From: Curtobacterium sp. L6-1
Lineage (GTDB): Bacteria; Actinomycetota; Actinomycetes; Actinomycetales; Microbacteriaceae
Direction of reading: 5' to 3'
DNA: 64,000 bases
Assembly (NCBI RefSeq): GCF_018885305.1
Contig: NZ_CP076544.1
Span: forward strand, 806,001-870,000
The notes under the pieces are model-generated. The model did not search any database. It saw nothing but the letters and a program-made list of their open reading frames with translations, and was not told where the DNA came from. The position numbers and the translations under genes are program-made. Of this stretch, positions 1 to 64,000 are shown in pieces (within the stretch, counting starts at the first letter, position 1; each line of letters begins with the position of its first letter).

Positions 1-217
1 GGGTGCCGAGCCCGCTGTAGGTCGGGGTGCCGGCCTCGTCGAGCTCGCCCTGCAGGTCTGACACGCGGGACTGCAGGAGGCGGATCTCCTTCGCCGCCTC
101 GGCGCGGTCGGTGTTCGACTTGATGAGCTCGCGGCGGAGGTCGTTCAGAGCACGGTCGACCTCGTCCTTGCGGTAGCCCCGCAGTTCGGTCCCGAACTCT
201 GCCTCGTCGTTCGCCAC
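1..217 (-). CDS. DivIVA-like domain protein (N-terminal part, runs off window)
   Basis: Reading leftward from a GTG at 217, the first 72 codons give a short acidic start followed by an ELRGYRKDEVDRAL motif, which matches the RGYDrDEVD signature at the N terminus of the DivIVA/Wag31 family, and then a heptad-patterned stretch predicted to form a coiled coil. DivIVA proteins mark cell poles and septa in actinobacteria. The start is supported by a GGGAG Shine-Dalgarno sequence seven bases upstream. The rest of the gene lies beyond base 1, so length and the C-terminal coiled coil cannot be judged. It is transcribed divergently from the next gene. The polar role is inferred from family only; it could be a paralogue rather than the main Wag31. 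Confidence 0.7.
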   Translation of the reverse strand, partial: MANDEAEFGTELRGYRKDEVDRALNDLRRELIKSNTDRAEAAKEIRLLQSRVSDLQGELDEAGTPTYSGLGT

Positions 218-267
218 GCGTCGCTCCCTGCGGTCGTCCCGGACCGCCCCGTGCAGCCCGGACACCG

Positions 268-273
268 ATTGTA
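268..273 (-). promoter_or_regulatory. -10 box for the DivIVA-like gene
   Basis: TACAAT on the minus strand, 50 bases before the GTG, giving a leader of about 44 nt that holds the ribosome binding site. No clear -35 box was seen. Confidence 0.45.
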
Positions 274-362
274 GTGGTGCCGCACCTGCGGGCCCTGAGG
301 CCGCTGGACCGTTCCGGAGGGCGGCGGAGGGCTCCGGGGATGCGCCTCCCAGCTGTCCTGGG

Positions 363-368
363 TAACCT
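363..368 (+). promoter_or_regulatory. -10 box for the frameshifted membrane protein gene
   Basis: TAACCT about 55 bases upstream of the GTG at 424, in the divergent gap. A GGAGGGAG ribosome binding site lies at 408-415, so this transcript would have a leader. Confidence 0.35.
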
Positions 369-423
369 GGGCCGTTGTTTCGCGCGCCGATCCCCCCACC
401 CCGGCGCGGAGGGAGAGAGTTCC

Positions 424-2165
424 GTGCGATTCGTCCTGGCGATCGTCAGCTTCGTCATCGGGGTGCTCCTCGTCGGTCTCGGCGTCGGGCAGCGGACCGT
501 GTTCGCCCCGCCGACCTCGATCGTCGCGGCGACCAGCGGCACGAGCTCGGCCCCGGTGACCGTCATCCCGGGCGACGTCCTCAACGCCAACCCCGGGTAC
601 CAGCGCATCACCATCTCGGGGTCGGACGAGGTCTTCGCCGCCTACGGCAAGACGACCGACGTGGACGCGTGGATCGGTGACGCCGCCCACACGACGCTCC
701 GGTACGACGCCGAGGACGGGTCGCTCGTGGGACGCACCACCGGCAGCGGCACGGACGTGCCGGACCCGAAGGGCAGCGACCTCTGGTACCAGGAGTACGA
801 CGACGCCCGGCAGTTCACCGTGCGGCTGCCGTCGGACGTGTCCCTCGTGGTCGCCGGCGACGGCTCGGACGCCGCTCCCGCGGACGTCTCCGTGACCTGG
901 CCGCGCGACACCGCCACCCCTTCGGTCGGCCCCCTGCTCACCGTCGGCGGACTGTTCGTCCTCGGCGGCCTCGTCCTGCTCGTCTGGGCGTTCCTGCACC
1001 AGCGCCGGTCGCGCGGTCCCCGTCGTCGGAGCGGTGGTGGCCGTCCGCCGCGCGTCCGCGCCTCCCGTCGTGCCGCGGCCGCCGGTGCCCAGGTACCCGC
1101 ACGCAGCCGGCGCGGCCGGCGCTCCCTCGTGGCCGTGCCGGTGCTCGTCGCCGGCGCGCTCGTGCTGAGCGGTTGCTCATCCGACTACTGGCCGCAGGGC
1201 GGGGACGCGGGCGCGACCCCGACGCCGACCGCCTCGGCCACGGGCGCTGCCGCGGCGGACCCCTCGACTGCTGCGACCAAGCAGCAGATCGCCCGGATCG
1301 TGACCCGCGTGGCCGAGGTCGCGAAGAAGGCCGACTCGCGCAAGGACGCCGACCTCGCCGAGACCCGCTTTACCGGTCCCGCGCTCGAGCTCCGCAAGGC
1401 GAACTACGCCATCCGCGACGCCGACGACGAGGCCAAGCCCCTGCCGGAGATCTCCGCCGCCGACGTCTGCGTCGCCCTCCCGCAGCAGACCGACACCTGG
1501 CCGCGGACGGTGTTCGCGGTCGTCGCCGCGGACTGCTCCGACAAAGAGACCGCACCGCAGGCCCTGACGCTCGTGCAGCCGGACGCCCGGTCCGACTACA
1601 AGGTCGAGTACGCCGTCTCGCTCGAGGCCGACGCGCAACTGCCGTCGCTCGCCCCGACGTCGGTCGGTGCCGCGCAGCTCGCCCCCGACTCGAAGCTCCT
1701 GACCCTCGCGCCGGACGAGGTCGCGGCCGCCTACGCCGACATCCTGTCCAAGGACAGCGAGAGCGCGTCGGCCGACCTGTTCGCCGGCGAGGGCGACGAC
1801 CTGCGGTCGCGCATCGGCAAGTCCTACAAGGACGACAAGGCCGAGAAGCTCCCGGACACCGCGGAGATCGAGTACACGTCCGAGGTGCCCGAGGACACCG
1901 CGCTCGCGCTCGCGACGAACACCGCCGGCGCGCTCGTGTCCGTCGACCTGAACGAGATCGAGAAGGTCACGCCGACGGCCGACGGTGCCGAGGTCAACCC
2001 GAGGGAGCGGTCAAGGCCCTCTCCGGCGTCGACTCCAGCACGAAGGGCGTGACGGCGACGTACGGCGTCCAGTTGCTCTTCTCCGTGCCTCCGGTGGGCT
2101 CGGACGACAAGATAGAACTCCTCGGGTTCACCCAGGGCCTGATCGCAGCGAGTGAGGTGCAATGA
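424..2165 (+). pseudogene. Actinobacterial membrane/lipoprotein-like protein, frameshifted near base 2001
   Basis: From a GTG at 424 with a strong GGAGGGAG site the product starts with a membrane helix (residues 4-24), carries an extracytoplasmic domain, a second helix near residue 165, an Arg-rich stretch and then an internal lipobox-like segment (VLSGC near residue 243) followed by a Thr/Pro/Ala linker and a domain of about 300 residues. The family is known in Microbacteriaceae, often labelled glycosyl transferase without evidence; the internal lipobox appears to be family-wide, as far as I recall. The frame opened at 424 ends at 2052 in an implausible Arg/Pro/Ser tail. Frame +3 continues naturally from about 2001 (EGAVKALSGVDSS onward) to a TGA at 2163-2165 that overlaps the next ATG. 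A single missing G near 1998-2003 explains both. The repaired product would be about 580 residues. It may be a real mutation or a sequencing error. Confidence 0.7.
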
Positions 2166-3175
2166 CCAACGTCCCCCCGACCCCGTCCAGCTTGCGTGGA
2201 GCGGTCGACCTCTCGTCCCTCGTCGACCGGGCGCAGCGTCCGCAGCAGGGCGCCGCGCCGACGACCGGTTCCGCACCGGCCGGTGACCCGGCGACCGGCG
2301 GGTCGACGTCCGGCGCGGGTGACGGCGTCCTCAGCGTCCCGTCGCTCGTCATGGACGTCACCGACCAGAGCTTCCAGGACATCGTCCAGCTCTCCACGGT
2401 CGTGCCGGTCATCGTCGACATCTGGGCCGAGTGGTGCGGGCCGTGCAAGCAGCTCTCGCCGGTGCTCGAGCGCCTGACCGAGGAGTACGCCGGGCGCTTC
2501 GTGCTCGCCAAGGTCGACGCGGACACCAACCCGCAGCTCGTGCAGGCGTTCCAGGCGCAGTCCATCCCGACCGTCGCCGCGGTGATCGGCGGGCGCCCGC
2601 TCGGGCTGTTCGTCGGTGCCCTGCCCGAGGCCGAGGTCCGCGACGTCCTCGAGCAGGTGCTCCAGGCCGCCGAGCAGAACGGGGTCACCGGACGCGTGCA
2701 GGCCGACGACGCCGGTGCCCCCGTCGACGCAGCCGAGCAGGGCGAACCGGAGCCGGAGCCGCTGCCGCCGCACCACCAGGCCGCGTACGACGCGATCGAG
2801 CGTGGGGACTACGCCGCGGCCATCGCCGAGTACCGCACCGCCATCGCGCAGGACCCGCACGACCAGATGGCGGTCGCCGGTCTCGCGCAGGTGTCGCTGC
2901 TCGACCGGCTCGCCGGCCGGACCGCCGACGACATCCGTGCCGCGGCCGGTGCCGGTCCGTCGGACGTCGCGGCGCAGCTCGCCGTGGCCGACCTCGACGT
3001 CAGCGGTGGGCACGTCGAGGACGCCTTCGGACGCCTGCTCGACCTCGTGCCGACGGTGATCGGCGACGACCGCGAGGCCCTCCGGGTCCGCCTGGTCGAG
3101 TACTTCGAGCTCATCGGCGTCGACGACCCGCGCGTCGTCGCGGCGCGCCGCCGCCTGGCGAACGCCCTGTACTGA
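2162..3175 (+). CDS. Thioredoxin-TPR co-chaperone-like protein (YbbN/CnoX type)
   Basis: A 337-residue protein with a Pro/Thr-rich N terminus of about 65 residues, a thioredoxin domain (about 68-175) with the full WCGPCK redox motif, and a C-terminal helical region (about 200-337) with tetratricopeptide-like pairs such as AAYDAIERGDYAAAIAEYR. This architecture matches the YbbN/CnoX family, which combine thioredoxin folds with TPR repeats and act as redox-linked holdases in proteobacteria. The intact CxxC here contrasts with E. coli YbbN, which lacks it, so reductase activity is possible. The ATG overlaps the stop of the upstream frameshifted gene by four bases (ATGA), implying translational coupling; a real frameshift upstream could therefore lower its expression. 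No signal peptide, so cytoplasmic. Confidence 0.85.
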   Translation: MTNVPPTPSSLRGAVDLSSLVDRAQRPQQGAAPTTGSAPAGDPATGGSTSGAGDGVLSVPSLVMDVTDQSFQDIVQLSTVVPVIVDIWAEWCGPCKQLSPVLERLTEEYAGRFVLAKVDADTNPQLVQAFQAQSIPTVAAVIGGRPLGLFVGALPEAEVRDVLEQVLQAAEQNGVTGRVQADDAGAPVDAAEQGEPEPEPLPPHHQAAYDAIERGDYAAAIAEYRTAIAQDPHDQMAVAGLAQVSLLDRLAGRTADDIRAAAGAGPSDVAAQLAVADLDVSGGHVEDAFGRLLDLVPTVIGDDREALRVRLVEYFELIGVDDPRVVAARRRLANALY

Positions 3176-3212
3176 CGGTCCGACGGTGGCGACCGGTCGA
3201 CGGTCGCGACCC

Positions 3213-3266
3213 CACGACGGACGGGAGGCCCGGTACCAGCTGGTACCGGGCCTCCCGTCCGTCGTG
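3213..3266. terminator. 54-bp perfect palindrome between convergent genes (copy 1)
   Basis: An uninterrupted perfect inverted repeat centred between 3239 and 3240, with no spacer; core GGTACCAGCTGGTACC flanked by GACGGACGGGAGGCCC and its complement. It lies between the 3' ends of the thioredoxin-TPR gene and glgB, so it probably acts as a bidirectional terminator. The same 54 bp recur at 28610-28663. Confidence 0.8.
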
Positions 3267-3280
3267 TCGCCGGTCCGGCG

Positions 3281-5890
3281 CTACTGCGCCAGCCGCAGCC
3301 AGACCGAGCCGAGCGGCGGGACCACGAGGTTCGCCGAGGCGGGCCGTCCGGCCCACGGGACCTCCTCCGCCTGCACCGACCCGAGGTTCCCGACACCGGA
3401 GCCACCGTAGGCGGCGGCGTCGGTGTTGAGGACCTCGTCCCAGGTACCGGCGGTCGGCAGGCCGAAGCGGTGCTCGACCGGCACGCCCGAGAAGTTGACG
3501 AACACGGCGATCCGCTCGTCCCCGGCCTTGCGGAGGAACCCGAGGGTGGCGTGCGGCGCGTCGCCGCTCTCGAGCCACTCGAAGCCCTCGGGGGAGCCGT
3601 CGTGCGTCCAGAGCGCCGGAGTGTCCTTGTACACGCGGTTCAGTTCGGCGACCAGGTCCTGCACGCCGCGGTGTCCCGGGTCGTCGAGGAGCCACCAGTC
3701 GAGACCGTTCGCCTCGCTCCACTCGGAGGGCTGCGCGAACTCCTGCCCCATGAACAGCAGCTGCTTGCCGGGGTGGGCCCACATGAACGCCAGGTAGGCG
3801 CGGACGTTGGCGAGCTTCTGCCACTCGTCACCGGGCATCTTGCCGTAGAGCGACCCCTTGCCGTGCACGACCTCGTCGTGGCTGATCGGCAGGGTGAACT
3901 GCTCGCTGAAGGCGTAGACGAACGAGAACGTGATCTCGTCGTGGTGGTACGAGCGGTAGGCAGGGTCGCGCTCCACGTACTGGAGCGTGTCGTGCATCCA
4001 GCCCATGTTCCACTTCTGGCCGAACCCGAGACCGCCGGCGCTCGTCGGCTGCGTGACGCCGGGCCACGAGGTCGACTCCTCGGCGATCATCACGATGCCC
4101 GGGTAGCGCTTGTACGCGGTCGCGTTCGTCTCCTGCAGGAGCGAGATCGCCTCGAGGTTCTCACGGCCGCCGTGCACGTTCGGCAGCCACTCGGTCCGGG
4201 AGTAGTCGAGGTACAACATCGACGCCACGGCGTCGACGCGGAGGCCGTCGATGTGGAACTCCTCGAGCCAGTACAGCGCGTTCGCGACCAGGAAGTTGCG
4301 CACCTGCGGCTGCCCGAAGTCGAACACGTAGGTGCCCCAGTCGAGCTGTTCGCCGCGGCGTGGGTCCGGGTGCTCGAACAGGGCGTACCCGTCGAACTTC
4401 GCCAGCGCCCACTCGTCCTTGGGGAAGTGCCCGGGGACCCAGTCCATGATGACGCCGATGCCGGCCGAGTGCAGGCGGTCGACGAGGTACCGCAGGTCGT
4501 CGGGCGAGCCGAAACGTGCCGTCGGCGCGTAGTAGCCGGTGACCTGGTAGCCCCACGAGCCGCCGAACGGGTGCTCGGCGAGCGGCAGGAACTGCACGTG
4601 CGTGAAGCCCGTGTACTGCACGTGGCCGATGAGGTCGTCGGCCACCTCGCGGTAGCTGAGGCCCGGACGCCACGAGCCGAGGTGCACCTCGTAGACGCTC
4701 ATCGGACGGTCGTGCGTCGTCGCGGTGGCCCGCTCGGCCATCCAGCGGGCGTCGCCCTCGGACCAGGTGTGGTGCGCGGTCGTGATCACGGACGCGGTCA
4801 GCGGCGGCACCTCGGTGCGGCGGGCGAACGGGTCGGCCCGCTCCACCCAGCCGCTGTCGGTGAGGATCTGGAACTTGTACCGCTGGCCCTCGAGGGCGCC
4901 CGGCCAGAACAGCTCCCACACGCCGAGGTCGTTCAGGCGGCGCATCGCGGTGGTGCGGCCCTCCCAGCCCTCGAAGTCGCCGATCACGCGGACGGCCGTG
5001 GCGCGGGGGGCCCAGACGGCGAACGCGACGCCCTCGACACCGTCGACGGTCTGCACGTGGGCGCCGAGGTGGTGCCAGAGCTGCTCGTCGCGACCCTCAC
5101 CGAACAGGTGCAGGTCGAGTTCGCCGAGGGTCGGCGCGAAGCGGTAGGCGTCGTCGGTCGTCCAGGTCTCGTCGCCCTCGTAGTCGGCCTCGACGCGGTA
5201 GCGGCCGAGCTCGCCGACCGTGGCACCGGCCCAGACGCCCTCGCCCTCGTGGCGGAGCTCGACGTCGTCGCCGTCGGGGCGGACGACGCGGACGGCCGTC
5301 GCGAGGTGCCGCACGACGCGGACGCTCGTGCCGCCGTCGACGGGGTGCGGGCCGAGGACGTCGTGCGGCTGGGACCAGCGGCCCTCGGCCACCTGCTGGC
5401 GGATCCACTCGTCGACCGGGCCGGGGACCGGCTCGGTGACCGCGGTGGTGGTCGCGCCGGCCGGGACGACCGCGTCGGTGGACGCCGGCCGGGAGGCGCT
5501 GGTCGGCTCCGGCGCGTCGGCCGACGCCCCGTCCGCAGCCGGGACGGCGGGGGCCGCCGGGGCCTGCGGTGCAGCGGGGGTCTGCGGTGCAGCCGGTGTC
5601 TGCGGTGCCGTGGGGGTGGCCGGCACGGAGGCCGGGTCGAGGCCGCCGGCGAGCGTCGCCGACTCCGGGACGTCCCGCGAGGGGGTCTCGCTGCGGGGCG
5701 CGGGAGCGCCGGGCAGGTCCTCGCCGGGCGCCGAGGTGCGCGGTGCGACGCGGGCGCCGTCCGGTGCGACGTCGTCCGCCGCGGTACGGCGGGGGAGCGC
5801 GGGCGGGGGCGGCGGGACCGGCGGCAGGCCGGGACCGCGTCGGGGCGAGCCGGCGGCAGGGGTCTGCTCGGGTGTGTTCGGGTCGGTCAT
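3281..5890 (-). CDS. glgB: 1,4-alpha-glucan branching enzyme
   Basis: GH13 branching enzyme of 869 residues. It transfers alpha-1,4-glucan segments to make alpha-1,6 branches in glycogen. After a Pro/Ala/Thr-rich, probably disordered extension of about 150 residues (with APQTPA-type repeats) come two N-terminal beta-sandwich modules (the second with [20 protein letters not shown]), then the TIM barrel with the nucleophile Asp in [12 protein letters not shown] (about residue 553), the acid/base Glu in MIAEEST (about 602) and the [15 protein letters not shown] motif. The long disordered N terminus is larger than in the enteric enzyme but common in actinobacteria. The ATG overlaps the glgE stop by four bases. 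Function is secure from these motifs. Confidence 0.95.
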
Positions 5891-7887
5891 CGGTGCGGTC
5901 CTTCCACGACGAGCAGGTGCACGGGCTCCTGGAAGGCATCCAGGCGCACGTAGTTCGAGGTCCCCCAGGTCCAGCGGGCACCGGTCACGACGTCACGGAC
6001 GTCGAACAGGGTGCCGGGCTCGAGGCCGAGGGCGGTGAGGTCGAGGTGCACGGTCGTCTCCCGCGAGGAGTGCGGGTCGACGTTCGCCACGACGATCACG
6101 GTGTCGTTCCGGCCCGAGCGGTTGTACTGCCCGGGCAGGTGCTTCGAGTAGACGACGATCGCGTCGTCCTCGGCGGTGTGCACCGTGGTGTTGCGGAGCT
6201 GGCGGAGCGCGGGGTGCGCCGAGCGGAGCCGGTTGAGCATCGTCACGTACGGAGCCAGGCTCGCGCCCTCGGCCTCGGCGAGGGCGAAGTCGCGCGGCTT
6301 GTACTCGTACTTCTCGTTGTCGATGTTCTCCTCGGACCCCGGACGGGCGACGTCCTCGAAGAGCTCGTACCCCGAGTACATGCCCCAGGTCGGCGCCCCC
6401 GTGGCGGCGAGGGCCGCGCGCACTTTGTAGCCGGCACGACCGCCGTACTGCAGGAACTCGGTGAGGATGTCCGGCGTGTTCACGAAGAGGTTCGGGCGCA
6501 GGTACGCGCTCGTCTCGTGGGAGAGCTCCTCGAAGTACGTCTCGATCTCCTCCTTCGTGTTCCGCCACGTGAAGTACGAGTACGACTGCTGGAACCCGGT
6601 CTCGGCGAGTGCCCGCATCATCGCCGGGCGGGTGAACGCCTCGGCGAGGAACACCGTGTCGGGGTGCTCGTCGCGGACCTCGCGGATCACGCGCTCCCAG
6701 AACCACAGCGGCTTGGTGTGCGGGTTGTCGACGCGGAAGATCTTCACGCCGAACGTGATCCAGTGCCGCAGGACGCGCAGCACCTCGGCGACGAGGCCCT
6801 CGGGGTCGGTGTCGAACTGGATCGGGTAGATGTCCTGGTACCGCTTCGGCGGGTTCTCCGCGGTCGCGATGGAGCCGTCGGCGCGGACGGTGAACCACTC
6901 CGGGTGCTCGGTGACCCACGGGTGGTCGGGGGAGCACTGCAGCGCGAAGTCGAGCGCGACCTCCATGCCGGTGTTCTTCGCCGTCTCGACGAAGTCGCGG
7001 AAGTCGTCCTCGGTGCCGAGGTCGGGGTGGATGGCGTCGTGCCCGCCCTCGGGACCGCCGATGGCCCAGGGGCTGCCGGGGTCGCCGGGTCCCGCGGTCA
7101 GGGTGTTGTTCGGACCCTTGCGCGCGGTGGTGCCGATCGGGTGGATCGGCGGCAGGTACACGACGTCGAAGCCCATGCGGGCGACGGCGGGCAGGCGGCG
7201 GGCCGCGGTGCGGAAGTCGCCGCTCTTCCAGGAGCCGTCGGGGTTGCGCTTCGCGCCCTCGCTGCGGGGGAAGAACTCGTACCAGGCGCCGACGCCGGCG
7301 CGGGTGCGCTCGACGTCCAGCAGCTGCGTCGCGGAGTGGGTGCGGAGCGAGGTGAGCGGCGACTCGGCCAGCTCGGCGACGATGCGCGGGTCGTCGACGG
7401 CGGCGAGCCGTTCGGCGGGGTCGAGGTCCTCGTCACGGACGCGGGCGGCGGCGCGGGCGGCCGCGGGGGAGCCCGTCTCGTCGGCGAGTCGCTCGAGGAG
7501 TGCTGCGCCGTCGAGGAGCGTCGCCTCGGTGTCGACGCCGGCGGCGATCTTCAGCCGTGCGCCGTGCACCCAGCTGGCCCAGTCGTCGGCGTACGCCTCG
7601 ACGTGCCACTCGACGACGCCGACGCCCTCGACCTGCACGGTCGCTTCGTAGCGGTCGGTGCCGGGGGCGGCGAGGGTGAGCGGGACGGTGCGCGTCGCGC
7701 CGTCGGGTCGGACGAGGACGAGGTCGGCGCCGATGACGCCGTGCCCCTCGCGGAAGACGGTCGCACCGAACGTGATCACCTCCCCGTCGAAGCCCTTGCC
7801 CGGGAAGCCGTTCGGCGTCGTCGGGGCGAGTTCGGTGATCGGGATGCGCCCGATCTTCGGACGCCGGGGTCGGTCTGCGGTGGCCAC
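5887..7887 (-). CDS. glgE: Alpha-1,4-glucan:maltose-1-phosphate maltosyltransferase
   Basis: 666-residue GH13 family protein with the GlgE-specific N-terminal module ([13 protein letters not shown]... onward) and central barrel. GlgE adds maltosyl units from maltose-1-phosphate to alpha-glucan chains. The nucleophile Asp lies in [10 protein letters not shown] (about residue 385) and the acid/base Glu in LAEAFTRP (about 415), both typical of GlgE rather than alpha-amylase. The GTG at 7887 sits seven bases after a TAGCGT box, so the message is probably leaderless. The gene is followed by glgB with an ATGA overlap. The maltokinase (pep2), TreS or GlgM that would supply maltose-1-phosphate is not in the window. 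Confidence 0.95.
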
Positions 7888-7894
7888 GGAGCAG

Positions 7895-7900
7895 ACGCTA
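7895..7900 (-). promoter_or_regulatory. -10 box for glgE-glgB, leaderless
   Basis: TAGCGT on the minus strand with seven bases between it and the glgE GTG, placing the expected transcription start at the start codon. glgE-glgB may thus be expressed apart from glgX. Confidence 0.55.
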
Positions 7901-7972
7901 CCCGGCTGGGCCGTCCGTGTTCCCCGGGAAGCGTGTCGGGCCTCCCGGCCGGACCGTGCGGAGCGCGGTCGG

Positions 7973-10084
7973 TCAGACCACGTCGAAGACGTGGATGCCG
8001 GGTCCGTAGGCGGTGAAGACGGTGCCGGCCGGGCGGTGCCGGTCGTGGTCGCGGTGCTTCTCGCTCGACCACGCCAGCCGGTAGGCGAACACGTCCTCGC
8101 GCGTCGGCAGGACGAGGTCGCGGGTTCGGCCGCTGCCGTGCACGACGACGAGGACCCGGTCGTACGGCTCGTGCTCGGGCGTCGACTCGACGAAGTACTG
8201 CAGCGCCCGGTGGATGGGCTGGTCCCAGCCCTCGGCGGTCATCGGACCGCCGTCCGGCCCGTACCAGGTCATGCGCGAGGCCGAGGGGGTCGTCTGCCCG
8301 GGGACACCGAAGCGCGAGGGGCGGAGCGCGGGGTGGGCAGCGCGGAGCCGGGTGAGGGTCGCGACGGCCTCGGTCATCGACTCGGCGTCCTCGTCGTCCG
8401 ACCAGTCGACCGGCGTGAGGTCGTCCGAGACGACGTACGCGTTGTTGTTGCCGTGCTGGGTGCGGCTGCGCTCGTCGCCCGCGGTGATCATCGGCACGCC
8501 GGCGGACAGCAGCACGGTGGCCATCAGGTTGCGCATCGAGCGGCCGCGGGCCGCCCGGACGCCGCGGTCGGTCGTGTGCCCCTCGATGCCGTGGTTGAAC
8601 GAGCGGTTGTCGTTCGAGCCGTCGCGGTTGTCCTCGCCGTTCGCCTCGTTGTGCTTGCCGTCGTACGACACCAGGTCGTGCAGGGTGAAGCCGTCGTGGG
8701 CGGTGACGAAGTTGACACCGGAGAGCGGACCGCGCTCGGTGCCGAACAGGCCGCTCGACCCGGTCAGGGCGCCGGCGAGCGCTCCGATCCCGGTGTCCGG
8801 GGCGCCCCGGCGTCGTTCGTCGGCGATGTCCTCGAGCCAGAACTTGCGGACGGTGTTGCGGAACCCGTCGTTCCACTCGAGGGTGCGGGCACCGAACGAG
8901 CCGGTGCGCCAGCCGTCGGGGCCGACGTCCCACGGCTCGGCGATGACGAGCGTGTCCTGCAGGTCGGGGTGCGAGCGGATGCGGTCGAGCAGCGGGTGGG
9001 CCGGGTCGAAGGCGTGGTCGGCGTCGCGCGCGAGCGAGGCCATGAGGTCGAAGCGGAAGCCGTCGACCTGCACCTCGCGCGCCCAGTAGCGCAGGCTGTC
9101 GACGACGAGGTCCGCGGTGGCCTCGACCGAGGTGTCGAGCGTGTTGCCGCAGCCGGTCGTGTCGTAGTAGGTGTCGGCGTCGGACCAGCGGTATCGGGCG
9201 GCACCGTCGATCCCGCGGAGCGAGGACGTCGGGCCGCCGAGTCCCTCTTCCGCGGTGTGGTTGTAGACCACGTCGAGCACGACCTGGATGCCGGCCTCGT
9301 GCAGCAGCCGCACCATGCCCTTGAACTCGCGCAGGACACCGTCGGCACCGGCGGCGCGGGCGGCGGCCGAGGCGTGTCCGGCGTGCGGGGCGAAGAACCC
9401 GAGCGTGTTGTAGCCCCAGGCGTTCTCGCGACCGGCCTCGCGCAGCCAGCGCTCGGTGTCGAAGGCCTGCACGGGGAGGAGCTCGAGGGTCGTGACGCCG
9501 ATGCGTCGAAGGTGCGCGATCGTGCTCTCGTGTGCGACCCCGGCGTAGGTGCCGCGGAGGTCCTCCGGCACGGCGGGGTTCGCGGCGGTCAGCGTCCGGA
9601 CGTTCGCCTCGTACACGACGACGCGGTCGAGCGGGACGGCCGGCTTGCCGACGCCGCCCCAGTCGAAGCCGCCGTCGACGACGACGCTCGTCCAGCGGGG
9701 GCGGGCGGGTTCCGTGTCGGGACCGTCCGTCTCGCCGTCGCCCTGCGTGCCGTCCTGCCCGTCGGACGTCTCGGGCCCGCCGCCGGCGTCGGGCGTCGTC
9801 GCGACGATGCCTCGGGCGTACGGGTCGAGCAACGGCCGGGTCGGGTCGAACTCGTGCCGGGGCCCAGACGGGCCGTCGACGAGCAGGTGGTAGGTGTCCC
9901 CGACCTGCACGCCGGGTGTCACCGCGCTCCACACGTCGCCGTCGCCCTGGCGGGTCAGCTCGAAGCGCCCGCGGCCGTCGACGACCACCGCCGCCGAGGT
10001 CGCCGACGCCGACCGCAGCGTGAACCGCGGGTCGCCGTCGTCGAGCCGGAAGCCCGGAGTGGTCTCGATCGCCGTCTCGTACAC
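7973..10084 (-). CDS. glgX: Glycogen debranching enzyme GlgX
   Basis: 703-residue GH13 isoamylase-type enzyme that hydrolyses alpha-1,6 branches of glycogen. An N-terminal CBM48-like module ([20 protein letters not shown] onward) precedes the barrel, which shows the nucleophile Asp in [10 protein letters not shown] (about residue 345), the acid/base Glu in [10 protein letters not shown] (about 381) and the GlgX-typical [17 protein letters not shown] and NGEDNRDG motifs. The minus-strand frame is open back to 11197, but the GTG at 10084 is the start: it lies six bases after a TACCCT box and just before the conserved module. The gene heads the glgX, glgE, glgB string; an 85-base gap separates it from glgE. 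Confidence 0.93.
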
Positions 10085-10090
10085 GCCCCC

Positions 10091-10096
10091 AGGGTA
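10091..10096 (-). promoter_or_regulatory. -10 box for glgX, leaderless
   Basis: TACCCT on the minus strand, six bases before the GTG at 10084. It is divergent from the TATCCT box of the cysteine desulfurase gene 15 bases away. Confidence 0.55.
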
Positions 10097-10110
10097 CGAG
10101 GACAGCCGGG

Positions 10111-10116
10111 TATCCT
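10111..10116 (+). promoter_or_regulatory. -10 box for the cysteine desulfurase gene
   Basis: TATCCT, with an AAGGGA ribosome binding site between it and the GTG at 10142; a short leader of about 20 nt is expected. Confidence 0.5.
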
Positions 10117-10141
10117 GAAAACGCTCCACGAAGGGAACCCC

Positions 10142-11305
10142 GTGCCCGTCTACCTCGACCACGCTGCGACGACCCCGATCCTGCCCGAGGCGCTCGCCGC
10201 GTTCACCGCCGCGCTGGGCACGGTCGGCAACCCGTCGTCGATCCACAGCGCCGGGCAGCGGGCCCGCATGCTGCTCGAGGACGGGCGGGCGAACGTCGCC
10301 GCCTCGCTCGGCGCCGACCCGGTCGAGGTCGTGTTCACCTCGGGCGGCACGGAGAGCATCAACCTCGCCGTGAAGGGCCTGTTCTGGGCCAGGCAGCGCG
10401 ATCGTCGACGACCCCGGATCGTGGTGCCGGCGGGGGAGCACCACGCGACCGTCGACACGGTCGAGTGGTTGGAGCGCCACGAGGGCGCCGTCGTCGACGT
10501 CGTCCCGCTGGACGCGCAGGGTCGCGTCGACCTCGTCGGCCTGGAGGCGCGTCTCGCCGCCGCCGACGACGTCGCCCTGGTCACGTTCCTGTGGGCGAAC
10601 AACGAGGTCGGCACGCTGCAGCCGGTCGAGCGCATCGTCGGACTCGCGCACGCCGCGGGCGTCCCGGTGCACAGCGACGCGGTGGCCGCCTACGGGCAGG
10701 TGCCGATCGACTTCGCCGCGTCCGGCCTCGACGCGATGAGCGTGTCGGCGCACAAGATCGGCGGACCCGTCGGCGTCGGGGCGTTCGTGCTCGGGCGGCG
10801 GGCCGTCGTCGAGCCGCTCATCCACGGCGGCGGGCAGCAGCGCCAGGTGCGCAGCGGCACGCAGGACGCTCCCGCCGCGGCCGCCTTCGGGGTCGCCGCC
10901 GCCGCACCGCGCGCCGACGTCCGACACCTCCGCGACCGGTTGGTCGACGGGGTCCGGCGGGCCGTGCCGACCGCGCGGCTCATGGGGGACCCGGACGACC
11001 GGCTGCCGGGCAACGCGCACTTCACGTTCCCGGGCTGCGAGGGCGACTCGCTGCTGTTCCTGCTCGACGCGGCCGGGGTGGCGGTGTCGACGGGGTCCGC
11101 GTGCCAGGCGGGGGTGCCCGAGGCCTCGCACGTGCTCCTCGCGATGGGGCTGAGCGAGGACGACGCCCGCGGTGCGCTCCGGATCACGCTCGGGCACACC
11201 TCGACCGACGCCGACGTCGACGCCTTCCTGGCGGCGCTGCCGGACGCGGTGGCGCGTGCGGGCAGTGCGGGCATGGCGTCCCGCGAACCCTCGCTCGGTC
11301 GCTGA
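10142..11305 (+). CDS. Cysteine desulfurase, NifS/IscS class
   Basis: 387-residue class V aminotransferase-fold PLP enzyme that removes sulfur from cysteine as enzyme-bound persulfide for tRNA thiolation or Fe-S assembly. It starts [12 protein letters not shown], has the PLP-binding Lys in [10 protein letters not shown] (about residue 202) and the persulfide Cys in [15 protein letters not shown] (about 320) on the long loop of group I enzymes. In actinobacteria a gene of this type usually lies next to mnmA for tRNA 2-thiouridine; here prfB follows, so the partner is not shown. GTG at 10142 is preceded by AAGGGA. No SUF genes are nearby, which favours a tRNA-modification role, an inference. 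Confidence 0.9.
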
Positions 11306-11332
11306 GCGCGCCGGGAGGGCCCGGTCCGCCGG

Positions 11333-11338
11333 TAGGAT
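11333..11338 (+). promoter_or_regulatory. -10 box for prfB, leaderless
   Basis: TAGGAT eight bases before the prfB ATG at 11347; there is no Shine-Dalgarno sequence in between. Confidence 0.55.
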
Positions 11339-11346
11339 CGGGGACC

Positions 11347-12456
11347 ATGGTCGAACTGGACATCAGCGAGCAGATCGCCGCCCTGCGCGTCACCTTCGGG
11401 AACATCCGCTCGGTGGTGGACGTCGACCGGCTCGAGCGCGAGATCGCCGAGCTGAGCGAGCAGGCCGGGGCGCCCGACCTCTGGGACGACACCGACCACG
11501 CCCAGCAGGTGACGAGCGCGCTGTCCCACCGCCAGGTCCAGCTGAAGAAGCTGACCGACACCGAGCAGCGCCTCGACGACCTCGAGGTCCTGGTCGAGAT
11601 GGCGAACGAGGGCGAGGACCAGGAGTCCGCCGACGAGGCGGTCGCCGAACTCGCCGCGGTCACGAAGACCATGGGCGAGCTCGAGGTGCAGACGCTGCTC
11701 GACGGCGAGTACGACGACCGTCCCGCGGTCATCACGATCCGAGCCGGGGCCGGTGGCGTCGACGCGGCCGACTTCGCCGAGATGCTCATGCGGATGTACC
11801 TGCGCTACGCCGAGCAGCACGACCTGAAGACCACCGTGATGGACACGTCGTACGCCGAGGAGGCGGGCATCAAGTCGGCCACCTTCGAGGTCGACGGCCC
11901 GCACGCGTTCGGCACGCTGTCGGTCGAGGCCGGAACACACCGCCTCGTCCGCATGTCGCCGTTCGGTGCCGCGGGGAAGCGTCAGACCTCGTTCGCCGCG
12001 GTCGAGGTCATCCCGCTCATGCCGGAGACCGCGGTCATCGACATCCCCGAGAACGACATCCGTGTCGACGTCTTCCGGTCCTCGGGCCCGGGCGGGCAGT
12101 CCGTCAACACGACCGACTCCGCCGTGCGCCTGACCCACCTGCCGACCGGCACCGTCGTGTCGATGCAGAACGAGAAGTCGCAGATCCAGAACCGTGCCGC
12201 CGCCATGCGCGTGCTGCAGTCGCGCCTCCTGCTCCTCAAGAAGGAAGAGGAGAACGCGAAGAAGAAGGAACTCGCCGGCACGATCACGGCGAGCTGGGGC
12301 GACCAGATCCGCAACTACGTCCTCGCGCCGTACCAGATGGTGAAGGACCTGCGGAGCGAGTACGAGGTGAACAACCCGTCCGCGGTGTTCGACGGCGACC
12401 TCGACGGCTTCATCAACGCCGGCATCCGCTGGCGCAAGCGTCGCGACGAGGACTGA
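11347..12456 (+). CDS. prfB: Peptide chain release factor 2
   Basis: 369-residue class I release factor that reads UAA and UGA stop codons and triggers peptide release. It has the SPF anticodon-like tripeptide in [10 protein letters not shown] (about residue 204) and the catalytic GGQ in [14 protein letters not shown]. The frame is continuous from ATG to TGA: there is no internal UGA near codon 26, so the programmed +1 frameshift that autoregulates prfB in E. coli is absent. The start is inferred to be leaderless. Downstream ftsE-ftsX-smpB-ssrA is a conserved actinobacterial order that ties release and ribosome rescue genes to division genes. Confidence 0.96.
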
Positions 12457-12517
12457 CCTGAGCGAGCCCACGGGTTCCTGAGCCGCGCGCCTGGAGCACG
12501 ATCACCGGAACGCGACC

Positions 12518-12523
12518 TACCCT
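12518..12523 (+). promoter_or_regulatory. -10 box for ftsE-ftsX, probably leaderless
   Basis: TACCCT nine bases before the ftsE ATG at 12533. Confidence 0.45.
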
Positions 12524-12532
12524 GATCCGGTC

Positions 12533-13288
12533 ATGATCAAATTCGACCAGGTCACCAAGGTGTACTCGGGCAACCCGAGCCCCGCCCTCGACAACGTCAC
12601 CCTCGAGATCCTCAAGGGTGAGTTCGTCTTCCTCGTCGGCGCGTCCGGCTCCGGGAAGTCGAGCTTCCTCCGGCTCGTGCTCAAGGAGGAGAAGCCGTCG
12701 CGCGGGCAGATCCACGTGCTCGGACAGCGCCTCGGCGCGCTGTCGTCCCGGAAGGTGCCGTACTTCCGCCGCAACCTCGGCGTCGTGTTCCAGGACTTCC
12801 GACTGCTGCCGAACAAGAACGTGTTCGACAACGTCGCGTTCTCGCTGCAGGTGATCGGCAAGAGCAAGGGCTTCATCAGCGAGTCCGTCACCGACGTGCT
12901 CAAGCTCGTCGGGTTGTCCGGCAAGGCCACCCGCATGCCGCACGAACTCTCCGGCGGTGAGCAGCAGCGTGTCGCCATCGCGCGCGCGGTCGTCAACAAG
13001 CCGGCGGTCCTGCTGGCCGACGAGCCCACCGGCAACCTCGACCCGACGACCTCGGCGGGCATCATGGCGCTCCTCGAACGCATCAACCAGGGAGGGACGA
13101 CGATCCTCATGGCCACGCACGACGCCAGCATCGTGAACCAGATGCAGCGCCGGGTCATCGAGCTCGCCGGCGGCACCGTCCTCCGCGACGAGCAGGCCGG
13201 CGGCTACCAGACCCAGGCCCTGCCCATCCAGCGCGGTGGCGTGTCGAACACCACGGGCATCCAGACGATCCCGGGGCTCATCCGATGA
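12533..13288 (+). CDS. ftsE: Cell division ATP-binding protein FtsE
   Basis: 251-residue ABC ATPase. Walker [10 protein letters not shown] (about residues 37-45), signature LSGGEQQR, Walker [10 protein letters not shown] and the switch His in ATHDASIV are all intact. FtsE pairs with FtsX at the septum and drives activation of cell-wall hydrolases such as RipC in mycobacteria. A C-terminal extension beyond the core fold (about residues 222-251) is typical for actinobacteria. The stop overlaps the ftsX ATG (ATGA), so the two subunits are translationally coupled. Confidence 0.96.
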
Positions 13289-14199
13289 GGCTCGGACTCG
13301 TCCTGGCCGAGGCCGGCTCCGGTCTCCGCCGGAACGCCTCGATGGTGGTCTCCGTCGTCCTGGTGACCTTCATCTCGCTCACGTTCGTCGGTACCGCGAT
13401 CCTGCTGCAGATGCAGATCAACCAGATGAAGGGCTACTGGTACGACCGCGCCCAGGTGGCCGTGTACCTGTGCACCGACACCGACACGACCGGCAACTGC
13501 ACCGGGGCGAAGGCGACCGACGACCAGCGCGCGCAGATCCAGCAGCAGCTCTCGTCGTCGACCCTCAAGCCGTACATCGAGAAGGCCTACTTCGAGGACC
13601 AGCAGGACGCGTACACGCGCTTCAAGCAGCAGTTCAAGGACTCCCCGGCGACCGAGTTCGTCAAGCCCGAGTACCTCAACGAGACCTTCTGGGTGAACCT
13701 GAAGAACCCGTCGCAGGCGGACGTCCTCGTCGAGAGCCTGTCGAAGGTCGCGGGCGTGCAGAGCGTCGTCGACCAGCGGGGCTACCTGCAGCCGATCTTC
13801 AACCTGCTCAACGCCTCGTCGTACACGGCCATCGGCATCGCGGCCCTCATGCTCATCGCGGCGGTGCTGCTCATCGCAACGACGATCCGGTTGTCGGCGT
13901 TCTCGAGACGCCGGGAGCTCGGCATCATGCGGCTCGTGGGTGCGTCGAACCGGTTCATCCAGACACCCTTCGTGCTCGAGGGCGTGATCGCCGCGACGGT
14001 GGGCGCCGTGCTGGCCGGTGGTGCGATCCTTGCCGTCGTCTGGTTCTTCGTCCGCAACTACCTGACGAAGCGGTTCACCGGTACGGCCTTCATCGGCATG
14101 GACGACGCGGCCGTGGTCGTCCCGGCGGTGATCGTCGTCGGCGTGGTCCTGGCCGCGGTCTCCGCGTCGATCGCGATCCGCCGGTACCTCAAGGTCTGA
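13285..14199 (+). CDS. ftsX: Cell division permease-like protein FtsX
   Basis: 304-residue membrane protein with one N-terminal helix (residues 21-45), an extracytoplasmic domain of about 125 residues, and three C-terminal helices, the MacB/FtsX topology. It contains two cysteines in the external domain (YLCTDTD and GNCTGAK) that could form a disulfide. FtsX couples FtsE ATP hydrolysis to periplasmic peptidoglycan hydrolases. The motif [18 protein letters not shown] links helices two and three, as in the family. The start overlaps the ftsE stop by four bases. Confidence 0.95.
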
Positions 14200-14217
14200 C
14201 CCGGTACGGCACGCCGG

Positions 14218-14266
14218 ACACGGACGGGCCCGCACACCTCGGGAAGGTGCGCGGGCCCGTCCGTGT
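14218..14266 (+). terminator. Hairpin terminator after ftsX
   Basis: ACACGGACGGGCCCGCAC and its near-complement GTGCGCGGGCCCGTCCGTGT flank a short loop. No U-tract follows, as usual in this GC range. Confidence 0.7.
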
Positions 14267-14270
14267 TCGA

Positions 14271-14276
14271 TAGGCT
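14271..14276 (+). promoter_or_regulatory. -10 box for smpB
   Basis: TAGGCT directly after the ftsX terminator; leads into a leader of about 40 nt with a GGAGGAG ribosome binding site at 14310-14316. Confidence 0.45.
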
Positions 14277-14323
14277 GAGCGGCTCGCACGCAGCGAGCAC
14301 GGGTGATCGAGGAGGAGTCGGGC

Positions 14324-14800
14324 ATGGCGAAGGAACGCGGAGAGAAGGTCGTCGCGACGAACCGTCGGGCGCGCCACGACTACCTGATCGAGGACACGTA
14401 CGAAGCCGGCATGGTGCTCAGCGGCACCGAGGTGAAGTCCCTGCGCGAGGGCCGTGCGTCGCTCGTCGACGGGTACGCGTTCGTCGACGCGGGTGAGGCC
14501 TGGCTCGACGCGGTGCACATCCCCGAGTACACCGAGGGCACCTGGAACAACCACGCGCCCCGTCGGAAGCGCAAGCTGCTGCTGCACAAGCAGGAGATCG
14601 TGAAGATCTCACACAAGACGTCCCAGGGCGGCTACACCCTGGTGCCGATGAAGATCTACTTCCACGACGGTCGGGCCAAGGTCGAGATCGCCGTGGCCAA
14701 GGGCAAGCGCGAGTTCGACAAGCGCCAGGCCCTGCGCGAGAAGACCGACAAGCGCGAGGCCGAGCGTGCGATGCGCTCGCGCAACCGTCTCGGCGAGTGA
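14324..14800 (+). CDS. smpB: SsrA-binding protein SmpB
   Basis: 158-residue protein that binds tmRNA and fits its tRNA-like domain into stalled ribosomes for trans-translation. Seen motifs: [17 protein letters not shown] at the N terminus, [14 protein letters not shown], and a basic C-terminal tail ending RAMRSRNRL that enters the mRNA channel. The ATG at 14324 follows GGAGGAG at a good distance. Its RNA partner ssrA lies 124 bases downstream, the conserved pairing. Confidence 0.97.
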
Positions 14801-14837
14801 CCAGCCGGACCGACTAGCGTGGAACGTGTTCGGTCGG

Positions 14838-14843
14838 TAGACT
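14838..14843 (+). promoter_or_regulatory. Candidate -10 box for ssrA
   Basis: TAGACT 80 bases upstream of the mature tmRNA 5' end, implying a 5' precursor of about 74 nt trimmed later. The -35 region is not clear. Confidence 0.4.
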
Positions 14844-14923
14844 GAACAGCTGCCTCACCCGGGTGATCCGGATGCGGCTTGGCAACTCAACAGCGTGACA
14901 GCGGTTCGCACGACGGCCTGCAT

Positions 14924-15299
14924 GGGGATGATCGGTTTCGACATTGCCTGTGTGCCGACGGGAAGCGGGCCGAGGACCCACGGTCATCTCGTCAACGATC
15001 CGTGGAAAACAACAAGTGCCAATTCCAAGCGCACTGACTTCGCTCTCGCTGCGTAAGCAGCCCAGCACATGAAGTCCGTCGGCCAGGTGATCGTTCCCTA
15101 ACCTGAGTCCGGCGTCATCAGGGGGACTTGCTGCGCGGTCGTGCCTCAGGGCCGTGCGGGACTTGCACTGAGACTGGGCCCGTCGTCCGAGAAGCCGGTA
15201 GCAACGGACGGGGCCGAGCAGAACGAACATCCGGATACGCCCGTAGAAGACGTCGAATTGCAGCGATGGACGGGGGTTCGATTCCCCCCATCTCCACCA
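14924..15299 (+). ncRNA. ssrA: Transfer-messenger RNA (tmRNA)
   Basis: One-piece tmRNA. The 5' end GGGGAUG pairs with CAUCUCC before the encoded CCA at 15297-15299, giving a seven-pair acceptor stem with a G3-U wobble, the alanyl-tRNA synthetase identity pair. The T-arm GGGGGTTCGATTCCCCC is clear at 15272-15288, and the D-loop region GATCGGTTTCGAC follows the 5' strand. The tag frame starts at GCC 15018 and ends at TAA 15054-15056, encoding ANSKRTDFALAA, the tag type of Microbacteriaceae. Ends were set by the acceptor stem; the mature length is 376 nt. Confidence 0.97.
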
Positions 15300-15336
15300 C
15301 CTGCCGATCGTCGGACCGCTGTCACGTGAGTCGCCA

Positions 15337-15378
15337 CAGAACGCCCCGCTCGGTCCCCGGACCGCGCGGGGCGTTCTG
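15337..15378 (+). terminator. Terminator after ssrA
   Basis: CAGAACGCCCCGC pairs with GCGGGGCGTTCTG, a 13-bp perfect stem, with a smaller GGTCC-GGACC hairpin in the loop. It is followed by TGCGTGTGG rather than a U-tract. Confidence 0.8.
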
Positions 15379-15501
15379 CGTGTGGCAGCCCGTCGATGAC
15401 GCGAGCGGTCGGCACCGTCCGTGGAGCTACCGGGTGCCAGGACTACGGTCGGTGGCACGACGTCGCGTCCCGTCGGCGTCGCCCCGAGCGAGAGGTACAC
15501 C

Positions 15502-16338
15502 GTGCAGGAGATCGCGATCCGAGTCCGTCTGCGAGAGCAGGACCGTCTGGGTCTGGCCGAGTACGAGCGCATCGTCGGCTCGGTGGCCTCGGTCGCTGCT
15601 GTGGTCGCCTGGCTGCCGACGCCGGACGCGCGGTTGGTGCTGCGCGGCCGCGGTGCCGAGCCGGTGCGCCTCGAGACGATGTCCTACGGGTCGGTGTTCG
15701 AGATGCTCGTCGTGATGGACCAGCGGAACCCCGGGGTCGAACGGGCTGCTGCTGCGGTCGCGGCGCTGCTCGAGTCGGTCCGCCACGAGCACGTCGAGGA
15801 CGACGTCGCCGGGATCGCGGGGGAGCTGGACCGGCTCGACCGCTCCGCGCCGCGCGGGCGTTCGGTGCCCGAACGGGCGCTGCGGACCTTCCTGGAGGGG
15901 GCCCGTGCCGACGCGCTGGCCCGTCGGTCGACGACGCGACTCCGGGCGGCGCAGGCGCTGCTCCGCCTGGCCGAGGACGGCGCCGAAATCGTCGTCGAGC
16001 GGGTCGAGGACGCCCTCGCGCCGGTCGTCGAGGAGCAGGCGGTCGACGTGCTCGCGGACACCGGGTCCGTCGTCGTGGTCGAGCCCGTCGACGGTGTCGA
16101 GTCCGCGGACGTCCCGTCGGCACCCGCGCCGCTCGCGGCCGAGCCGACGGAACAGGACGCGAAGCAGTCGGATGTGCAGCAGGGCAAGGAGAAGGACGCG
16201 AAGAAGAAGTCCGACAAGAAGAAGTCGGACAAGAAGAAGTCGGACAAGAAGTCGGACAAGAAGAAGTCGGACAAGAAGTCTGACAAGAAGAAGTCGGACA
16301 AGAAGAAGGACGCGAAGAAGAAGGACGCGAAGAAGTAG
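15502..16338 (+). CDS. Protein of unknown function with a Lys-rich repetitive tail
   Basis: 278 residues from a GTG at 15502, chosen because GAGAGG lies six bases upstream; an upstream in-frame GTG near 15421 has no such site. I do not recognise the N-terminal part (about residues 1-210): it opens with a beta-like segment EIAIRVRLREQDRLG, then alternates helical, Ala/Glu/Arg-rich stretches with no signal peptide or membrane segment. From about residue 230 to the end the chain is almost only Lys, Ser, Asp and Ala in DKKKSDKK-type repeats, a strongly basic disordered tail like those of actinobacterial histone-like and nucleic-acid-binding proteins. The gene is alone between the ssrA terminator and a convergent operon. 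Nucleic-acid binding is inference from the tail only. Confidence 0.75.
   Translation: MQEIAIRVRLREQDRLGLAEYERIVGSVASVAAVVAWLPTPDARLVLRGRGAEPVRLETMSYGSVFEMLVVMDQRNPGVERAAAAVAALLESVRHEHVEDDVAGIAGELDRLDRSAPRGRSVPERALRTFLEGARADALARRSTTRLRAAQALLRLAEDGAEIVVERVEDALAPVVEEQAVDVLADTGSVVVVEPVDGVESADVPSAPAPLAAEPTEQDAKQSDVQQGKEKDAKKKSDKKKSDKKKSDKKSDKKKSDKKSDKKKSDKKKDAKKKDAKK
16198..16335 (+). repeat. Short direct repeats encoding the Lys-rich tail
   Basis: Irregular 12- and 15-base repeats of AAGAAGTCGGACAAG in frame with the gene. The number of units is likely to vary among strains through slippage. Confidence 0.8.
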
Positions 16339-16394
16339 CCCGAGACGAACGAGTCCGGCACGGAGCACGAGGAGCCCCGAGGGGTGCGGCGGCG

Positions 16395-17699
16395 TCAGAA
16401 GTCGAAGAGGTTCGCCCGCAGACCGCCGTCGCCGTACTCCCGCCGCAGGATCCCGCGCTGCCGCAGCACCGGCACCAGGTCGCCGAGCATCCGGTAGACC
16501 TGCGCCGGGTGCAGGTCACCGGACAGGATCACGCCGTCGTTGTCCGCGTCGGCGCCGAGCTCCTCGATGAAGTCCGCGAACTCCTCCGCCGTCCCGACGA
16601 AGCCGGACCGGTCGGCGACCCGGCCGAGTCGTGCCTTCCGGGTGAGCAGTTCGCGGAGGGGTGCGTCGGGGGTGTCGCCGAGCAGCCCCCGGATCGTCCC
16701 CGTGGACACGTGGTCGGCGAACGTCCCCGCCGGGATCGGCGCATCGAGGTCGAGCGCGAGCAGGTCCGTCTCGGCGTCGCTCGACCAGGCCGTGGCCGCG
16801 GTGCGCAGGTCCTCGTCGGACGGGTGGCGGGAGGCCTCGACGATGCGGTCCGCCTCGGCCGTCGAGGACACCACGACCGGCTTGAGGACGAACAGGACAC
16901 GGACGTCCGCAGCGGTGCGACCGGCGAGGGCTGCCGCGTCGTGCACCCGCCGTCGGTAGGCGGACACGGCCGCGGCGGACAGGGGTGCGAGGGCGAGCTG
17001 GACGTCGGAGTGCGTGCCAGCGAACCCGAGCCCCCGTCCGGAGCCGCCGGGGGAGACCACGACGGGGTCGCTCGCGAGCGGCAGAGCGTTGAGCGGGCCG
17101 GCGGTGCGGAAGTGCTCTCCCTCGTGAGTGAAGGAGTCGAGACGGGAGCCGTCGGCGAAGTGCCAGTCCGACTCCGAGCCGACGTACCCGGAGCCCCACG
17201 AGTGCCAGAGGCGCCGGAGCAGCCCGACCCACTCCTCGGCGCGGTCGTAGGCGGCGTCGTGCGGCAGCGGGTCGAGTCCGGCGTGCCGGGCACTCCCGAC
17301 GTCGGTGACGACGTTCACGCCGAGCCGGTCGGAGGACAGGTGCGCGAGGGTCGCGAGCTGCCGGGCGGCCAGGTACGGCGGGGTCACCCCGGCGTTGACG
17401 GTCGGGGCGATGCCGATGTGCCGGGTCGCGGCGAACAACCACGGCGCGAGCAGGAGCGGGTCGTGCTTCGGGCCGCCGTACGCCTGCCGGATGCGCAGGT
17501 CGAGGGTCGCCGGGTCGCCGAGTGAGATCGCGTCCTCGGCGATGACGAGGTCGAACCCGGCGTCCTCGAGTGCGCGGACGGACTGCTGGTACAGGTCCGG
17601 CTTCGTCCAGTCGTGGCCCCAGTGCCAGTCCGCCCGGCCCCACGCCTGCGGGCCGAACCCCCGTGAGAAGAAGTACCCGACGTGCTGCGGGCGCCCCAT
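16395..17699 (-). CDS. LLM-class flavin monooxygenase, NtaA/SnaA/DszA family
   Basis: 434-residue TIM-barrel, FMN-dependent monooxygenase of the nitrilotriacetate/dibenzothiophene-sulfone (NtaA/SnaA/DszA) branch, shown by the N terminus HVGYFFSRGFGPQAW, the LGVNVVTDVG segment and the length typical for the branch. These two-component enzymes need FMNH2 from a separate reductase and cut C-S or C-N bonds, or oxidise sulfones. The ATG overlaps the TGA of the upstream O-acetylhomoserine sulfhydrylase (ATGA), so the two are coupled. That context suggests release of sulfite or a sulfide donor from organic sulfur; substrate is unknown. No reductase gene is adjacent. Confidence 0.85.
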   Translation of the reverse strand: MGRPQHVGYFFSRGFGPQAWGRADWHWGHDWTKPDLYQQSVRALEDAGFDLVIAEDAISLGDPATLDLRIRQAYGGPKHDPLLLAPWLFAATRHIGIAPTVNAGVTPPYLAARQLATLAHLSSDRLGVNVVTDVGSARHAGLDPLPHDAAYDRAEEWVGLLRRLWHSWGSGYVGSESDWHFADGSRLDSFTHEGEHFRTAGPLNALPLASDPVVVSPGGSGRGLGFAGTHSDVQLALAPLSAAAVSAYRRRVHDAAALAGRTAADVRVLFVLKPVVVSSTAEADRIVEASRHPSDEDLRTAATAWSSDAETDLLALDLDAPIPAGTFADHVSTGTIRGLLGDTPDAPLRELLTRKARLGRVADRSGFVGTAEEFADFIEELGADADNDGVILSGDLHPAQVYRMLGDLVPVLRQRGILRREYGDGGLRANLFDF

Positions 17700-19192
17700 C
17701 AGCGCGCCCCGGCCGCCGTCGGAACCGCCCCCGAGACCGGGACCGCCGCCGGGACCGCCGCCGAGACCGGGAGCGCTGCCGGGACCGCTCCTGCGACCGC
17801 CTCTACCGCCTCCGGCACCCACGCGGAGGCGGAGGTCGGGAGGCCGAGGGCGGTGCCGGTCGTGGCGGGGGCGGGGCGCGCCTCCCGGTCGGTCCCCGCC
17901 AGCTCGCGGACGGCGGCGAACCCGCGTTCCAGGTCGCGGACCAGGTCGGCGACGTCCTCGATGCCGACCGACAGGCGCACGAGCCCGTCGTCGATGCCCT
18001 GGGCGGCGCGCTCCTCCGGCGTGCGTCCAGCGTGCGTCGTGGAGGCCGGGTGCAGCGCGAGCGAGCGCACGTCGCCCAGGTGGGTCATCCGGCTGAACAG
18101 CTCGACCGCGTCGATGAAGGCGTGCGCGGCGGGCTCGCCGCCGGCGAGCGTGAAGGCGAACACCGAACCGGCGCCGCGCGGCAGGTAGCGCCGGGCGAGG
18201 TCGTGGTACGGACTGGAGGCGAGACCGGCGTGGTCGACGCTCGTCACCTCGGGCTGCGCCTCCAGCCAGGTGGCGACCGCCAGCGCGTTCGCGACGTGGC
18301 GTTCGACGCGCAGGGACAGGGTCTCGATGCCCTGGCGCAGCAGGAACGCGTTGAACGGCGACGGTGTCGGGCCGACACGGGCTGCGACGACGTCCCGGGC
18401 GTAGGCGATGAACGCGCCGCGTCCGTACCGGTCGGTGTGGCTGGCACCGCCGAGGGCACGGTCCGCCTGGGTGAGGTGCGGCCAACGCTCGGGGTTCGTG
18501 GTCCAGTCGAAGCGGCCGCCGTCGACGACCACCCCGCCGAGCCCGGCACCGTGTCCGGAGAGGAACTTCGACGCCGAGTGCACGACGACGTCCGCGCCGT
18601 GGTCGACGGGGCGGACGAGGTACGGCGTCGCGAGGGTGTTGTCGACGACGAGCGGTACCCCGGCGCGGTGCGCGACCTCGGCGACGCCGGTGATGTCGAG
18701 CACGTCGTTCTTCGGGTTCGGGATCGTCTCGGCGAAGAACGCCTTCGTCTCCGGGCGGACGGCTGCGGCCCAGGCGTCGAGGTCGCGGGCGTCGGTGACG
18801 AAGTCGACGGTGATGCCGAGCCGTCCGAGGTTCTGCAGGAGCAGGCCGCGGGTGCCCTCGTAGATGCTCGCCGCGCTGACGACGTGGTCGCCGGCGCCGA
18901 GCAGGCCGAGGAAGGCGACGGTGGCCGCCGCCTGGCCGCTGCCGACGAGGATCGCCTCGGCGCCGTGCTCGAGCAGGGCGATGCGCCGCTCGACGTCGGC
19001 GTTCGTCGGGTTCCCCAGGCGCGTGTACGTGTAGCCGTCGTCGGTGCCGGCGAAGCGGTCGCGGGCCTGGGCGGCGTCCTCGAACAGGAAGCCCGAGGAC
19101 ATGTGGATCGCCGGGACGCGTGCGCCGTGCGCGGTGTCGGGCAGGAAGCCGCCGTGCACCTGCTCGGTCGTGAACCCGCGTTGCTCGTCCAT
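17699..19192 (-). CDS. O-acetylhomoserine/O-acetylserine sulfhydrylase, long C-terminal tail
   Basis: 497-residue Cys/Met-metabolism PLP enzyme. The core runs from FTTEQVHGG to about residue 425, with the PLP Lys in VVHSASKFLSGHG (about 211), the SGQAA cofactor motif and LSVGIEDVADL near the end. It should join sulfide, or a methylated thiol, to O-acetylhomoserine. The last 65 residues (after ELAGTDREARP) are Ala/Pro/Val-rich with AVPAA-like repeats and are absent from the paralogue at 58522-59853. The ATG at 19192 has GGGAGG upstream. It is first in an operon with the flavin monooxygenase. Specificity cannot be read from sequence; methanethiol use is possible. Confidence 0.88.
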   Translation of the reverse strand: MDEQRGFTTEQVHGGFLPDTAHGARVPAIHMSSGFLFEDAAQARDRFAGTDDGYTYTRLGNPTNADVERRIALLEHGAEAILVGSGQAAATVAFLGLLGAGDHVVSAASIYEGTRGLLLQNLGRLGITVDFVTDARDLDAWAAAVRPETKAFFAETIPNPKNDVLDITGVAEVAHRAGVPLVVDNTLATPYLVRPVDHGADVVVHSASKFLSGHGAGLGGVVVDGGRFDWTTNPERWPHLTQADRALGGASHTDRYGRGAFIAYARDVVAARVGPTPSPFNAFLLRQGIETLSLRVERHVANALAVATWLEAQPEVTSVDHAGLASSPYHDLARRYLPRGAGSVFAFTLAGGEPAAHAFIDAVELFSRMTHLGDVRSLALHPASTTHAGRTPEERAAQGIDDGLVRLSVGIEDVADLVRDLERGFAAVRELAGTDREARPAPATTGTALGLPTSASAWVPEAVEAVAGAVPAALPVSAAVPAAVPVSGAVPTAAGAR

Positions 19193-19284
19193 CCGCTGCG
19201 CCTCCCGTGCTGTCGTCGTGGCCGGTACTCTCGCAGGCCCGGTGCGGGGGCGGGGCGAATGCGGCGTCGCGTTACGGCGTGCGC

Positions 19285-19389
19285 GGGTGCGGAGCGGGCT
19301 CGGAGCGCGGGGGGAGCGGGTGCGGAGCAGGCCCGGAGTGCGGGCGCGGAGCAGGCCCGGAGTGCGGGTGCGGAGCGGGCTCGGACGGG
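19285..19389. repeat. 24-bp imperfect tandem repeat, four units
   Basis: Units at 19285-19308, 19318-19341, 19342-19365 and 19366-19389, consensus GGGTGCGGAGCRGGCYCGGA plus four bases. Units two and three differ at one base. They lie between the sulfhydrylase start and the 3' end of the M50 peptidase gene. Confidence 0.85.
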
Positions 19390-19425
19390 ACCGCGTCGGG
19401 CGTCGGGCGCTCGCGCGCTCGCCCG

Positions 19426-20145
19426 CTAGCTGCCGACCAGGCCCCGGACGCCCGTGACCACGGTGTCCAGGACGGCGAGCAGCGGCTCGCGCGCGGCCCA
19501 CACCGCGAACCCGTTCACGCCGACGAAGAGCACGAACCAGACCGTCGCCGGCAGGCGCATCTCGGCCGCGGCGATGTGGAAGTCCGTCTGCACCGGAGCC
19601 CCGGTGAGCAGCCAGCGCACGACCTGCAGCAGGGAGCGCAGCCCGTCGACGAGGAACGCGGCCCCGAGGGCGGCGACGACGAGCAGGGTGAGGTCGGAGG
19701 GACGCACCGCCACCCAGAGCGCGAGCACGTCGAAGCCCACGACGACGAGCAGCCCGAACCAGTTCCGGACGAACAGCAGCGCGACCACGCCGACCACGCC
19801 GAGCACGACGACGGGCAGCCAGGGTGACCCGACGACGGCCCCGGTGACGAGGAGGACCCCGGCCCAGAGCGGCGTGCTGTACCCGGCGAACAGGTTGAGC
19901 AGCCGGACGAGCCAGCGGATCCCGCCCGGGACCCCGCCGAGCTGCACCCGAGCCTCGCCGGAGCCGTCGGGGTGCAGGTCGATCCGTCGGATCCGGCCGC
20001 CGAACGGCACGACGACGACGCAGTGACCGACCTCGTGCGCGATCGTCGCGGCGATCCGGACGACGCGCCCCAGGTACGGCACGAGGGGCAGGACGGCGCC
20101 GATGAGCAGGGCACCGAACACGGCGGAGGCGGGCAGCGAGGTCAA
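19426..20145 (-). CDS. M50-family (site-2-protease-like) membrane metallopeptidase
   Basis: 239 residues with the zinc-binding HEVGH at about residues 37-41 inside the first hydrophobic part (ATIAHEVGHCVVVVPFGGR), followed by several membrane helices (about 75-160 and 205-225). This matches the short M50B-like metallopeptidases of actinobacteria, whose substrates are mostly unknown. I could not identify a clear second Asp ligand motif. The frame starts with TTG at 20145, a few bases after a weak CACGAT box, so a leaderless TTG start is possible; no ATG or GTG fits better. It is transcribed in the same direction as the genes on either side, separated by gaps. Confidence 0.75.
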   Translation of the reverse strand: MTSLPASAVFGALLIGAVLPLVPYLGRVVRIAATIAHEVGHCVVVVPFGGRIRRIDLHPDGSGEARVQLGGVPGGIRWLVRLLNLFAGYSTPLWAGVLLVTGAVVGSPWLPVVVLGVVGVVALLFVRNWFGLLVVVGFDVLALWVAVRPSDLTLLVVAALGAAFLVDGLRSLLQVVRWLLTGAPVQTDFHIAAAEMRLPATVWFVLFVGVNGFAVWAAREPLLAVLDTVVTGVRGLVGS

Positions 20146-20191
20146 GCCGTCATCGTGGCAGACGGACGCACCCGTTCTCTGGGAGCCCCGG

Positions 20192-21091
20192 TCAGTGCGA
20201 CACCTGGCTCGTCGTCACGATGCGCCGCCAGGGGCCGTCCGGCACCGCGCCGGCCTCGACGAACCGCCAGCTGATCCGGTCGTCCTCGCCGTCCAGCTCG
20301 GCGAAGCCCAGGCATCCGTTCAGTGCGGGGGAGACGTCCATGCCGGCACCGTTGAAGCGCTTGTTCGCCGGTCGGCTGTTCCCGGCGCCGAAGACGTAGC
20401 GACTGTCGTGGTAGGTGCCGGGGCCGGCGTCCTGCACCTGGCCGTAGCAGGTGCGGGTGCCCTTGCGGAGCTGCACCCACCGGTTCTTGAGGTAGCTGAA
20501 GTCCTCGTCGCCGCGGTGCCGCCGGTACGCCGGGTCGCCGGCCCACGGGACGACGCGGTCGCGGTCGCGGAGGCCGATCCGGTCGTTGACGTCGTCGTAC
20601 GGCACGTCGAGGTAGAAGGGGTTCTCCCGCGGGGCCATGTGCCGCGGGAACCAGCCGTTCGCCGCCGTCCGGCGCTCCGTCCGGCACAGGCGCCCCTGGA
20701 CGACGCCGTCGCAGCCGCCGTAGCTGCCCTGCCAGTCGTCGTCGTACGTGGAGTACACCTGGCTGCCGTCGTCGGCGTCGGGGTCGAACACCTCGCCGAC
20801 CCAGAAGGTCGTCGAGACGATGCCGGTGTGCCACGGGTACGAGCGGGACACGGCGCCGCCGCCGTTCGGCCCGCCGCAGCCCGCGAGCACGGCGGTGAGG
20901 CCGACGACGGTGCCTAGGCCGAGGGCGGTGACGAGCCGGAGGCCCCCGGTGCGTCCGTCGCGACGGTCGCGTCGGTCGCGTCCGTCGCGACGGGCACCTC
21001 CGCCGTCGCGGACGCCCCGCCCCGGGGAGGCGCGGGGTCGCGTCTCGGGGGAGCGGGGCGGCAGTGCGCGGGTCACGTCAGCGCGGGTCAC
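20192..21091 (-). CDS. Conserved actinobacterial lipoprotein of unknown function
   Basis: An Arg/Gly-rich N terminus of about 55 residues, a hydrophobic segment ending in the lipobox LTAVLAGC, then about 215 residues beginning with SYPWHTGIVSTTFWVGEVF. The mature domain is rich in Asp, Tyr, Trp and Arg, with four or five cysteines likely to form disulfides (GGCDGV, RLCRTE, RTCYGQ, NGCLGF). I recognise it as a family seen in many actinobacteria without assigned function. The start is uncertain: GTG at 21091 lies one base after the stop of the deacetylase and a second GTG at 21076 sits in a duplicated 15-base unit. Position at the end of a polysaccharide operon suggests a surface role. Confidence 0.75.
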   Translation of the reverse strand: MTRADVTRALPPRSPETRPRASPGRGVRDGGGARRDGRDRRDRRDGRTGGLRLVTALGLGTVVGLTAVLAGCGGPNGGGAVSRSYPWHTGIVSTTFWVGEVFDPDADDGSQVYSTYDDDWQGSYGGCDGVVQGRLCRTERRTAANGWFPRHMAPRENPFYLDVPYDDVNDRIGLRDRDRVVPWAGDPAYRRHRGDEDFSYLKNRWVQLRKGTRTCYGQVQDAGPGTYHDSRYVFGAGNSRPANKRFNGAGMDVSPALNGCLGFAELDGEDDRISWRFVEAGAVPDGPWRRIVTTSQVSH

Positions 21092-21095
21092 GTCA
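21066..21095. repeat. 15-bp duplication over a stop-start junction
   Basis: GCGCGGGTCACGTCA occurs twice in tandem. Each copy holds, on the minus strand, a TGA followed by GTG, so the deacetylase stop and the lipoprotein start are duplicated. Confidence 0.85.
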
Positions 21096-22625
21096 GCGGG
21101 GGATCTCGCCGGCCGTGCCCGACGTGTCGAGCTGGCCGAGGACCGCACGGGACCGGACGGTGAGCGCGTCCACGACAGGGGCGATCCGGGTCAGCGCGGC
21201 GGCCGTCCGGGAGCGCGGGGTGGCGGTGTTCGTCGTGGTCGGGGTGGCGATCGCCGGGGCGCCGACGGTGTCGTACAGGGCGACGTCGTCGGTGGTCAGC
21301 GTGCCGTTCGTGAACAGGTTGAGGCCGAAGCTGATCCCGTCGAAGCCGGCCGGGATCTGGTCGGTGGTCCACGCCGCCTGGGTCCACGACGGTGCGGCCG
21401 CGTACCAGGGGCTCGACGTCCAGTAGTGCCACGACCCGGTGACGGAGTCGCGCAGGTAGACGGTGAACTGCGTGGCGGTGTCGGCCTTGTACCACTCCCG
21501 CATCGCGTACGTGTGCCCGGGCACGACGGTGGGGGCGCAGTCACCCAGGTCGAACGAGGGGAGCCACTTCGCGTCGCCGTCGCCGTACCCGCTGACGGTC
21601 ACGGACACCGCCTTCGAGGTCGTCCCGATGCGCCCCGGGGTGACCGTGCTGAACGCGGCCGTGTTCGAGCCGTACCCGCCGTACTGCCAGCACTTCTGGC
21701 CGCTCGGGCTCGTGGCCGAGGTGGTCTGGAACGACGGGTTCTGCACCCCGTTCACACCGGCCGGGGCGGGGCCGGGCACGGGGGACTGCACGACCGGCTG
21801 GACCGGGGCGCCGACGGCGTCCCCGACGGTCTTCACCGTGGTGACGTTCGCCGGGTCGGCCGAGTACGCCGCGAGCCACTGCGCGAACTGCGTGAACAGC
21901 GCCGGCGAGGTGGTCGGGTCGAGCGTCGGGTCGTCGCTGATGTGATGGAACGTCAGCTGCACCCACCCGCCCTTGTCGGTCTTCGCCTGGGTGACCTGCT
22001 GCTGCAGGTCCGCCAGGGTCCAGTCCGCCTCGACCTGGCTCGGTGCGCGGGTGAGCATCGGTCGGCGCGGCGGCAGCGTCTCCGCGGTCACGCAGCCGGC
22101 GCAGTCACGGGTGGTGCGCACGTCGCCGAGTCCGCGGGCGTTCGTGTAGCCGCAGGCCTGCACCGCGTCGCGGGTCTTCGAGGTCGACTCGGCGAACGGG
22201 TAGGCGAAGCTCCGCACCTGGTAGCCCCACGAGGACAGGGTGGCGCGGGACTGGCAGGCCTGTCGCTGCGCCTCGGTCTGGCTGAGCGCCGACATGTCCG
22301 GGTGGGTGACGCTGTGCCCACCGATCTCGTTGCCCGCCGCGGCGAGCGCCGCGAGGTCCGACTGCTGCATGTACCCGGGGGCGCCGAGGTAGCCGGTGAT
22401 GATGTAGAACGTGCCGACGAGCCCGTTCTGCTGCATCACCTGCGCGGCCTGCACCTGGTCGGCGTCGCCGTCGTCGAAGGTCAGGCTGACCGTCACCGGC
22501 TTCGGCGCCGCGGTGGCGGCGTGTGCGGGGACGGCTCCGCCGAGCAGGCCCGTGACGACGACCGCCACGGCTGCCAGGACGGCGAGGAGCACCGTCAGGC
22601 GGTTGATGGGTGTTTCCTTGGTCAT
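21093..22625 (-). CDS. Secreted polysaccharide deacetylase with C-terminal carbohydrate-binding-like domain
   Basis: 510 residues. A signal peptide (residues 1-35, cleavage near AHAATA) precedes a CE4 NodB domain with the metal-binding pair VSLTFDDGD and the GGHSVTHPD His motif (S/THxxH-like), and the later FAYPFAES segment. From about residue 245 a Pro-rich linker leads to a beta-rich domain (NPSFQT onward, with TYAMREWYKAD and a cysteine pair) that resembles carbohydrate-binding modules. The enzyme should de-N-acetylate a surface or wall glycan. The ATG overlaps the glmS stop by four bases, tying it to amino-sugar supply. The substrate, exopolysaccharide or peptidoglycan, is not settled. 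Confidence 0.88.
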   Translation of the reverse strand: MTKETPINRLTVLLAVLAAVAVVVTGLLGGAVPAHAATAAPKPVTVSLTFDDGDADQVQAAQVMQQNGLVGTFYIITGYLGAPGYMQQSDLAALAAAGNEIGGHSVTHPDMSALSQTEAQRQACQSRATLSSWGYQVRSFAYPFAESTSKTRDAVQACGYTNARGLGDVRTTRDCAGCVTAETLPPRRPMLTRAPSQVEADWTLADLQQQVTQAKTDKGGWVQLTFHHISDDPTLDPTTSPALFTQFAQWLAAYSADPANVTTVKTVGDAVGAPVQPVVQSPVPGPAPAGVNGVQNPSFQTTSATSPSGQKCWQYGGYGSNTAAFSTVTPGRIGTTSKAVSVTVSGYGDGDAKWLPSFDLGDCAPTVVPGHTYAMREWYKADTATQFTVYLRDSVTGSWHYWTSSPWYAAAPSWTQAAWTTDQIPAGFDGISFGLNLFTNGTLTTDDVALYDTVGAPAIATPTTTNTATPRSRTAAALTRIAPVVDALTVRSRAVLGQLDTSGTAGEIPR

Positions 22626-24451
22626 TCGACCGTCACCGACTTCGCGAGGTTGCGGGGCTTGTCGACGTCGCAGCCGAGCTGCAGGGCGAGTTCCCGGGCG
22701 AGCATCTGGAGGGGGACCACCGACTCGAGCGGACCCCAGGTGGACATGCCCTGGTCGGTCACGGCGGTCCGGCGGGACAGGAGGCGGCCGGCGTCGCGAC
22801 CGAGGGCCGGCACGTCGGCGCCGACACCGCCGATCGTGATGACGAACCCGCCGCGGGCACGGACCTCGGCGACGTTCGCCTGGATCTTGTGCTCGCCGTT
22901 CTCGACGACGACCACGGGCGTGCCGTCGGTCACGAGGGCGAGCGGCCCGTGCTTCAGCTCACCGGCCGGGTAGGCCTCGGCCCAGCGGTAGGAGAGCTCC
23001 TTGAGCTTGAGCGCACCCTCGGCGGCGAACGGGAGGCCCGCCCCGCGTCCCAGGAACAGGAAGCCGGATGCGTCGCGCACGCTCGACACGAGCAGCGGGA
23101 TGCGGTCGGCGGACGCCTCCGCCGCACCGGCGAGGAGGCCGGGCAGGCGCTGCATGTCGCCGACGAGCGCGAGCGCCCGGGACCGGTCGATGCGGCCGGA
23201 CGCGACGAGCGCCGAGATCATCGCGGACACACCGACGACGACCTGCGCGGTGAAGGTCTTCGTGGCGGCGACGCCGATCTCGGGGCCGGCGTGGCAGTCG
23301 AGCACCGCGTCGGCACGACGGGCGAGCGACGAGTGCAGGTTGTTCGTCAGGGCGAGCACCTGGTGGCGGTCCGCGAACCGGTCGAGCGCGCGGAGCACGT
23401 CCGCGGTCTCGCCGGACTGGCTGATCGCGACGACCAGGGTGCCGGGTGTGAGGACGGCCTGGTCGGCCTCGCTCGCGACGACGGTGTCCGTCGGGACGCC
23501 GCCGAGCCCGCGGAGCGCGGTCGCGATGACCTGACCGGCGTTCAGCGACGTGCCGCAGGCGGCCACGGCGACGCGCTCGAACGGCGCGAGCCCGAGACCC
23601 GCCCACATGCTGCCGTCCACCGCGCGGCCGGCGATGCGGTCGAGGATCTCCGCCACGACGGCGGGCTGCTCCTCGATCTCCTTCGCCATGTGGTCGGTGT
23701 GGTCGCCGAGGTCGAGTGCCTCGGCGGCGAACGGCGACGGGGAGGCGAACGGCACCGGGACCATCTCCCCACGGGACGACCAGGTCCAGCTCTCGCCGAG
23801 CTCGACGACGTCGCCGTCCCGCAGCGCGACGAAGGTCTCGGCCCAGGTGGCGATCGCACCGATGTCGCTCGCGACGAAGTCACCACGGGCGGCTCGGGCG
23901 ACGACGAGCGGGGAGCGGTCCGCGGCGACGACCATCCGGCCGTCTCGCGCGTCGAGCACGACGATCGCCCACGACCCCTCGAGCTGCGCGGTCGCGATCT
24001 GCACCGCCAGCATGAGGTCCGGGTCGACCGCCAGGGCACGCTCCACCAGGTGCGTGATGACCTCCGAGTCGACCTCGGACGCGAACACGTGCCCCTGGGC
24101 GCTCAGCTGCTGCCGGAGCGCGTCGGCGTTCTCGACGATGCCGTTGTGCACGACGCTGATCCGGCCGGAGCAGTCGGCGTGCGGGTGCGCGTTCGCCTCG
24201 CGCACCGCTCCGTGGGTCGCCCAGCGGGTGTGTCCGATGCCGACCCCGGTGAACGGGTCCCCCGACCGCGCCGCGACGAGCGTGCGGAGGTCACCGACGC
24301 GGGACACGGACCGGATGGTCTCGGTGCCGCCGGTGCTCGTCCGCACCGCGATGCCCGCGGAGTCGTAGCCGCGGTACTCGAGCCGCTCCAGGCCGTCGAG
24401 GAGGTACGGCGTCGCGTCGTCGGCGACGCGCGCCGCGATGATGCCGCACAC
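22622..24451 (-). CDS. glmS: Glutamine-fructose-6-phosphate aminotransferase
   Basis: 609-residue enzyme making glucosamine-6-phosphate. The catalytic Cys is residue 2 (MCGII), the glutaminase domain ends near residue 225 and two SIS sugar-isomerase domains follow (SQSGETADV at about 350), with a C-terminal KSVTVE ending typical of GlmS. The GTG at 24451 directly follows the TGA of the epimerase gene, so it is translated by coupling inside the operon. Housekeeping glmS is usually elsewhere in actinobacteria, so this could be a dedicated copy for the polysaccharide locus, an inference that cannot be tested here. Confidence 0.95.
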   Translation of the reverse strand: MCGIIAARVADDATPYLLDGLERLEYRGYDSAGIAVRTSTGGTETIRSVSRVGDLRTLVAARSGDPFTGVGIGHTRWATHGAVREANAHPHADCSGRISVVHNGIVENADALRQQLSAQGHVFASEVDSEVITHLVERALAVDPDLMLAVQIATAQLEGSWAIVVLDARDGRMVVAADRSPLVVARAARGDFVASDIGAIATWAETFVALRDGDVVELGESWTWSSRGEMVPVPFASPSPFAAEALDLGDHTDHMAKEIEEQPAVVAEILDRIAGRAVDGSMWAGLGLAPFERVAVAACGTSLNAGQVIATALRGLGGVPTDTVVASEADQAVLTPGTLVVAISQSGETADVLRALDRFADRHQVLALTNNLHSSLARRADAVLDCHAGPEIGVAATKTFTAQVVVGVSAMISALVASGRIDRSRALALVGDMQRLPGLLAGAAEASADRIPLLVSSVRDASGFLFLGRGAGLPFAAEGALKLKELSYRWAEAYPAGELKHGPLALVTDGTPVVVVENGEHKIQANVAEVRARGGFVITIGGVGADVPALGRDAGRLLSRRTAVTDQGMSTWGPLESVVPLQMLARELALQLGCDVDKPRNLAKSVTVE

Positions 24452-25471
24452 TCAGACCACCGCCGTCGCCGGGGCCGCACCGGTGGCGGCGCTCGCCGCG
24501 TCGTCCGCCGTGCGCGCCTCCAGGTCGGCCGCGACCAACCGGACCACGGCCTCCAGCGGGGTCACCGGCGCGAAGCCGACGGCCGCCTTCGCCCGACCGT
24601 TGTCCGGCACGCGACGACGCATGTCCTCGTAGCCGGCGCCGTACGCCTCGTCGTAGGGGACGTAGGTGATCCGGCTGTCCGAGCCGGTGATGTCGATGAC
24701 GAGCTCCGCGAGCTCGGCGATGCTGATCTCGCGCTCGCCGCCGAGGTTGAACGCCTCGCCGTAGGCCTCCTCGTGCTCGATGAGGGCGACCATCGCGGGG
24801 ACGACGTCGCCGACGAAGGAGAAGCAGCGCGACTGCACGCCGTCGCCGTAGACGGTCAGCGGCTCGCCGCGGACGGCCTGGCCGACGAGGTTCGGGACGA
24901 CCATGCCGTACCGTCCGGTCTGGCGGGGGCCGACCGTGTTGAACGGCCGCGCGATGGCGACGCGCAGGCCGAACTCCGTGAAGTAGGCGTGTGCGAAGGC
25001 CTCGTCGATGCCCTTCGCCGCGGCGTAGGTCCAGCGGGCCACGAGCGGCGACCCGAGCACGCGGTCGGCGGTCTCGTGCAGCGCGTCGGCGGTGTTCTTG
25101 CCGTAGATCTCGCTCGTCGAGACGAGGAGCAGCTTCGCGCCGGCGGCGACACAGGCGTCGAGGACGTTCTCGCTGCCGTGGATGTTCGTCCGGAGGCCCT
25201 GCAGCGGGTGGTCGACGATGAGCTTCACGCCGACCGCGGCGGCCAGGTGGAAGACCCGGTCGGACCCGGCGACCAGCTCGGCGACGAGCTCGCGGTCGAG
25301 GATCGTGCCCTCGACGACGCGGAGCCGCTCGTGACCGGCGACGGCGTCCAGGTTGTCGGCGCGTCCGGTCGAGAAGTCGTCGAGGACGACGACCTCGTCG
25401 CCGTCGGCGAGCAGGCGTTCGACGAGGTGGCTGCCGATGAACCCGGCGCCTCCGGTGACGATGGACTTCAT
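24452..25471 (-). CDS. NAD-dependent sugar epimerase/dehydratase (extended SDR)
   Basis: 339-residue nucleotide-sugar enzyme. NAD site [10 protein letters not shown] at the N terminus, Ser in LVSTSEIYG, and the catalytic Tyr-Lys pair in RWTYAAAKG. The [15 protein letters not shown] segment is typical of UDP-glucose/GlcNAc 4-epimerases and UDP-glucuronate decarboxylases. The C-terminal 20 residues are Ala-rich. It probably acts on the uronic or amino sugar nucleotide made by the dehydrogenase 11 bases upstream, for example UDP-GlcNAcA to UDP-GalNAcA, which remains inference. The ATG has AAAGGGA upstream. Confidence 0.88.
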
Positions 25472-25482
25472 GGCGTTCCCTT

Positions 25483-26880
25483 TCAGAGGAGGATGCGGCC
25501 GGTGAGGTCCGCAGCCCGGTAGGTGGTGTCGACGACGAGCTGGTCGCCGGTGATCCAGGACAGGTCGGCGTCGCTGTGACGGGTGTGCAGGAGGACGACG
25601 TCCGCACCGAACGCACCCTCGTCGACCACGTCGTCGAGGACGGTGCCGTCGTGCAGGCGGACGGAGTCGAAACGGTGGTCCGCGAAGCCGACCTCGGCTC
25701 CACCGGCGATGAGTCGCTCGAGGACCTCGAGTGCGGGGGACTCGCGCAGGTCGGCCACGTCGCGCTTGTACGCGATGCCGACGACGAGCACCCGGGCACC
25801 ACGGAGACCACGGCCGGCGTCCGACAGCACCTCGCGGGTGCGGTCCACGACCCGACCCGGGCGGGCCGCGATCTCGGTCATCGCCTGGGTGATCATCGGC
25901 GCGGCCTGCCGGTCGGCCTGCAGCTGCCAGAGCAGGTAGTGCGGGTCGCAGGGGATGCAGTGCCCACCGACGCCCGGACCCGGCATGAACGCCATGAACC
26001 CGTACGGCTTCGTCGCCGCGGCGTCCACCACGTCGGCCACGTCGATGCCCATCGTCCGGCAGATGTCCGAGAACTCGTTCGCCAGCGCGATGTTCACCGC
26101 ACGGAACGTGTTCTCGAGGAGCTTCGTCATCTCCGCCGCGGCGAGGGACGGCACACGGTGCACCCGGGCGTAGCGGCCGAGCATCTCGTCCGCGACCGCG
26201 GCGCACGCCGGCGTCGCCGCACCGAGCACGCGGGGGACGTCCTCGTGCGACACCGAGGCGTTGCCCGGGTCGATGCGCTCCGGGCTGAACGCGACGAACA
26301 CGTCCGTGCCCGGCAGCAGCCCGCGCTCGGTGAGGGGCCGGACGAGCAGGTCGTCCGTGCAGCCGACGTAGGTGGTGCTCGTCAGCATGAGGAGCTGTCC
26401 CGGCACGGCGTGCTCCACGACGGTCGCCGCCGCACCGCGCAGGATCGCCAGGTCGGGGACGAGGTGCTCGTCCACCGGGGTTGGCACGCAGACGACGACG
26501 GCGGCGGCGCGGGCGAGCATCGACGGGTCGTCGGTGAGCACGAAGTCGTCGGCCAGGAACGCCGACTCGAGTCGCACCCGGTCGTCCTCGAGCAGGTCCG
26601 CACCGCGCGACCGGATGGTCTCCAGGCGGCGCTGCGACACGTCCAGACCGATCACCGACGTCCCGGCGTGGTGGTACGCCAGGGCCGTCGGCAGCCCGAC
26701 GTAGCCCAGCCCGACGATCGCGACGTCGAACTCGAACCCGCGGGTGCCCGTCGGGACGGCGGTGCCGACGGTGTGCGGCACGGTGACGTCCGGGGACGTC
26801 GGGACGGCGGAGGACGTCGTCGGGGCGACCGGCGACGTGCGGAGCGACCGGGCGTCGGACGGCGGTGGTGCGATGGACAT
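25483..26880 (-). CDS. Nucleotide-sugar 6-dehydrogenase (UDP-glucose/UDP-HexNAc family)
   Basis: 465 residues. After a 50-residue Ser/Thr/Pro-rich leader comes the Rossmann motif [17 protein letters not shown], the VCVPTPVD segment, the catalytic Cys in [14 protein letters not shown] (about residue 313) and the C-terminal SpaK-like [15 protein letters not shown] motif. The GHCIPCDP form is closer to UDP-N-acetyl-mannosamine or UDP-N-acetylglucosamine dehydrogenases (WecC/WbpA) than to UDP-glucose dehydrogenase. Four-electron oxidation to the uronic acid is expected. The ATG at 26880 follows GAGGGG. First gene of the minus-strand polysaccharide operon. Confidence 0.88.
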
Positions 26881-26982
26881 GCTGTGTCCCCTCGGGTCGG
26901 GAAGCCGCCGGAGCGTTCCGACGGGCACCGGCCGCCGTCGGGTGGGCCGCGGGATCGGGGCTGCCGCCTGCGGGGCCGCCGC

Positions 26983-27007
26983 CCGTCCCCGGATCAGGCG
27001 GGGACGG
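26983..27007. terminator. Hairpin in the divergent polysaccharide promoter region
   Basis: Perfect 8-bp stem CCGTCCCC / GGGGACGG with a nine-base loop. In the leader of either divergent transcript it could attenuate; function unproven. Confidence 0.4.
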
Positions 27008-27253
27008 ACGGCGGCGGTCCGGGTGCGGCCGGTCGGGTACCGGTCTCGGGTACGCGGCCCTGCCCCGATGACGGGGCCGGCGGTCGGTGCGCTGCAACCC
27101 TCACCGGTCGCACCCCGCCCCGGCAACGCCCACGGGCCGGTCTTGCGGTGGCCCGCAGCACCGTGGCGGGCCGTGCGGGTCCGCGTGCGGGGTCCCGCAA
27201 CGGGGTGCGGCCCCCGGTGCGGGAATGCGGTGCGTCGGACCTCGACCGCCGCC

Positions 27254-27259
27254 TACCGT
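27254..27259 (+). promoter_or_regulatory. -10 box for the GT2 synthase gene, leaderless
   Basis: TACCGT six bases before the ATG at 27266. Confidence 0.5.
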
Positions 27260-27265
27260 CGCACC

Positions 27266-28570
27266 ATGCTCACGTTCGTCGTCGCCCTCGTGCTCGTCCT
27301 CGGCGTCAACACGATCCTCTGGACCACGGTCGGCGCCGTCCGCGTCGTGACCGCACGGGCACACCGGGCCGCGGCCGCCGGGCGGGGCCGTCGCGCCCGC
27401 CGCCGCGGCATGCCGGCACCCGTCCCCCGCGGGTACCGACCGCCGACGACCGCCGACGTCGCCGTCCTGGTCGCCGCACACGACGAGGAACTCGTCATCG
27501 AACGGACCATCCGCTCGGCCGCCGAACACCTGCCGCCCGAGCAGATCCTCGTCGTCTCCGACGGTTCCTCGGACCGGACGGTCGAGATCGCCCGCGCCGC
27601 CGGGGCCCAGGTGTACGACCTGCAGCCGAACCGCGGCAAGGCCGGAGCCATCGCCGCCGCCATCGAGCACTTCTCGATCCCCGAGCGCTTCGAGGTGATA
27701 ATGCTCCTGGACGCCGACACCCACCTGTCCGAGGACTACTTCACCACCGGCCTGCCGGAGTTCTCCGCACCGGACGTCGTCGCCGTCGCCGGCCGCGCCA
27801 CCACGATCCTCGAGCCCCGCGCCCCCACCGTCGCCGGCCGACTGCTCGTCGCCTACCGCGAACGGGTCTACGTCGCCGTCCAGTACCTGCAGAAGTTCGG
27901 CCAGGCGGCCCCGCGCGCCAACGTCGTCGCCATCGTCCCCGGGTTCGCGTCGATGTACCGCACCCGGGTCCTCCGCGAGATCGACATCACCGCGGAAGGA
28001 CTGGCGATCGAGGACTTCAACATGACGTTCGAGGTGCACGCCAAGCACCTCGGCCGGGTGGCCTTCCGCCCCGGAGCGGCCGTCGCGTACACGCAGGACC
28101 CCGACAACCTCCGCGACTACGCCAAGCAGGTGCGCCGCTGGAACCTCGGGTTCTGGCAGACCCTCCGGCGCCACCGGTTCGGCCTGCGCCGCTTCGGGCT
28201 CGCCACCGGGCTCTTCGTCCTCGAACTGCTCACCTCGAGCCTCATGATGCTGCTGCTCGTGCCGGCGGTGGCGCTCGCCGTGACCGCCGCGGTCTTCGTC
28301 GCGCTCGGCACGGGGGCCGGGTTCCCCGAGGCCGTGCTCGCCGTCGACCCGGTGACCGGCATCGTGGTCGGCGTGCTGCTGCCCGACTACGCGCTGACGA
28401 TCGTCGTGGCCGTCGTCTCCCGCCGCTGGGTCTACGTGCTCTACGGGGTCACGTTCCCGCTCCTGCGGGTCCTCGACGCGTGGCTGTGCCTACGGGCGCT
28501 GGTCCTGGCGTTCCGCGGCGGCTCGAGCGGTGTGTGGCACAGCCCGACCCGGCGGGCCGCGACGGCCTGA
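27266..28570 (+). CDS. Processive family 2 glycosyltransferase (polysaccharide synthase)
   Basis: 434-residue membrane GT2. An N-terminal helix (residues 3-28) is followed by the GT-A domain with VLVAAHDEE, the DAD metal motif in LLDADTHL, the GFASMYR acceptor loop, the base in LAIEDFNMTFEV and the QVRRW (QxxRW) signature of processive beta-glycan synthases. Three or more C-terminal helices (about 310-420) form the pore. The set resembles poly-GlcNAc and hyaluronan synthases. It is divergent from an operon with GlmS, sugar-nucleotide enzymes and a CE4 deacetylase, so it is the likely polymerase of that locus. Product identity is inferred. Confidence 0.88.
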   Translation: MLTFVVALVLVLGVNTILWTTVGAVRVVTARAHRAAAAGRGRRARRRGMPAPVPRGYRPPTTADVAVLVAAHDEELVIERTIRSAAEHLPPEQILVVSDGSSDRTVEIARAAGAQVYDLQPNRGKAGAIAAAIEHFSIPERFEVIMLLDADTHLSEDYFTTGLPEFSAPDVVAVAGRATTILEPRAPTVAGRLLVAYRERVYVAVQYLQKFGQAAPRANVVAIVPGFASMYRTRVLREIDITAEGLAIEDFNMTFEVHAKHLGRVAFRPGAAVAYTQDPDNLRDYAKQVRRWNLGFWQTLRRHRFGLRRFGLATGLFVLELLTSSLMMLLLVPAVALAVTAAVFVALGTGAGFPEAVLAVDPVTGIVVGVLLPDYALTIVVAVVSRRWVYVLYGVTFPLLRVLDAWLCLRALVLAFRGGSSGVWHSPTRRAATA

Positions 28571-28609
28571 CGGTCCGGCGTGCCGTGTCGCCGGGTCGCG
28601 ACGCGACCG

Positions 28610-28663
28610 CACGACGGACGGGAGGCCCGGTACCAGCTGGTACCGGGCCTCCCGTCCGTCGTG
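28610..28663. terminator. 54-bp perfect palindrome between convergent genes (copy 2)
   Basis: Identical over all 54 bases to the element at 3213-3266, centred between 28636 and 28637. It separates the 3' ends of the GT2 gene and the LAL regulator gene; a GGTCGCGAC-like stretch also precedes both copies. Confidence 0.8.
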
Positions 28664-28671
28664 GGTGGCGA

Positions 28672-31368
28672 CTACCCCAGCAGCGCCACCAGGTGCGAGC
28701 GCGACCGCGCCCCGACCTTGCGGTAGATCTGCGTGAGACGGAGCTCCACCGTGCGCTGCGACATGTACAGCGACGTGGCGATCTCGCGGTTGCGGTACCC
28801 CTCGGTCACCTTCTGCACGACGGCCTGCTCCTCGGCCGTGAGCATCGTCAGGACGGCGGTGCCGTCCGGCGCGCTCCGCGGCGTCGTCGGGGACGGTGCC
28901 GTCGTGGACGGTGCGAGCCGGAGCGCGCCGCCGACGGCCGGCGGCATCGCCGCGACGCCCTGCGGTGCCGCGAGTGGTCGACGCAGGCCGGCCGCCTCGT
29001 ACGCGGCGGCGGCCGCCGCGCCGAGTCGCGCCCGGTCCGGACCCGTCCCGGTCGCCGCGAGGGCGGTGAGGGTCCGGGCCCGCTCGAACTGCGAGTCGGT
29101 CGGTTCGAACAGCTCGAGCGCGCGGTGCCGTGCGGCGTCGCGGGTGCCGTCGTCGGCGACGAGCGCGAGGCTCCGCGCCAGCACCAGGGCGCCCCAGCGT
29201 GACGGGTGCGCTCGGTGGTCGGCGGCGAGGCGGGCCGTCATCGCCCGGGCGTCCTCGGTGCGGCCGAGCTGCACGTACGTCTCGACCAGGTCGCCGAGGT
29301 GCCGGAGCACCGTCGGGTTCCGGAGCGTCCGGCCGATCGCGTCCGCCGTCTCGAGTGCGGCGGCTGCCTCGGCCGGGCGGCCCTCGAACAGCAGGACCCG
29401 ACCGCGGAACGCGTGCAGCTTCGCCGTCGCACCCCACAGGCCGCTCGTCGACCGGAGCGCCAGACAGCGGTCCAGGACCTCGAGGCTCGCCTGCGGGCGC
29501 CCCTCGAGGAAGTGCCGCCACGCGATCGCGATCGCCCGCGAGGGCTCACGCAGCCGCTCGACCACGGAGGAGCCGGACTCCCACGCGTCGATCGCACGGA
29601 GGGCGAGCCGGAAGTTGCCCGAGCGCACCTCGTTCTCGGCGCTGAGGTACCGGGCGGCCTCGACCCAGACCGGTGCGGTGTGCGCCGCCCGGGCGAGGAC
29701 CAGGGCGAACACCCGGCGGGCGCTGCGGTGCCGGTCGGACAGGCTCAGGGCGTGCGCGAGCAGCAGCAGCGTCGGATCGGACAGCGCGAGCAGGGTCGTG
29801 GTCGCGAGCCCGTCGTGCAGGTCGCGGTCCGGCGGCAGCGACCCGTCGACGGCGGCGACCGTGTGCCGCGCCGCCTGCAGGATCTGCCGCGTGCCGTCGG
29901 GGACCGTCGCCGCGAAGGGCTCGGCCCGCTGCAGCAGGTCGCGGGCGTGCTCTAGCTCCCAGGCCTCGGCCCGGAAGCTGGCGACCATGGCCAGGAGGCC
30001 CGTCACGGCCTCCGCCTCGGCGGTGTCGGTCGCGTCCGCGGGGACCAGGAGCTCGTCCGCCTCGACCGCTTCGCCGTTGAGGTACTGCACCGAGTAGTGC
30101 AACCGCAGGCGGCGCACGTCGTCGAGCCGGGAGCGGAACGGCTGGATCGCCGCCAGGTACCGGGCCGCGTAGCCGAGCAGGCGGTGGGCGAGCAGGACCT
30201 CGGCGACGGCGAGGAGCGCGAGGTGCTCGGACTCCGACCGGCCGCCGACGTGCAGCGCGCGTTCGGCGAGCGTCACCGCGGCACCGGGGTGACCGTCGGT
30301 GGCGTACGCCCGGGCGGCGTGCAGCAGTGCCACGGCGTCCGGCTCGTCGTCCGTGAAGCTCCGGTGCCACGCCACGGCCCGCGGGTCGTGGGTGACGGCC
30401 GCCGCGGCGAGCTCGGCGTGCGCGGCACGACGGTCGCGTGCCGGCATCCGCCAGTGCAGGTAGGAGCGCACGAGCGGGGAGCGGACCGCGATCGACTGGC
30501 CGCGGACCTCGACGAGCCCGAGGGCCGCCAGGTCCTCGACGACGTCGCGGTCCCACTCCGGACCGGCGAGCTTCGTCACCGGCACCAGGGCGAGGCGGGC
30601 GAGGACGTCCAGATCGCGTCCTGCGACCGCCGCGACCACGGAGGCCACGACGCGGTCGGTGGTGGGGGTCGGCCGGAGCGGCAGCACGAGCGGCTCGGAG
30701 CCGAGCAGCTGTTCGCGCCGCAGCATGCCGAGCTGTTCCCGGAGCGCACCGGGGTTGCCGGCGGTCTGTTCCGCGATGACCGCCAGCACACCGTCGTTCG
30801 CGTCGTCGGCCGCCGTCGCACGGGCGAGCAGCAGTGCCTCGTCCGCGGGCAGGGGCGCCAGGCGCATCGACGGCAGGGCGGCGAGCGGCCCGTCGGACGG
30901 CACGTGTGCGACCGTGGCGACGACGCGCAGGCTCGTCCCGGCCAGGCGGCCGGCGAGGAACGCGATGAGCGTCTGGCTCGCCGCGTCCATGCGATCGAGG
31001 TCGTCGATGAGGACGAGCGTCGGCGGCAACTGCAGGGTGCGCAGCGTGTCGAGGAGCTCGTGCGCCACGACGATGGCCTGCGCCGGGTCCGCGTCGCGTA
31101 CGGTCCCGAGGATCCGGGAGACGTGTGCGGCGGCCCGGTGGTCGTCGAGCGCGCTGAAGAGGGTCGTCACACCGCTGAGCGGCCAGCGGGATTCGCTGCC
31201 GTTCACGCCGATGCGGACGACGGGGAGGGACACGCGGCCACTGGCCGCGTCGAGGACGCTCGTGCGTCCGGAGCCGGGGTCGCCGACGACGACCAGCGCG
31301 GACTCCCGAGGGAGTACGGCGAGGGTCGTGATCCGGTCGACCTCAGTGCGTCGACCGGTGAGTTCCAT
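28672..31368 (-). CDS. Large ATP-binding LuxR regulator (LAL/MalT-like)
   Basis: 898 residues: an N-terminal AAA/STAND ATPase-like domain (about 1-330), a long TPR-like helical region (about 370-800) and a C-terminal LuxR helix-turn-helix (EEQAVVQKVTEGYRNREIAT, then YMSQRTVELRLTQIYRKVG). Such proteins sense an inducer in the TPR region and activate transcription. The P-loop reads GDPGSGRTS, with Arg in place of the Walker A Lys, while Walker B TLVLIDDLDRMD is normal, so ATP hydrolysis may be weak or lost. Target genes are unknown; the polysaccharide locus and the gap upstream are the nearest candidates. Confidence 0.88.
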   Translation of the reverse strand: MELTGRRTEVDRITTLAVLPRESALVVVGDPGSGRTSVLDAASGRVSLPVVRIGVNGSESRWPLSGVTTLFSALDDHRAAAHVSRILGTVRDADPAQAIVVAHELLDTLRTLQLPPTLVLIDDLDRMDAASQTLIAFLAGRLAGTSLRVVATVAHVPSDGPLAALPSMRLAPLPADEALLLARATAADDANDGVLAVIAEQTAGNPGALREQLGMLRREQLLGSEPLVLPLRPTPTTDRVVASVVAAVAGRDLDVLARLALVPVTKLAGPEWDRDVVEDLAALGLVEVRGQSIAVRSPLVRSYLHWRMPARDRRAAHAELAAAAVTHDPRAVAWHRSFTDDEPDAVALLHAARAYATDGHPGAAVTLAERALHVGGRSESEHLALLAVAEVLLAHRLLGYAARYLAAIQPFRSRLDDVRRLRLHYSVQYLNGEAVEADELLVPADATDTAEAEAVTGLLAMVASFRAEAWELEHARDLLQRAEPFAATVPDGTRQILQAARHTVAAVDGSLPPDRDLHDGLATTTLLALSDPTLLLLAHALSLSDRHRSARRVFALVLARAAHTAPVWVEAARYLSAENEVRSGNFRLALRAIDAWESGSSVVERLREPSRAIAIAWRHFLEGRPQASLEVLDRCLALRSTSGLWGATAKLHAFRGRVLLFEGRPAEAAAALETADAIGRTLRNPTVLRHLGDLVETYVQLGRTEDARAMTARLAADHRAHPSRWGALVLARSLALVADDGTRDAARHRALELFEPTDSQFERARTLTALAATGTGPDRARLGAAAAAAYEAAGLRRPLAAPQGVAAMPPAVGGALRLAPSTTAPSPTTPRSAPDGTAVLTMLTAEEQAVVQKVTEGYRNREIATSLYMSQRTVELRLTQIYRKVGARSRSHLVALLG

Positions 31369-31574
31369 CAGGACTCACCGGCCTCCGGCGCCAGGGACGG
31401 GGGAGCAGGACGCGTCGGCGGGGGAGCCGACGACGGGGGAGCCCGCGGCGAGGTGGGTGGCCCCGCGGTGGGTGGTGCCGGCGACGGACGGGTGGGTGGC
31501 CCGGTTCGCTGGCAGGGTCGACGTGTGGACAGATCGCGGATGACGAGCCTGGGTGGGCTCGGTTCCGCTCGGGA

Positions 31575-31590
31575 ACGATGATGTCATCGT
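31575..31590. promoter_or_regulatory. Inverted repeat, possible operator upstream of the LAL regulator
   Basis: ACGATGA-TG-TCATCGT, perfect 7-bp arms with a two-base spacer, 207 bases upstream of the regulator start in otherwise very GC-rich DNA. Confidence 0.3.
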
Positions 31591-32028
31591 CGTGATCACC
31601 CCTCGGGTTAGGGTCTTCGGACGAATGACGACGAGTCCGCCTCCATCGGGACTAGGGATCCCGACGGGCGCGAGACCGGCCGTCAGGAGAACGGTAACCC
31701 AGCATCGACCGCGCGGCGGGAGCCGTCAGGGAACTGCGTCAGATGGCGTGCCCCCAGTCCGGGGGGTCGGCCGGACAGGGCCCAGGTGCCCGTGGTAGGG
31801 CGTCGGGGTACAGGGCGGGGCCGGCGCCCGCGGTCGTGATCGGCGCGCTGCGGTCGCCCGTCGTTCCGCGTGCGGCGGAACCGGCCACCGCGTGGGCGAC
31901 GTCCCGACCGGCCGGTGGTTGGTGCTGCCGTGGTCGTTGCGCCCCGGACGGGGTACAAACAGCCGCGCGAGTGGCCCGCCGTGCTCGGGGGCCTGCGACT
32001 CGCGTTCCGCGGCTGTTCCGGCGGCGGC

Positions 32029-32109
32029 GCGACGTGGACGGGGTCGGCTGCGACGTGGACGGGGCTCGACCACCGCGTGGCCCGGGGTCGACCGCCGCGT
32101 GGCCGGGGG
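32029..32109. repeat. 21/22-bp tandem repeats ending at the hisN stop codon
   Basis: Two units of GCGACGTGGACGGGG at 32029 and 32050 (period 21), then two units of TCGACCRCCGCGTGGCC at 32066 and 32088 (period 22). Confidence 0.75.
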
Positions 32110-32895
32110 TTAGCTGCGGCGGACGACCTCGACCACGGCGTCGTGCACGAGCCCGTTCGACGCGAGCGCGCTGCCGTGCCACGGGCCCGGGTCGCCGTCG
32201 AGCGAGGTGAGGCGTCCGCCGGCCTCCTCGACGATCGGGACGAGTGCGGCGATGTCCCACGGCTTGAGGTCGGGCTCGCCGGCCACGTCGACGACGCCCT
32301 CGGCGACCATCATGTACGACCACATGTCGCCGTAGGCGCGGGTGCGCCAGACCGTCCGGGACAGCGCGACGAGCGTGTCGAGCCGGTCGTCGTCGTCCCA
32401 CTGCTGCAGCGAGTTGTAGCTGAGGCTGGCGTCCTCGAGCGCCGCGACACCGGAGACGTGCAGCGGCCCGTCGAAGGAGTGCGCGCCGAGCCCCTCGGCG
32501 GCCCACCAGCGCTTGCCGAGGGCCGGCGCGCTCACGACGCCGAGCACCGGACGGCCGTCGACCGCGAGCGCGATGAGGGTCGCCCACACCGGCACGCCCC
32601 GCAGGTAGTTCGCGGTGCCGTCGATCGGGTCGACGACCCACTGCCGGTGCCCGGTGCTGACGGCCTCGTCCCCGGTGTCGGCGGTCGTCTCCTCGCCGAG
32701 GAAGGCGTCATCCGGCCGCTCGGCGGCGAGTCGCTCGCGGAGCGCCCGTTCGACCGCCTGGTCGGCGTCGGTGACCGCGGTGTGGTCGGCCTTCTCCGTC
32801 ACGCGCAGGTCGGCGGCACGGAACCGGTCGAGGCTGATCGCGTCGGCGGTGTCGGCGAGGGAGCGGGCGAAGTCCAGGTCGGCGCTGAGGTCCAC
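32110..32895 (-). CDS. hisN: Histidinol-phosphatase, inositol monophosphatase family
   Basis: 261-residue Mg-dependent phosphatase of the IMPase fold. Metal ligands are seen in FLGEET (about residue 67), the DPIDGT motif in VVDPIDGTANYLRGVP (about 88-93) and KPWDIAAL (about 211). Length and the YGDMWSYMMVAEG segment match actinobacterial HisN, which dephosphorylates L-histidinol phosphate; a broader inositol or sugar phosphatase role cannot be excluded. GTG at 32895 lies seven bases after TACGCT, so leaderless. No other his genes are in the window. Confidence 0.88.
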   Translation of the reverse strand: MDLSADLDFARSLADTADAISLDRFRAADLRVTEKADHTAVTDADQAVERALRERLAAERPDDAFLGEETTADTGDEAVSTGHRQWVVDPIDGTANYLRGVPVWATLIALAVDGRPVLGVVSAPALGKRWWAAEGLGAHSFDGPLHVSGVAALEDASLSYNSLQQWDDDDRLDTLVALSRTVWRTRAYGDMWSYMMVAEGVVDVAGEPDLKPWDIAALVPIVEEAGGRLTSLDGDPGPWHGSALASNGLVHDAVVEVVRRS

Positions 32896-32902
32896 GTCCG
32901 TC

Positions 32903-32908
32903 AGCGTA
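32903..32908 (-). promoter_or_regulatory. -10 box for hisN, leaderless
   Basis: TACGCT on the minus strand, seven bases before the GTG at 32895. Confidence 0.55.
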
Positions 32909-32976
32909 CTGGCGGCCGGTGACGGTCGGGCCGTCGCGGCGGCGTACCCGAGGCGTCGGTCGCCGCCGAGACCGGG

Positions 32977-34128
32977 TCAGGCGGCGACCACCTCTTCCTC
33001 CTCGAGGCGCGTGACCGCTCGCTCCCGGGCGATGCGGGTGCGGCGGGCGACGAGTCCGTGCACGACCACGCAGAGCAGCACGGCGCCGACGAGCCAGAGC
33101 GCCAGGACCAGTCCGCTCCGACCGAGGGAGGCGCCCGGGAAGTACTGCAGGTCCTGCGCAGCCTGCAGCCAGGCGGCCCCGCTCCAGAACGTGTTGAGAC
33201 CGGCGAAGAACCCGGGCTGGAACGCCGGCTGGAAGATGCCGCCGGACGAGGTGAAGTTGAGCATCACGAACAGCATGGTGAGCACCGGTGTGGTCCAGCG
33301 GCCGATGAGCGGGTGCAGGCCGATGCCGAGCGCGATGATCACCGCGTCGTACAGCCACGCGAACAGGAACACCTGCCACTGGTGGGTCGTGATGACGCCG
33401 TACACGGGGCCCGCGACCACGACACCGATGCCCGCGACGACGGCGGCCGTGACGAGCCCGACGACGGCGGTCCACACCGGGCGGAGGCGGGCGGCGGAAC
33501 CGGCGACCGCGATGGCCGACGCGTAGCCGCCGACGCTGAGGCCGACGAGCAGGAAGAACAACCCCTGGCCGGTCGTGTCCTGGTCACCGGTGGGGACGAC
33601 GTCGACGACGTGGAACGGCAGGTGCTGCGCGAACGCGATCGGTAGGAAGACCTTCTGCGCGGCGGAGGCCGTGGTCTCGCTGGCGGCGGTCGAGACGTAG
33701 AGCGTGGCGTCGTCGGCGGTGGGGGCGTACACGGCGGCCAGGTCGCGGTCGCGCACCTGCCGCTCGGCGTGCGCCGTGGTGTCGACCACGTGTGCAACGA
33801 GGGCACCGTCCGACCGGTCGGTGACGGTCTGCGCGAAGACCTGCGTGCTCGGGGTCGTGCCGACGACGCCGACGGCGAGGTCGTGCGGCGCGGGGGCGTG
33901 GAAGGCGCCGAGGTAGGCGAGCGTCATGCCGACCGCCAGGAACAGCGGGACGAGGACGTGGGACCCGAAGGAGCGCAGGGTGTGTCCGAGGCCCTGCGGA
34001 CGCAGCACGTCGGGACCGCGGTGCGGCGGTCGCGGGGCGGCGTGGCCGTGCGCGCCGCCCGGCGACGGTACGGAGGACGTGTGCGGGGACGGGTAGTTGT
34101 ACTTTGCAACTTCAGACACGAGGGGCAA
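32977..34128 (-). CDS. Membrane protein, YhgE/DUF3533-like
   Basis: 383 residues if read from TTG at 34128. One helix near residues 55-72 is followed by an external domain of about 130 residues and then five or six helices (about 195-360), the plan of YhgE/Pip and DUF3533 proteins related to ABC-2 permeases. Such proteins are linked to export or membrane stress but lack a settled function. The start is uncertain: TTG 34128, GTG 34119 and GTG 34008 are possible and none has a ribosome binding site. An operator-like inverted repeat at 34095-34111 lies inside the longest reading, which suggests that the true start is downstream. No MarR or TetR gene is adjacent. Confidence 0.7.
   Translation of the reverse strand: MPLVSEVAKYNYPSPHTSSVPSPGGAHGHAAPRPPHRGPDVLRPQGLGHTLRSFGSHVLVPLFLAVGMTLAYLGAFHAPAPHDLAVGVVGTTPSTQVFAQTVTDRSDGALVAHVVDTTAHAERQVRDRDLAAVYAPTADDATLYVSTAASETTASAAQKVFLPIAFAQHLPFHVVDVVPTGDQDTTGQGLFFLLVGLSVGGYASAIAVAGSAARLRPVWTAVVGLVTAAVVAGIGVVVAGPVYGVITTHQWQVFLFAWLYDAVIIALGIGLHPLIGRWTTPVLTMLFVMLNFTSSGGIFQPAFQPGFFAGLNTFWSGAAWLQAAQDLQYFPGASLGRSGLVLALWLVGAVLLCVVVHGLVARRTRIARERAVTRLEEEEVVAA
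34095..34111. promoter_or_regulatory. Operator-like inverted repeat at the start of the membrane protein gene
   Basis: AGTTG-N7-CAACT, AT-rich for this genome, resembling MarR/TetR-family sites. It overlaps the presumed 5' end of the gene. Confidence 0.4.
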
Positions 34129-34206
34129 GGCTACGCCCGCCGTGCGCGACTGTCGAACCCGGGGGTGGACACACCCCCGCCCGTGCCCGGACCGGGGTCC
34201 CGCGGG

Positions 34207-35262
34207 CTACGCCGTGCCCGGGTCCTCGCCGCCCATCCCGGTCAGCAGCGCACGGAACGAGTCGAGCCGCTCGATGCCCGTCGGCCCGAGCTCCCCGCCG
34301 GCGACCCGGTCGACGATCTCCCAGTCGTGCGCCTGGTCGAGCGGGATGCCGTCGGGAGCGTCCTGCACCGGCACCGCGTGCGAGGCGAACGCGCGGAACA
34401 CGTTCTCGGGCTCCACGTGCCCCAGGCCGAACGAGCGGACGCCCGGGGTGTCGATGATCCACCCGCCGTCGTGCACCCGGAGGGCGATGGACGACGACGA
34501 CGTGTGCCGGCCGCGGCCGGTCACCGAGTTGACGACGCCGATCGCCCGGGTGGAGCCCGTCAGCGCGTTGACCAGCGTCGACTTGCCGACGCCGGAGTGC
34601 CCGACCGTGACGGTGACCTTGCCGTCGAGCAGTTCGTGCAGGGCCGCGAACGGCACGTCGTCGGACCGGCTCGTCACGATGCGCAGGTCGAGGCAGGCGA
34701 AGTGCGCGAGGAAGTCGGCTGGGTCGGCGAGGTCGGTCTTGGTGATGCAGAGCACCGGGTCGAGGCCGGCGTCGAACGCCGCCACGAGGTACCGGTCGAT
34801 GAGGCGGGTGCGGGGCTCGGGGTCGGCGGCTGCGACGACGATGAGCATCTGGTCGGCGTTCGCGACGATGACGCGCTCGACCTCGTCGGTGTCGTCGGCG
34901 CTGCGGCGGAGCAGGGTGGTCCGTTCGGCGACGCGGACGATGCGGGCGAGCGAGCCCTCGGCGCCGGAGACGTCACCGGTCAGCGAAACGTGGTCGCCGG
35001 TGACGACGGACTTCCGGCCGAGCTCGCGGGCCTTCGTCGCGGTGATGACGTGCTCGCCGTCGGCGTCGGACACGAGCACACCGAAGCGCCCGCGGTCGAC
35101 GTTCGTCACCCAGCCGCTCGGGGCGTCCTCGTAGGCGGGACGCGTCTTCGTGCGCGGCCGGTTGCCCTTCGGGTTCGGTCGGACGCGGACGCTCGACTCG
35201 TCGTACTGACCGTACGGCTCGTCCTCGTCGGCGCCGCCGTCGGTGTCGTCCCACCAGCTCAT
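34207..35262 (-). CDS. rsgA: Ribosome small subunit GTPase RsgA
   Basis: 351-residue circularly permuted GTPase for late 30S maturation. An acidic N terminus leads into an OB-fold (about 50-115), then G4 ITKTD, G1 GHSGVGKST and G3 DTPG in permuted order. The C-terminal region, which in most RsgA proteins holds a Cys-x-His-x-Cys zinc site, has no cysteine here: the corresponding part reads FGLGHVEPENVFRAF. The ATG overlaps the aroA stop by four bases, the usual actinobacterial aroA-rsgA order. Assignment is secure; loss of zinc binding is read from the sequence. Confidence 0.93.
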   Translation of the reverse strand: MSWWDDTDGGADEDEPYGQYDESSVRVRPNPKGNRPRTKTRPAYEDAPSGWVTNVDRGRFGVLVSDADGEHVITATKARELGRKSVVTGDHVSLTGDVSGAEGSLARIVRVAERTTLLRRSADDTDEVERVIVANADQMLIVVAAADPEPRTRLIDRYLVAAFDAGLDPVLCITKTDLADPADFLAHFACLDLRIVTSRSDDVPFAALHELLDGKVTVTVGHSGVGKSTLVNALTGSTRAIGVVNSVTGRGRHTSSSSIALRVHDGGWIIDTPGVRSFGLGHVEPENVFRAFASHAVPVQDAPDGIPLDQAHDWEIVDRVAGGELGPTGIERLDSFRALLTGMGGEDPGTA

Positions 35263-36686
35263 GCCGGGTCTCCCTGTCGTGTGCCGGTGGTGTCCGGTGC
35301 GTCGGTGCGCCCGGCCGTGTCCGCCCCGGGAGCGGTGGCGAGGGCGTCGTCCGCCGTCGCGACGAGTGCGGCCCACAGCTCGGGGAACTGCGGCAGCGTC
35401 TTGGCGGTCGACCCGATGTCGTCCACGGCCACCCCCTCGGTGACGAGCCCGACGACGGCCCCGGCGGTCGCCATCCGGTGGTCGTCGTGCGCCGCCCACG
35501 CGCCGCCGGAGAGGCGGGCCGGCTCGACCCGCAGGCCGTCCTGCTGTTCCGCCACCGCGCCTCCCAGGCCGCCCACGTCCGCCGCGAGCGCCGCGAGCCG
35601 GTCCGTCTCGTGGCCGCGCAGGTGCCCGATGCCGGTGATCTCGCTCGGTCCGTCGGCCAGCGCCGCGAGCGCGACGAGCGCCGGTGCGAGTTCGCCGCCG
35701 CGGGTCAGGTCCAGGTCGACACCCGGCAGGGAGGCGCCGCCCCGGATCCCGACGCCGCCGTCGAACACGAGGTCGTCGCCGTCGCGCGTGACGGTCGCGC
35801 CCCAGCGCGGCAGCAGCGTCTCGAGGTCCGCGCCGACCTGCGTCGTCTCGGTCGGCCAGGTCCGGATCCGGACCGTTCCGCCGGCGACCAGGGCGGCGAC
35901 CGCGAAGGGCGCGGCGTTCGACAGGTCGGGTTCGATGGTGACGTCCCGCGCGGCGATCGGTCCGGGGCGGACGACCCACTCGCCGACCGACGGCTCGTCG
36001 ACGCGGACGCCGCGGGCGCGGAGGACGTCGACCGTCATCGCGATGTGCGGCATGCTCGGCAGGCGGTCGCCGACGTGGCGGAGGTGCAGTCCCTCGGTGA
36101 AGCGGGGCGCGGAGAGCAGCAGGCCGGAGACGAACTGGGACGAGGCCGACGCGTCGATCTCAAGGCTGCCACCCCGCACGGCCCCGGTGCCGACGAACGT
36201 GAACGGCATCGCGCCGCCGCCGTCGTCGGTGACGTCGACGCCGAGGTCGACGAGCGCACGGATGATCGCCGCCATCGGACGCTTCCGGGCGTAGGGGTCG
36301 CCGTCGATCGTGACCGGGCCCTCGGCGAGGGCGGCGAGCGGCGGCAGGAAGCGCATCACGGTACCGGCCAGGCCGCAGTCGACGCGGACGTCGCCGTGCA
36401 TCGCGCCCGGGGTGACGAGGAGGTCCGGCCCGTAGGGGTTCGCCGCCGTCCCGGGTGTCGGCTCGACCTCGTCGATCCCGACGCCGAGCTGCCGGAGCGC
36501 GGTCGTCATGAGCGCCGAGTCGCGCGAGTGCAGGGGGAGCCGGATCGTGCTCGGCCCGTCGGCGAGGGCGGCGAGCACGAGCTCCCGGTTCGTCAGCGAC
36601 TTCGAGCCGGGCAGGGCGACGTCGCCGGCGAGCGGGCCGCGCGCGACGGGGGCGGTCCAGGGGCGGGAATGCGTCGTGGCAACCAT
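35259..36686 (-). CDS. aroA: 3-phosphoshikimate 1-carboxyvinyltransferase (EPSP synthase)
   Basis: 475-residue shikimate pathway enzyme joining PEP to shikimate-3-phosphate. Signature segments: [17 protein letters not shown] (S3P site), [40 protein letters not shown] and [12 protein letters not shown]. The tail of about 35 residues after ALVATAD is Thr/Asp-rich. Start ATG 36686 is nine bases from a TAGTGT box, so nearly leaderless; this box and the ATG are covered by a 27-bp palindrome. Coupled to rsgA downstream and divergent from the SigR-type gene. Confidence 0.95.
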
Positions 36687-36691
36687 CGGTT
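36666..36691 (+). promoter_or_regulatory. SigR/SigH-type promoter upstream of the sigma gene
   Basis: GGAAT (36666-36670), exactly 18 bases, then GTT (36689-36691): the consensus of Streptomyces SigR and mycobacterial SigH promoters. It reads toward the sigma gene and lies inside and just upstream of the divergent aroA start. A start near 36698 would feed the ribosome binding site at 36714-36720. This suggests positive autoregulation. Confidence 0.7.
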
Positions 36692-36711
36692 CACCACACT
36701 ACTGAACCGAT
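36685..36711. promoter_or_regulatory. 27-bp palindrome over the aroA start and the sigma promoter
   Basis: ATCGGTTCA-N9-TGAACCGAT, perfect 9-bp arms. It covers the aroA start codon and its TAGTGT box and the GTT of the SigR-type promoter. A regulator bound here would affect both directions. Confidence 0.5.
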
Positions 36712-36724
36712 CGGGAGGAGCACG

Positions 36725-36838
36725 GTGATCGCACTCGCACCGTCACGAACGGCCGACGCAGCACTGCTGCCGGGGGCCGTCACGACGCTCGTCGAGCCGC
36801 AGGGCCCGGACATCGACGTCCGCCTAGACTGGCGGGCG
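36725..36838 (+). other. N-terminal extension for a longer sigma isoform
   Basis: GTG at 36725 has an excellent GGGAGGAG ribosome binding site and is in frame, with no stop, with the sigma gene. It would add 38 residues ([15 protein letters not shown] onward) to the short protein begun at 36839. Confidence 0.6.
36825..36830 (+). promoter_or_regulatory. -10 box for the short sigma isoform, leaderless
   Basis: TAGACT eight bases before the ATG at 36839, a housekeeping-type promoter giving a leaderless message. Confidence 0.55.
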
Positions 36839-37675
36839 ATGACGACCGACGAACCGCAGCACGCACCGGACGACCTGGTCGAGGAGACCGAGGAGCAGCT
36901 CGACGCCGTCGAGGACGAGGAACTCGCCGACGGGGCCGACGCCCGGTCCGACGACGAGCCCGTCGACGGCGACGCCGGTGCCGACAGCGAGCCCGTCGAC
37001 GCCAAGACCGTCTCCGAGCACGAGCTGCGCAGCCTGTTCGAGGACCAGGCCCTGCCGTTCATGGACCAGCTCTACGGCGCAGCCATGCGGATGACCCGCA
37101 ACCCGGCCGACGCCTCGGACCTCGTGCAGGAGACGTTCGTCAAGGCCTTCGCCGCGTTCCGGCAGTTCCGCCAGGGCACGAACCTCAAGGCGTGGCTCTA
37201 CCGGATCCTGACGAACACGTTCATCAACACGTACCGCAAGAACCAGCGGAACCCGTACCAGGGCACCATCGACGAACTCGAGGACTGGCAACTCGGCGGC
37301 GCGGAGAGCGTCACCCAGTCGATCTCCGCCCGGTCCGCCGAGGCCGACGCGATCGACCACCTGCCGTCCTCCGCCGTGAAGGACGCCCTCCAGGCCATCC
37401 CGGAGGACTTCCGGATGGCGGTCTACTTCGCCGATGTCGAAGGCTTCTCGTACCAGGAGATCGCCGACATCATGAAGACCCCCGTGGGGACGGTCATGAG
37501 CCGCCTCCACCGTGGACGCCGGCTCCTGCGCGGACTGCTGGCGGACCACGCACGCGAGACCGGTGTCGTCCCGGACGCAGCGTCGACGGCGACGATGCGC
37601 GGACGAGGCCGCGGTGCAGGCACGCGGACGGCCACGACGGCCGGTTCCCGCACGACCCGGAAGGACGCACGATGA
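36839..37675 (+). CDS. sigH: ECF sigma factor, SigR/SigH/RpoE class
   Basis: 278 residues from ATG 36839 or 316 from GTG 36725. An acidic disordered N terminus of about 60 residues is followed by region 2 ([19 protein letters not shown], then [24 protein letters not shown] end) and region 4 ([35 protein letters not shown]). These match the thiol-oxidative-stress sigma factors SigR of Streptomyces and SigH of mycobacteria. The Thr/Arg-rich tail is variable. Its stop overlaps the start of an RsrA-like anti-sigma gene, the expected partner. It has an apparent self-type promoter and a separate housekeeping promoter. The symbol follows mycobacterial usage. Confidence 0.9.
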
Positions 37676-37914
37676 GCGGGTGCGACTGCTCGAAGGCCAA
37701 GGCGGAGCTCGAGGAGTTCCTGCACGACGAGCTCCGGCACGAGGACGCCGCGGACATCCGCGAGCACATGGACGGCTGCGAGGACTGCCTCACCGAGCAC
37801 CGCGTCGGCGTGGTGCTCATGGAGACCGTCAAGCGTGCGTGCCGCGAGACCGCTCCGGACCAGCTCCGCGACGAGGTCCTCGCACGCCTGCGTGCGGTGC
37901 AGTCGACCCACTGA
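37672..37914 (+). CDS. rsrA: Zinc-binding anti-sigma factor, RsrA/RshA-like
   Basis: 80 residues with the ZAS signature [11 protein letters not shown] (H-x3-C-x2-C) and an upstream CDCSK cysteine pair at residues 4-6, the layout of RsrA, where zinc-bound cysteines form a disulfide on oxidation and free the sigma factor. The ATG overlaps the sigma stop (ATGA). Mycobacterial RshA and Streptomyces RsrA have the same size and position. Disulfide stress as signal is inferred from family. Confidence 0.9.
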
Positions 37915-37981
37915 CCGGGAGCCCGCCGACCGCGCCGGTCCGCCGGGCCGTCACACGCACGGCCGTGCCGAGCCGACCGGG

Positions 37982-37987
37982 TAGGGT
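37982..37987 (+). promoter_or_regulatory. -10 box for the GNAT gene, leaderless
   Basis: TAGGGT six bases before the ATG at 37994. Confidence 0.5.
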
Positions 37988-37993
37988 GCGGGC

Positions 37994-38431
37994 ATGACCG
38001 ACGCCGAGCCGATCAGCTCCTGGACCGAACCCGACGTCGCTGCGGTGACCGACCTGGTGCGCCTGCTGGGGCACCAGGTCGACCCGGATGCCATGCGCAC
38101 CCGTCTCGACCGGCTCACCGCCGAGGCGGGCCACCGCACGTGGGTGGTGCGCGACGACGACGGTCGTCCGATCGCGGTCGCGGGCGCGCAGGTCACCTGG
38201 ACCTACGTCGGTGACGAACCGACCGCGCAGCTGCTGCTGCTGGTCGTCGACCCCACGACCAGGCGGCACGGCACCGGGACCGCGCTCCTCGGCACGTTCG
38301 AGACGTGGGCCGTCGAGCAGGGCGCGCGGCGCCTCTCCGCCGTCAGCGCCGCGGCGACCGACAACGCGCACCGCTTCTACCAGCGCCGTGGGTACCACGA
38401 GGCCGGCGTCCGGTACACGAAGCTCGTCTGA
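37994..38431 (+). CDS. GNAT-family N-acetyltransferase
   Basis: 145 residues with the acetyl-CoA loop RRHGTGTALL (R-x-x-G-x-G) and the following LLGTFETWAVEQGARRLS, ending in the conserved HRFYQRRGYHEAGVRYTK. A small single-domain GNAT; the acceptor (antibiotic, polyamine, peptide) cannot be told. It is the last plus-strand gene before the convergent sucA and is separated from the anti-sigma gene by its own promoter. Confidence 0.88.
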   Translation: MTDAEPISSWTEPDVAAVTDLVRLLGHQVDPDAMRTRLDRLTAEAGHRTWVVRDDDGRPIAVAGAQVTWTYVGDEPTAQLLLLVVDPTTRRHGTGTALLGTFETWAVEQGARRLSAVSAAATDNAHRFYQRRGYHEAGVRYTKLV

Positions 38432-38494
38432 CCGGGACGGCACGGAGCGCCTCGTGCGGGGTCCGTCGGACCACCGCACGAGGCGCTCGGCGCA

Positions 38495-41400
38495 TCAGCG
38501 CTCCGGCGTCCGCAACGCTCGGTCGATGACGTCGGCGGCCTCCTGCGCGCTGCGCTTCGACGACCCCGTGGCGGGGGCGGCGCTGGCAGCACGGGCCGCG
38601 ACGGACAGCGGACGCCCGTCCAGGTGCGGCGAGAGGTTCATGCAGACGAACGGCCAGGCGCCCTGGTTCTCCGGCTCCTCCTGCGCGAACACGACCTCGG
38701 CCTCCGGGTAGCCCGCGAGGACCTCGAGGATGCGGTCGAGCGGGAGCGGCGCGAGCTGCTCGAGCCGGACCAGTGCGACGTCGGTGATGCCGCGCTTGTC
38801 GACCTCGGCGCGCAGGTCGTGGTGGATCTTGCCGGTGTGCAGGACGACCCGGCGGACCGAGCCGCCGTCGACGCCCTGCGACCGCAGTCGGTCGTCGTCC
38901 AGGACCTCCTGGAACGTGCCCGACGTGAAGTCCTCGACCGCGCTCGTGGCCTGGCGGAGGCGGAGCATCGCCTTCGGGGAGAACACGATGAGCGGCTTCT
39001 GCGGCTTCGCCCACGCCTGGCGGCGGAGCAGGTGGAAGTACGACGCCGGGGTCGACGGACGGGCCACGACCATGTTGTCCTGCGCGCACAGCTGCAGGTA
39101 GCGCTCGATACGGCCCGACGAGTGGTCCGGTCCCTGGCCCTCGTAGCCGTGGGGGAGCAGGAGCACCAGGCCGGAGCGCTGGCCCCACTTCTGCTCGGCG
39201 GACGAGATGAACTCGTCGATCACGGTCTGCGCGCCGTTCGCGAAGTCGCCGAACTGCGCCTCCCAGAGCACGAGGGCTTCCGGGCGCTCGACCGAGTAGC
39301 CGTACTCGAACGCCATCGCCGCGTACTCGCTGAGCAGCGAGTCGTAGATGAAGAAACGTGCCTGGTCCTCGGTGAGGTTGGCGAGCGGCAGCCACTCCTG
39401 GCCGTTCGTCCGGTCGTGGAAGACCGCCTGTCGCTGCACGAAGGTGCCGCGGCGGGCGTCCTGCCCGGCCAGGCGGACGGGCTTGCCCTCGGTCAGGACC
39501 GACCCGATGGCCATGAGCTCGGCCATCGCCCAGTCGACGCCGCCGGCGCGGGTCATCTCACGACGCTTGGTGAGCAGCTGCTGCAGCTTCGGGTGGATCG
39601 AGAAGCCCGACGGCGGGTTGCCGTGCGCGTCCCCGATGAGCTCCACGAGGTCCTGCGGGATCGCGGTGTCGTGCACCTCGATCTCGGAGTCGTCCCGCTG
39701 CGCGGTGGGACGCTCGAGCCCGTTCACGGCGCCGGAGTCGTCGACCGAGGCCGTCGGCACCGTGCCGGTCTGCGCCTCGTGCGTCTCGGCGAACGCGCGC
39801 TCCAGGCGGTCCTGGAAGTCGCGGTGCGCGTCGTCGTACTCCTGCTGCGTGATGTCGCCGCGGCCGACCAGGGCCTCGGTGTACAGCGTGCGGACGGAGC
39901 GCTTCGCCTCGATGAGGTTGTACATGAGCGGCTGCGTCATCGAGGGGTCGTCGCCCTCGTTGTGACCGCGTCGGCGGTAGCAGACCAGGTCGATCACGAC
40001 GTCGCGGTGGAACTCCTCGCGGTACGCGAACGCCAGGTCGGCGACGCGGGCCACGGCCTCCGGGTCGTCGCCGTTCACGTGGAAGACCGGCGCCTGGATC
40101 GTCTTCGCGACGTCCGTGGAGTAGACCGACGTGCGGGCCGACTCCGGCGGGGTGGTGAAGCCGACCTGGTTGTTGATGACGAGGTGCACCGTGCCGCCGG
40201 TGCGGTAGCCGCGCAGCTGCGACATCTGCAGCGTCTCGACGACCACGCCCTGGCCGGCCATCGCCGCGTCGCCGTGCACGAGGACGGGCAACGTGCCGAA
40301 CGTGCCGGCGGGCTTGCGGTCCTGCTTGGCGCGGACGATGCCCTCGAGCACGCCGTCGACGGCCTCGAGGTGGGACGGGTTCGCGGCGATCGTCACCGGG
40401 ATGCGGGACCCGTCGGACGCGCGGAACACGCCCTCGGTGCCGACGTGGTACTTCACGTCGCCCGAGCCCTGCCCGGACACGGTGCCCGGCAGCTGGGTGC
40501 CCTCGAACTCGCGGAAGATCTGGCCGTACGTCTTGCCGGCGATGTTCGTCAGCACGTTCAAGCGACCGCGGTGGGCCATGCCGATCGCGACCTCGTCGAG
40601 ACCGGCGCCGGCGGCGTGCTGGATGAGCGTGTCGAGGAACGCGATCGTCGACTCGCCGCCTTCGAGCGAGAACCGCTTCTGGCCGACGTACTTCGTCTGG
40701 AGGAAGGTCTCGAACGCCTCGGCCTCGTTGAGCTTGCCGAGGACGCGGAGCTGCTCCTCCTTCGAAGGCTTCGAGTACGGGACCTCGATGTGCTCCTGCA
40801 CCCAGCGGCGCTGCTCCGGGTCCTGGATGTGCATGTACTCGATGCCGACCGTGCGGCAGTAGGCGTCGCGGAGGATGCCGAGCACGTCGCGGAGCGGCGC
40901 CGTGGTCGTACCGGCGAGTCCACCGGTGACGAACTCGCGGTCGAGATCCCAGAAGGTCAGACCGTGGCGCTCGATCTCGAGGTCGGGGTGCGTGCGCTGC
41001 CGGTACTCGAGCGGGTCGATGTCCGCCATGAGGTGGCCGCGGACGCGGTAGCTGTTGATGAGCTCCTGCACGCGCGCGGTCTTGTTGACCCGGTGCGCCA
41101 GGTCGACGTTGATGTCGTTCGCCCACTGAATCGGCTTGTAGGGGATCCGGAGCGCGGCGAAGATGTCGTCGTAGAAGCCGTGCTGGCCGATGAGCCGCTC
41201 GTGCACCTTCTTGAGGAACTCACCCGACCCGGCGCCCTGGATGACACGGTGGTCGTACGTGCTCGTCAGCGTGATGGTCTTGCCGACGCCGAGCTCGATG
41301 AGGGTCTTCGGCGCCGACCCCTGGAACTGCGCCGGGTACTCGAGGGCGCCGGCGCCGACGATGCAGCCCTGGCCCTTCGTGAGACGCGGGACCGAGTGCT

Positions 41401-42376
41401 CGGTGCCGATGCCGCCCGGGTTCGTGAGGGAGATCGTCGTGCCCTGGAAGTCCGCCGGGGTGAGCTTGGCGTCACGGGCGCGCTTGACAACGTCCTCGTA
41501 CACGGACAGGAACTGCCCGAACGTCAGGGTCTCCGCGCGCTTGATGCTCGGGACGAGCAGGGACCGGGTGCCGTCCTTCTTCGGGACGTCGATCGCGATG
41601 CCGAGGTTGACGTGCGCGGGGGTGACCAGGAAGGGCTTGCCGTCGCGCTCCTCGTAGGAGACGTTCTGGCTCGGGAACTCCTGCAGCGTCTGGACCATGG
41701 CCCAGCCGATGAGGTGCGTGAACGAGATCTTGCCGCCGCGGGCCCGGCGCAGGTGGTTGTTGATGACGATGCGGTTGTCGATCATCAGCTTCGCCGGGAT
41801 GGTCCGCACGCTCGTCGCGGTCGGGACCGTCAGCGAGGCGTCCATGTTCGACGCGAGGGTCTTCGCCATGCCGCGCAGCGGGGTGGCGACGTCCTCGTGC
41901 GTCTCCTCGTGCTCGTCGGCGGAGTCGTTCGCCTCGGCCGGGATGGGCTGCGGCGAGGGCTGGCGGGAGGTGGTGCGGGCCTGCAGCGGGGTCTTCGCCT
42001 CACCGGTCGCGGGCTGCTGCGTGGTCGACGGTCCGGCGGTGGCGGCGGGCTGGCCGGCGGGGGCGTCCTGCGCGGCGGCGGCCTGGGCGGGGGCTGCGGT
42101 GCCCGAGTCGGTGCCGGCCGGCTCGGTGGCGCTCGACGTGTCGGCGGCCGTCGAGCCCTGCGTCCGGTGGTAGCTCTCGAGGACGGGCCACCAGGACTCG
42201 TCGACGCTGCTCTTGTCGGCCACGAACTGCTCGTAGAGCTCGTCCACCAGCCACTCGTTCGCGCCGAATTCGCCCGCGGTCTCGTCCGTTCCGGTCAGAT
42301 GGCTCGACACAGCCGATCGCCCACTCTCCGTCGATTGATGCTCGTGTGTGTCGTGCGGGGCAACCCTGTCCCGCAC
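38495..42376 (-). CDS. kgd: Multifunctional 2-oxoglutarate dehydrogenase E2-E1 (Kgd/SucA)
   Basis: 1293 residues. The N terminus ANEWLVDELYEQF is the conserved E1 tail segment, then an Ala/Pro linker, an E2 acyltransferase domain (about 115-350) with the TYDHRVIQGAGSGEFL motif, and the E1 thiamine-diphosphate part with GMAHRGRLNVL, HGDAAMAGQGVV and VDLVCYRRRGHNEGDDPS. This E2-E1 fusion is the actinobacterial form (Kgd, OdhA) and works with Lpd and DlaT-type E2. The GTG at 42376 follows TAGGGT by seven bases (leaderless); homologues begin near GTG 42310 (SSHLTGTDET), so that start is also possible. TCA cycle, cytoplasm. Confidence 0.95.
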   Translation of the reverse strand: MRDRVAPHDTHEHQSTESGRSAVSSHLTGTDETAGEFGANEWLVDELYEQFVADKSSVDESWWPVLESYHRTQGSTAADTSSATEPAGTDSGTAAPAQAAAAQDAPAGQPAATAGPSTTQQPATGEAKTPLQARTTSRQPSPQPIPAEANDSADEHEETHEDVATPLRGMAKTLASNMDASLTVPTATSVRTIPAKLMIDNRIVINNHLRRARGGKISFTHLIGWAMVQTLQEFPSQNVSYEERDGKPFLVTPAHVNLGIAIDVPKKDGTRSLLVPSIKRAETLTFGQFLSVYEDVVKRARDAKLTPADFQGTTISLTNPGGIGTEHSVPRLTKGQGCIVGAGALEYPAQFQGSAPKTLIELGVGKTITLTSTYDHRVIQGAGSGEFLKKVHERLIGQHGFYDDIFAALRIPYKPIQWANDINVDLAHRVNKTARVQELINSYRVRGHLMADIDPLEYRQRTHPDLEIERHGLTFWDLDREFVTGGLAGTTTAPLRDVLGILRDAYCRTVGIEYMHIQDPEQRRWVQEHIEVPYSKPSKEEQLRVLGKLNEAEAFETFLQTKYVGQKRFSLEGGESTIAFLDTLIQHAAGAGLDEVAIGMAHRGRLNVLTNIAGKTYGQIFREFEGTQLPGTVSGQGSGDVKYHVGTEGVFRASDGSRIPVTIAANPSHLEAVDGVLEGIVRAKQDRKPAGTFGTLPVLVHGDAAMAGQGVVVETLQMSQLRGYRTGGTVHLVINNQVGFTTPPESARTSVYSTDVAKTIQAPVFHVNGDDPEAVARVADLAFAYREEFHRDVVIDLVCYRRRGHNEGDDPSMTQPLMYNLIEAKRSVRTLYTEALVGRGDITQQEYDDAHRDFQDRLERAFAETHEAQTGTVPTASVDDSGAVNGLERPTAQRDDSEIEVHDTAIPQDLVELIGDAHGNPPSGFSIHPKLQQLLTKRREMTRAGGVDWAMAELMAIGSVLTEGKPVRLAGQDARRGTFVQRQAVFHDRTNGQEWLPLANLTEDQARFFIYDSLLSEYAAMAFEYGYSVERPEALVLWEAQFGDFANGAQTVIDEFISSAEQKWGQRSGLVLLLPHGYEGQGPDHSSGRIERYLQLCAQDNMVVARPSTPASYFHLLRRQAWAKPQKPLIVFSPKAMLRLRQATSAVEDFTSGTFQEVLDDDRLRSQGVDGGSVRRVVLHTGKIHHDLRAEVDKRGITDVALVRLEQLAPLPLDRILEVLAGYPEAEVVFAQEEPENQGAWPFVCMNLSPHLDGRPLSVAARAASAAPATGSSKRSAQEAADVIDRALRTPER

Positions 42377-42383
42377 GCCGTCA

Positions 42384-42389
42384 ACCCTA
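42384..42389 (-). promoter_or_regulatory. -10 box for kgd
   Basis: TAGGGT on the minus strand, seven bases before GTG 42376; if GTG 42310 is used the leader is about 66 nt. Confidence 0.5.
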
Positions 42390-42486
42390 GCCGCTCATCC
42401 GTGGCCGTGAGGTGGGAGGAGACGGGCGAGTCGGGCCTCCCGTCCGCCGGTCCGGGCCGCTCCGGCGGGGTCCGCCGCGCGCGCCG

Positions 42487-42492
42487 TACAGT
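42487..42492 (+). promoter_or_regulatory. -10 box for guaB1, leaderless
   Basis: TACAGT seven bases before the ATG at 42500. Confidence 0.55.
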
Positions 42493-42499
42493 TGGTCCC

Positions 42500-43939
42500 A
42501 TGAGGTTCTACGAGACGCGGCCGACCCACGACCTGACCTACTCCGACGTCTTCCTCGTCCCCAGCCGGTCGAGCGTGACGAGCCGCTTCGACGTGGACCT
42601 CGCGACGAACGACGGCACCGGTGCGACGATCCCGATCGTCAGCGCGAACATGAACTCGGTGACGGGCCCGCGGCTCGCGGCGGCCCTCGCCCGACGCGGT
42701 GGCCTCGGGGTGCTCCCGCAGGACATGCACCTGCAGGACCTCGACGCGGCGATCCGCTGGGTCAAGGCGCAGCCCGTCGCGTTCGACTCCGCGCTCGACC
42801 TGGGCGCCGACGCCACGGTGGCCGAGGCGCTCGAGCAGCTCCTGCCGGTCGAGGGCCGCGGTGTCGTGGTGCGCGACGCGGCGGGGGAGTACCTCGGCTG
42901 CGTGCCCGCGACCCGTCTCGCCACCGCCGGGGCGGACGCCGTCCTCGGCGACCTGCTGCACGGAGCGACGACGGCGATCGACGCCGACGACGCCGGGTCC
43001 CCGCGCCACGTGTACGACGTGCTCACCGCGGCGGGGGTCGACTTCGCGCCGGTGATGCGGCACGGCCGGGTCGTCGGGACCACCAGCCCGACGAGCGCGA
43101 TCCGCTCGGACATCTACCGTCCGGCGGTGGACGCCGCCGGACGCCTCCGGGTCGCGGCGGCCGTCGGCATCAACGGCGACGTCGCCGCCAAGGCCGCCGC
43201 CCTCGCCGACGCCGGTGTGAACGTGCTCGTCCTCGACACCGCGCACGGCCACCAGGAGGGCATGCTCCGCGCGCTCCGCGCCGTGTCCGCCCTCGACCTC
43301 GGCATCCCGCTCGTCGCGGGCAACGTCGTCACCGCCGACGCCGTCGCGCACCTCGTGGCCGCGGGCGCGTCGATCATCAAGGTCGGTGTCGGACCGGGCG
43401 CAATGTGCACGACCCGCATGATGACGGCCGTCGGTCGTCCGCAGTTCTCCGCCGTGCTCGAGACCGCCGCGGCCGCCCGGTCGCTCGGTGCGCACGTCTG
43501 GGCCGACGGTGGCGTCCGGTACCCGCGCGACGTCGCCCTGGCCCTGGCCGCGGGTGCGTCCGCGGTGATGATCGGCTCGTGGTTCGCCGGGACGCTCGAG
43601 GCGCCGGGTGTCCTGCGCCGGGACGCCTCCGGACGCGCGTACAAGGAGAGCTGGGGCATGGCGTCGGCCAAGGCCGTGCGCGAGCGCTTCGAGCGGCTCG
43701 ACCCGTACGAGCGGGCCCGCAAGGCGCTCTTCGCCGAGGGCATCTCGTCGTCGACCATCTACCTCGACCCCGAGCGGCCGAGCGTCGAGGACCTGCTCGA
43801 CATGATCACGACCGGCCTCCGCAGCTCCGCCACCTACGCGGGTGCGACGAGCCTGGCGGAGTTCGCCGACCGCGCGCTCGTCGGCATCCAGTCCGCCGCC
43901 GGCTACGAGGAGGGCAAGCCGCTGCCGGTCAGCTGGTAG
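42500..43939 (+). CDS. guaB1: GuaB1-family IMP dehydrogenase-like protein (GMP reductase)
   Basis: 479 residues of the IMPDH/GMPR barrel. N terminus RFYETRPTHDLTYSDVFLVP, SANMNSVTG, a CBS-like insert (about 95-200), and the catalytic Cys in GVGPGAMCTTRMM (about residue 302), where IMPDH would have CxT with TGxG context. Mycobacterial GuaB1 is not an IMP dehydrogenase but a GMP reductase in purine salvage, which is the most likely role. The start is leaderless. It stands alone between kgd and a convergent CBS operon. Confidence 0.9.
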   Translation: MRFYETRPTHDLTYSDVFLVPSRSSVTSRFDVDLATNDGTGATIPIVSANMNSVTGPRLAAALARRGGLGVLPQDMHLQDLDAAIRWVKAQPVAFDSALDLGADATVAEALEQLLPVEGRGVVVRDAAGEYLGCVPATRLATAGADAVLGDLLHGATTAIDADDAGSPRHVYDVLTAAGVDFAPVMRHGRVVGTTSPTSAIRSDIYRPAVDAAGRLRVAAAVGINGDVAAKAAALADAGVNVLVLDTAHGHQEGMLRALRAVSALDLGIPLVAGNVVTADAVAHLVAAGASIIKVGVGPGAMCTTRMMTAVGRPQFSAVLETAAAARSLGAHVWADGGVRYPRDVALALAAGASAVMIGSWFAGTLEAPGVLRRDASGRAYKESWGMASAKAVRERFERLDPYERARKALFAEGISSSTIYLDPERPSVEDLLDMITTGLRSSATYAGATSLAEFADRALVGIQSAAGYEEGKPLPVSW

Positions 43940-43962
43940 CGCGGTCGCGCCACCGGCGCACG

Positions 43963-44070
43963 GACGGACGGGAGGCCCGGTACCAGCTGGTACCGTCCCT
44001 CCGGACACGGCCGCCACCCCGCTGGCGCGGTGCGCCGGAACCGGCCGGAGGGGCCCACCTCCCGTCCGTC
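43963..44070. terminator. Rearranged palindrome element between convergent genes (copy 3)
   Basis: Outer 13-bp arms GACGGACGGGAGG (43963-43975) and CCTCCCGTCCGTC (44058-44070) enclose two hairpins: the perfect 16-bp palindrome GGTACCAGCTGGTACC (43979-43994) and CCCTCCGG (43997-44004) with CCGGAGGG (44045-44052). It corresponds to the 54-bp element with about 55 bases added in its right arm. It separates the guaB1 and CBS gene ends. Confidence 0.7.
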
Positions 44071-44099
44071 TCCGGTCGCGTCAGCTGTGCCGGGGCGCG

Positions 44100-45140
44100 T
44101 CAGCGGCGCCGGGTGGCGTCCTCGACCGTGCCGATGAGCTCCTCGAGGATGTCCTCGAGGAACAGCACGCCCGTCGTCCGGCCCTCGGCGTCGAACGCCC
44201 GCGCCACGTGACGACCGGCTCCGCGCATGGTCGCGAGGGCGTCCTCGAGGTCCATCTCCGTGTACAGCGAGATGAGCTGGCGGATGCGCTTCGGCGGCAC
44301 CGGGTCGTCGGACTCGTCCGGACGCAGGTCGATGACGTCCTTCACGTGGACGTATCCGGTCGGGTCGCCCGCGTCGTCGACGAGCACGTACCGCGAGAAG
44401 CCGCGCTGGGCGACCGCCCGCTCGACGTCGGCGGGGGTGGCGTCCTCGTGCAGCGTCACCAGTCCGGACATCGGCACGGCGACGTCCTTGACCTTCTTCT
44501 CGGTGAACTCGAACGCCATCCGGAGCGTGCCGGAGTCGTCGGCCAGGGTGCCCTCGCGACGGGACTGCTCCACGATCGTCTGGACCTCCTCGACCGTGAA
44601 GGCGCTGACGGCCTCGTCCTTCGGCTCGACCTTGAACAGACGCAGCACAGCATTCGCGACCTCGTTCAACCCGACGACGACCCAGTGCAGGCCGTGGCCG
44701 ATGTACCAGAGCGTCGGGACGAGCAGCAGTGCGGCGCGGTCCGGCATCGAGAACGAGATGTTCTTCGGGACCATCTCGCCGAACACCACGTGCAGGAACG
44801 ACACGAGCAGCAGCGTGAACACGAACGCCACGATGCCGATGACCTCGACGCTCCACCCGGTCAGGTGCAGCGGGACCTCGAGCAGGTGGTGGATCGCCGG
44901 CTCGGACACGTTGAGGATGAGCAGCGAGCAGACCGTGATGCCGAGCTGCGTGGTCGCGAGCATGCGGGTGGCGTGCTCCATCGCCCACAGCGTCATCTGC
45001 GCGGCCCTGGACCCCTGCTCCGCCCGCGGCTCGATCTGTGAGCGGCGGGCCGAGATGACCGCGAACTCGGCGGCGACGAAGAAGGCGTTGCCGCCGAGCA
45101 GCACGAACAGCCAGAAGATGCCCCACCAGTCAGAACTCAT
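44100..45140 (-). CDS. CNNM/HlyC-type CBS-domain membrane protein (second of pair)
   Basis: 346 residues: DUF21/CNNM membrane domain with three or four helices (about 5-150, with FVAAEFAVISARRSQIE), then a CBS pair (about 200-335; DVAVPMSGLVTL, VFLEDILEELIGTV). It lacks the C-terminal CorC_HlyC domain present in its neighbour. CNNM proteins export magnesium or cobalt; CorB/CorC types do so in bacteria. The ATG overlaps the stop of the upstream paralogue by four bases, so the two may form a heterodimer. Confidence 0.88.
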   Translation of the reverse strand: MSSDWWGIFWLFVLLGGNAFFVAAEFAVISARRSQIEPRAEQGSRAAQMTLWAMEHATRMLATTQLGITVCSLLILNVSEPAIHHLLEVPLHLTGWSVEVIGIVAFVFTLLLVSFLHVVFGEMVPKNISFSMPDRAALLLVPTLWYIGHGLHWVVVGLNEVANAVLRLFKVEPKDEAVSAFTVEEVQTIVEQSRREGTLADDSGTLRMAFEFTEKKVKDVAVPMSGLVTLHEDATPADVERAVAQRGFSRYVLVDDAGDPTGYVHVKDVIDLRPDESDDPVPPKRIRQLISLYTEMDLEDALATMRGAGRHVARAFDAEGRTTGVLFLEDILEELIGTVEDATRRR

Positions 45141-46525
45141 CGGTCGGCCTCCGTGGTGCTGGTCGTGGTGCTGGTCCTCGTCGTGCCGGACGCCGTCGTG
45201 GTCGTCGTGCTCCCGGCGGGGGCGTCCGTCGGGTTCGGTGTGTAGCGGATGCGGTCGATCCGGCGTCCGTCGAGGCGCTCGACCCGGAACACGCCCGAGT
45301 CGATCGCGACCTCGTCACCGACCACGGGGAGGCGGCCGAGCTCCTGCATGAGGAACCCGCCGACCGTCTCGTACGGGCCGTCCTCGGGCACCGTGACACT
45401 GGCCCGGTCCTCGAGCTCGTCGGGGCGCAGCAGCCCCGGGAAGGTCAGCCACCCGCGGCTGCGGACGACGTCGATGCGGGCGCGGTCGTGCTCGTCGGAC
45501 ACCTCGCCGACGATCTCCTCGACCAGGTCCTCGAGCGTGACGACGCCGGCGGTCCCGCCGTACTCGTCCACCACGATGACCATCTGGTAACCGCGGCCGC
45601 GGACCTCGGTGAGCAGGGTGTCGCCGGGCATCGTCTCGGGGACCCGCTCGGCGTCGGTCATCAGGGCACCGACCGGCACCTCGGCGCGCTTCTCACGCGG
45701 GACCGAGACGGCCTGCTTGACGTGCACGATCCCGACCACGTCGTCCGCGTCCTCCTCGATGACGGGGAAGCGGCTGAAACCGGTGCGGCGGGCGAGGTCG
45801 ATGACGGCCTCGGCGCTGTCCGACACGCGGATGGTCGACAGGCGCGGACGCGGGGTCATCACGTCGCTGGCGCTGAGTTCGGAGAAGGACAGCGTGCGCT
45901 CGAGCAGCGTCGCGGTGTCCTGTTCGAGCGAGCCCTCGGACGCGGACCGGCGGAGCAGCGAGGTGAGCTCCTCGGCGCTGCGTGCGCCGGAGAGCTCCTC
46001 CTGCGGTTCGATGCCCATCGCGCGCAGCACGGCGTTCGCGGTGCCGTTGAGCAGGGCCACGGCGGGCTTGAACACCGTCGTGAACCCGACCTGCAGCGGT
46101 ACGACGAGTCGGGCGGTCTGCAGCGGCAGCGCGAGCGCGAAGTTCTTCGGGACGAGCTCGCCGAGGATCATCGAGAGCAGGGTCGCGATGACGAGGGCCA
46201 CGATCGACCCGACGGTCTCGACGATGCCCTCGGGGAGGTTCATCGCGAGGAACGGGGCCTCGAGCAACTTCGCGATCGACGGCTCGAGCAGGTAGCCGGT
46301 GAGCAGCGTCGTCAGCGTGATGCCGAGCTGGGCGCTCGACAGGTGCGTCGAGGTGACCTTGAGCGCACCGATGACGGGGCCGAGGCCGGCTTCGCCGCGG
46401 TCGCGTCGGGCTTCGACGTCGGCGCGGTCGAGGTTCACGAGGGCGAACTCGGAGGCGACGAAGACGCCGGTGCCGAGCGTCAGCAGGATGCCGCCGATCA
46501 GCATGACGATGTCGACGGGGCTCAC
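45137..46525 (-). CDS. CNNM/CorC-type CBS-domain transporter (first of pair)
   Basis: About 462 residues. CNNM domain (about 1-200, with [16 protein letters not shown]), CBS pair (about 215-340; [30 protein letters not shown]) and C-terminal CorC_HlyC domain (about 355-430), then a Thr/Ser-rich tail. The GTG at 46525 was preferred over 46534 because GAGGTG lies six bases upstream of it. Metal-ion efflux, probably Mg, is inferred from CorB/CNNM. A GCTCAC-TGT-GTGAGC hairpin lies in the leader at 46549-46563. Confidence 0.88.
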
Positions 46526-46548
46526 GAGGCACACCTCGGAGTCGGGCA

Positions 46549-46563
46549 GCTCACTGTGTGAGC
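46549..46563 (-). promoter_or_regulatory. Small hairpin in the leader of the CNNM operon
   Basis: GCTCAC-TGT-GTGAGC, a perfect 6-bp stem with a three-base loop, just before the ribosome binding site. It could limit translation; not a recognisable Mg riboswitch. Confidence 0.3.
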
Positions 46564-46656
46564 GGCGGGCATGTGATGGTCAGCGCAACTAGGAGGGTCG
46601 TCCACAATGAGGGAATCGTACCGGGCTCCGACTGCGAGGAGCCGAGGGGACGTCAC

Positions 46657-46675
46657 GGAGGCGGGACGCGCCTCC
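46657..46675 (-). terminator. Hairpin after the HAD hydrolase gene
   Basis: GGAGGCG-N5-CGCCTCC, followed by CGTCC. The arm shares the GGGAGGC/GCCTCCCGTCC wording of the other intergenic hairpins. Confidence 0.6.
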
Positions 46676-46694
46676 CGTCCGGACCGTGCCGCCG

Positions 46695-47318
46695 TCAGGC
46701 GGTCGGCGTGGCGAGCGCCTCGAGGTCCGCGCGCAGACCGGCCGCAGAGGTGAAGTGCAGGCCGACGGCGCCGACGGCCTCGGCACCCGCGGCGTTCTCC
46801 TGGCGGTTGTCGACGAACACCATCGCGGCCGGTTCGATGCCGAGCCGTGCGCAGGTGTCACGGTAGATGGAGGCGTCCGGCTTGAGGACGTGCTCCTCCG
46901 CGCTCACCACGACCGTCTCGAACAGCGAGCCCATCGGCGACCGGCGGTACGGGTCGCCGAAGTCGAAGCCCGCGTTCGAGAGCAGCGCCACCCGGGTGCC
47001 GGCGTCGTGCAGCTCCTCGACGAGTGCCAGGACCTCGGGGTCGACCTCGAACCACCCGGTGAAGTCGAGCGCCCACAGCCGGTGGATCTCGGTCACCGAC
47101 CACCGCTCGCCCGTCCGCGCCGCGATCGCCCGCCAGTAGTCGAGCACGGAGAGGTCGCCGCGGTCCAGGTCGTGCCGGAGTTCCTGGTACACGGGGAACA
47201 GCGTGTCGGCGTCGAGACCGGTGGCCTCGAGCAGCGCGGTTCGGGCGGCGTACGGCGTGCGGCTGATGACCTCGCCGTAGTCGAAGACGACGACACGGCC
47301 GGGCAGGGACAGGCTCAT
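46695..47318 (-). CDS. HAD-superfamily hydrolase, YihX-like
   Basis: 207 residues. Motif I is VVFDYGEVI, with Gly at the usual second Asp, as in the YihX (DLGNV) group; motif II LLSNAGFDF, motif III Lys in EEHVLKPDASIY, motif IV VFVDNRQEN are present. YihX is an alpha-glucose-1-phosphate phosphatase in E. coli, but the substrate here is not clear. The ATG at 47318 is seven bases from a TACGGT box and is therefore leaderless; the gene is divergent from nnrD with only 24 bases between the two start codons. Confidence 0.88.
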   Translation of the reverse strand: MSLSLPGRVVVFDYGEVISRTPYAARTALLEATGLDADTLFPVYQELRHDLDRGDLSVLDYWRAIAARTGERWSVTEIHRLWALDFTGWFEVDPEVLALVEELHDAGTRVALLSNAGFDFGDPYRRSPMGSLFETVVVSAEEHVLKPDASIYRDTCARLGIEPAAMVFVDNRQENAAGAEAVGAVGLHFTSAAGLRADLEALATPTA

Positions 47319-47325
47319 GCCCGTC

Positions 47326-47335
47326 ACCGTACCGT
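47326..47335. promoter_or_regulatory. Overlapping divergent -10 boxes
   Basis: ACCGTACCGT: on the plus strand TACCGT (47330-47335) is seven bases before the nnrD ATG; on the minus strand TACGGT (47331-47326) is seven bases before the HAD gene ATG. The two boxes share two base pairs, so both genes should make leaderless messages from one site. Confidence 0.6.
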
Positions 47336-47342
47336 GGGGACG

Positions 47343-48185
47343 ATGAACGACTTCGTCACCGTCCGTCCCGCCGATGCCGCCGCGTGGATCACCGTCCCGA
47401 CCGGGGACACCTCGAAGTACCGACGGGGCGTCCTCGGCGTCGCCACCGGGTCTGCGCAGTACCCGGGCGCCGCGGTGATGGGTGTCGACGCCGCGGTCCA
47501 CACCGGGCTCGGCATGGTCCGCTACGTCGGGCCGGACCGCGCCACCGACTTCGTGCTCGCCCGACGGCCCGAGATCGTCGCCGGGGTGGGCCGGGTGCAG
47601 GCGTGGCTCGTCGGGTCGGGGATCTCGGCGTCCGCACTCGAGGACCTCGACGCGGCGACACGCGACGGATTCGCCCACGCGTCCGACGACGGCGTGCCGG
47701 TCGTCGTCGACGCCGGCGCGATCCCGCTGGTCGACCTCGGCCCGCTGGCGGTGCTGACCCCGCACGCCGGGGAGGCTGCGTCCCTGCTCGGGGTGTCCCG
47801 CGACGAGGTCGAGGGCGACCCGCAGCGGGCGGCGCTGCGTGCGGCGGAGCAGACCGGGAGCGTCGTGCTCCTCAAGGGCGCCGACACGCACGTGGTGACG
47901 CCGGACGGCAGCGTGCGGCTGGCCGCGTCGTCGGCCACGCCCTGGCTCGCGGCTGCGGGCGCCGGGGACGTGCTCGGTGGTGTGCTCGGTGCGCTCGTCG
48001 CCGCGCGGGCCGGGACGTCCGAGGTCGGGCCGGAGGAGCTGGCGCACCTCGCCGCCGCCGCCGCGGTCGTGCACGGGGTGGCGGCACGTCGCGCCTCGCG
48101 CGGGGGGCCGTTCCCGATGACCGGGCTCGTCGAGCAGCTGCCGGGCGTGGTGCGGGACCTCGCGGTGCGCGGGGACGCGGACTGA
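47343..48185 (+). CDS. nnrD: ADP/ATP-dependent NAD(P)H-hydrate dehydratase
   Basis: 280-residue ribokinase-like repair enzyme that restores NADH and NADPH from their hydrates. Seen: SKYRRGVLGVATGSAQYPGA at the N terminus, LTPHAGEAASLLG, and the catalytic AGAGDVLGGVLGAL near residue 210. It is the dehydratase domain alone; the epimerase domain (NnrE) found fused in E. coli is absent. Leaderless ATG at 47343. Confidence 0.93.
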   Translation: MNDFVTVRPADAAAWITVPTGDTSKYRRGVLGVATGSAQYPGAAVMGVDAAVHTGLGMVRYVGPDRATDFVLARRPEIVAGVGRVQAWLVGSGISASALEDLDAATRDGFAHASDDGVPVVVDAGAIPLVDLGPLAVLTPHAGEAASLLGVSRDEVEGDPQRAALRAAEQTGSVVLLKGADTHVVTPDGSVRLAASSATPWLAAAGAGDVLGGVLGALVAARAGTSEVGPEELAHLAAAAAVVHGVAARRASRGGPFPMTGLVEQLPGVVRDLAVRGDAD

Positions 48186-48220
48186 CACGTCCAGCCGGCC
48201 GGCGGGGCGGGTCGACCTGA

Positions 48221-48267
48221 CGACTCGTCGACTGACGACTCGTCGGCCTGTCGACTCGTCGGCCTGT
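48221..48267. repeat. 15/16-bp tandem repeat, three units
   Basis: CGACTCGTCGACTGA followed by two copies of CGACTCGTCGGCCTGT, between the nnrD stop and the terminator. Confidence 0.8.
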
Positions 48268-48311
48268 CGGACGGGAGGCGCGCGACGGAGCGGTTGCGTG
48301 CCTCCCGTCCG
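48268..48311. terminator. Terminator between convergent nnrD and YceI genes
   Basis: 12-bp perfect stem CGGACGGGAGGC / GCCTCCCGTCCG with a loop of 20 bases. It uses the same arm as the 54-bp palindromes. Confidence 0.75.
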
Positions 48312-48346
48312 TCAGGGGGCCGCGCCGTGACCCGTCGGTCCGATGG

Positions 48347-49072
48347 TCAGGAGGCCGGCGTGGCGTGCACGAGGAACTCGACGGCACCGGCGTCGTCGAC
48401 CTTCACGAACCCGAGGTTCGGTGCCTGGACGGAGTAGTCCGAGAAGGTGACGGGGATCGTGCCGGAGACGTCGACGCCGTCGCCGCTGAGCCCGACCTGC
48501 AGCGTCGCGGTCACGGCCTTGGTCACGCCGTGCAGCTCGAGGGTTCCGGTGGCCTGCACCTCGGTCGTGTCGCTGCCGCTGGGGACGGCGTCCGCGACGG
48601 GCTCGGTGAGGGTGAAGGTCGCGGTCGGGAAGGCCTGGGTGTCGAGGGCCGAGTCGCGGAAGTAGGAGTCGCGCTGCTCCGAGTCGGTCGTGATGTCGCC
48701 CACCTGCACCGTGATCGTGGCGGCGCTGATGGTCGACCCGTCGACGGTGGCGGTGCCGGTGACGCTCGAGGTGCGGCCGGTGACCGTGACGTCCGATCCG
48801 TTGAGGACTTCGTGCACGCGGTAGCCCGCCTCGGACCCCTCGCCGACCGTCCAGTCGCCGGACAGGTCCTGGGTGTCCAGCGTCGACGGCGCGCGGGACG
48901 CGGCCACCGACGGTGCTGCCGAGGCCTTGGCGTTCTCGTTCGACGTGTAGGCGCGTGTTCCGACGACGACCGCGACGACGGCCACCACGAGGACGACGGC
49001 GACGACGACGAGCCAGGTCACGAGGCGGCGGCGCGGGCGGCGGGGGGACGGACGGTCCGGTGCTGAGGTCAC
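48347..49072 (-). CDS. Membrane-anchored YceI-family protein
   Basis: 241 residues: an Arg-rich cytoplasmic start, one membrane helix (about 17-38), a Ser/Ala linker and a YceI lipocalin-like domain (about 65-240; LSGDWTVGEGSEAGYRVHE, then DSYFRDSALDTQAFPTATF and LELHGVTKAVTATL). YceI proteins bind polyisoprenoids or amphiphiles. The GTG at 49072 has no ribosome binding site or obvious -10 box nearby, so expression control is unclear. Confidence 0.9.
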   Translation of the reverse strand: MTSAPDRPSPRRPRRRLVTWLVVVAVVLVVAVVAVVVGTRAYTSNENAKASAAPSVAASRAPSTLDTQDLSGDWTVGEGSEAGYRVHEVLNGSDVTVTGRTSSVTGTATVDGSTISAATITVQVGDITTDSEQRDSYFRDSALDTQAFPTATFTLTEPVADAVPSGSDTTEVQATGTLELHGVTKAVTATLQVGLSGDGVDVSGTIPVTFSDYSVQAPNLGFVKVDDAGAVEFLVHATPAS

Positions 49073-49198
49073 AGAGAGGACGGTGACACGTCACTCTCGG
49101 GATCGGCTGAGGACGCGGCGCCCGCACCGGCCGGTGCGGTCCCGGGCTGGTCGGCGATGCGTGTGCCGGGCCCGCAGGGGCGCCACCACCCGAGTCGG

Positions 49199-49204
49199 TA
49201 CGCT
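49199..49204 (+). promoter_or_regulatory. -10 box for the GT87-like gene, leaderless
   Basis: TACGCT six bases before the GTG at 49211. Confidence 0.5.
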
Positions 49205-49210
49205 CGTCCG

Positions 49211-50476
49211 GTGCGCAGGAACCCGTGGCCGGAGATCGTCGCGTTCGTGGGGACCTTCGTGGCCGTGCACGCGCTGCTGTGGTTCCTGACCCTCGTCGTG
49301 CCGAACCAGCCCCTCGGCGACGTCACGATCACGTACCGGCGGTGGATCGAGTCCGGTCACGCCGCGCACTTCTGGGTCGGGATCGACGCCGCGTGGGTCT
49401 ACCCGATCCTGGCGATCGTGCCGATGGCGGCGGCGTCGATCGGCGGGACCGCAGCGATCGGCACCGGGTGGCTGCTGCTCATGGTGCTGCTCGACGCCGT
49501 CGCGGCCGCGGTGCTCTGGCGCTTCCGGGCGTTCGGCATCCGGGTCGTCTGGTGGTGGCTGGTCTTCCTGCTGGCCCTCGGACCGATCGGCCTCGGACGG
49601 ATCGACACCGTCGCCACCGCCGTCGCCCTGGTCGGCGTGGCCTTCGTCGCCGCACGGCCGGGCATCGCCGCCGCGGTCTTCACCGTCGCCGCCTGGGTCA
49701 AGGTCTGGCCGGCCGCGCTGGTCGGGGTCCTCGTCGTGCTCCGTCGGGGTCGCCGGGTCGAGGTCGTCACCGGGGCCCTCACCGTGACGGCGCTCGTGGT
49801 CCTGGTCGACGTGTTGTTCGGGGGTGCCGCGCACCTCTTCTCGTTCATCGGGGAACAGACCGGGCGCGGGCTGCAGATCGAGTCCCCGCTCGCGACGCCG
49901 TACCTGTGGGCGGCAGCGGCCCGGGTGCCGGGTGCCGCGGTCTTCTACGACCAGGAGATCCTGACCTTCGAGGTGTCCGGCGCGGGGACCTCGGTCGCGG
50001 CCGCTCTCTCCACCCCGCTGATGGCGGTCGTCGTCGTGGTCGGAGTCGCTCTCGCGCTGTTCGCCGTCCGCACCGGAGCGCAGCGGGCGCAGGTCGCCCC
50101 GGTCCTCGCGCTGCTCTTCGTCGCCGCGCTCATCGCGGCGAACAAGGTCGGGTCACCGCAGTACATCGGCTGGTTCGCCGTGCCGGTGGTCTGGGGACTC
50201 GTGGCCGGACGGGGGAGTGCCCGGCGGTTCCTGCCGGTCGCCGCGGCGATGCTGCCGATGGCTCTCCTGACGCAGCTCGTGTACCCGGCCTACTACGACC
50301 AGGTGCTCGGTGTGCAGCCGTGGATCCTCGTCGTGCTGTCGGTGCGGAACCTGCTCGAGGTCGCGGTGCTGGTCTGGGCGGTGGTCGTCCTCGTCCGGAT
50401 GTGGCGGGACGGGATCGAGCCACGGGCCTCCCGTCGGGCTCCGGATCCGACGCATGCGGATCCCGTCGTGCGGTGA
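49211..50476 (+). CDS. GT87/DUF2029-like polyprenyl-phosphate glycosyltransferase or membrane protein
   Basis: 421 residues with ten or so membrane helices from residue 8 on. The GRIDTVATAVALVGVAFVA and AWVKVWPAALV segments and the SPQYIGW near the end match actinobacterial GT-C proteins of the DUF2029/GT87 group (PimE and AftC relatives), which use polyprenyl-phosphate sugars outside the membrane. I do not see a strong N-terminal Asp-Asp motif, so enzyme activity is an inference. The GTG at 49211 is leaderless. Confidence 0.75.
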   Translation: MRRNPWPEIVAFVGTFVAVHALLWFLTLVVPNQPLGDVTITYRRWIESGHAAHFWVGIDAAWVYPILAIVPMAAASIGGTAAIGTGWLLLMVLLDAVAAAVLWRFRAFGIRVVWWWLVFLLALGPIGLGRIDTVATAVALVGVAFVAARPGIAAAVFTVAAWVKVWPAALVGVLVVLRRGRRVEVVTGALTVTALVVLVDVLFGGAAHLFSFIGEQTGRGLQIESPLATPYLWAAAARVPGAAVFYDQEILTFEVSGAGTSVAAALSTPLMAVVVVVGVALALFAVRTGAQRAQVAPVLALLFVAALIAANKVGSPQYIGWFAVPVVWGLVAGRGSARRFLPVAAAMLPMALLTQLVYPAYYDQVLGVQPWILVVLSVRNLLEVAVLVWAVVVLVRMWRDGIEPRASRRAPDPTHADPVVR

Positions 50477-50545
50477 CCGCATCGCGTGGTGACCCCGTCG
50501 TTCCGTGACCGCCTCGAGTGATGAAGCGATGACCGCATCGCGCGG
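50474..50545. repeat. 16-bp tandem repeat starting at a stop codon
   Basis: Imperfect 16-base units beginning TGACC at 50474, 50490, 50506 and 50530, with a truncated unit at 50522-50529. The first TGA is the stop of the GT87-like gene. Confidence 0.75.
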
Positions 50546-50560
50546 TGAGGCGCAGCGGGG

Positions 50561-50566
50561 CAGGAT
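50561..50566 (+). promoter_or_regulatory. -10 box for the thiamine-binding protein gene, leaderless
   Basis: CAGGAT six bases before the ATG at 50573. Confidence 0.4.
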
Positions 50567-50572
50567 GGGCGC

Positions 50573-50881
50573 ATGATCGTCGCCTTCTCCATCGCCCCCT
50601 CCGGCGGACCCGCTGCCACCGAGGACGGTTCGGTCCACGACGCCGTCGCCGCGGCCGTCCGGGTCGTGCGTGAGTCCGGCCTGCCGAACCGCACCTCGTC
50701 GATGTTCACGGAGATCGAGGGGGAGTGGGACGAGGTCCTCGACGTCGTCAAGCGGGCGACCGAGGCCGTCGCACCGTTCGGGACGCGCATCTCGCTCGTG
50801 CTCAAGGCGGACATCCGGCCGGGGCACACGGGGGAGATCGACGGGAAGCTCGAGCGGCTCGAAGCGGCGCTGGGGGACTGA
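50573..50881 (+). CDS. Thiamine-binding protein, MTH1187/YkoF family
   Basis: 102 residues, a small ferredoxin-like alpha/beta protein: IVAFSIAPSG, the SGLPNRTSSMFTEIEGEWDE centre and the RISLVLKADIRPG strand match MTH1187 family proteins that bind thiamine or hydroxymethylpyrimidine. No transport genes lie nearby. Cytoplasmic. Confidence 0.9.
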   Translation: MIVAFSIAPSGGPAATEDGSVHDAVAAAVRVVRESGLPNRTSSMFTEIEGEWDEVLDVVKRATEAVAPFGTRISLVLKADIRPGHTGEIDGKLERLEAALGD

Positions 50882-50919
50882 GCGGCGCGGGACGGAGTCG
50901 CCGTGTCGGAGTTCGAGCG

Positions 50920-51159
50920 ACACGCGTCGATCTCTCGGCCTCCGGTCGACCGGCCGCACACGAGCACGGCAGGGAAGTCGTGTGCCTCGAACGTCCCGTC
51001 GGCAGACAAGACCAACGAAGACGAGCCGCCATCAGTGCTCCTCGTCCAGGTCCCGACGTACTGACCGCGGAGGTCGCCTCCGCCGTCCCGCTGATCAGAG
51101 GTGCCCGAAGTGCAGGCGGTGAGCAACTGCGAACTCGCAGCGATCGCGACGTGCTCCAC
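50920..51159 (-). pseudogene. Relic of a small lipoprotein gene
   Basis: On the minus strand a lipoprotein-like stretch is visible: QLLTACTSG (lipobox) then GQYVGTWT and LVLSADGTFEAHDFPAVL, as in small actinobacterial lipoproteins with a GTW...DGTF pattern. The signal region before the lipobox (VEHVAIAASS) is too polar to work, there is no ribosome binding site, and after about residue 80 the frame runs into the antisense of the thiamine-binding gene instead of the rest of the domain. I take it to be a decayed gene. The remaining gap 50882-51366 shows nothing else. Confidence 0.45.
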
Positions 51160-51366
51160 GTCGAACTTGAACGTGGACCCGACGAAGCCACCGCGGATCC
51201 GTCGATCGATCGATTGATCCGGACCGGCGCGGAGCAGGCAGCGTCGGCAGCCCGTGTGTGTCCGGCCGACACGCCGCTGACGTCGCTGCGATGTCGGCGG
51301 TCGGGTGTGTGCTTGACCCATCAGCCGGTGCACGAGCACCGGCGCCACGACGGAAGGAGCCCGCTC

Positions 51367-51543
51367 ATGATGCACGACGGTTGGTGCCCGGACTGTGACC
51401 TCCCCTCGGTCGTGATCGACGTCGACGACCAGGGTGAGCACGCGTGGGCGAGCTGCGCCGAGTGCGGGGCCGGTTGGGTGCACCGCGACGACCTGCCGGA
51501 GGCGCGCACCGCCTCCCGGATGCCGGAGCAGCGCGCGGCCTGA
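51367..51543 (+). CDS. Small zinc-ribbon-like protein
   Basis: 58 residues from ATG 51367 with GGAAGGAG just upstream. Two CxxC knuckles, WCPDCDLP and SCAECGAGWV, separated by about 25 residues, form a likely zinc ribbon; the rest is acidic. I do not recognise a function. Such small ribbons often regulate or assist other proteins. The strong ribosome binding site argues that it is a real gene. Confidence 0.7.
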   Translation: MMHDGWCPDCDLPSVVIDVDDQGEHAWASCAECGAGWVHRDDLPEARTASRMPEQRAA

Positions 51544-51615
51544 GTCCTCCCCGTCGCTTCGCGGAGTCGCGGCGACCCGCGGGACGACGTCCACAGAACG
51601 TGGCCCTGTCGATCC

Positions 51616-51641
51616 GGAATGTCGGTCCGCGGGGCCGCGTT
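51616..51641 (+). promoter_or_regulatory. Second SigR/SigH-type promoter match, upstream of the MFS exporter
   Basis: GGAAT (51616-51620), exactly 18 bases, GTT (51639-51641). It points to the MFS gene 135 bases downstream. A chance hit is possible since one match per strand in tens of kilobases is not rare. Confidence 0.4.
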
Positions 51642-51722
51642 CCGTTGTCCCGACAGCCGCGGGACGGCCTCCAGATCGAATCGATTCGGATCGCATCCTT
51701 CCGCGCCCGTGTTGGAGCGGTC

Positions 51723-51728
51723 TACACT
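51723..51728 (+). promoter_or_regulatory. -10 box for the MFS exporter
   Basis: TACACT about 48 bases before the ATG; the leader contains GAGAACAGG near the start codon. Confidence 0.4.
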
Positions 51729-51775
51729 GATCCGGCCCGCCGAACCCACCGTGCTCCGGCACGAGAACAGGTCCC

Positions 51776-53044
51776 ATGTCGCAGCTCACGCCGGCACGTC
51801 GCACGCTCGCCATCCTCGCCCTCGCGCTGGGAGGCTTCGCCATCGGCACGACCGAGTTCGTCGCGATGGGCCTGCTGCCGAACATCGCCGAGGCCCTGTT
51901 GCCCGGCCAGTACGCCGCCGATCCGGAGGGCGGGGTCGCCCACGCCGGATGGCTCGTCAGCGCCTACGCCCTGGGAGTCGTCGTCGGCGCCCCGACGATC
52001 GCCGCGATGTCGGCGAAGTTCCCGCGCAAGGGCCTGCTCATGGTGTTGCTCGTCGGCTTCGCGATCGCGACGGTCGCCAGCGCAGTGCTGCCCTCGTTCG
52101 GGCTCGTCCTCGTCGCGCGGTTCGTCGCCGGTCTGCCGCACGGCGCGTACTTCGGGATCGCCTCGATCGTGGCCGGCGACATCATGGGGCCGGGAAAGCG
52201 TGGCAAGGGCATCGCGCTCGTGCTCCTCGGACTGTCGGTCGCGAACGTCGTCGGCGTCCCCGCGGTCACCTGGATCGGACAGGTCGCCAGCTGGCGGGTC
52301 GCCTACGGCGTCGTCGCAGCCCTGTTCGTCCTGACCTTCCTCGCGGTCTCCGCCTTCGTCCCGCGCAGTGCACGGGACCTCGACGCCACGATCGGCCGCG
52401 AACTCCGCGTCTTCCGCCTGCCGCAGGCCTGGATCGTCATGGGTCTGGGAGCGGTCGGCTTCGGCGGGTTCTTCGCCGTCTACTCGTACATCTCGCCGCT
52501 CGTGCAGAACGTCACCGGGCTGTCGGAGTCCGCCGTGCCACTGGTGCTCGTCGTCGTCGGGCTCGGCATGGTCGTCGGTGGGCTGCTCGGTGGCTTCCTG
52601 GCCGACCACAGCGTCAAGGCCACGATCTTCGTCGGCCTGTTCGCCCTGGTCGGGGCCTTGCTGATCACCGTCCTGACCGCGCAGTGGGTCGTCGGGCTCT
52701 TCGTGGGCGCGTTCCTGCTCGGTGCCACCTCGTCGGCGATCCCGCCCGCAGTGCAGTCACGCCTGATGGACGTCGCCGGCGACGCCCGCACGATCGCCGC
52801 GGCCCTCAACCACTCCGCGTTCAACCTCGGCAACTCCTTGGGAGCGGCCCTCGGTGGTGCGGTCATCGCGGCTGGCTTCGGGTTCCTCGCGCCGGGCTGG
52901 CTCGGCATCGGGCTCGCGCTGCTCGGTGTCGTCGTCGCCGTGATCAGCTACGCCGTCGAGAGCCGGGCGAACCGACGCGCAGCGGCGGTCCGGACCGCGG
53001 GGGCGAGCACCGGCCCGATCCGCGAACCCGTCTCGTCGCACTGA
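51776..53044 (+). CDS. MFS exporter, AraJ/Cmx drug or sugar efflux type
   Basis: 422 residues with 12 membrane helices. N terminus LAILALALGGFAIGTTEFVAMGLLPNIA is the hallmark of the DHA1 branch with AraJ, Cmr and Cmx. The motif A loop reads AAMSAKFPRKGLLM, and motif C-like LGLSVANVVGVP is in helix 5. Chloramphenicol or sugar efflux are the best known roles. Two promoter candidates lie upstream, one SigR-type, so stress control is possible. The gene is followed by the repeat-rich gap. Confidence 0.88.
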   Translation: MSQLTPARRTLAILALALGGFAIGTTEFVAMGLLPNIAEALLPGQYAADPEGGVAHAGWLVSAYALGVVVGAPTIAAMSAKFPRKGLLMVLLVGFAIATVASAVLPSFGLVLVARFVAGLPHGAYFGIASIVAGDIMGPGKRGKGIALVLLGLSVANVVGVPAVTWIGQVASWRVAYGVVAALFVLTFLAVSAFVPRSARDLDATIGRELRVFRLPQAWIVMGLGAVGFGGFFAVYSYISPLVQNVTGLSESAVPLVLVVVGLGMVVGGLLGGFLADHSVKATIFVGLFALVGALLITVLTAQWVVGLFVGAFLLGATSSAIPPAVQSRLMDVAGDARTIAAALNHSAFNLGNSLGAALGGAVIAAGFGFLAPGWLGIGLALLGVVVAVISYAVESRANRRAAAVRTAGASTGPIREPVSSH

Positions 53045-53047
53045 CGC

Positions 53048-53182
53048 CGACCTGACGGGGCGGCCCCGCGCCTCCCGGCCGGTGGTCGGAGCCGACCTGA
53101 CGGGGCGGCCCCGCGCCTTCCGGCCGGTGATCGGAGCCCACCTGGCGGGGCGGCCCCGCGCCTCCCGGCCGGTGGTCGGAGC
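53048..53182. repeat. 45-bp tandem repeat, three units
   Basis: Units at 53048-53092, 53093-53137 and 53138-53182, each containing GGGGCGGCCCCGCGCC and CCGGCCGGTG; they differ at about five positions. A fourth truncated start follows at 53183. Confidence 0.9.
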
Positions 53183-53197
53183 CGACCTGCGGGGCCC

Positions 53198-53744
53198 GAG
53201 GTCGCATGACGCGCTGTCGGTGTCGCGGCCCAGCCGTAGGACCCGCCGTCGGCGCCTCGCGGAGGTCGCGGAAACCGCCGCGCGGAAGGGACTCCGGCGG
53301 CCTGTGCCGCGACCGAGGTCGCATGACCTGCCATCGCTGTCCGGCCGAGGTCACGGAGCCTGCCGGCGAGACGAGATCCGGGCGACCGTTTGCGCGACCT
53401 CGGCGTACCGGTGGCTCGCGGTCGGCCCGGCGGCGTGCGGACGCAGTCTCGCGCCTCCCGGTCGGCGGGCGGTGGACGGCGGCTCCCAGGCCCCAGGCCC
53501 CCCCCGGTCGCACGACCGGCTGTCGGCGCTCCGCCGAGGTCGCGGAGACTGCCGCTCGGAAGGGACCGGCGCGGCCTCTTCCGCGACTTCGGTGCACCGG
53601 CGGCTACCCGTCGGCTGACCAGCCCGATGCCCGGCGTCGACCGTACGGCTCCTGCCCGAGGTCGCACGACGTGCCGCCGGCCGGACGGCCAGGTCGCAGA
53701 ACACGCCGCCCAGGACGGACCTGAGCGGCGTGTCGTGCGACCTC
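53198..53744. repeat. Dispersed 13-mer GAGGTCGCAYGAC
   Basis: Direct copies at 53198-53210, 53315-53327 and 53658-53670, a related copy at 53505-53516 (CGGTCGCACGAC), and an inverted copy at 53732-53744. The last two of the full copies form a 13-bp inverted pair 61 bases apart. Confidence 0.8.
53701..53733 (-). terminator. Hairpin after the response regulator gene
   Basis: ACACGCCGC-N15-GCGGCGTGT, 9-bp perfect stem, about 70 bases past the regulator stop. Confidence 0.5.
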
Positions 53745-53802
53745 GCGCGGGCGGCCGGGCGGCCGGGCGACTGAACGCCGCCGCCCCGCTGCCGCAGACC
53801 CC

Positions 53803-54474
53803 CTACAACCCGTGCGGGCTGCCGTCCTGGACGATGATGCCGTCGGTGATCGCCCGCTTCCGCAGGGCGACCTTCGTGCCGACGTCGAAGCCGGCGACGC
53901 GGTACTTCTCGCGGATGCGCTTGAGGTAGCTCTTCGCGGTCTCCTCGGAGATGCCGAGCTGGTACGCCACGCTCTTCACCGGCTCCCCGCCGCCGTACAG
54001 CGCCATGACGCGGCGCTCCTGCGCGCTGAGCTTCGGGACGCCGCCGACGTCGCCGGAGTTGATCGCCAGGTCGAGCTCGGCGGAGACGTACTGCTCGCCG
54101 CGCTGGGCGGAGCGGATGGCCTCGACGATCATCGCCGCGTCCTCGCTCTTGACGAGGTAGCCGAGGGCACCGGCGCCGAGGGCCTCGCGGACCACGTTCG
54201 GCTCCGAGTAGGTGCTCATCACGACGGTCTTCACGCCGGCCGTCTTCAGCGTCGAGATCTTCAGGGACACCGGGATGGAGTCCTTCAGGTCGAGGTCGAG
54301 CAGCACGACGTCGACCGGGAAGCCCGGGCTGGTGAGCAGCTCCGGCCAGGTGGTGACCGCGGTGACCATCTGGATGTCGTCCGCCGCGTTGCGGATCCAC
54401 TCGGTCAGGGCGCTGAGGAGCATCCGGTGGTCGTCGACGAGTGCGAGTCTGATCGGTTCCGCTGGAGTCGCCAT
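53803..54474 (-). CDS. NarL/LuxR-family response regulator
   Basis: 223 residues. Receiver domain with ALVDDHRML acidic pair, phosphoacceptor Asp in VVLLDLDLKD (about residue 58) and Lys in GYLVKSED; C-terminal LuxR helix-turn-helix (LSAQERRVMALYGGGEPVKS, ISEETAKSYLKRIREKY). The output pairs with the DesK-like kinase encoded two genes upstream in the same direction. ATG at 54474 has AAAGGACG upstream. A TAGGAT box lies at 54516-54521 inside a small inverted repeat, so it may also be expressed alone. Confidence 0.92.
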   Translation of the reverse strand: MATPAEPIRLALVDDHRMLLSALTEWIRNAADDIQMVTAVTTWPELLTSPGFPVDVVLLDLDLKDSIPVSLKISTLKTAGVKTVVMSTYSEPNVVREALGAGALGYLVKSEDAAMIVEAIRSAQRGEQYVSAELDLAINSGDVGGVPKLSAQERRVMALYGGGEPVKSVAYQLGISEETAKSYLKRIREKYRVAGFDVGTKVALRKRAITDGIIVQDGSPHGL

Positions 54475-54514
54475 GCTCGGCGTCCTTTCTCGTGGTGTCC
54501 GTCCGGGGCCTGCT

Positions 54515-54529
54515 GATCCTAGGAGGATC
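54515..54529 (-). promoter_or_regulatory. Inverted repeat holding a -10 box for the response regulator
   Basis: GATCC-TAGGA-GGATC on the plus strand; read on the minus strand it includes TAGGAT at 54521-54516. A leader of about 35 nt would reach the ribosome binding site. Confidence 0.4.
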
Positions 54530-54604
54530 GGCGGCCCGGTTCGGGGAGGCTGGCCAGGTTGTCCGGTTGCGGCAGGTCGCCGGGGCCGGGAGGCGCGTGG
54601 TGCG

Positions 54605-55921
54605 TCACATCTGCGGGTGCCGGTTCACGACGCAGTGCGCGGTGACGTGGAGCACGCCGTCGCGGACGGTGTCGGTGTACGGACCGATGCGCTGCAGTGC
54701 GGTCCAGGCGGCCGGACCGAGGCGCCGGCGGGGGACCCCGCGCGACTCGATGACGACGGGCACGTCCATGGTGTCGTCGCTGACCGGGTGTCCGTCGGTG
54801 CCGACCGGGCCGAGCGTGACGGACACGACGGGGACGCCCGGCTGCTGACTGCGTCCGTCGCCGACCATCTGCCAGAGCGCCTGGAGCAGACCGTCGCGCT
54901 GGGCGGGCGTGAGGTGGCCGGCGAGGGCGCTCGGGTCGGCGACGGCGACGGAGCGGCCCAGGTGGTCGGACTCGGTGATCGCGTGGTACAGCCACGTCTC
55001 GCGTCGGCCCTCGATGAGGTGCAGGCGGAGTTCGGTGGCGAGCGACGCCGCGACCGAGGACGACGCGTCGGACAACGGCAACGGGTCCGAGCCGTTCGCG
55101 ACGGCGTCGAGGAGCTTCTCGGCGGCCAGGTCGAGCCGGGCGAGCTCGTCCGATGCGAGCATGCCGACCGCGAACTGCGGGGCGCCGACGTTGCTCTGCA
55201 CGAGCACGCGGTCGAGTTCCCGCTGCACGAGCTGCCGGAAGCGGTGGACGACGAACAGGGCGATCGACGGCGGGACGATGGTGACCGCGACGGTCGTGAC
55301 GATGCCGGGCAGCGTCGCCGGGGTGAGCGGGGTCGAGACGACGGCGTAGACGACGAACGCCAGGCCGAGGGTGACGATCGCGACGATCACCTCGCGCGCG
55401 GGTCGGAGCGTCGTGATGGGCAGCAGCGCGAAGCCGGCCGCCATCGACGCCGTCGCGGTGTGCCCGACGTCGTGCTGGGGCCAGATCCCGATGAAGTCGA
55501 GCGTGACGATGCAGGCGAGCACGACGCAGATGAGTCCGAAGGCCAGCCCGGTCAGCCGCTCGCCGTACGTGAGGACGGTGGCGAGCACGGCGCTGGCCGC
55601 GACGACGAAGAGCGCCCATGCTGCCGCGGTCGGCCACGGGTTCGCGTAGTCGTCCCAGTGCACGAGGAAGAAGACGATGCCGCCGAGCGCCTCGAGGCCG
55701 GTGAGCACCGCGGCCCCGAGCCCGAGGTGACCGGCGCCGAGCGAGGCGCCGGGCTGGGCAGCCTGCCGGAGCGAGCGCGCCCCGGTGGAGGTGGAGGGGA
55801 GGCCGCGCGCCTGCCGACGGTCGGTGCCCCGGTAGCGCTCACGGGCCTCCCGGCGGGTGCGGGGTGCGCTCTGTTCGCCGGGGAGGCCTCGGCTGATGGT
55901 GTCCTCCGGGACGCCGCTCAC
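54605..55921 (-). CDS. Six-helix membrane protein with degenerate kinase-like cytoplasmic domain
   Basis: 438 residues. An Arg-rich start of about 50 residues, six membrane helices (about 55-225), then a cytoplasmic part. That part has a helical stretch (SDELARLDLAAEKLLDAVAN ... LRLHLIEGRRETWLYHAI) where a DHp domain would be and a mixed region (LTPAQRDGLLQALWQMVGD, VVSVTLGPV, RLGPAAWTALQRIG, VLHVTAHCVV) that follows the strand-helix order of a HATPase domain. The phosphoacceptor HD, the N-box Asn and the DxG of the G1 box are not found. The GTG overlaps the kinase stop by four bases. I infer a pseudokinase partner; it could instead be an unrelated sensor. Confidence 0.7.
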   Translation of the reverse strand: MSGVPEDTISRGLPGEQSAPRTRREARERYRGTDRRQARGLPSTSTGARSLRQAAQPGASLGAGHLGLGAAVLTGLEALGGIVFFLVHWDDYANPWPTAAAWALFVVAASAVLATVLTYGERLTGLAFGLICVVLACIVTLDFIGIWPQHDVGHTATASMAAGFALLPITTLRPAREVIVAIVTLGLAFVVYAVVSTPLTPATLPGIVTTVAVTIVPPSIALFVVHRFRQLVQRELDRVLVQSNVGAPQFAVGMLASDELARLDLAAEKLLDAVANGSDPLPLSDASSSVAASLATELRLHLIEGRRETWLYHAITESDHLGRSVAVADPSALAGHLTPAQRDGLLQALWQMVGDGRSQQPGVPVVSVTLGPVGTDGHPVSDDTMDVPVVIESRGVPRRRLGPAAWTALQRIGPYTDTVRDGVLHVTAHCVVNRHPQM

Positions 55922-57075
55922 CGCGGTGCCTCGAGGACGACGGTGGTGCCGGAACCGGGGGCGGAGAACAGGCGGGCGTCGCCGCCGACCTCGCGGAGAC
56001 GGTTGACGACGCTCTCCTTGAAGCCGAGTCGTTCGGAGCCGACGGCGTCGAGCTCGAAGCCGACGCCGGAGTCGGTGACCATCGCGCGGACCATCGCCTC
56101 GTCGTGCACGATCGTGACGTGCGCCTCGGGCACCCCGGCGTGGCGGCGGACGTTCTCGAGGCACTCGCCGAGCGCCAGGAGGAACGCGTCGAGGACGTGC
56201 TTGGGCAGGAGGACCTGTCCGGTGCCGTGCCAGGCGACCTCGAGCCCCATCCGACCGAAGCGCTGCTTGACGGACTCGAGCGTCTGCCCGAGGGGCGACT
56301 CCTCGGTGCGGGTGAGCGAGTAGTCGCCGGACTGCTGTGGCTGCGGGGTGGCACCGAGCCGCAGGTGGCGCAGGAGGCGGGCGTCCTCGGCGGCCTGCTC
56401 GCGCATCGCGTGCTCGGACACGCCGACACCGGAGTGGGCGAGCAGGGTCAGGGTCGCGAGCACCGTGTCGTGCAGGAGGCGTGCACCCTGGCGACGCTGC
56501 GCCTCGGTCTCGCTCGCCTGGCGTTCGGCACGGTGGGCGGTGCCGATGCTGTAGATGCGGCGGGCGACGCGGGGGATGCTCCGGCTGATCCACACCGCGA
56601 TGACCGCGATGAGCACCCATCCGAGCAGGACACCGCTGACCGGGGCGGCGAGGACGGTGCCGCTCGCCCAGCTCACCAGGGCTGCGGAGACCACGCCGGC
56701 GGCGACGGTCAGCCCGAGGCCGACCGGGTGTCCGCGCTGGGCCATGAGCAGCGAGGCGAGGCCGCCACCGGCGAGTGGCACGAGGGCGCTCGCGATGACG
56801 GCGCGGTCGTCGGCGGCGACGGCGGTGGTCAGCAGCGCGACGGCGCCGAGGCCGCTCAGGATCGTGGCGGCCGTCCACCACGTCGAGCCGTTCCAGCCGA
56901 AGGCGATGAGCGATCCGACCATGACGGCGATGCAGGCGAACCCGGCGACCAGGGGGAGCGCGGGGACGGCGAGGGACGAGGCGACGCCGACGACGCTCAC
57001 GAGCGCGCAGACGACACCCACGACACGGGTCGTCGACCGGAGGAGGCGGTCGCGTTCCTGCGCGAGGAGTTCCAT
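55918..57075 (-). CDS. DesK/NarX-like sensor histidine kinase
   Basis: 385 residues from ATG 57075 (an upstream ATG at 57159 would add 28 low-value residues). Six membrane helices (about 20-180) precede a HisKA_3 domain with the phosphoacceptor in RLLHDTVLATLTLLA (about residue 217), then a HATPase with N-box LGECLENVRRHAG and G-box VTDSGVGFELD ... ERLGFKESVVNRL, GSGTTVVLEAP. It should phosphorylate the regulator encoded downstream. The stimulus is unknown. First gene of the operon. Confidence 0.9.
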   Translation of the reverse strand: MELLAQERDRLLRSTTRVVGVVCALVSVVGVASSLAVPALPLVAGFACIAVMVGSLIAFGWNGSTWWTAATILSGLGAVALLTTAVAADDRAVIASALVPLAGGGLASLLMAQRGHPVGLGLTVAAGVVSAALVSWASGTVLAAPVSGVLLGWVLIAVIAVWISRSIPRVARRIYSIGTAHRAERQASETEAQRRQGARLLHDTVLATLTLLAHSGVGVSEHAMREQAAEDARLLRHLRLGATPQPQQSGDYSLTRTEESPLGQTLESVKQRFGRMGLEVAWHGTGQVLLPKHVLDAFLLALGECLENVRRHAGVPEAHVTIVHDEAMVRAMVTDSGVGFELDAVGSERLGFKESVVNRLREVGGDARLFSAPGSGTTVVLEAPR

Positions 57076-57255
57076 CGTTGGTCCTGGCTGTTCCTGGTTC
57101 GGGAGAGCAGTGTTCTGGGGGAAACCGAGCACGGTTCGACACCGCGTCTCCTGCATCATTCCACGGGCGACACCCGTTGTGGGGCCTTCGGCGCGCGGGG
57201 GCCGACGGATCGGTCTGCCCGTGTCCCACGTTCCGGGGACACGCGCGCACCCCGT

Positions 57256-58455
57256 TCAGTCGAGGAGGCGCCGCAGGTGCGCGCCGACGGCCTCGTGTTC
57301 GATGAGGAAGCCGTCGTGACCGAACTCGCTCGTGATCACGGCGGACCGGTCGCCGTCCAGCGTGTCGCGCACCCCGGAGGCGATGCGGTGCTGGTCCTCG
57401 ACCGGGAACAGGCGGTCGCTCGACACCCCGACGACGAGAGTCCGGGCGGTCACGCGGGCCAGTGCTGCGTCCACCCCGCCGCGGCCGGCACCGACGTCGT
57501 GGGAGTCCATCGCGTGCGTGAGCGCCACGTACGAGGCGGCGTCGAACCGGCGGGTGAACTTGTTGCCGTGGAAGTCCAGGTAACTCTCGACGGAGAACCG
57601 GCCGTCGTCGCCGAGGGGGGAGACGTCGCTCTGCCACGACCGGGCGAAGCGACCGTTCAGCTCGTCGGGCGCGCGGTAGGTCATCAGGGCCATCCGCCGT
57701 GCGAGCGCCAGCCCACGGTGCGGGCCCTCGCCGGGCTCGGCGTCGTGGTGGTCGCCGCCGGCGAAGCCCGGGTCCATCTGGATCGCGGCACGCTGCAGCG
57801 AATTCGCGGCGATCTGGTCGGCGGTGGTCTGCGCCGTGGTCGCGAGGACCGCCAGGCGTGCGACGCGCTCGGGCTGGGTCACCGCGAGCTCCAGCGCGTG
57901 CATGCCGCCCATCGACCCGCCGACGACGGCCGCGAACCGGTCGATCCCGAGCCGGTCCGCCAGGCGTCCCTGCGTCGCCACCTGGTCGCGGACCGTGACG
58001 AACGGGAACCGCGAGCCCCACTCGACCCCGTCCGGCGCCACCGACGACGGGCCGGTCGTGCCCTGGCAGCCGCCGAGCACGTTCGGCGCGATGACGAAGA
58101 ACCGGTCGGTGTCGATCGCGAGACCGGGCCCGACGACGTCGCCCCACCACCCGGCGGTGCGGTGCCCCGGCCCCGGCGGCCCCGCCACGTGGGAGTCGCC
58201 GGTGAGGGCGTGGAACACGAGGACCGCGTTGTCACGGTCGGGCGACAGGGTGCCCCAGGTCTCGTAGGCGACCCGGACGGCGGGGATCCGGCCGCCGCGG
58301 ACGAACTGCTCGCCGAGGTCCTCGAACCGACGTGCGCCGACCGGGTCGCCGGGACGCCAGGCGCCGGTGACGGGCGGCTTGCCGATGGTGCCGAGTTCGG
58401 CGCCGGGCACCAGGGTGGACGGCACGGAGTCCTCGGGGGTCGTCTGCCAGTCCAT
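57256..58455 (-). CDS. metX: Homoserine O-acetyltransferase
   Basis: 399-residue alpha/beta hydrolase-fold enzyme that acetylates L-homoserine for methionine synthesis. Catalytic triad: Ser in VVGGSMGGMHALE (about residue 165), Asp in GVSSDRLFPVEDQH and His in EFGHDGFLIEH; substrate loop NVLGGCQGTTGPSS is intact. GGGAGG lies 11 bases before ATG 58455. Downstream of the sulfhydrylase in the same direction, so the two are a natural methionine operon. Confidence 0.95.
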   Translation of the reverse strand: MDWQTTPEDSVPSTLVPGAELGTIGKPPVTGAWRPGDPVGARRFEDLGEQFVRGGRIPAVRVAYETWGTLSPDRDNAVLVFHALTGDSHVAGPPGPGHRTAGWWGDVVGPGLAIDTDRFFVIAPNVLGGCQGTTGPSSVAPDGVEWGSRFPFVTVRDQVATQGRLADRLGIDRFAAVVGGSMGGMHALELAVTQPERVARLAVLATTAQTTADQIAANSLQRAAIQMDPGFAGGDHHDAEPGEGPHRGLALARRMALMTYRAPDELNGRFARSWQSDVSPLGDDGRFSVESYLDFHGNKFTRRFDAASYVALTHAMDSHDVGAGRGGVDAALARVTARTLVVGVSSDRLFPVEDQHRIASGVRDTLDGDRSAVITSEFGHDGFLIEHEAVGAHLRRLLD

Positions 58456-58521
58456 GGTGCGTCCATCCTCCCTGGAGGCGCGGCTCGTCGCCGCCGTGTT
58501 ACGTCGCCTCGGCCGGGTGGA

Positions 58522-59853
58522 TCAGGCGCGGAGACCCGCCTGCGCGACCGCGCGCGCGGCGGCGAGCCCCGCCTCCAGGTCGGCCTTGAGGTCCTCGACG
58601 TTCTCGATCCCCACCGACAGGCGCACCAGGCCCGGGGTGACGCCGGTGGTGAGCTGCTGCTCGGGCGTGAGCTGCGAGTGCGTGGTCGACGCCGGGTGGA
58701 TGACGAGCGAACGAACGTCGCCGATGTTCGCCAGGTGCGAGAACAGCTGCAGGTTGTCCACGAGTGCGCGACCCGCGTCCACACCGCCCTTGAGCTCGAA
58801 GGACAGCACGGCCCCGACCCCGCGGGGCGCGTACTTCGTCGCCGCCGGGTACCACGGGCTCGTCGGCAGGCCCGCGTAGGCGACCGTGGCGACGTCGGGG
58901 TGACGGTCGAGCCACTCCGCGATCTCCTGCGCGTTCGACACGTGCCGTTCGATGCGCAGGCTCAGGGTCTCGATGCCCTGCAGGAGCGCGAACGCGGTGT
59001 CCGGGGAGTTCGAGGCGCCGAGGTCGCGGAGGAGCTGCACGCGGGCCTTCACGACGTACGCCAGGGCGTCGCCGACCGCCTGCGAGAACACCGCCCCGTG
59101 GTACGAGGGGTCCGGGGTGCTGAACTCCGGGAACCGTTCGGCGTGGTCGGACCAGGCGAACGAGCCGCCGTCGACGACGACCCCGCCGATGACGGTGCCG
59201 TGGCCGCCGAGGAACTTCGTCGCCGAGTGCACGACGATGTCGGCACCGTGCTCGAACGGGCGGATGAGGTACGGCGTCGCGATGGTGTTGTCGACGATGA
59301 GCGGCACACCCGACTCGTGGGCGACGCCCGCGACCGTCTCGATGTCGAGGACGTTGATGCGCGGGTTGCCGATCGTCTCGGCGAAGAACAGCTTCGTGTT
59401 CGGCCGGACCGCGCGGCGCCACTCTTCGGGGTCGTCCTGGTCCTCGACGAACGTCGTCTCGATCCCGAGCTTGGCGAGCGTGTACTTGAACAGGTTGTAG
59501 GTGCCGCCGTAGATCGACGACGACGACACGATGTGGTCGCCGGCACCCGCGATGTTGAGCACCGCGTAGGTCTCCGCCGCCTGGCCGCTCGACACGAGCA
59601 GCGCGCCCGTGCCGCCCTCGAGCGCCGCGATGCGCTGCTCGACCACGTCGTTCGTCGGGTTCATGATGCGCGAGTAGATGTTGCCCGGCTGCGCGAGCGC
59701 GAACAGGTCCCGCGCGTGGTCCGAGTTCTCGAACACGTACGACGTCGTCTTGTAGATCGGCGTCGCCCGGGCACCGGTCGTCGGGTCCGGAGCGGCGCCG
59801 GCGTGCACCTGGGTCGTCTCGAACCGCCAGGCGGCTGCGTCGTTCGTGGTCAT
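58522..59853 (-). CDS. metY: O-acetylhomoserine sulfhydrylase
   Basis: 443-residue PLP enzyme. FETTQVHAGAAPDPTTGARA start, SSGQAAETYAVLNI, PLP Lys in VVHSATKFLGGHG (about 213), STTHSQLTPEQQ and LSVGIENVEDLKADLE at the end. It takes O-acetylhomoserine, the product of the adjacent metX, plus sulfide to homocysteine. ATG 59853 has AGGAG six bases upstream, in a leader of about 75 nt. The paralogue at 17699-19192 shares the core but has an added tail and other neighbours. Confidence 0.95.
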   Translation of the reverse strand: MTTNDAAAWRFETTQVHAGAAPDPTTGARATPIYKTTSYVFENSDHARDLFALAQPGNIYSRIMNPTNDVVEQRIAALEGGTGALLVSSGQAAETYAVLNIAGAGDHIVSSSSIYGGTYNLFKYTLAKLGIETTFVEDQDDPEEWRRAVRPNTKLFFAETIGNPRINVLDIETVAGVAHESGVPLIVDNTIATPYLIRPFEHGADIVVHSATKFLGGHGTVIGGVVVDGGSFAWSDHAERFPEFSTPDPSYHGAVFSQAVGDALAYVVKARVQLLRDLGASNSPDTAFALLQGIETLSLRIERHVSNAQEIAEWLDRHPDVATVAYAGLPTSPWYPAATKYAPRGVGAVLSFELKGGVDAGRALVDNLQLFSHLANIGDVRSLVIHPASTTHSQLTPEQQLTTGVTPGLVRLSVGIENVEDLKADLEAGLAAARAVAQAGLRA

Positions 59854-59938
59854 CTGGAGCTCCTGTCCGTCGCCGTGCTCGTCGGGTCGACACGAACGCG
59901 GGGGCCGGGAGAACCGCCGCGTCTGTCCGTCGCCCGTC

Positions 59939-59944
59939 ACGCTA
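59939..59944 (-). promoter_or_regulatory. -10 box for metY-metX
   Basis: TAGCGT on the minus strand, about 85 bases before the metY ATG. The leader has no recognisable SAM riboswitch fold. Confidence 0.45.
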
Positions 59945-60027
59945 CGCAGGTGGCCGGGCCGGCACCAGCGCGACCGACCCCGGACGTAACGCGGCACCGT
60001 CGCGCGGCCACGCCCCGCCCGCGTCCC

Positions 60028-60104
60028 GTGCTGGTCCGCCGCACCGGGTCCTGGTCCGCCGCCTCGGTCGCGTGCCGGTCCGCGGTCCTGTACCGGTCCG
60101 CAGC
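60028..60104. repeat. Four imperfect direct repeats in the metY-AraC divergent gap
   Basis: GTGCTGGTCCGCCGC, GTCCTGGTCCGCCGC, GTGCCGGTCCGCGGT and GTACCGGTCCGCAGC start at 60028, 60048, 60072 and 60090. They may be binding sites for a regulator of either gene. Confidence 0.6.
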
Positions 60105-60137
60105 ACGCACGCCGGTGCACCGCGCCGCCGGATGACC

Positions 60138-60143
60138 TACAGT
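60138..60143 (+). promoter_or_regulatory. -10 box for the AraC-family gene
   Basis: TACAGT nine bases before the ATG at 60153, probably leaderless. Confidence 0.45.
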
Positions 60144-60152
60144 CGTGGCGTC

Positions 60153-61139
60153 ATGCACGCTCGCCCACCCAGGACCCCGGACCACGGTCCGGCCGCGGAA
60201 CCGCCCGCGGTGCGCCGCGACGACGTCGCCGGCCGCGACCTCGACGAGGCCGTCGGGTTCTACGAACGGGTGCACGAAGCCCACCGCATCCGCCTCACCG
60301 CGGACCCCGACCGGCCGTTCGGCTTCCGGTTCCGCGCCGTCGGCGACGACCGGCTCCGCCTGCGCAGCTCCGCCCTGGCCGCCGACCGGTGGGGACGCAT
60401 CGAACCGGTGGGCCGGTACCTCGTCACCTGGGCCCACGACGGGCAGGTGGTCTTCGACGCCGACACCGACGACGAACTCGTCGTGGCGGCCGGCCTGCCC
60501 GCTGTCTACCCGACCGGCCGCCCGTTCACCTTCGCCACCCCGGCCGGCGTGACGCTGCACACGATCGACCTGGCCGCACGACCGCTCGAGGAACTCCACG
60601 CCGCCCGCACCGGCGACGGCGTCCATCCGCTGGTCTTCGGCCGGCACGCCGACCCCGACGGGCTCCGGGCACTGCGGGCGATCCTGGCCACCGCAGCCCC
60701 CCTCCTGCTCGACACCGAGACCGACCGCCTCGAACGCACCCGACTCGTCGACGCCGTCAGCCGACGCCTCCTCGACGCCTTCGTGCCGACACCCGGCGCA
60801 CCGCGGCACGCGGGCCACCCGACGAACGTGGCCCGGGCACTCGACCACATCGACGCGCACCTCGCCGAACCCCTCACCGCCGCCGACCTCGCGCAGGCCG
60901 CCGGGCTCAGCCAACGCGGACTCCAGCAGGCCTTCAGTCGCAACGACCTGCCGACTCCGCTCGAGGCACTCCGCGAAGCCCGACTCCGCCGGGCCCGCGC
61001 CGCGCTCGCCGACGCGCGACCCGGCGAGGTCAGCATCGCCGCGATCGCCCGGGCCTGCGGCTTCTCGCACCTCGGACGGTTCGCCGGCTACTACGCCGAG
61101 CGGTTCGGGGAGCTCCCGAGCGACACGCTCCGCTCCTGA
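60153..61139 (+). CDS. AraC-family transcriptional regulator
   Basis: 328 residues. N-terminal beta-rich domain of the AraC_binding_2 type (RDLDEAVGFYERVHEAHRI onward, about 15-190), C-terminal double helix-turn-helix (ALDHIDAHLAEPLTAADLAQ, AGLSQRGLQQAFSRND, and IARACGFSHLGRFAGYYAER). The second helix-turn-helix is well conserved. Divergent from metY with four repeats between them, so methionine or sulfur genes are candidate targets; that link is not proven. Confidence 0.9.
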   Translation: MHARPPRTPDHGPAAEPPAVRRDDVAGRDLDEAVGFYERVHEAHRIRLTADPDRPFGFRFRAVGDDRLRLRSSALAADRWGRIEPVGRYLVTWAHDGQVVFDADTDDELVVAAGLPAVYPTGRPFTFATPAGVTLHTIDLAARPLEELHAARTGDGVHPLVFGRHADPDGLRALRAILATAAPLLLDTETDRLERTRLVDAVSRRLLDAFVPTPGAPRHAGHPTNVARALDHIDAHLAEPLTAADLAQAAGLSQRGLQQAFSRNDLPTPLEALREARLRRARAALADARPGEVSIAAIARACGFSHLGRFAGYYAERFGELPSDTLRS

Positions 61140-61151
61140 CGCCCGAGCCGA

Positions 61152-62261
61152 CTACCGGCGGGGCGCCTGCTCGGCCGGGTCCCGACGGAACAACCACGAC
61201 ACGTCGGGCTCCAGGAGCCACCGCATCCCACGCCGCACGAAGGGCTGCGCCAGGAACAGGCTCACCCCGCACGCCAGCAGCACCATGACGAGCACGTACG
61301 GCCACGCAGAGTGCTCACCCGCCAGCACGCCCGACTCGCGGATCGGGTAGAGCACGAACGTGTGCAGCAGGTACACGTACATCGTCGCGGCACCGAACTT
61401 CGTCAGCCACACGGTCCGCCGGGGCACCAGGAGCAGGAACGCCGCGGTGAGCGCCGCCGCGAACACCATCAGCCCGAAGCGGACCCCACCGGCCCACCAC
61501 GTGTCCTCGCCGAGCCCGGAGTACGAGTCGTCGTAGAAGAACCAGTGGTGCAGGTCGAACTCCTCGAACTGCGGGGTGAACAGCACGCACGCCGCCGCCC
61601 ACAGCGCGAACACCACCGCCGCGGCCACTCGCACCCGGACCACCACGCGACGCGGCGCCTCGTACCACCGGTCGAACACGCCCCACTGCTTCACCTGCCA
61701 CCCGAGCAGGAAGAACGGCAGCAGGCTGATCGCCCGCGACAGGGACAGCGTCGAGTCGACGTTGTCGAAGTACCCCACACCGATGCTCAGCACGACCGCC
61801 CACGCCAGCGGCCACCGCAGCTGCGCCAGGTACGGCAGGATCAACCGGAAGATCCCCAGCGCGAGCAGGAACCACAGGGTCCACGTCGGCTTCGTCGGGT
61901 TGAACTCCTTGCCGCCCTCGACGATCGCCTGCACCACGGTCCAGATCGTCTGCATGACGATGTACGGCACCACGATGTCCGTGAACGTCCGCCGCATCCG
62001 CTTCGCCGTCGGGGTGTCCGCCGACGAGAAGTAGCCGCTGATCACCCCGAACGCCGGCATGTGGAACGCGTAGATGAACGTGTACAGCGCCAGGGCGTGC
62101 TCGCTGCCCGCCGTCTGCCGCTGGATCGCGTGACCCACCACCACCAGGGTCACCGCGATGAACCGCGACGTGTCCCACATCGGGATCCGGCGCTTCGCCC
62201 GGCCCGCCTCGAGCGGCTCGGCCGGTGCCGTGGGCGCGGGAGGCGCGGCGTCCGTCGTCAT
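61152..62261 (-). CDS. Acyltransferase 3 family membrane protein (OafA/YrhL-like)
   Basis: 369 residues with about ten membrane helices. N-terminal IPMWDTSRFIAVTLVVVGHAI carries the catalytic-type His of the family, and FHMPAFGVISGYFSS follows. Members O-acetylate surface polysaccharides or antibiotics. ATG 62261 is seven bases from a TAACGT box and is leaderless. The related surface-polysaccharide locus is 34 kb away, so no clear link. The SGNH domain of larger OafA proteins is absent. Confidence 0.88.
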   Translation of the reverse strand: MTTDAAPPAPTAPAEPLEAGRAKRRIPMWDTSRFIAVTLVVVGHAIQRQTAGSEHALALYTFIYAFHMPAFGVISGYFSSADTPTAKRMRRTFTDIVVPYIVMQTIWTVVQAIVEGGKEFNPTKPTWTLWFLLALGIFRLILPYLAQLRWPLAWAVVLSIGVGYFDNVDSTLSLSRAISLLPFFLLGWQVKQWGVFDRWYEAPRRVVVRVRVAAAVVFALWAAACVLFTPQFEEFDLHHWFFYDDSYSGLGEDTWWAGGVRFGLMVFAAALTAAFLLLVPRRTVWLTKFGAATMYVYLLHTFVLYPIRESGVLAGEHSAWPYVLVMVLLACGVSLFLAQPFVRRGMRWLLEPDVSWLFRRDPAEQAPRR

Positions 62262-62268
62262 CCTCCGC

Positions 62269-62274
62269 ACGTTA
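62269..62274 (-). promoter_or_regulatory. -10 box for the acyltransferase gene, leaderless
   Basis: TAACGT on the minus strand, seven bases before the ATG at 62261. Confidence 0.5.
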
Positions 62275-62300
62275 CCGTCCGCGCGGGCCGCCGGTGTCGG

Positions 62301-62306
62301 TAGCGT
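62301..62306 (+). promoter_or_regulatory. -10 box for the short-chain dehydrogenase gene
   Basis: TAGCGT 71 bases before the ATG; a GAGGAG ribosome binding site lies four bases before the start codon. Confidence 0.4.
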
Positions 62307-62377
62307 TGGCGACCGGACGCCCGTCCCCACCGGCCGTCCGCACGGACACCCGTGCACACGGACCATCGAGGAGCATC

Positions 62378-63154
62378 ATGACCACACGTCGCGCCGTCGT
62401 CACCGGAGCCAGCTCGGGCATCGGGGCCGCCACCGTCCGCCTCTTCCGCCAGCACGGGTGGGACGTCCTCGCCGTCGCCCGCCGTGCCGACCGACTCGAG
62501 GCGCTCGCCGCGGAGACCGGGGCGGACACCCTGGTCGTCGACGTCACATCGGACGCGGACGTGTCGGCGCTCGCCGCACGGGTCGACGCACTCGGGGGCG
62601 CGGACGTGCTCGTCAACAACGCCGGGGGAGCGTTCGGCTCGGCCTCGATCGAGGAATCGAGCACCGACGACTGGCGGGCGATGTTCGAGGTGAACGTCCT
62701 CGGCACGAAGCGCGTCACGGCGGCACTCCTGCCCGCGCTGCGTCGGCGGGCGGCGGAGACCGGCGGTGCGGACGTCGTCACCGTGACGAGCACCGCGGGC
62801 TTCGTCACCTACGAGAACGGCGGGGGCTACGTCGCCGCGAAGCACGCCGAGCACGCCCTGGTCGGCGTCCTGCGGCTCGAACTGAACGGCGAACCGATCC
62901 GCGTCGTCGAGATCGCGCCCGGCATGGTGAAGACCGACGAGTTCTCCCTCGTGCGCTTCGGCGGCGACGCCGACAAGGCGGCCGCGGTCTACGACGGGGT
63001 GGAGGCGCCGCTCGTCGCCGACGACGTGGCCGAGGCGATCGTGCACGCCGTCGAGCTGCCCGCCCACGTCAACCTCGACCTCGTCACCGTCCGGCCGGTG
63101 GCCCAGTCGGCGCAGCACAAGACCGCCCGCGGGCCGCTCACCCCGAAGCTGTAG
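62378..63154 (+). CDS. Short-chain dehydrogenase/reductase
   Basis: 258-residue classical SDR. NAD(P) site VTGASSGIGAATVRL, VNNAGGAFG, Ser in VTVTSTAGFVTYENG, and the catalytic Tyr-Lys in GGGYVAAKHAEHA. An Arg-Arg pair after strand two (AVARRADRL) favours NADPH. Closest to the YdfG-like serine or 3-hydroxy acid dehydrogenases, but substrate is unknown. ATG 62378 is supported by GAGGAG. Confidence 0.9.
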   Translation: MTTRRAVVTGASSGIGAATVRLFRQHGWDVLAVARRADRLEALAAETGADTLVVDVTSDADVSALAARVDALGGADVLVNNAGGAFGSASIEESSTDDWRAMFEVNVLGTKRVTAALLPALRRRAAETGGADVVTVTSTAGFVTYENGGGYVAAKHAEHALVGVLRLELNGEPIRVVEIAPGMVKTDEFSLVRFGGDADKAAAVYDGVEAPLVADDVAEAIVHAVELPAHVNLDLVTVRPVAQSAQHKTARGPLTPKL

Positions 63155-63230
63155 CGACGGCCCGACCGACCCGGACACCCCGCAGCGCCCGGGTCGTGCC
63201 CGCGGGTCGCGGCGGGCGCGTCCCTGCCGG

Positions 63231-63236
63231 TACCGT
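63231..63236 (+). promoter_or_regulatory. -10 box for the phosphoribosyltransferase gene, leaderless
   Basis: TACCGT six bases before the ATG at 63243. Confidence 0.5.
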
Positions 63237-63242
63237 GGGCGG

Positions 63243-63776
63243 ATGCCGATCAGCAGCGAACCCGCGGAGCCTGCCGCGTCGTCGACCGTGGTGACCGTGA
63301 CGAGCGGACCGGAGGTGCTCGGCTGGCTCGAGTTCGGCGACGCCGCACGCCTGCTCGCCAAGGACGTCCTGTCCGCCGGGTTCGAGCCCGAGGTGGTCGT
63401 CGCCGTGGCCCGTGGCGGCCTCATCATCGCGGGCGCCGTGGCCTACGCGCTCGGCACCAAGGAGTGCGGCTCGATCAACGTGGAGTTCTACACCGACGTC
63501 GAGCAGCGGCTCGAGGAGCCCGTCGTGCTCGCACCGGCCCTCGACGCACCGAGCCTCGCCGGCAAGCGCGTCCTGGTGGCCGACGACGTCTCCGACTCCG
63601 GCCGCACGCTCGCGCTCGTGGTCGACATCATCCGCAGCGCCGGGGCCGACGTCCGCAGCGCCTGCTTGTACTCGAAGCCCGGCACGGTCCTCGAGCCCGA
63701 CCACGTGTGGCGTCGCGTCGACGGGTGGATCACCTTCCCGTGGAGCGCCCTCGCCCCGGTGACGGCCGAGTCGTGA
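63243..63776 (+). CDS. Phosphoribosyltransferase-domain protein
   Basis: 177 residues with a type I PRT fold: VVAVARGGLIIAGAVAYALG and the PRPP loop VLVADDVSDSGRTLALV (about residues 106-122). Similar to Gpt/xanthine PRT-like and actinobacterial regulators of purine salvage. The substrate base cannot be read. Overlaps the next gene's GTG by four bases (GTGA). Confidence 0.88.
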   Translation: MPISSEPAEPAASSTVVTVTSGPEVLGWLEFGDAARLLAKDVLSAGFEPEVVVAVARGGLIIAGAVAYALGTKECGSINVEFYTDVEQRLEEPVVLAPALDAPSLAGKRVLVADDVSDSGRTLALVVDIIRSAGADVRSACLYSKPGTVLEPDHVWRRVDGWITFPWSALAPVTAES

Positions 63777-64000
63777 GCATCCACCTGGTCGGCGGCGGAC
63801 CCTTCGTCGCCGCGGACGTCGCCGCCGCCTTCACCGCCGAGGCGACCGCCCGCTCCGCCGCGGTCGGTCGCACCGTCCCGCGCATCGCGCTGCTCTCCGT
63901 CGCCGGTGCCGACGGTTCGTCGCCCGGCTCGACCGCGGACATCGCCGAGGTGCTCGGCGGAGCCCGTGCCGCCGAGGTCCTGGTCACCGAGGTACCCGCC
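63773..64000 (+). CDS. Peptidase E / type 1 glutamine amidotransferase-like protein (partial)
   Basis: 76 codons to the window edge: SIHLVGGGPFVAADVAAAF, RTVPRIALLSVAGAD. The start resembles the class I GATase-like peptidase S51 group (PepE-type, cyanophycinase-like). The catalytic Ser region is beyond the edge, so the call is tentative. Coupled to the phosphoribosyltransferase gene by the GTGA overlap. Confidence 0.5.
   Translation, partial: MSIHLVGGGPFVAADVAAAFTAEATARSAAVGRTVPRIALLSVAGADGSSPGSTADIAEVLGGARAAEVLVTEVPA

Follow-up and report, generated by a model that had tools for sequence, protein, structure and literature searches.

The window, by which we mean the whole 64,000-nucleotide stretch of DNA analysed here, comes from a Curtobacterium-like genome of 3,402,814 bases and contains a divergently arranged pair of genes, sigR and aroA. 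The sigma factor gene sigR lies on the forward strand (36839..37675; 278 codons plus stop in its short form), and its product scores 300 bits against the SigH_actino profile TIGR02947, above the curated cut-off of 251.55 for this SigR/SigH sigma group. Its stop codon is overlapped (ATGA) by the start of an adjoining forward-strand ORF (37672..37914), an RsrA-like zinc anti-sigma factor in which the HxxxCxxC zinc-binding motif is present as HMDGCEDC; this ORF reaches 24.2 bits against PF13490 (cut-off 22.2) and 61.4 bits against the RsrA equivalog TIGR03988, slightly below that profile's cut-off of 62.5. Divergent to sigR, on the minus strand, is aroA (35259..36686), coding for an EPSP synthase (TIGR01356, 341.3 bits, cut-off 287.25). 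Direct reading of the DNA around the two starts reveals, along the forward strand, the SigR-type self promoter p2 (36666..36691; GGAAT at 36666-36670, an 18-nt spacer and GTT at 36689-36691), a Shine-Dalgarno (SD) sequence GGGAGGAG (36713..36720), an in-frame GTG at 36725 opening a 38-codon N-terminal extension (36725..36838) that is free of stops throughout, and the p1 -10 element TAGACT (36825..36830), which falls inside codons of that extension (cTA GAC Tgg) and is separated by eight bases from the ATG at 36839. The original prediction had called p2 correctly to the base, and the GTG adding 38 residues and the spacing of TAGACT from the short start likewise proved to be as it described them.

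These features were compared across loci at increasing phylogenetic distance. The genus set comprises 59 loci, the window's own included (59 of 60 genomes gave a match), and the set from the rest of the family, Microbacteriaceae, comprises 74 loci from 42 genera, drawn from the best-scoring matches (282 of 299 family genomes matched); the duplicate loci L071, L090 and L091 were left out of the counts. To these were added 30 family genomes, mostly low-scoring or of genera that had no earlier sampling, and a wider set of 78 class and order loci outside Microbacteriaceae.

The exact GGAAT-N18-GTT occurs upstream of sigR in 59/59 genus loci and 60/74 other family loci, and the remaining 14 family loci have the same elements at a different spacing (N17 in 13, N19 in one); p2 with a spacer of 17-19 nt is present in 133 of 133 loci, 119 of them with N18. 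Mononucleotide-shuffled upstream regions yield the exact motif in only 34 of 26,600 cases, and the conservation of p2, as judged by this comparison, is above chance. A looser pattern detects a p2-like site in 28 of the 30 added family genomes and none in the other two, with CAT lying 1-3 nt before GTT in 26 of the 30. Outside Microbacteriaceae, a looser pattern (GGAA[TC], spacer of 16-19, no more than 800 nt upstream of the sigma core), applied without a shuffle control and weaker as evidence, finds a p2-like site in 75/78 class and order loci. From its sequence and conservation, we infer that p2 is recognised by SigR; it would be induced by thiol stress, with a predicted transcript start near 36698. 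The p2 leader (36698-36760) gave no sign of RNA structure (z-score 0.22), and no Rfam match over 36400-37100 reached its gathering score. An inverted repeat, GTTCA-N9-TGAAC (36689-36707), which overlies the p2 -10 and the aroA -10 and occurs once in the window versus a shuffle mean of 0.01, was rejected as an operator: it is found at six places in the genome, and at this position in 36/59 genus loci and 0/74 other family loci.

The element assigned to p1 keeps a fixed place. TANNNT stands exactly at -14 from the short ATG in 58/59 genus and 71/74 family loci, and only three instances in all fall at another offset between 6 and 39. Its TA belongs to a CTA codon in 105 loci, to GTA in 21, to ATA in two and to TTA in one, while NTA codons elsewhere number 0/2276 in five window genes and 12/10,640 in sigR cores, being somewhat raised in the rest of the extensions (33/2998). 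The fixed offset, together with the rarity of NTA codons, thus argues that a promoter -10 is maintained within the extension at the level of DNA. None of the 59 genus loci and one of the 74 family loci carry an SD of 5 nt or longer before the short ATG. The p1 mRNA, giving the short form, is probably leaderless, with which the spacing of the -10 agrees. When the last in-frame ATG or GTG is taken as the start in the class loci, TANNNT lies at -14 in 39/78; when any in-frame ATG or GTG is allowed, it lies at -14 in 51 and at -11 in 13 of the 75 loci with a p2-like site.

The start of the long form shows the opposite signature. With the long start taken as whichever in-frame candidate had the best SD, a choice that favours high SD values, the SD is 5 nt or longer in 58/58 genus and 57/74 family loci, the corresponding counts at random coding positions being 112/1160 and 122/1480. 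Reading frame was assessed separately by picking the best SD-led start in any frame. This start and the short ATG share a reading frame in 57/58 genus and 56/57 family loci, with one out-of-frame case in each set, and the frame is kept across 16 distinct extension lengths in the genus and 21 in the family; for an untranslated stretch, about one third would be expected in frame. The any-frame search found no start led by an SD of at least 5 nt in one genus locus and 17 family loci, and in L093, the genus locus left out of the 58 with a chosen long start, the extension is interrupted by a stop in frame. An upstream in-frame start is also kept in 26 of the 28 added family genomes that have a p2-like site; beyond the family, 73 of the 75 loci with such a site offer an ATG or GTG in frame, 12 codons or more before the short start. 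Two low-similarity family genomes (L336 and L347) keep p2 and the -14 TANNNT, lack an upstream in-frame start and may have lost the long form. In two further family loci (L062 and L110), the chosen long-form ATG lies just 9 nt after GTT, and there the long form may be leaderless too.

What is conserved in the extension appears to be its frame and its presence, with its sequence conserved little, or in some lineages only. A dN/dS test for purifying selection on the extension in Curtobacterium came out against it: the ratio is 1.19 in the window's clade and 0.62, 0.99 and 0.82 in three other clades, and over 58 genus loci it is 0.74, with 0.92 and 0.79 in the other two frames. After ATG 36839, the acidic tail has a dN/dS of 0.25-0.49 and the core at most 0.09. 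Since the amino acids of the extension are hardly constrained within the genus, these comparisons give no support for a conserved degron sequence in Curtobacterium. In the other family loci, a motif chosen post hoc, [VLI]L[ED]x(0-2)P, occurs near the N-terminus in 29/74 (shuffles: mean 0.9, maximum 5). In this strict form, it occurs in 0/58 genus loci, and a looser version, again chosen after viewing the sequences, in 24/58 (shuffles: mean 9.1, maximum 17). Either a tag that acts by being unstructured or a weak function would fit the low constraint. By analogy with the Streptomyces system considered below, the long form would be turned over faster than the short one.

The claim that the promoter lies inside the divergent aroA start holds well beyond the window. 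Here the aroA ATG (minus strand, 36686-36684) sits in the p2 spacer, as it does in 59/59 genus and 68/74 family loci, preceding GTT by 2 nt in 114 loci and by 1 nt in 13. A TANNNT element is found 13-15 nt upstream of the aroA ATG in all 59 genus loci and in 68/68 family loci with the ATG in p2; in the window this is the probable aroA -10, TAGTGT (36696..36701, minus strand), which covers the predicted p2 start. Simultaneous use of both promoters would therefore hardly be possible, and we infer from this arrangement that transcription from p2 and transcription of aroA are mutually exclusive; that SigR firing lowers aroA expression is a prediction. The overlap also reaches into the protein: with the aroA ATG in the p2 spacer, the -35 falls within aroA codons 6-7, and GGAAT thus fixes them as NAT-TCC, which is seen in 127/127 loci and reads His/Tyr-Ser in most, although in five window genes NAT makes up 6/319 of the NAT plus NAC codons. 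Outside Microbacteriaceae, aroA is seen in 20/78 stretches, many of the others being too short to show its place, and in one it comes to within 600 nt of the sigma core. Among the loci examined, the sequence comparison places the overlap of p2 with the aroA start in Microbacteriaceae only. The one exception in gene proximity is locus L206, from a different family of that class: its divergent aroA lies within 282 nt of the sigma core, and it has no p2 by the looser pattern.

The exact GGAAT-N18-GTT occurs 24 times in the window's own genome, versus 0 for the reversed pattern. With the downstream ORFs chosen by hand, a same-strand ORF with a family match starts within 135 nt of 22 of the 24 sites; at the other two (L145 and L156) the downstream ORF is without a family match. 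The genes behind the sites include trxB, which is a SigR target in Streptomyces (PMC4921905), together with trxA, msrB, nrdH, sufB and sigR itself. Further ones encode a superoxide dismutase, a ClgR-like regulator, a TIGR03086 (mycothiol-dependent type) protein, an IMP dehydrogenase, two FMN reductases, two luciferase-like oxidoreductases and an NADH:flavin oxidoreductase, among others; the superoxide dismutase, the ClgR-like regulator and the cut-off IMP dehydrogenase score under the NCBIfam curated cut-offs. The site before the clgR-like gene (L149:525-830, minus strand; 102.6 bits, cut-off 170) is only suggestive of a possible link to Clp control. A second exact motif in the window (51616-51641, forward strand) lies upstream of an MFS transporter ORF (51776-53041). 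Five sites of the genome (L001, L003, L006, L148 and L158) are positioned 3-10 nt before the start codon of a family-matched ORF, which suggests SigR-dependent leaderless genes.

We propose that the locus is a SigR-RsrA thiol-stress switch in which the choice of promoter decides the isoform, and we consider this full explanation of the locus very probable. In the basal state, p1, a promoter of the housekeeping type, would give a leaderless mRNA starting at or next to ATG 36839 and hence the short sigma factor. Upon oxidation of RsrA, the freed SigR would fire p2, and the mRNA starting at about 36698 would be translated from the SD-led GTG at 36725 into a sigma factor longer by 38 residues. As the internal ATG is without an SD, the p2 mRNA should yield mainly the long form. 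Both promoters would thus be embedded in coding DNA, the p1 -10 in codons of the extension and the p2 -35 in aroA codons 6-7.

The most serious competitor of this switch is a simpler one, in which p2 is real and autoregulatory, the short protein alone matters and the stretch upstream of it is an untranslated or irrelevant leader. The weak constraint on the extension's amino acids in the genus is what such a leader would show, and the in-frame stop of L093 and the two low-similarity family genomes without an upstream in-frame start point the same way. Yet a leader of this kind leaves unexplained why the SD-led start is in frame in 57/58 and 56/57 tested loci at so many different lengths, and, since the long start has an SD that the short ATG lacks, translation of the short form from the p2 mRNA would be poor. 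We therefore regard autoregulation by itself as unlikely. Less probable by a good measure is the converse, that only a single long protein exists, ATG 36839 never serving as a start and TAGACT being a coincidence of codons. The long ORF is indeed open throughout in the window; this reading, however, must attribute to chance a TANNNT at one exact offset in 129/133 loci, spelled by codons that are otherwise very rare, and it sits poorly with the stronger constraint that sets in after ATG 36839, beginning with the acidic tail, than before it.

A different kind of objection concerns p2 itself: GGAAT might be kept solely as aroA coding sequence, the SigR promoter being a by-product. It does fall in codons 6-7, where most loci encode His/Tyr-Ser, but the amino acids alone would hardly demand the invariant use of NAT, a codon so disfavoured relative to NAC in the window genes. 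Moreover, p2 is retained in six family loci whose aroA starts outside it, and a p2-like site (looser pattern) is present in 75/78 loci outside the family; of these 78, only L206 has aroA no farther than 600 nt from the core, and L206 itself is without p2. Of all the readings considered, we hold this one to be the least probable.

How this switch relates to known systems can be gauged from the pertinent papers. In the Streptomyces coelicolor loop, transcription from p2 by SigR yields a longer, short-lived SigR', which is removed by Clp (PMC5472188; PMC4921905). The present locus resembles that SigR/SigR' system (sigRp1, sigRp2) in its SigR-type upstream promoter, here recognised by sequence, in the predicted longer N-terminal isoform, in the downstream promoter for the short form and in the ATGA overlap with RsrA. 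It differs in the extension, which in S. coelicolor has 55 (PMC4921905) or 58 (PMC5472188) residues and has been shown to be short-lived, as opposed to 38 residues here; in the start of the short form, GTC with a ribosome-binding site there (PMC5472188) and ATG without an SD, probably leaderless, here; and in the setting of the promoters, p1 answering to WblC in S. coelicolor and p2 overlapping aroA here. The original prediction that this organism keeps the loop is supported in part, as regards the SigR-type self promoter, the two in-frame starts with separate promoters, the RsrA-like partner and the place of the promoter in the aroA start; thiol induction and an unstable long form would complete the correspondence. 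The short start and the weak constraint on the extension set the locus apart from the models that the prediction named. Mycobacterium tuberculosis sigH and sigE likewise combine a downstream p1 with an upstream p2 that SigH-type sigma factors can recognise, and sigE p1 is described as leaderless; the genes or the gene order differ, and the excerpted text mentions no aroA overlap (PMC4921905). The sigH-rshA operon of Corynebacterium glutamicum is an orthologous sigma/anti-sigma operon, its SigH being tied to thioredoxin genes; unlike the locus described here, sigH there has four SigA-type promoters, and transcription of the operon is reported not to depend on SigH (PMC3489674). A SigH-clgR link in that organism comes from earlier reports cited in PMC3489674, whose own study saw no change in clgR. 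Taken together, sequence and comparison support an architecture that corresponds to a known loop with a different arrangement of overlaps.

A search of the literature by title returned no paper about sigR in Microbacteriaceae and none about promoters overlapping between sigR and aroA; these observations would extend the SigR' loop from Streptomyces to a large family that has no SigR study by title in the literature searched. One practical consequence is that an annotation with just one of the two starts leaves out half of the system. The locus would also be a clean case of its kind, in that the isoform would depend solely on which promoter is used, one mRNA being leaderless and the other having an SD-led start. 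More tentatively, and as a possibility that we rate as rather doubtful in its entirety, the sigR-aroA junction of Microbacteriaceae may be a doubly overprinted switch, in which the firing of p2 shuts off an aroA that is itself leaderless while making the stress isoform and thereby ties thiol stress to the shikimate pathway, the Curtobacterium extension being a tag kept for its frame and presence and not for its sequence. The direct prediction is that aroA expression would be lower under thiol stress, and a SigR-dependent drop of this kind would, if true, be new.
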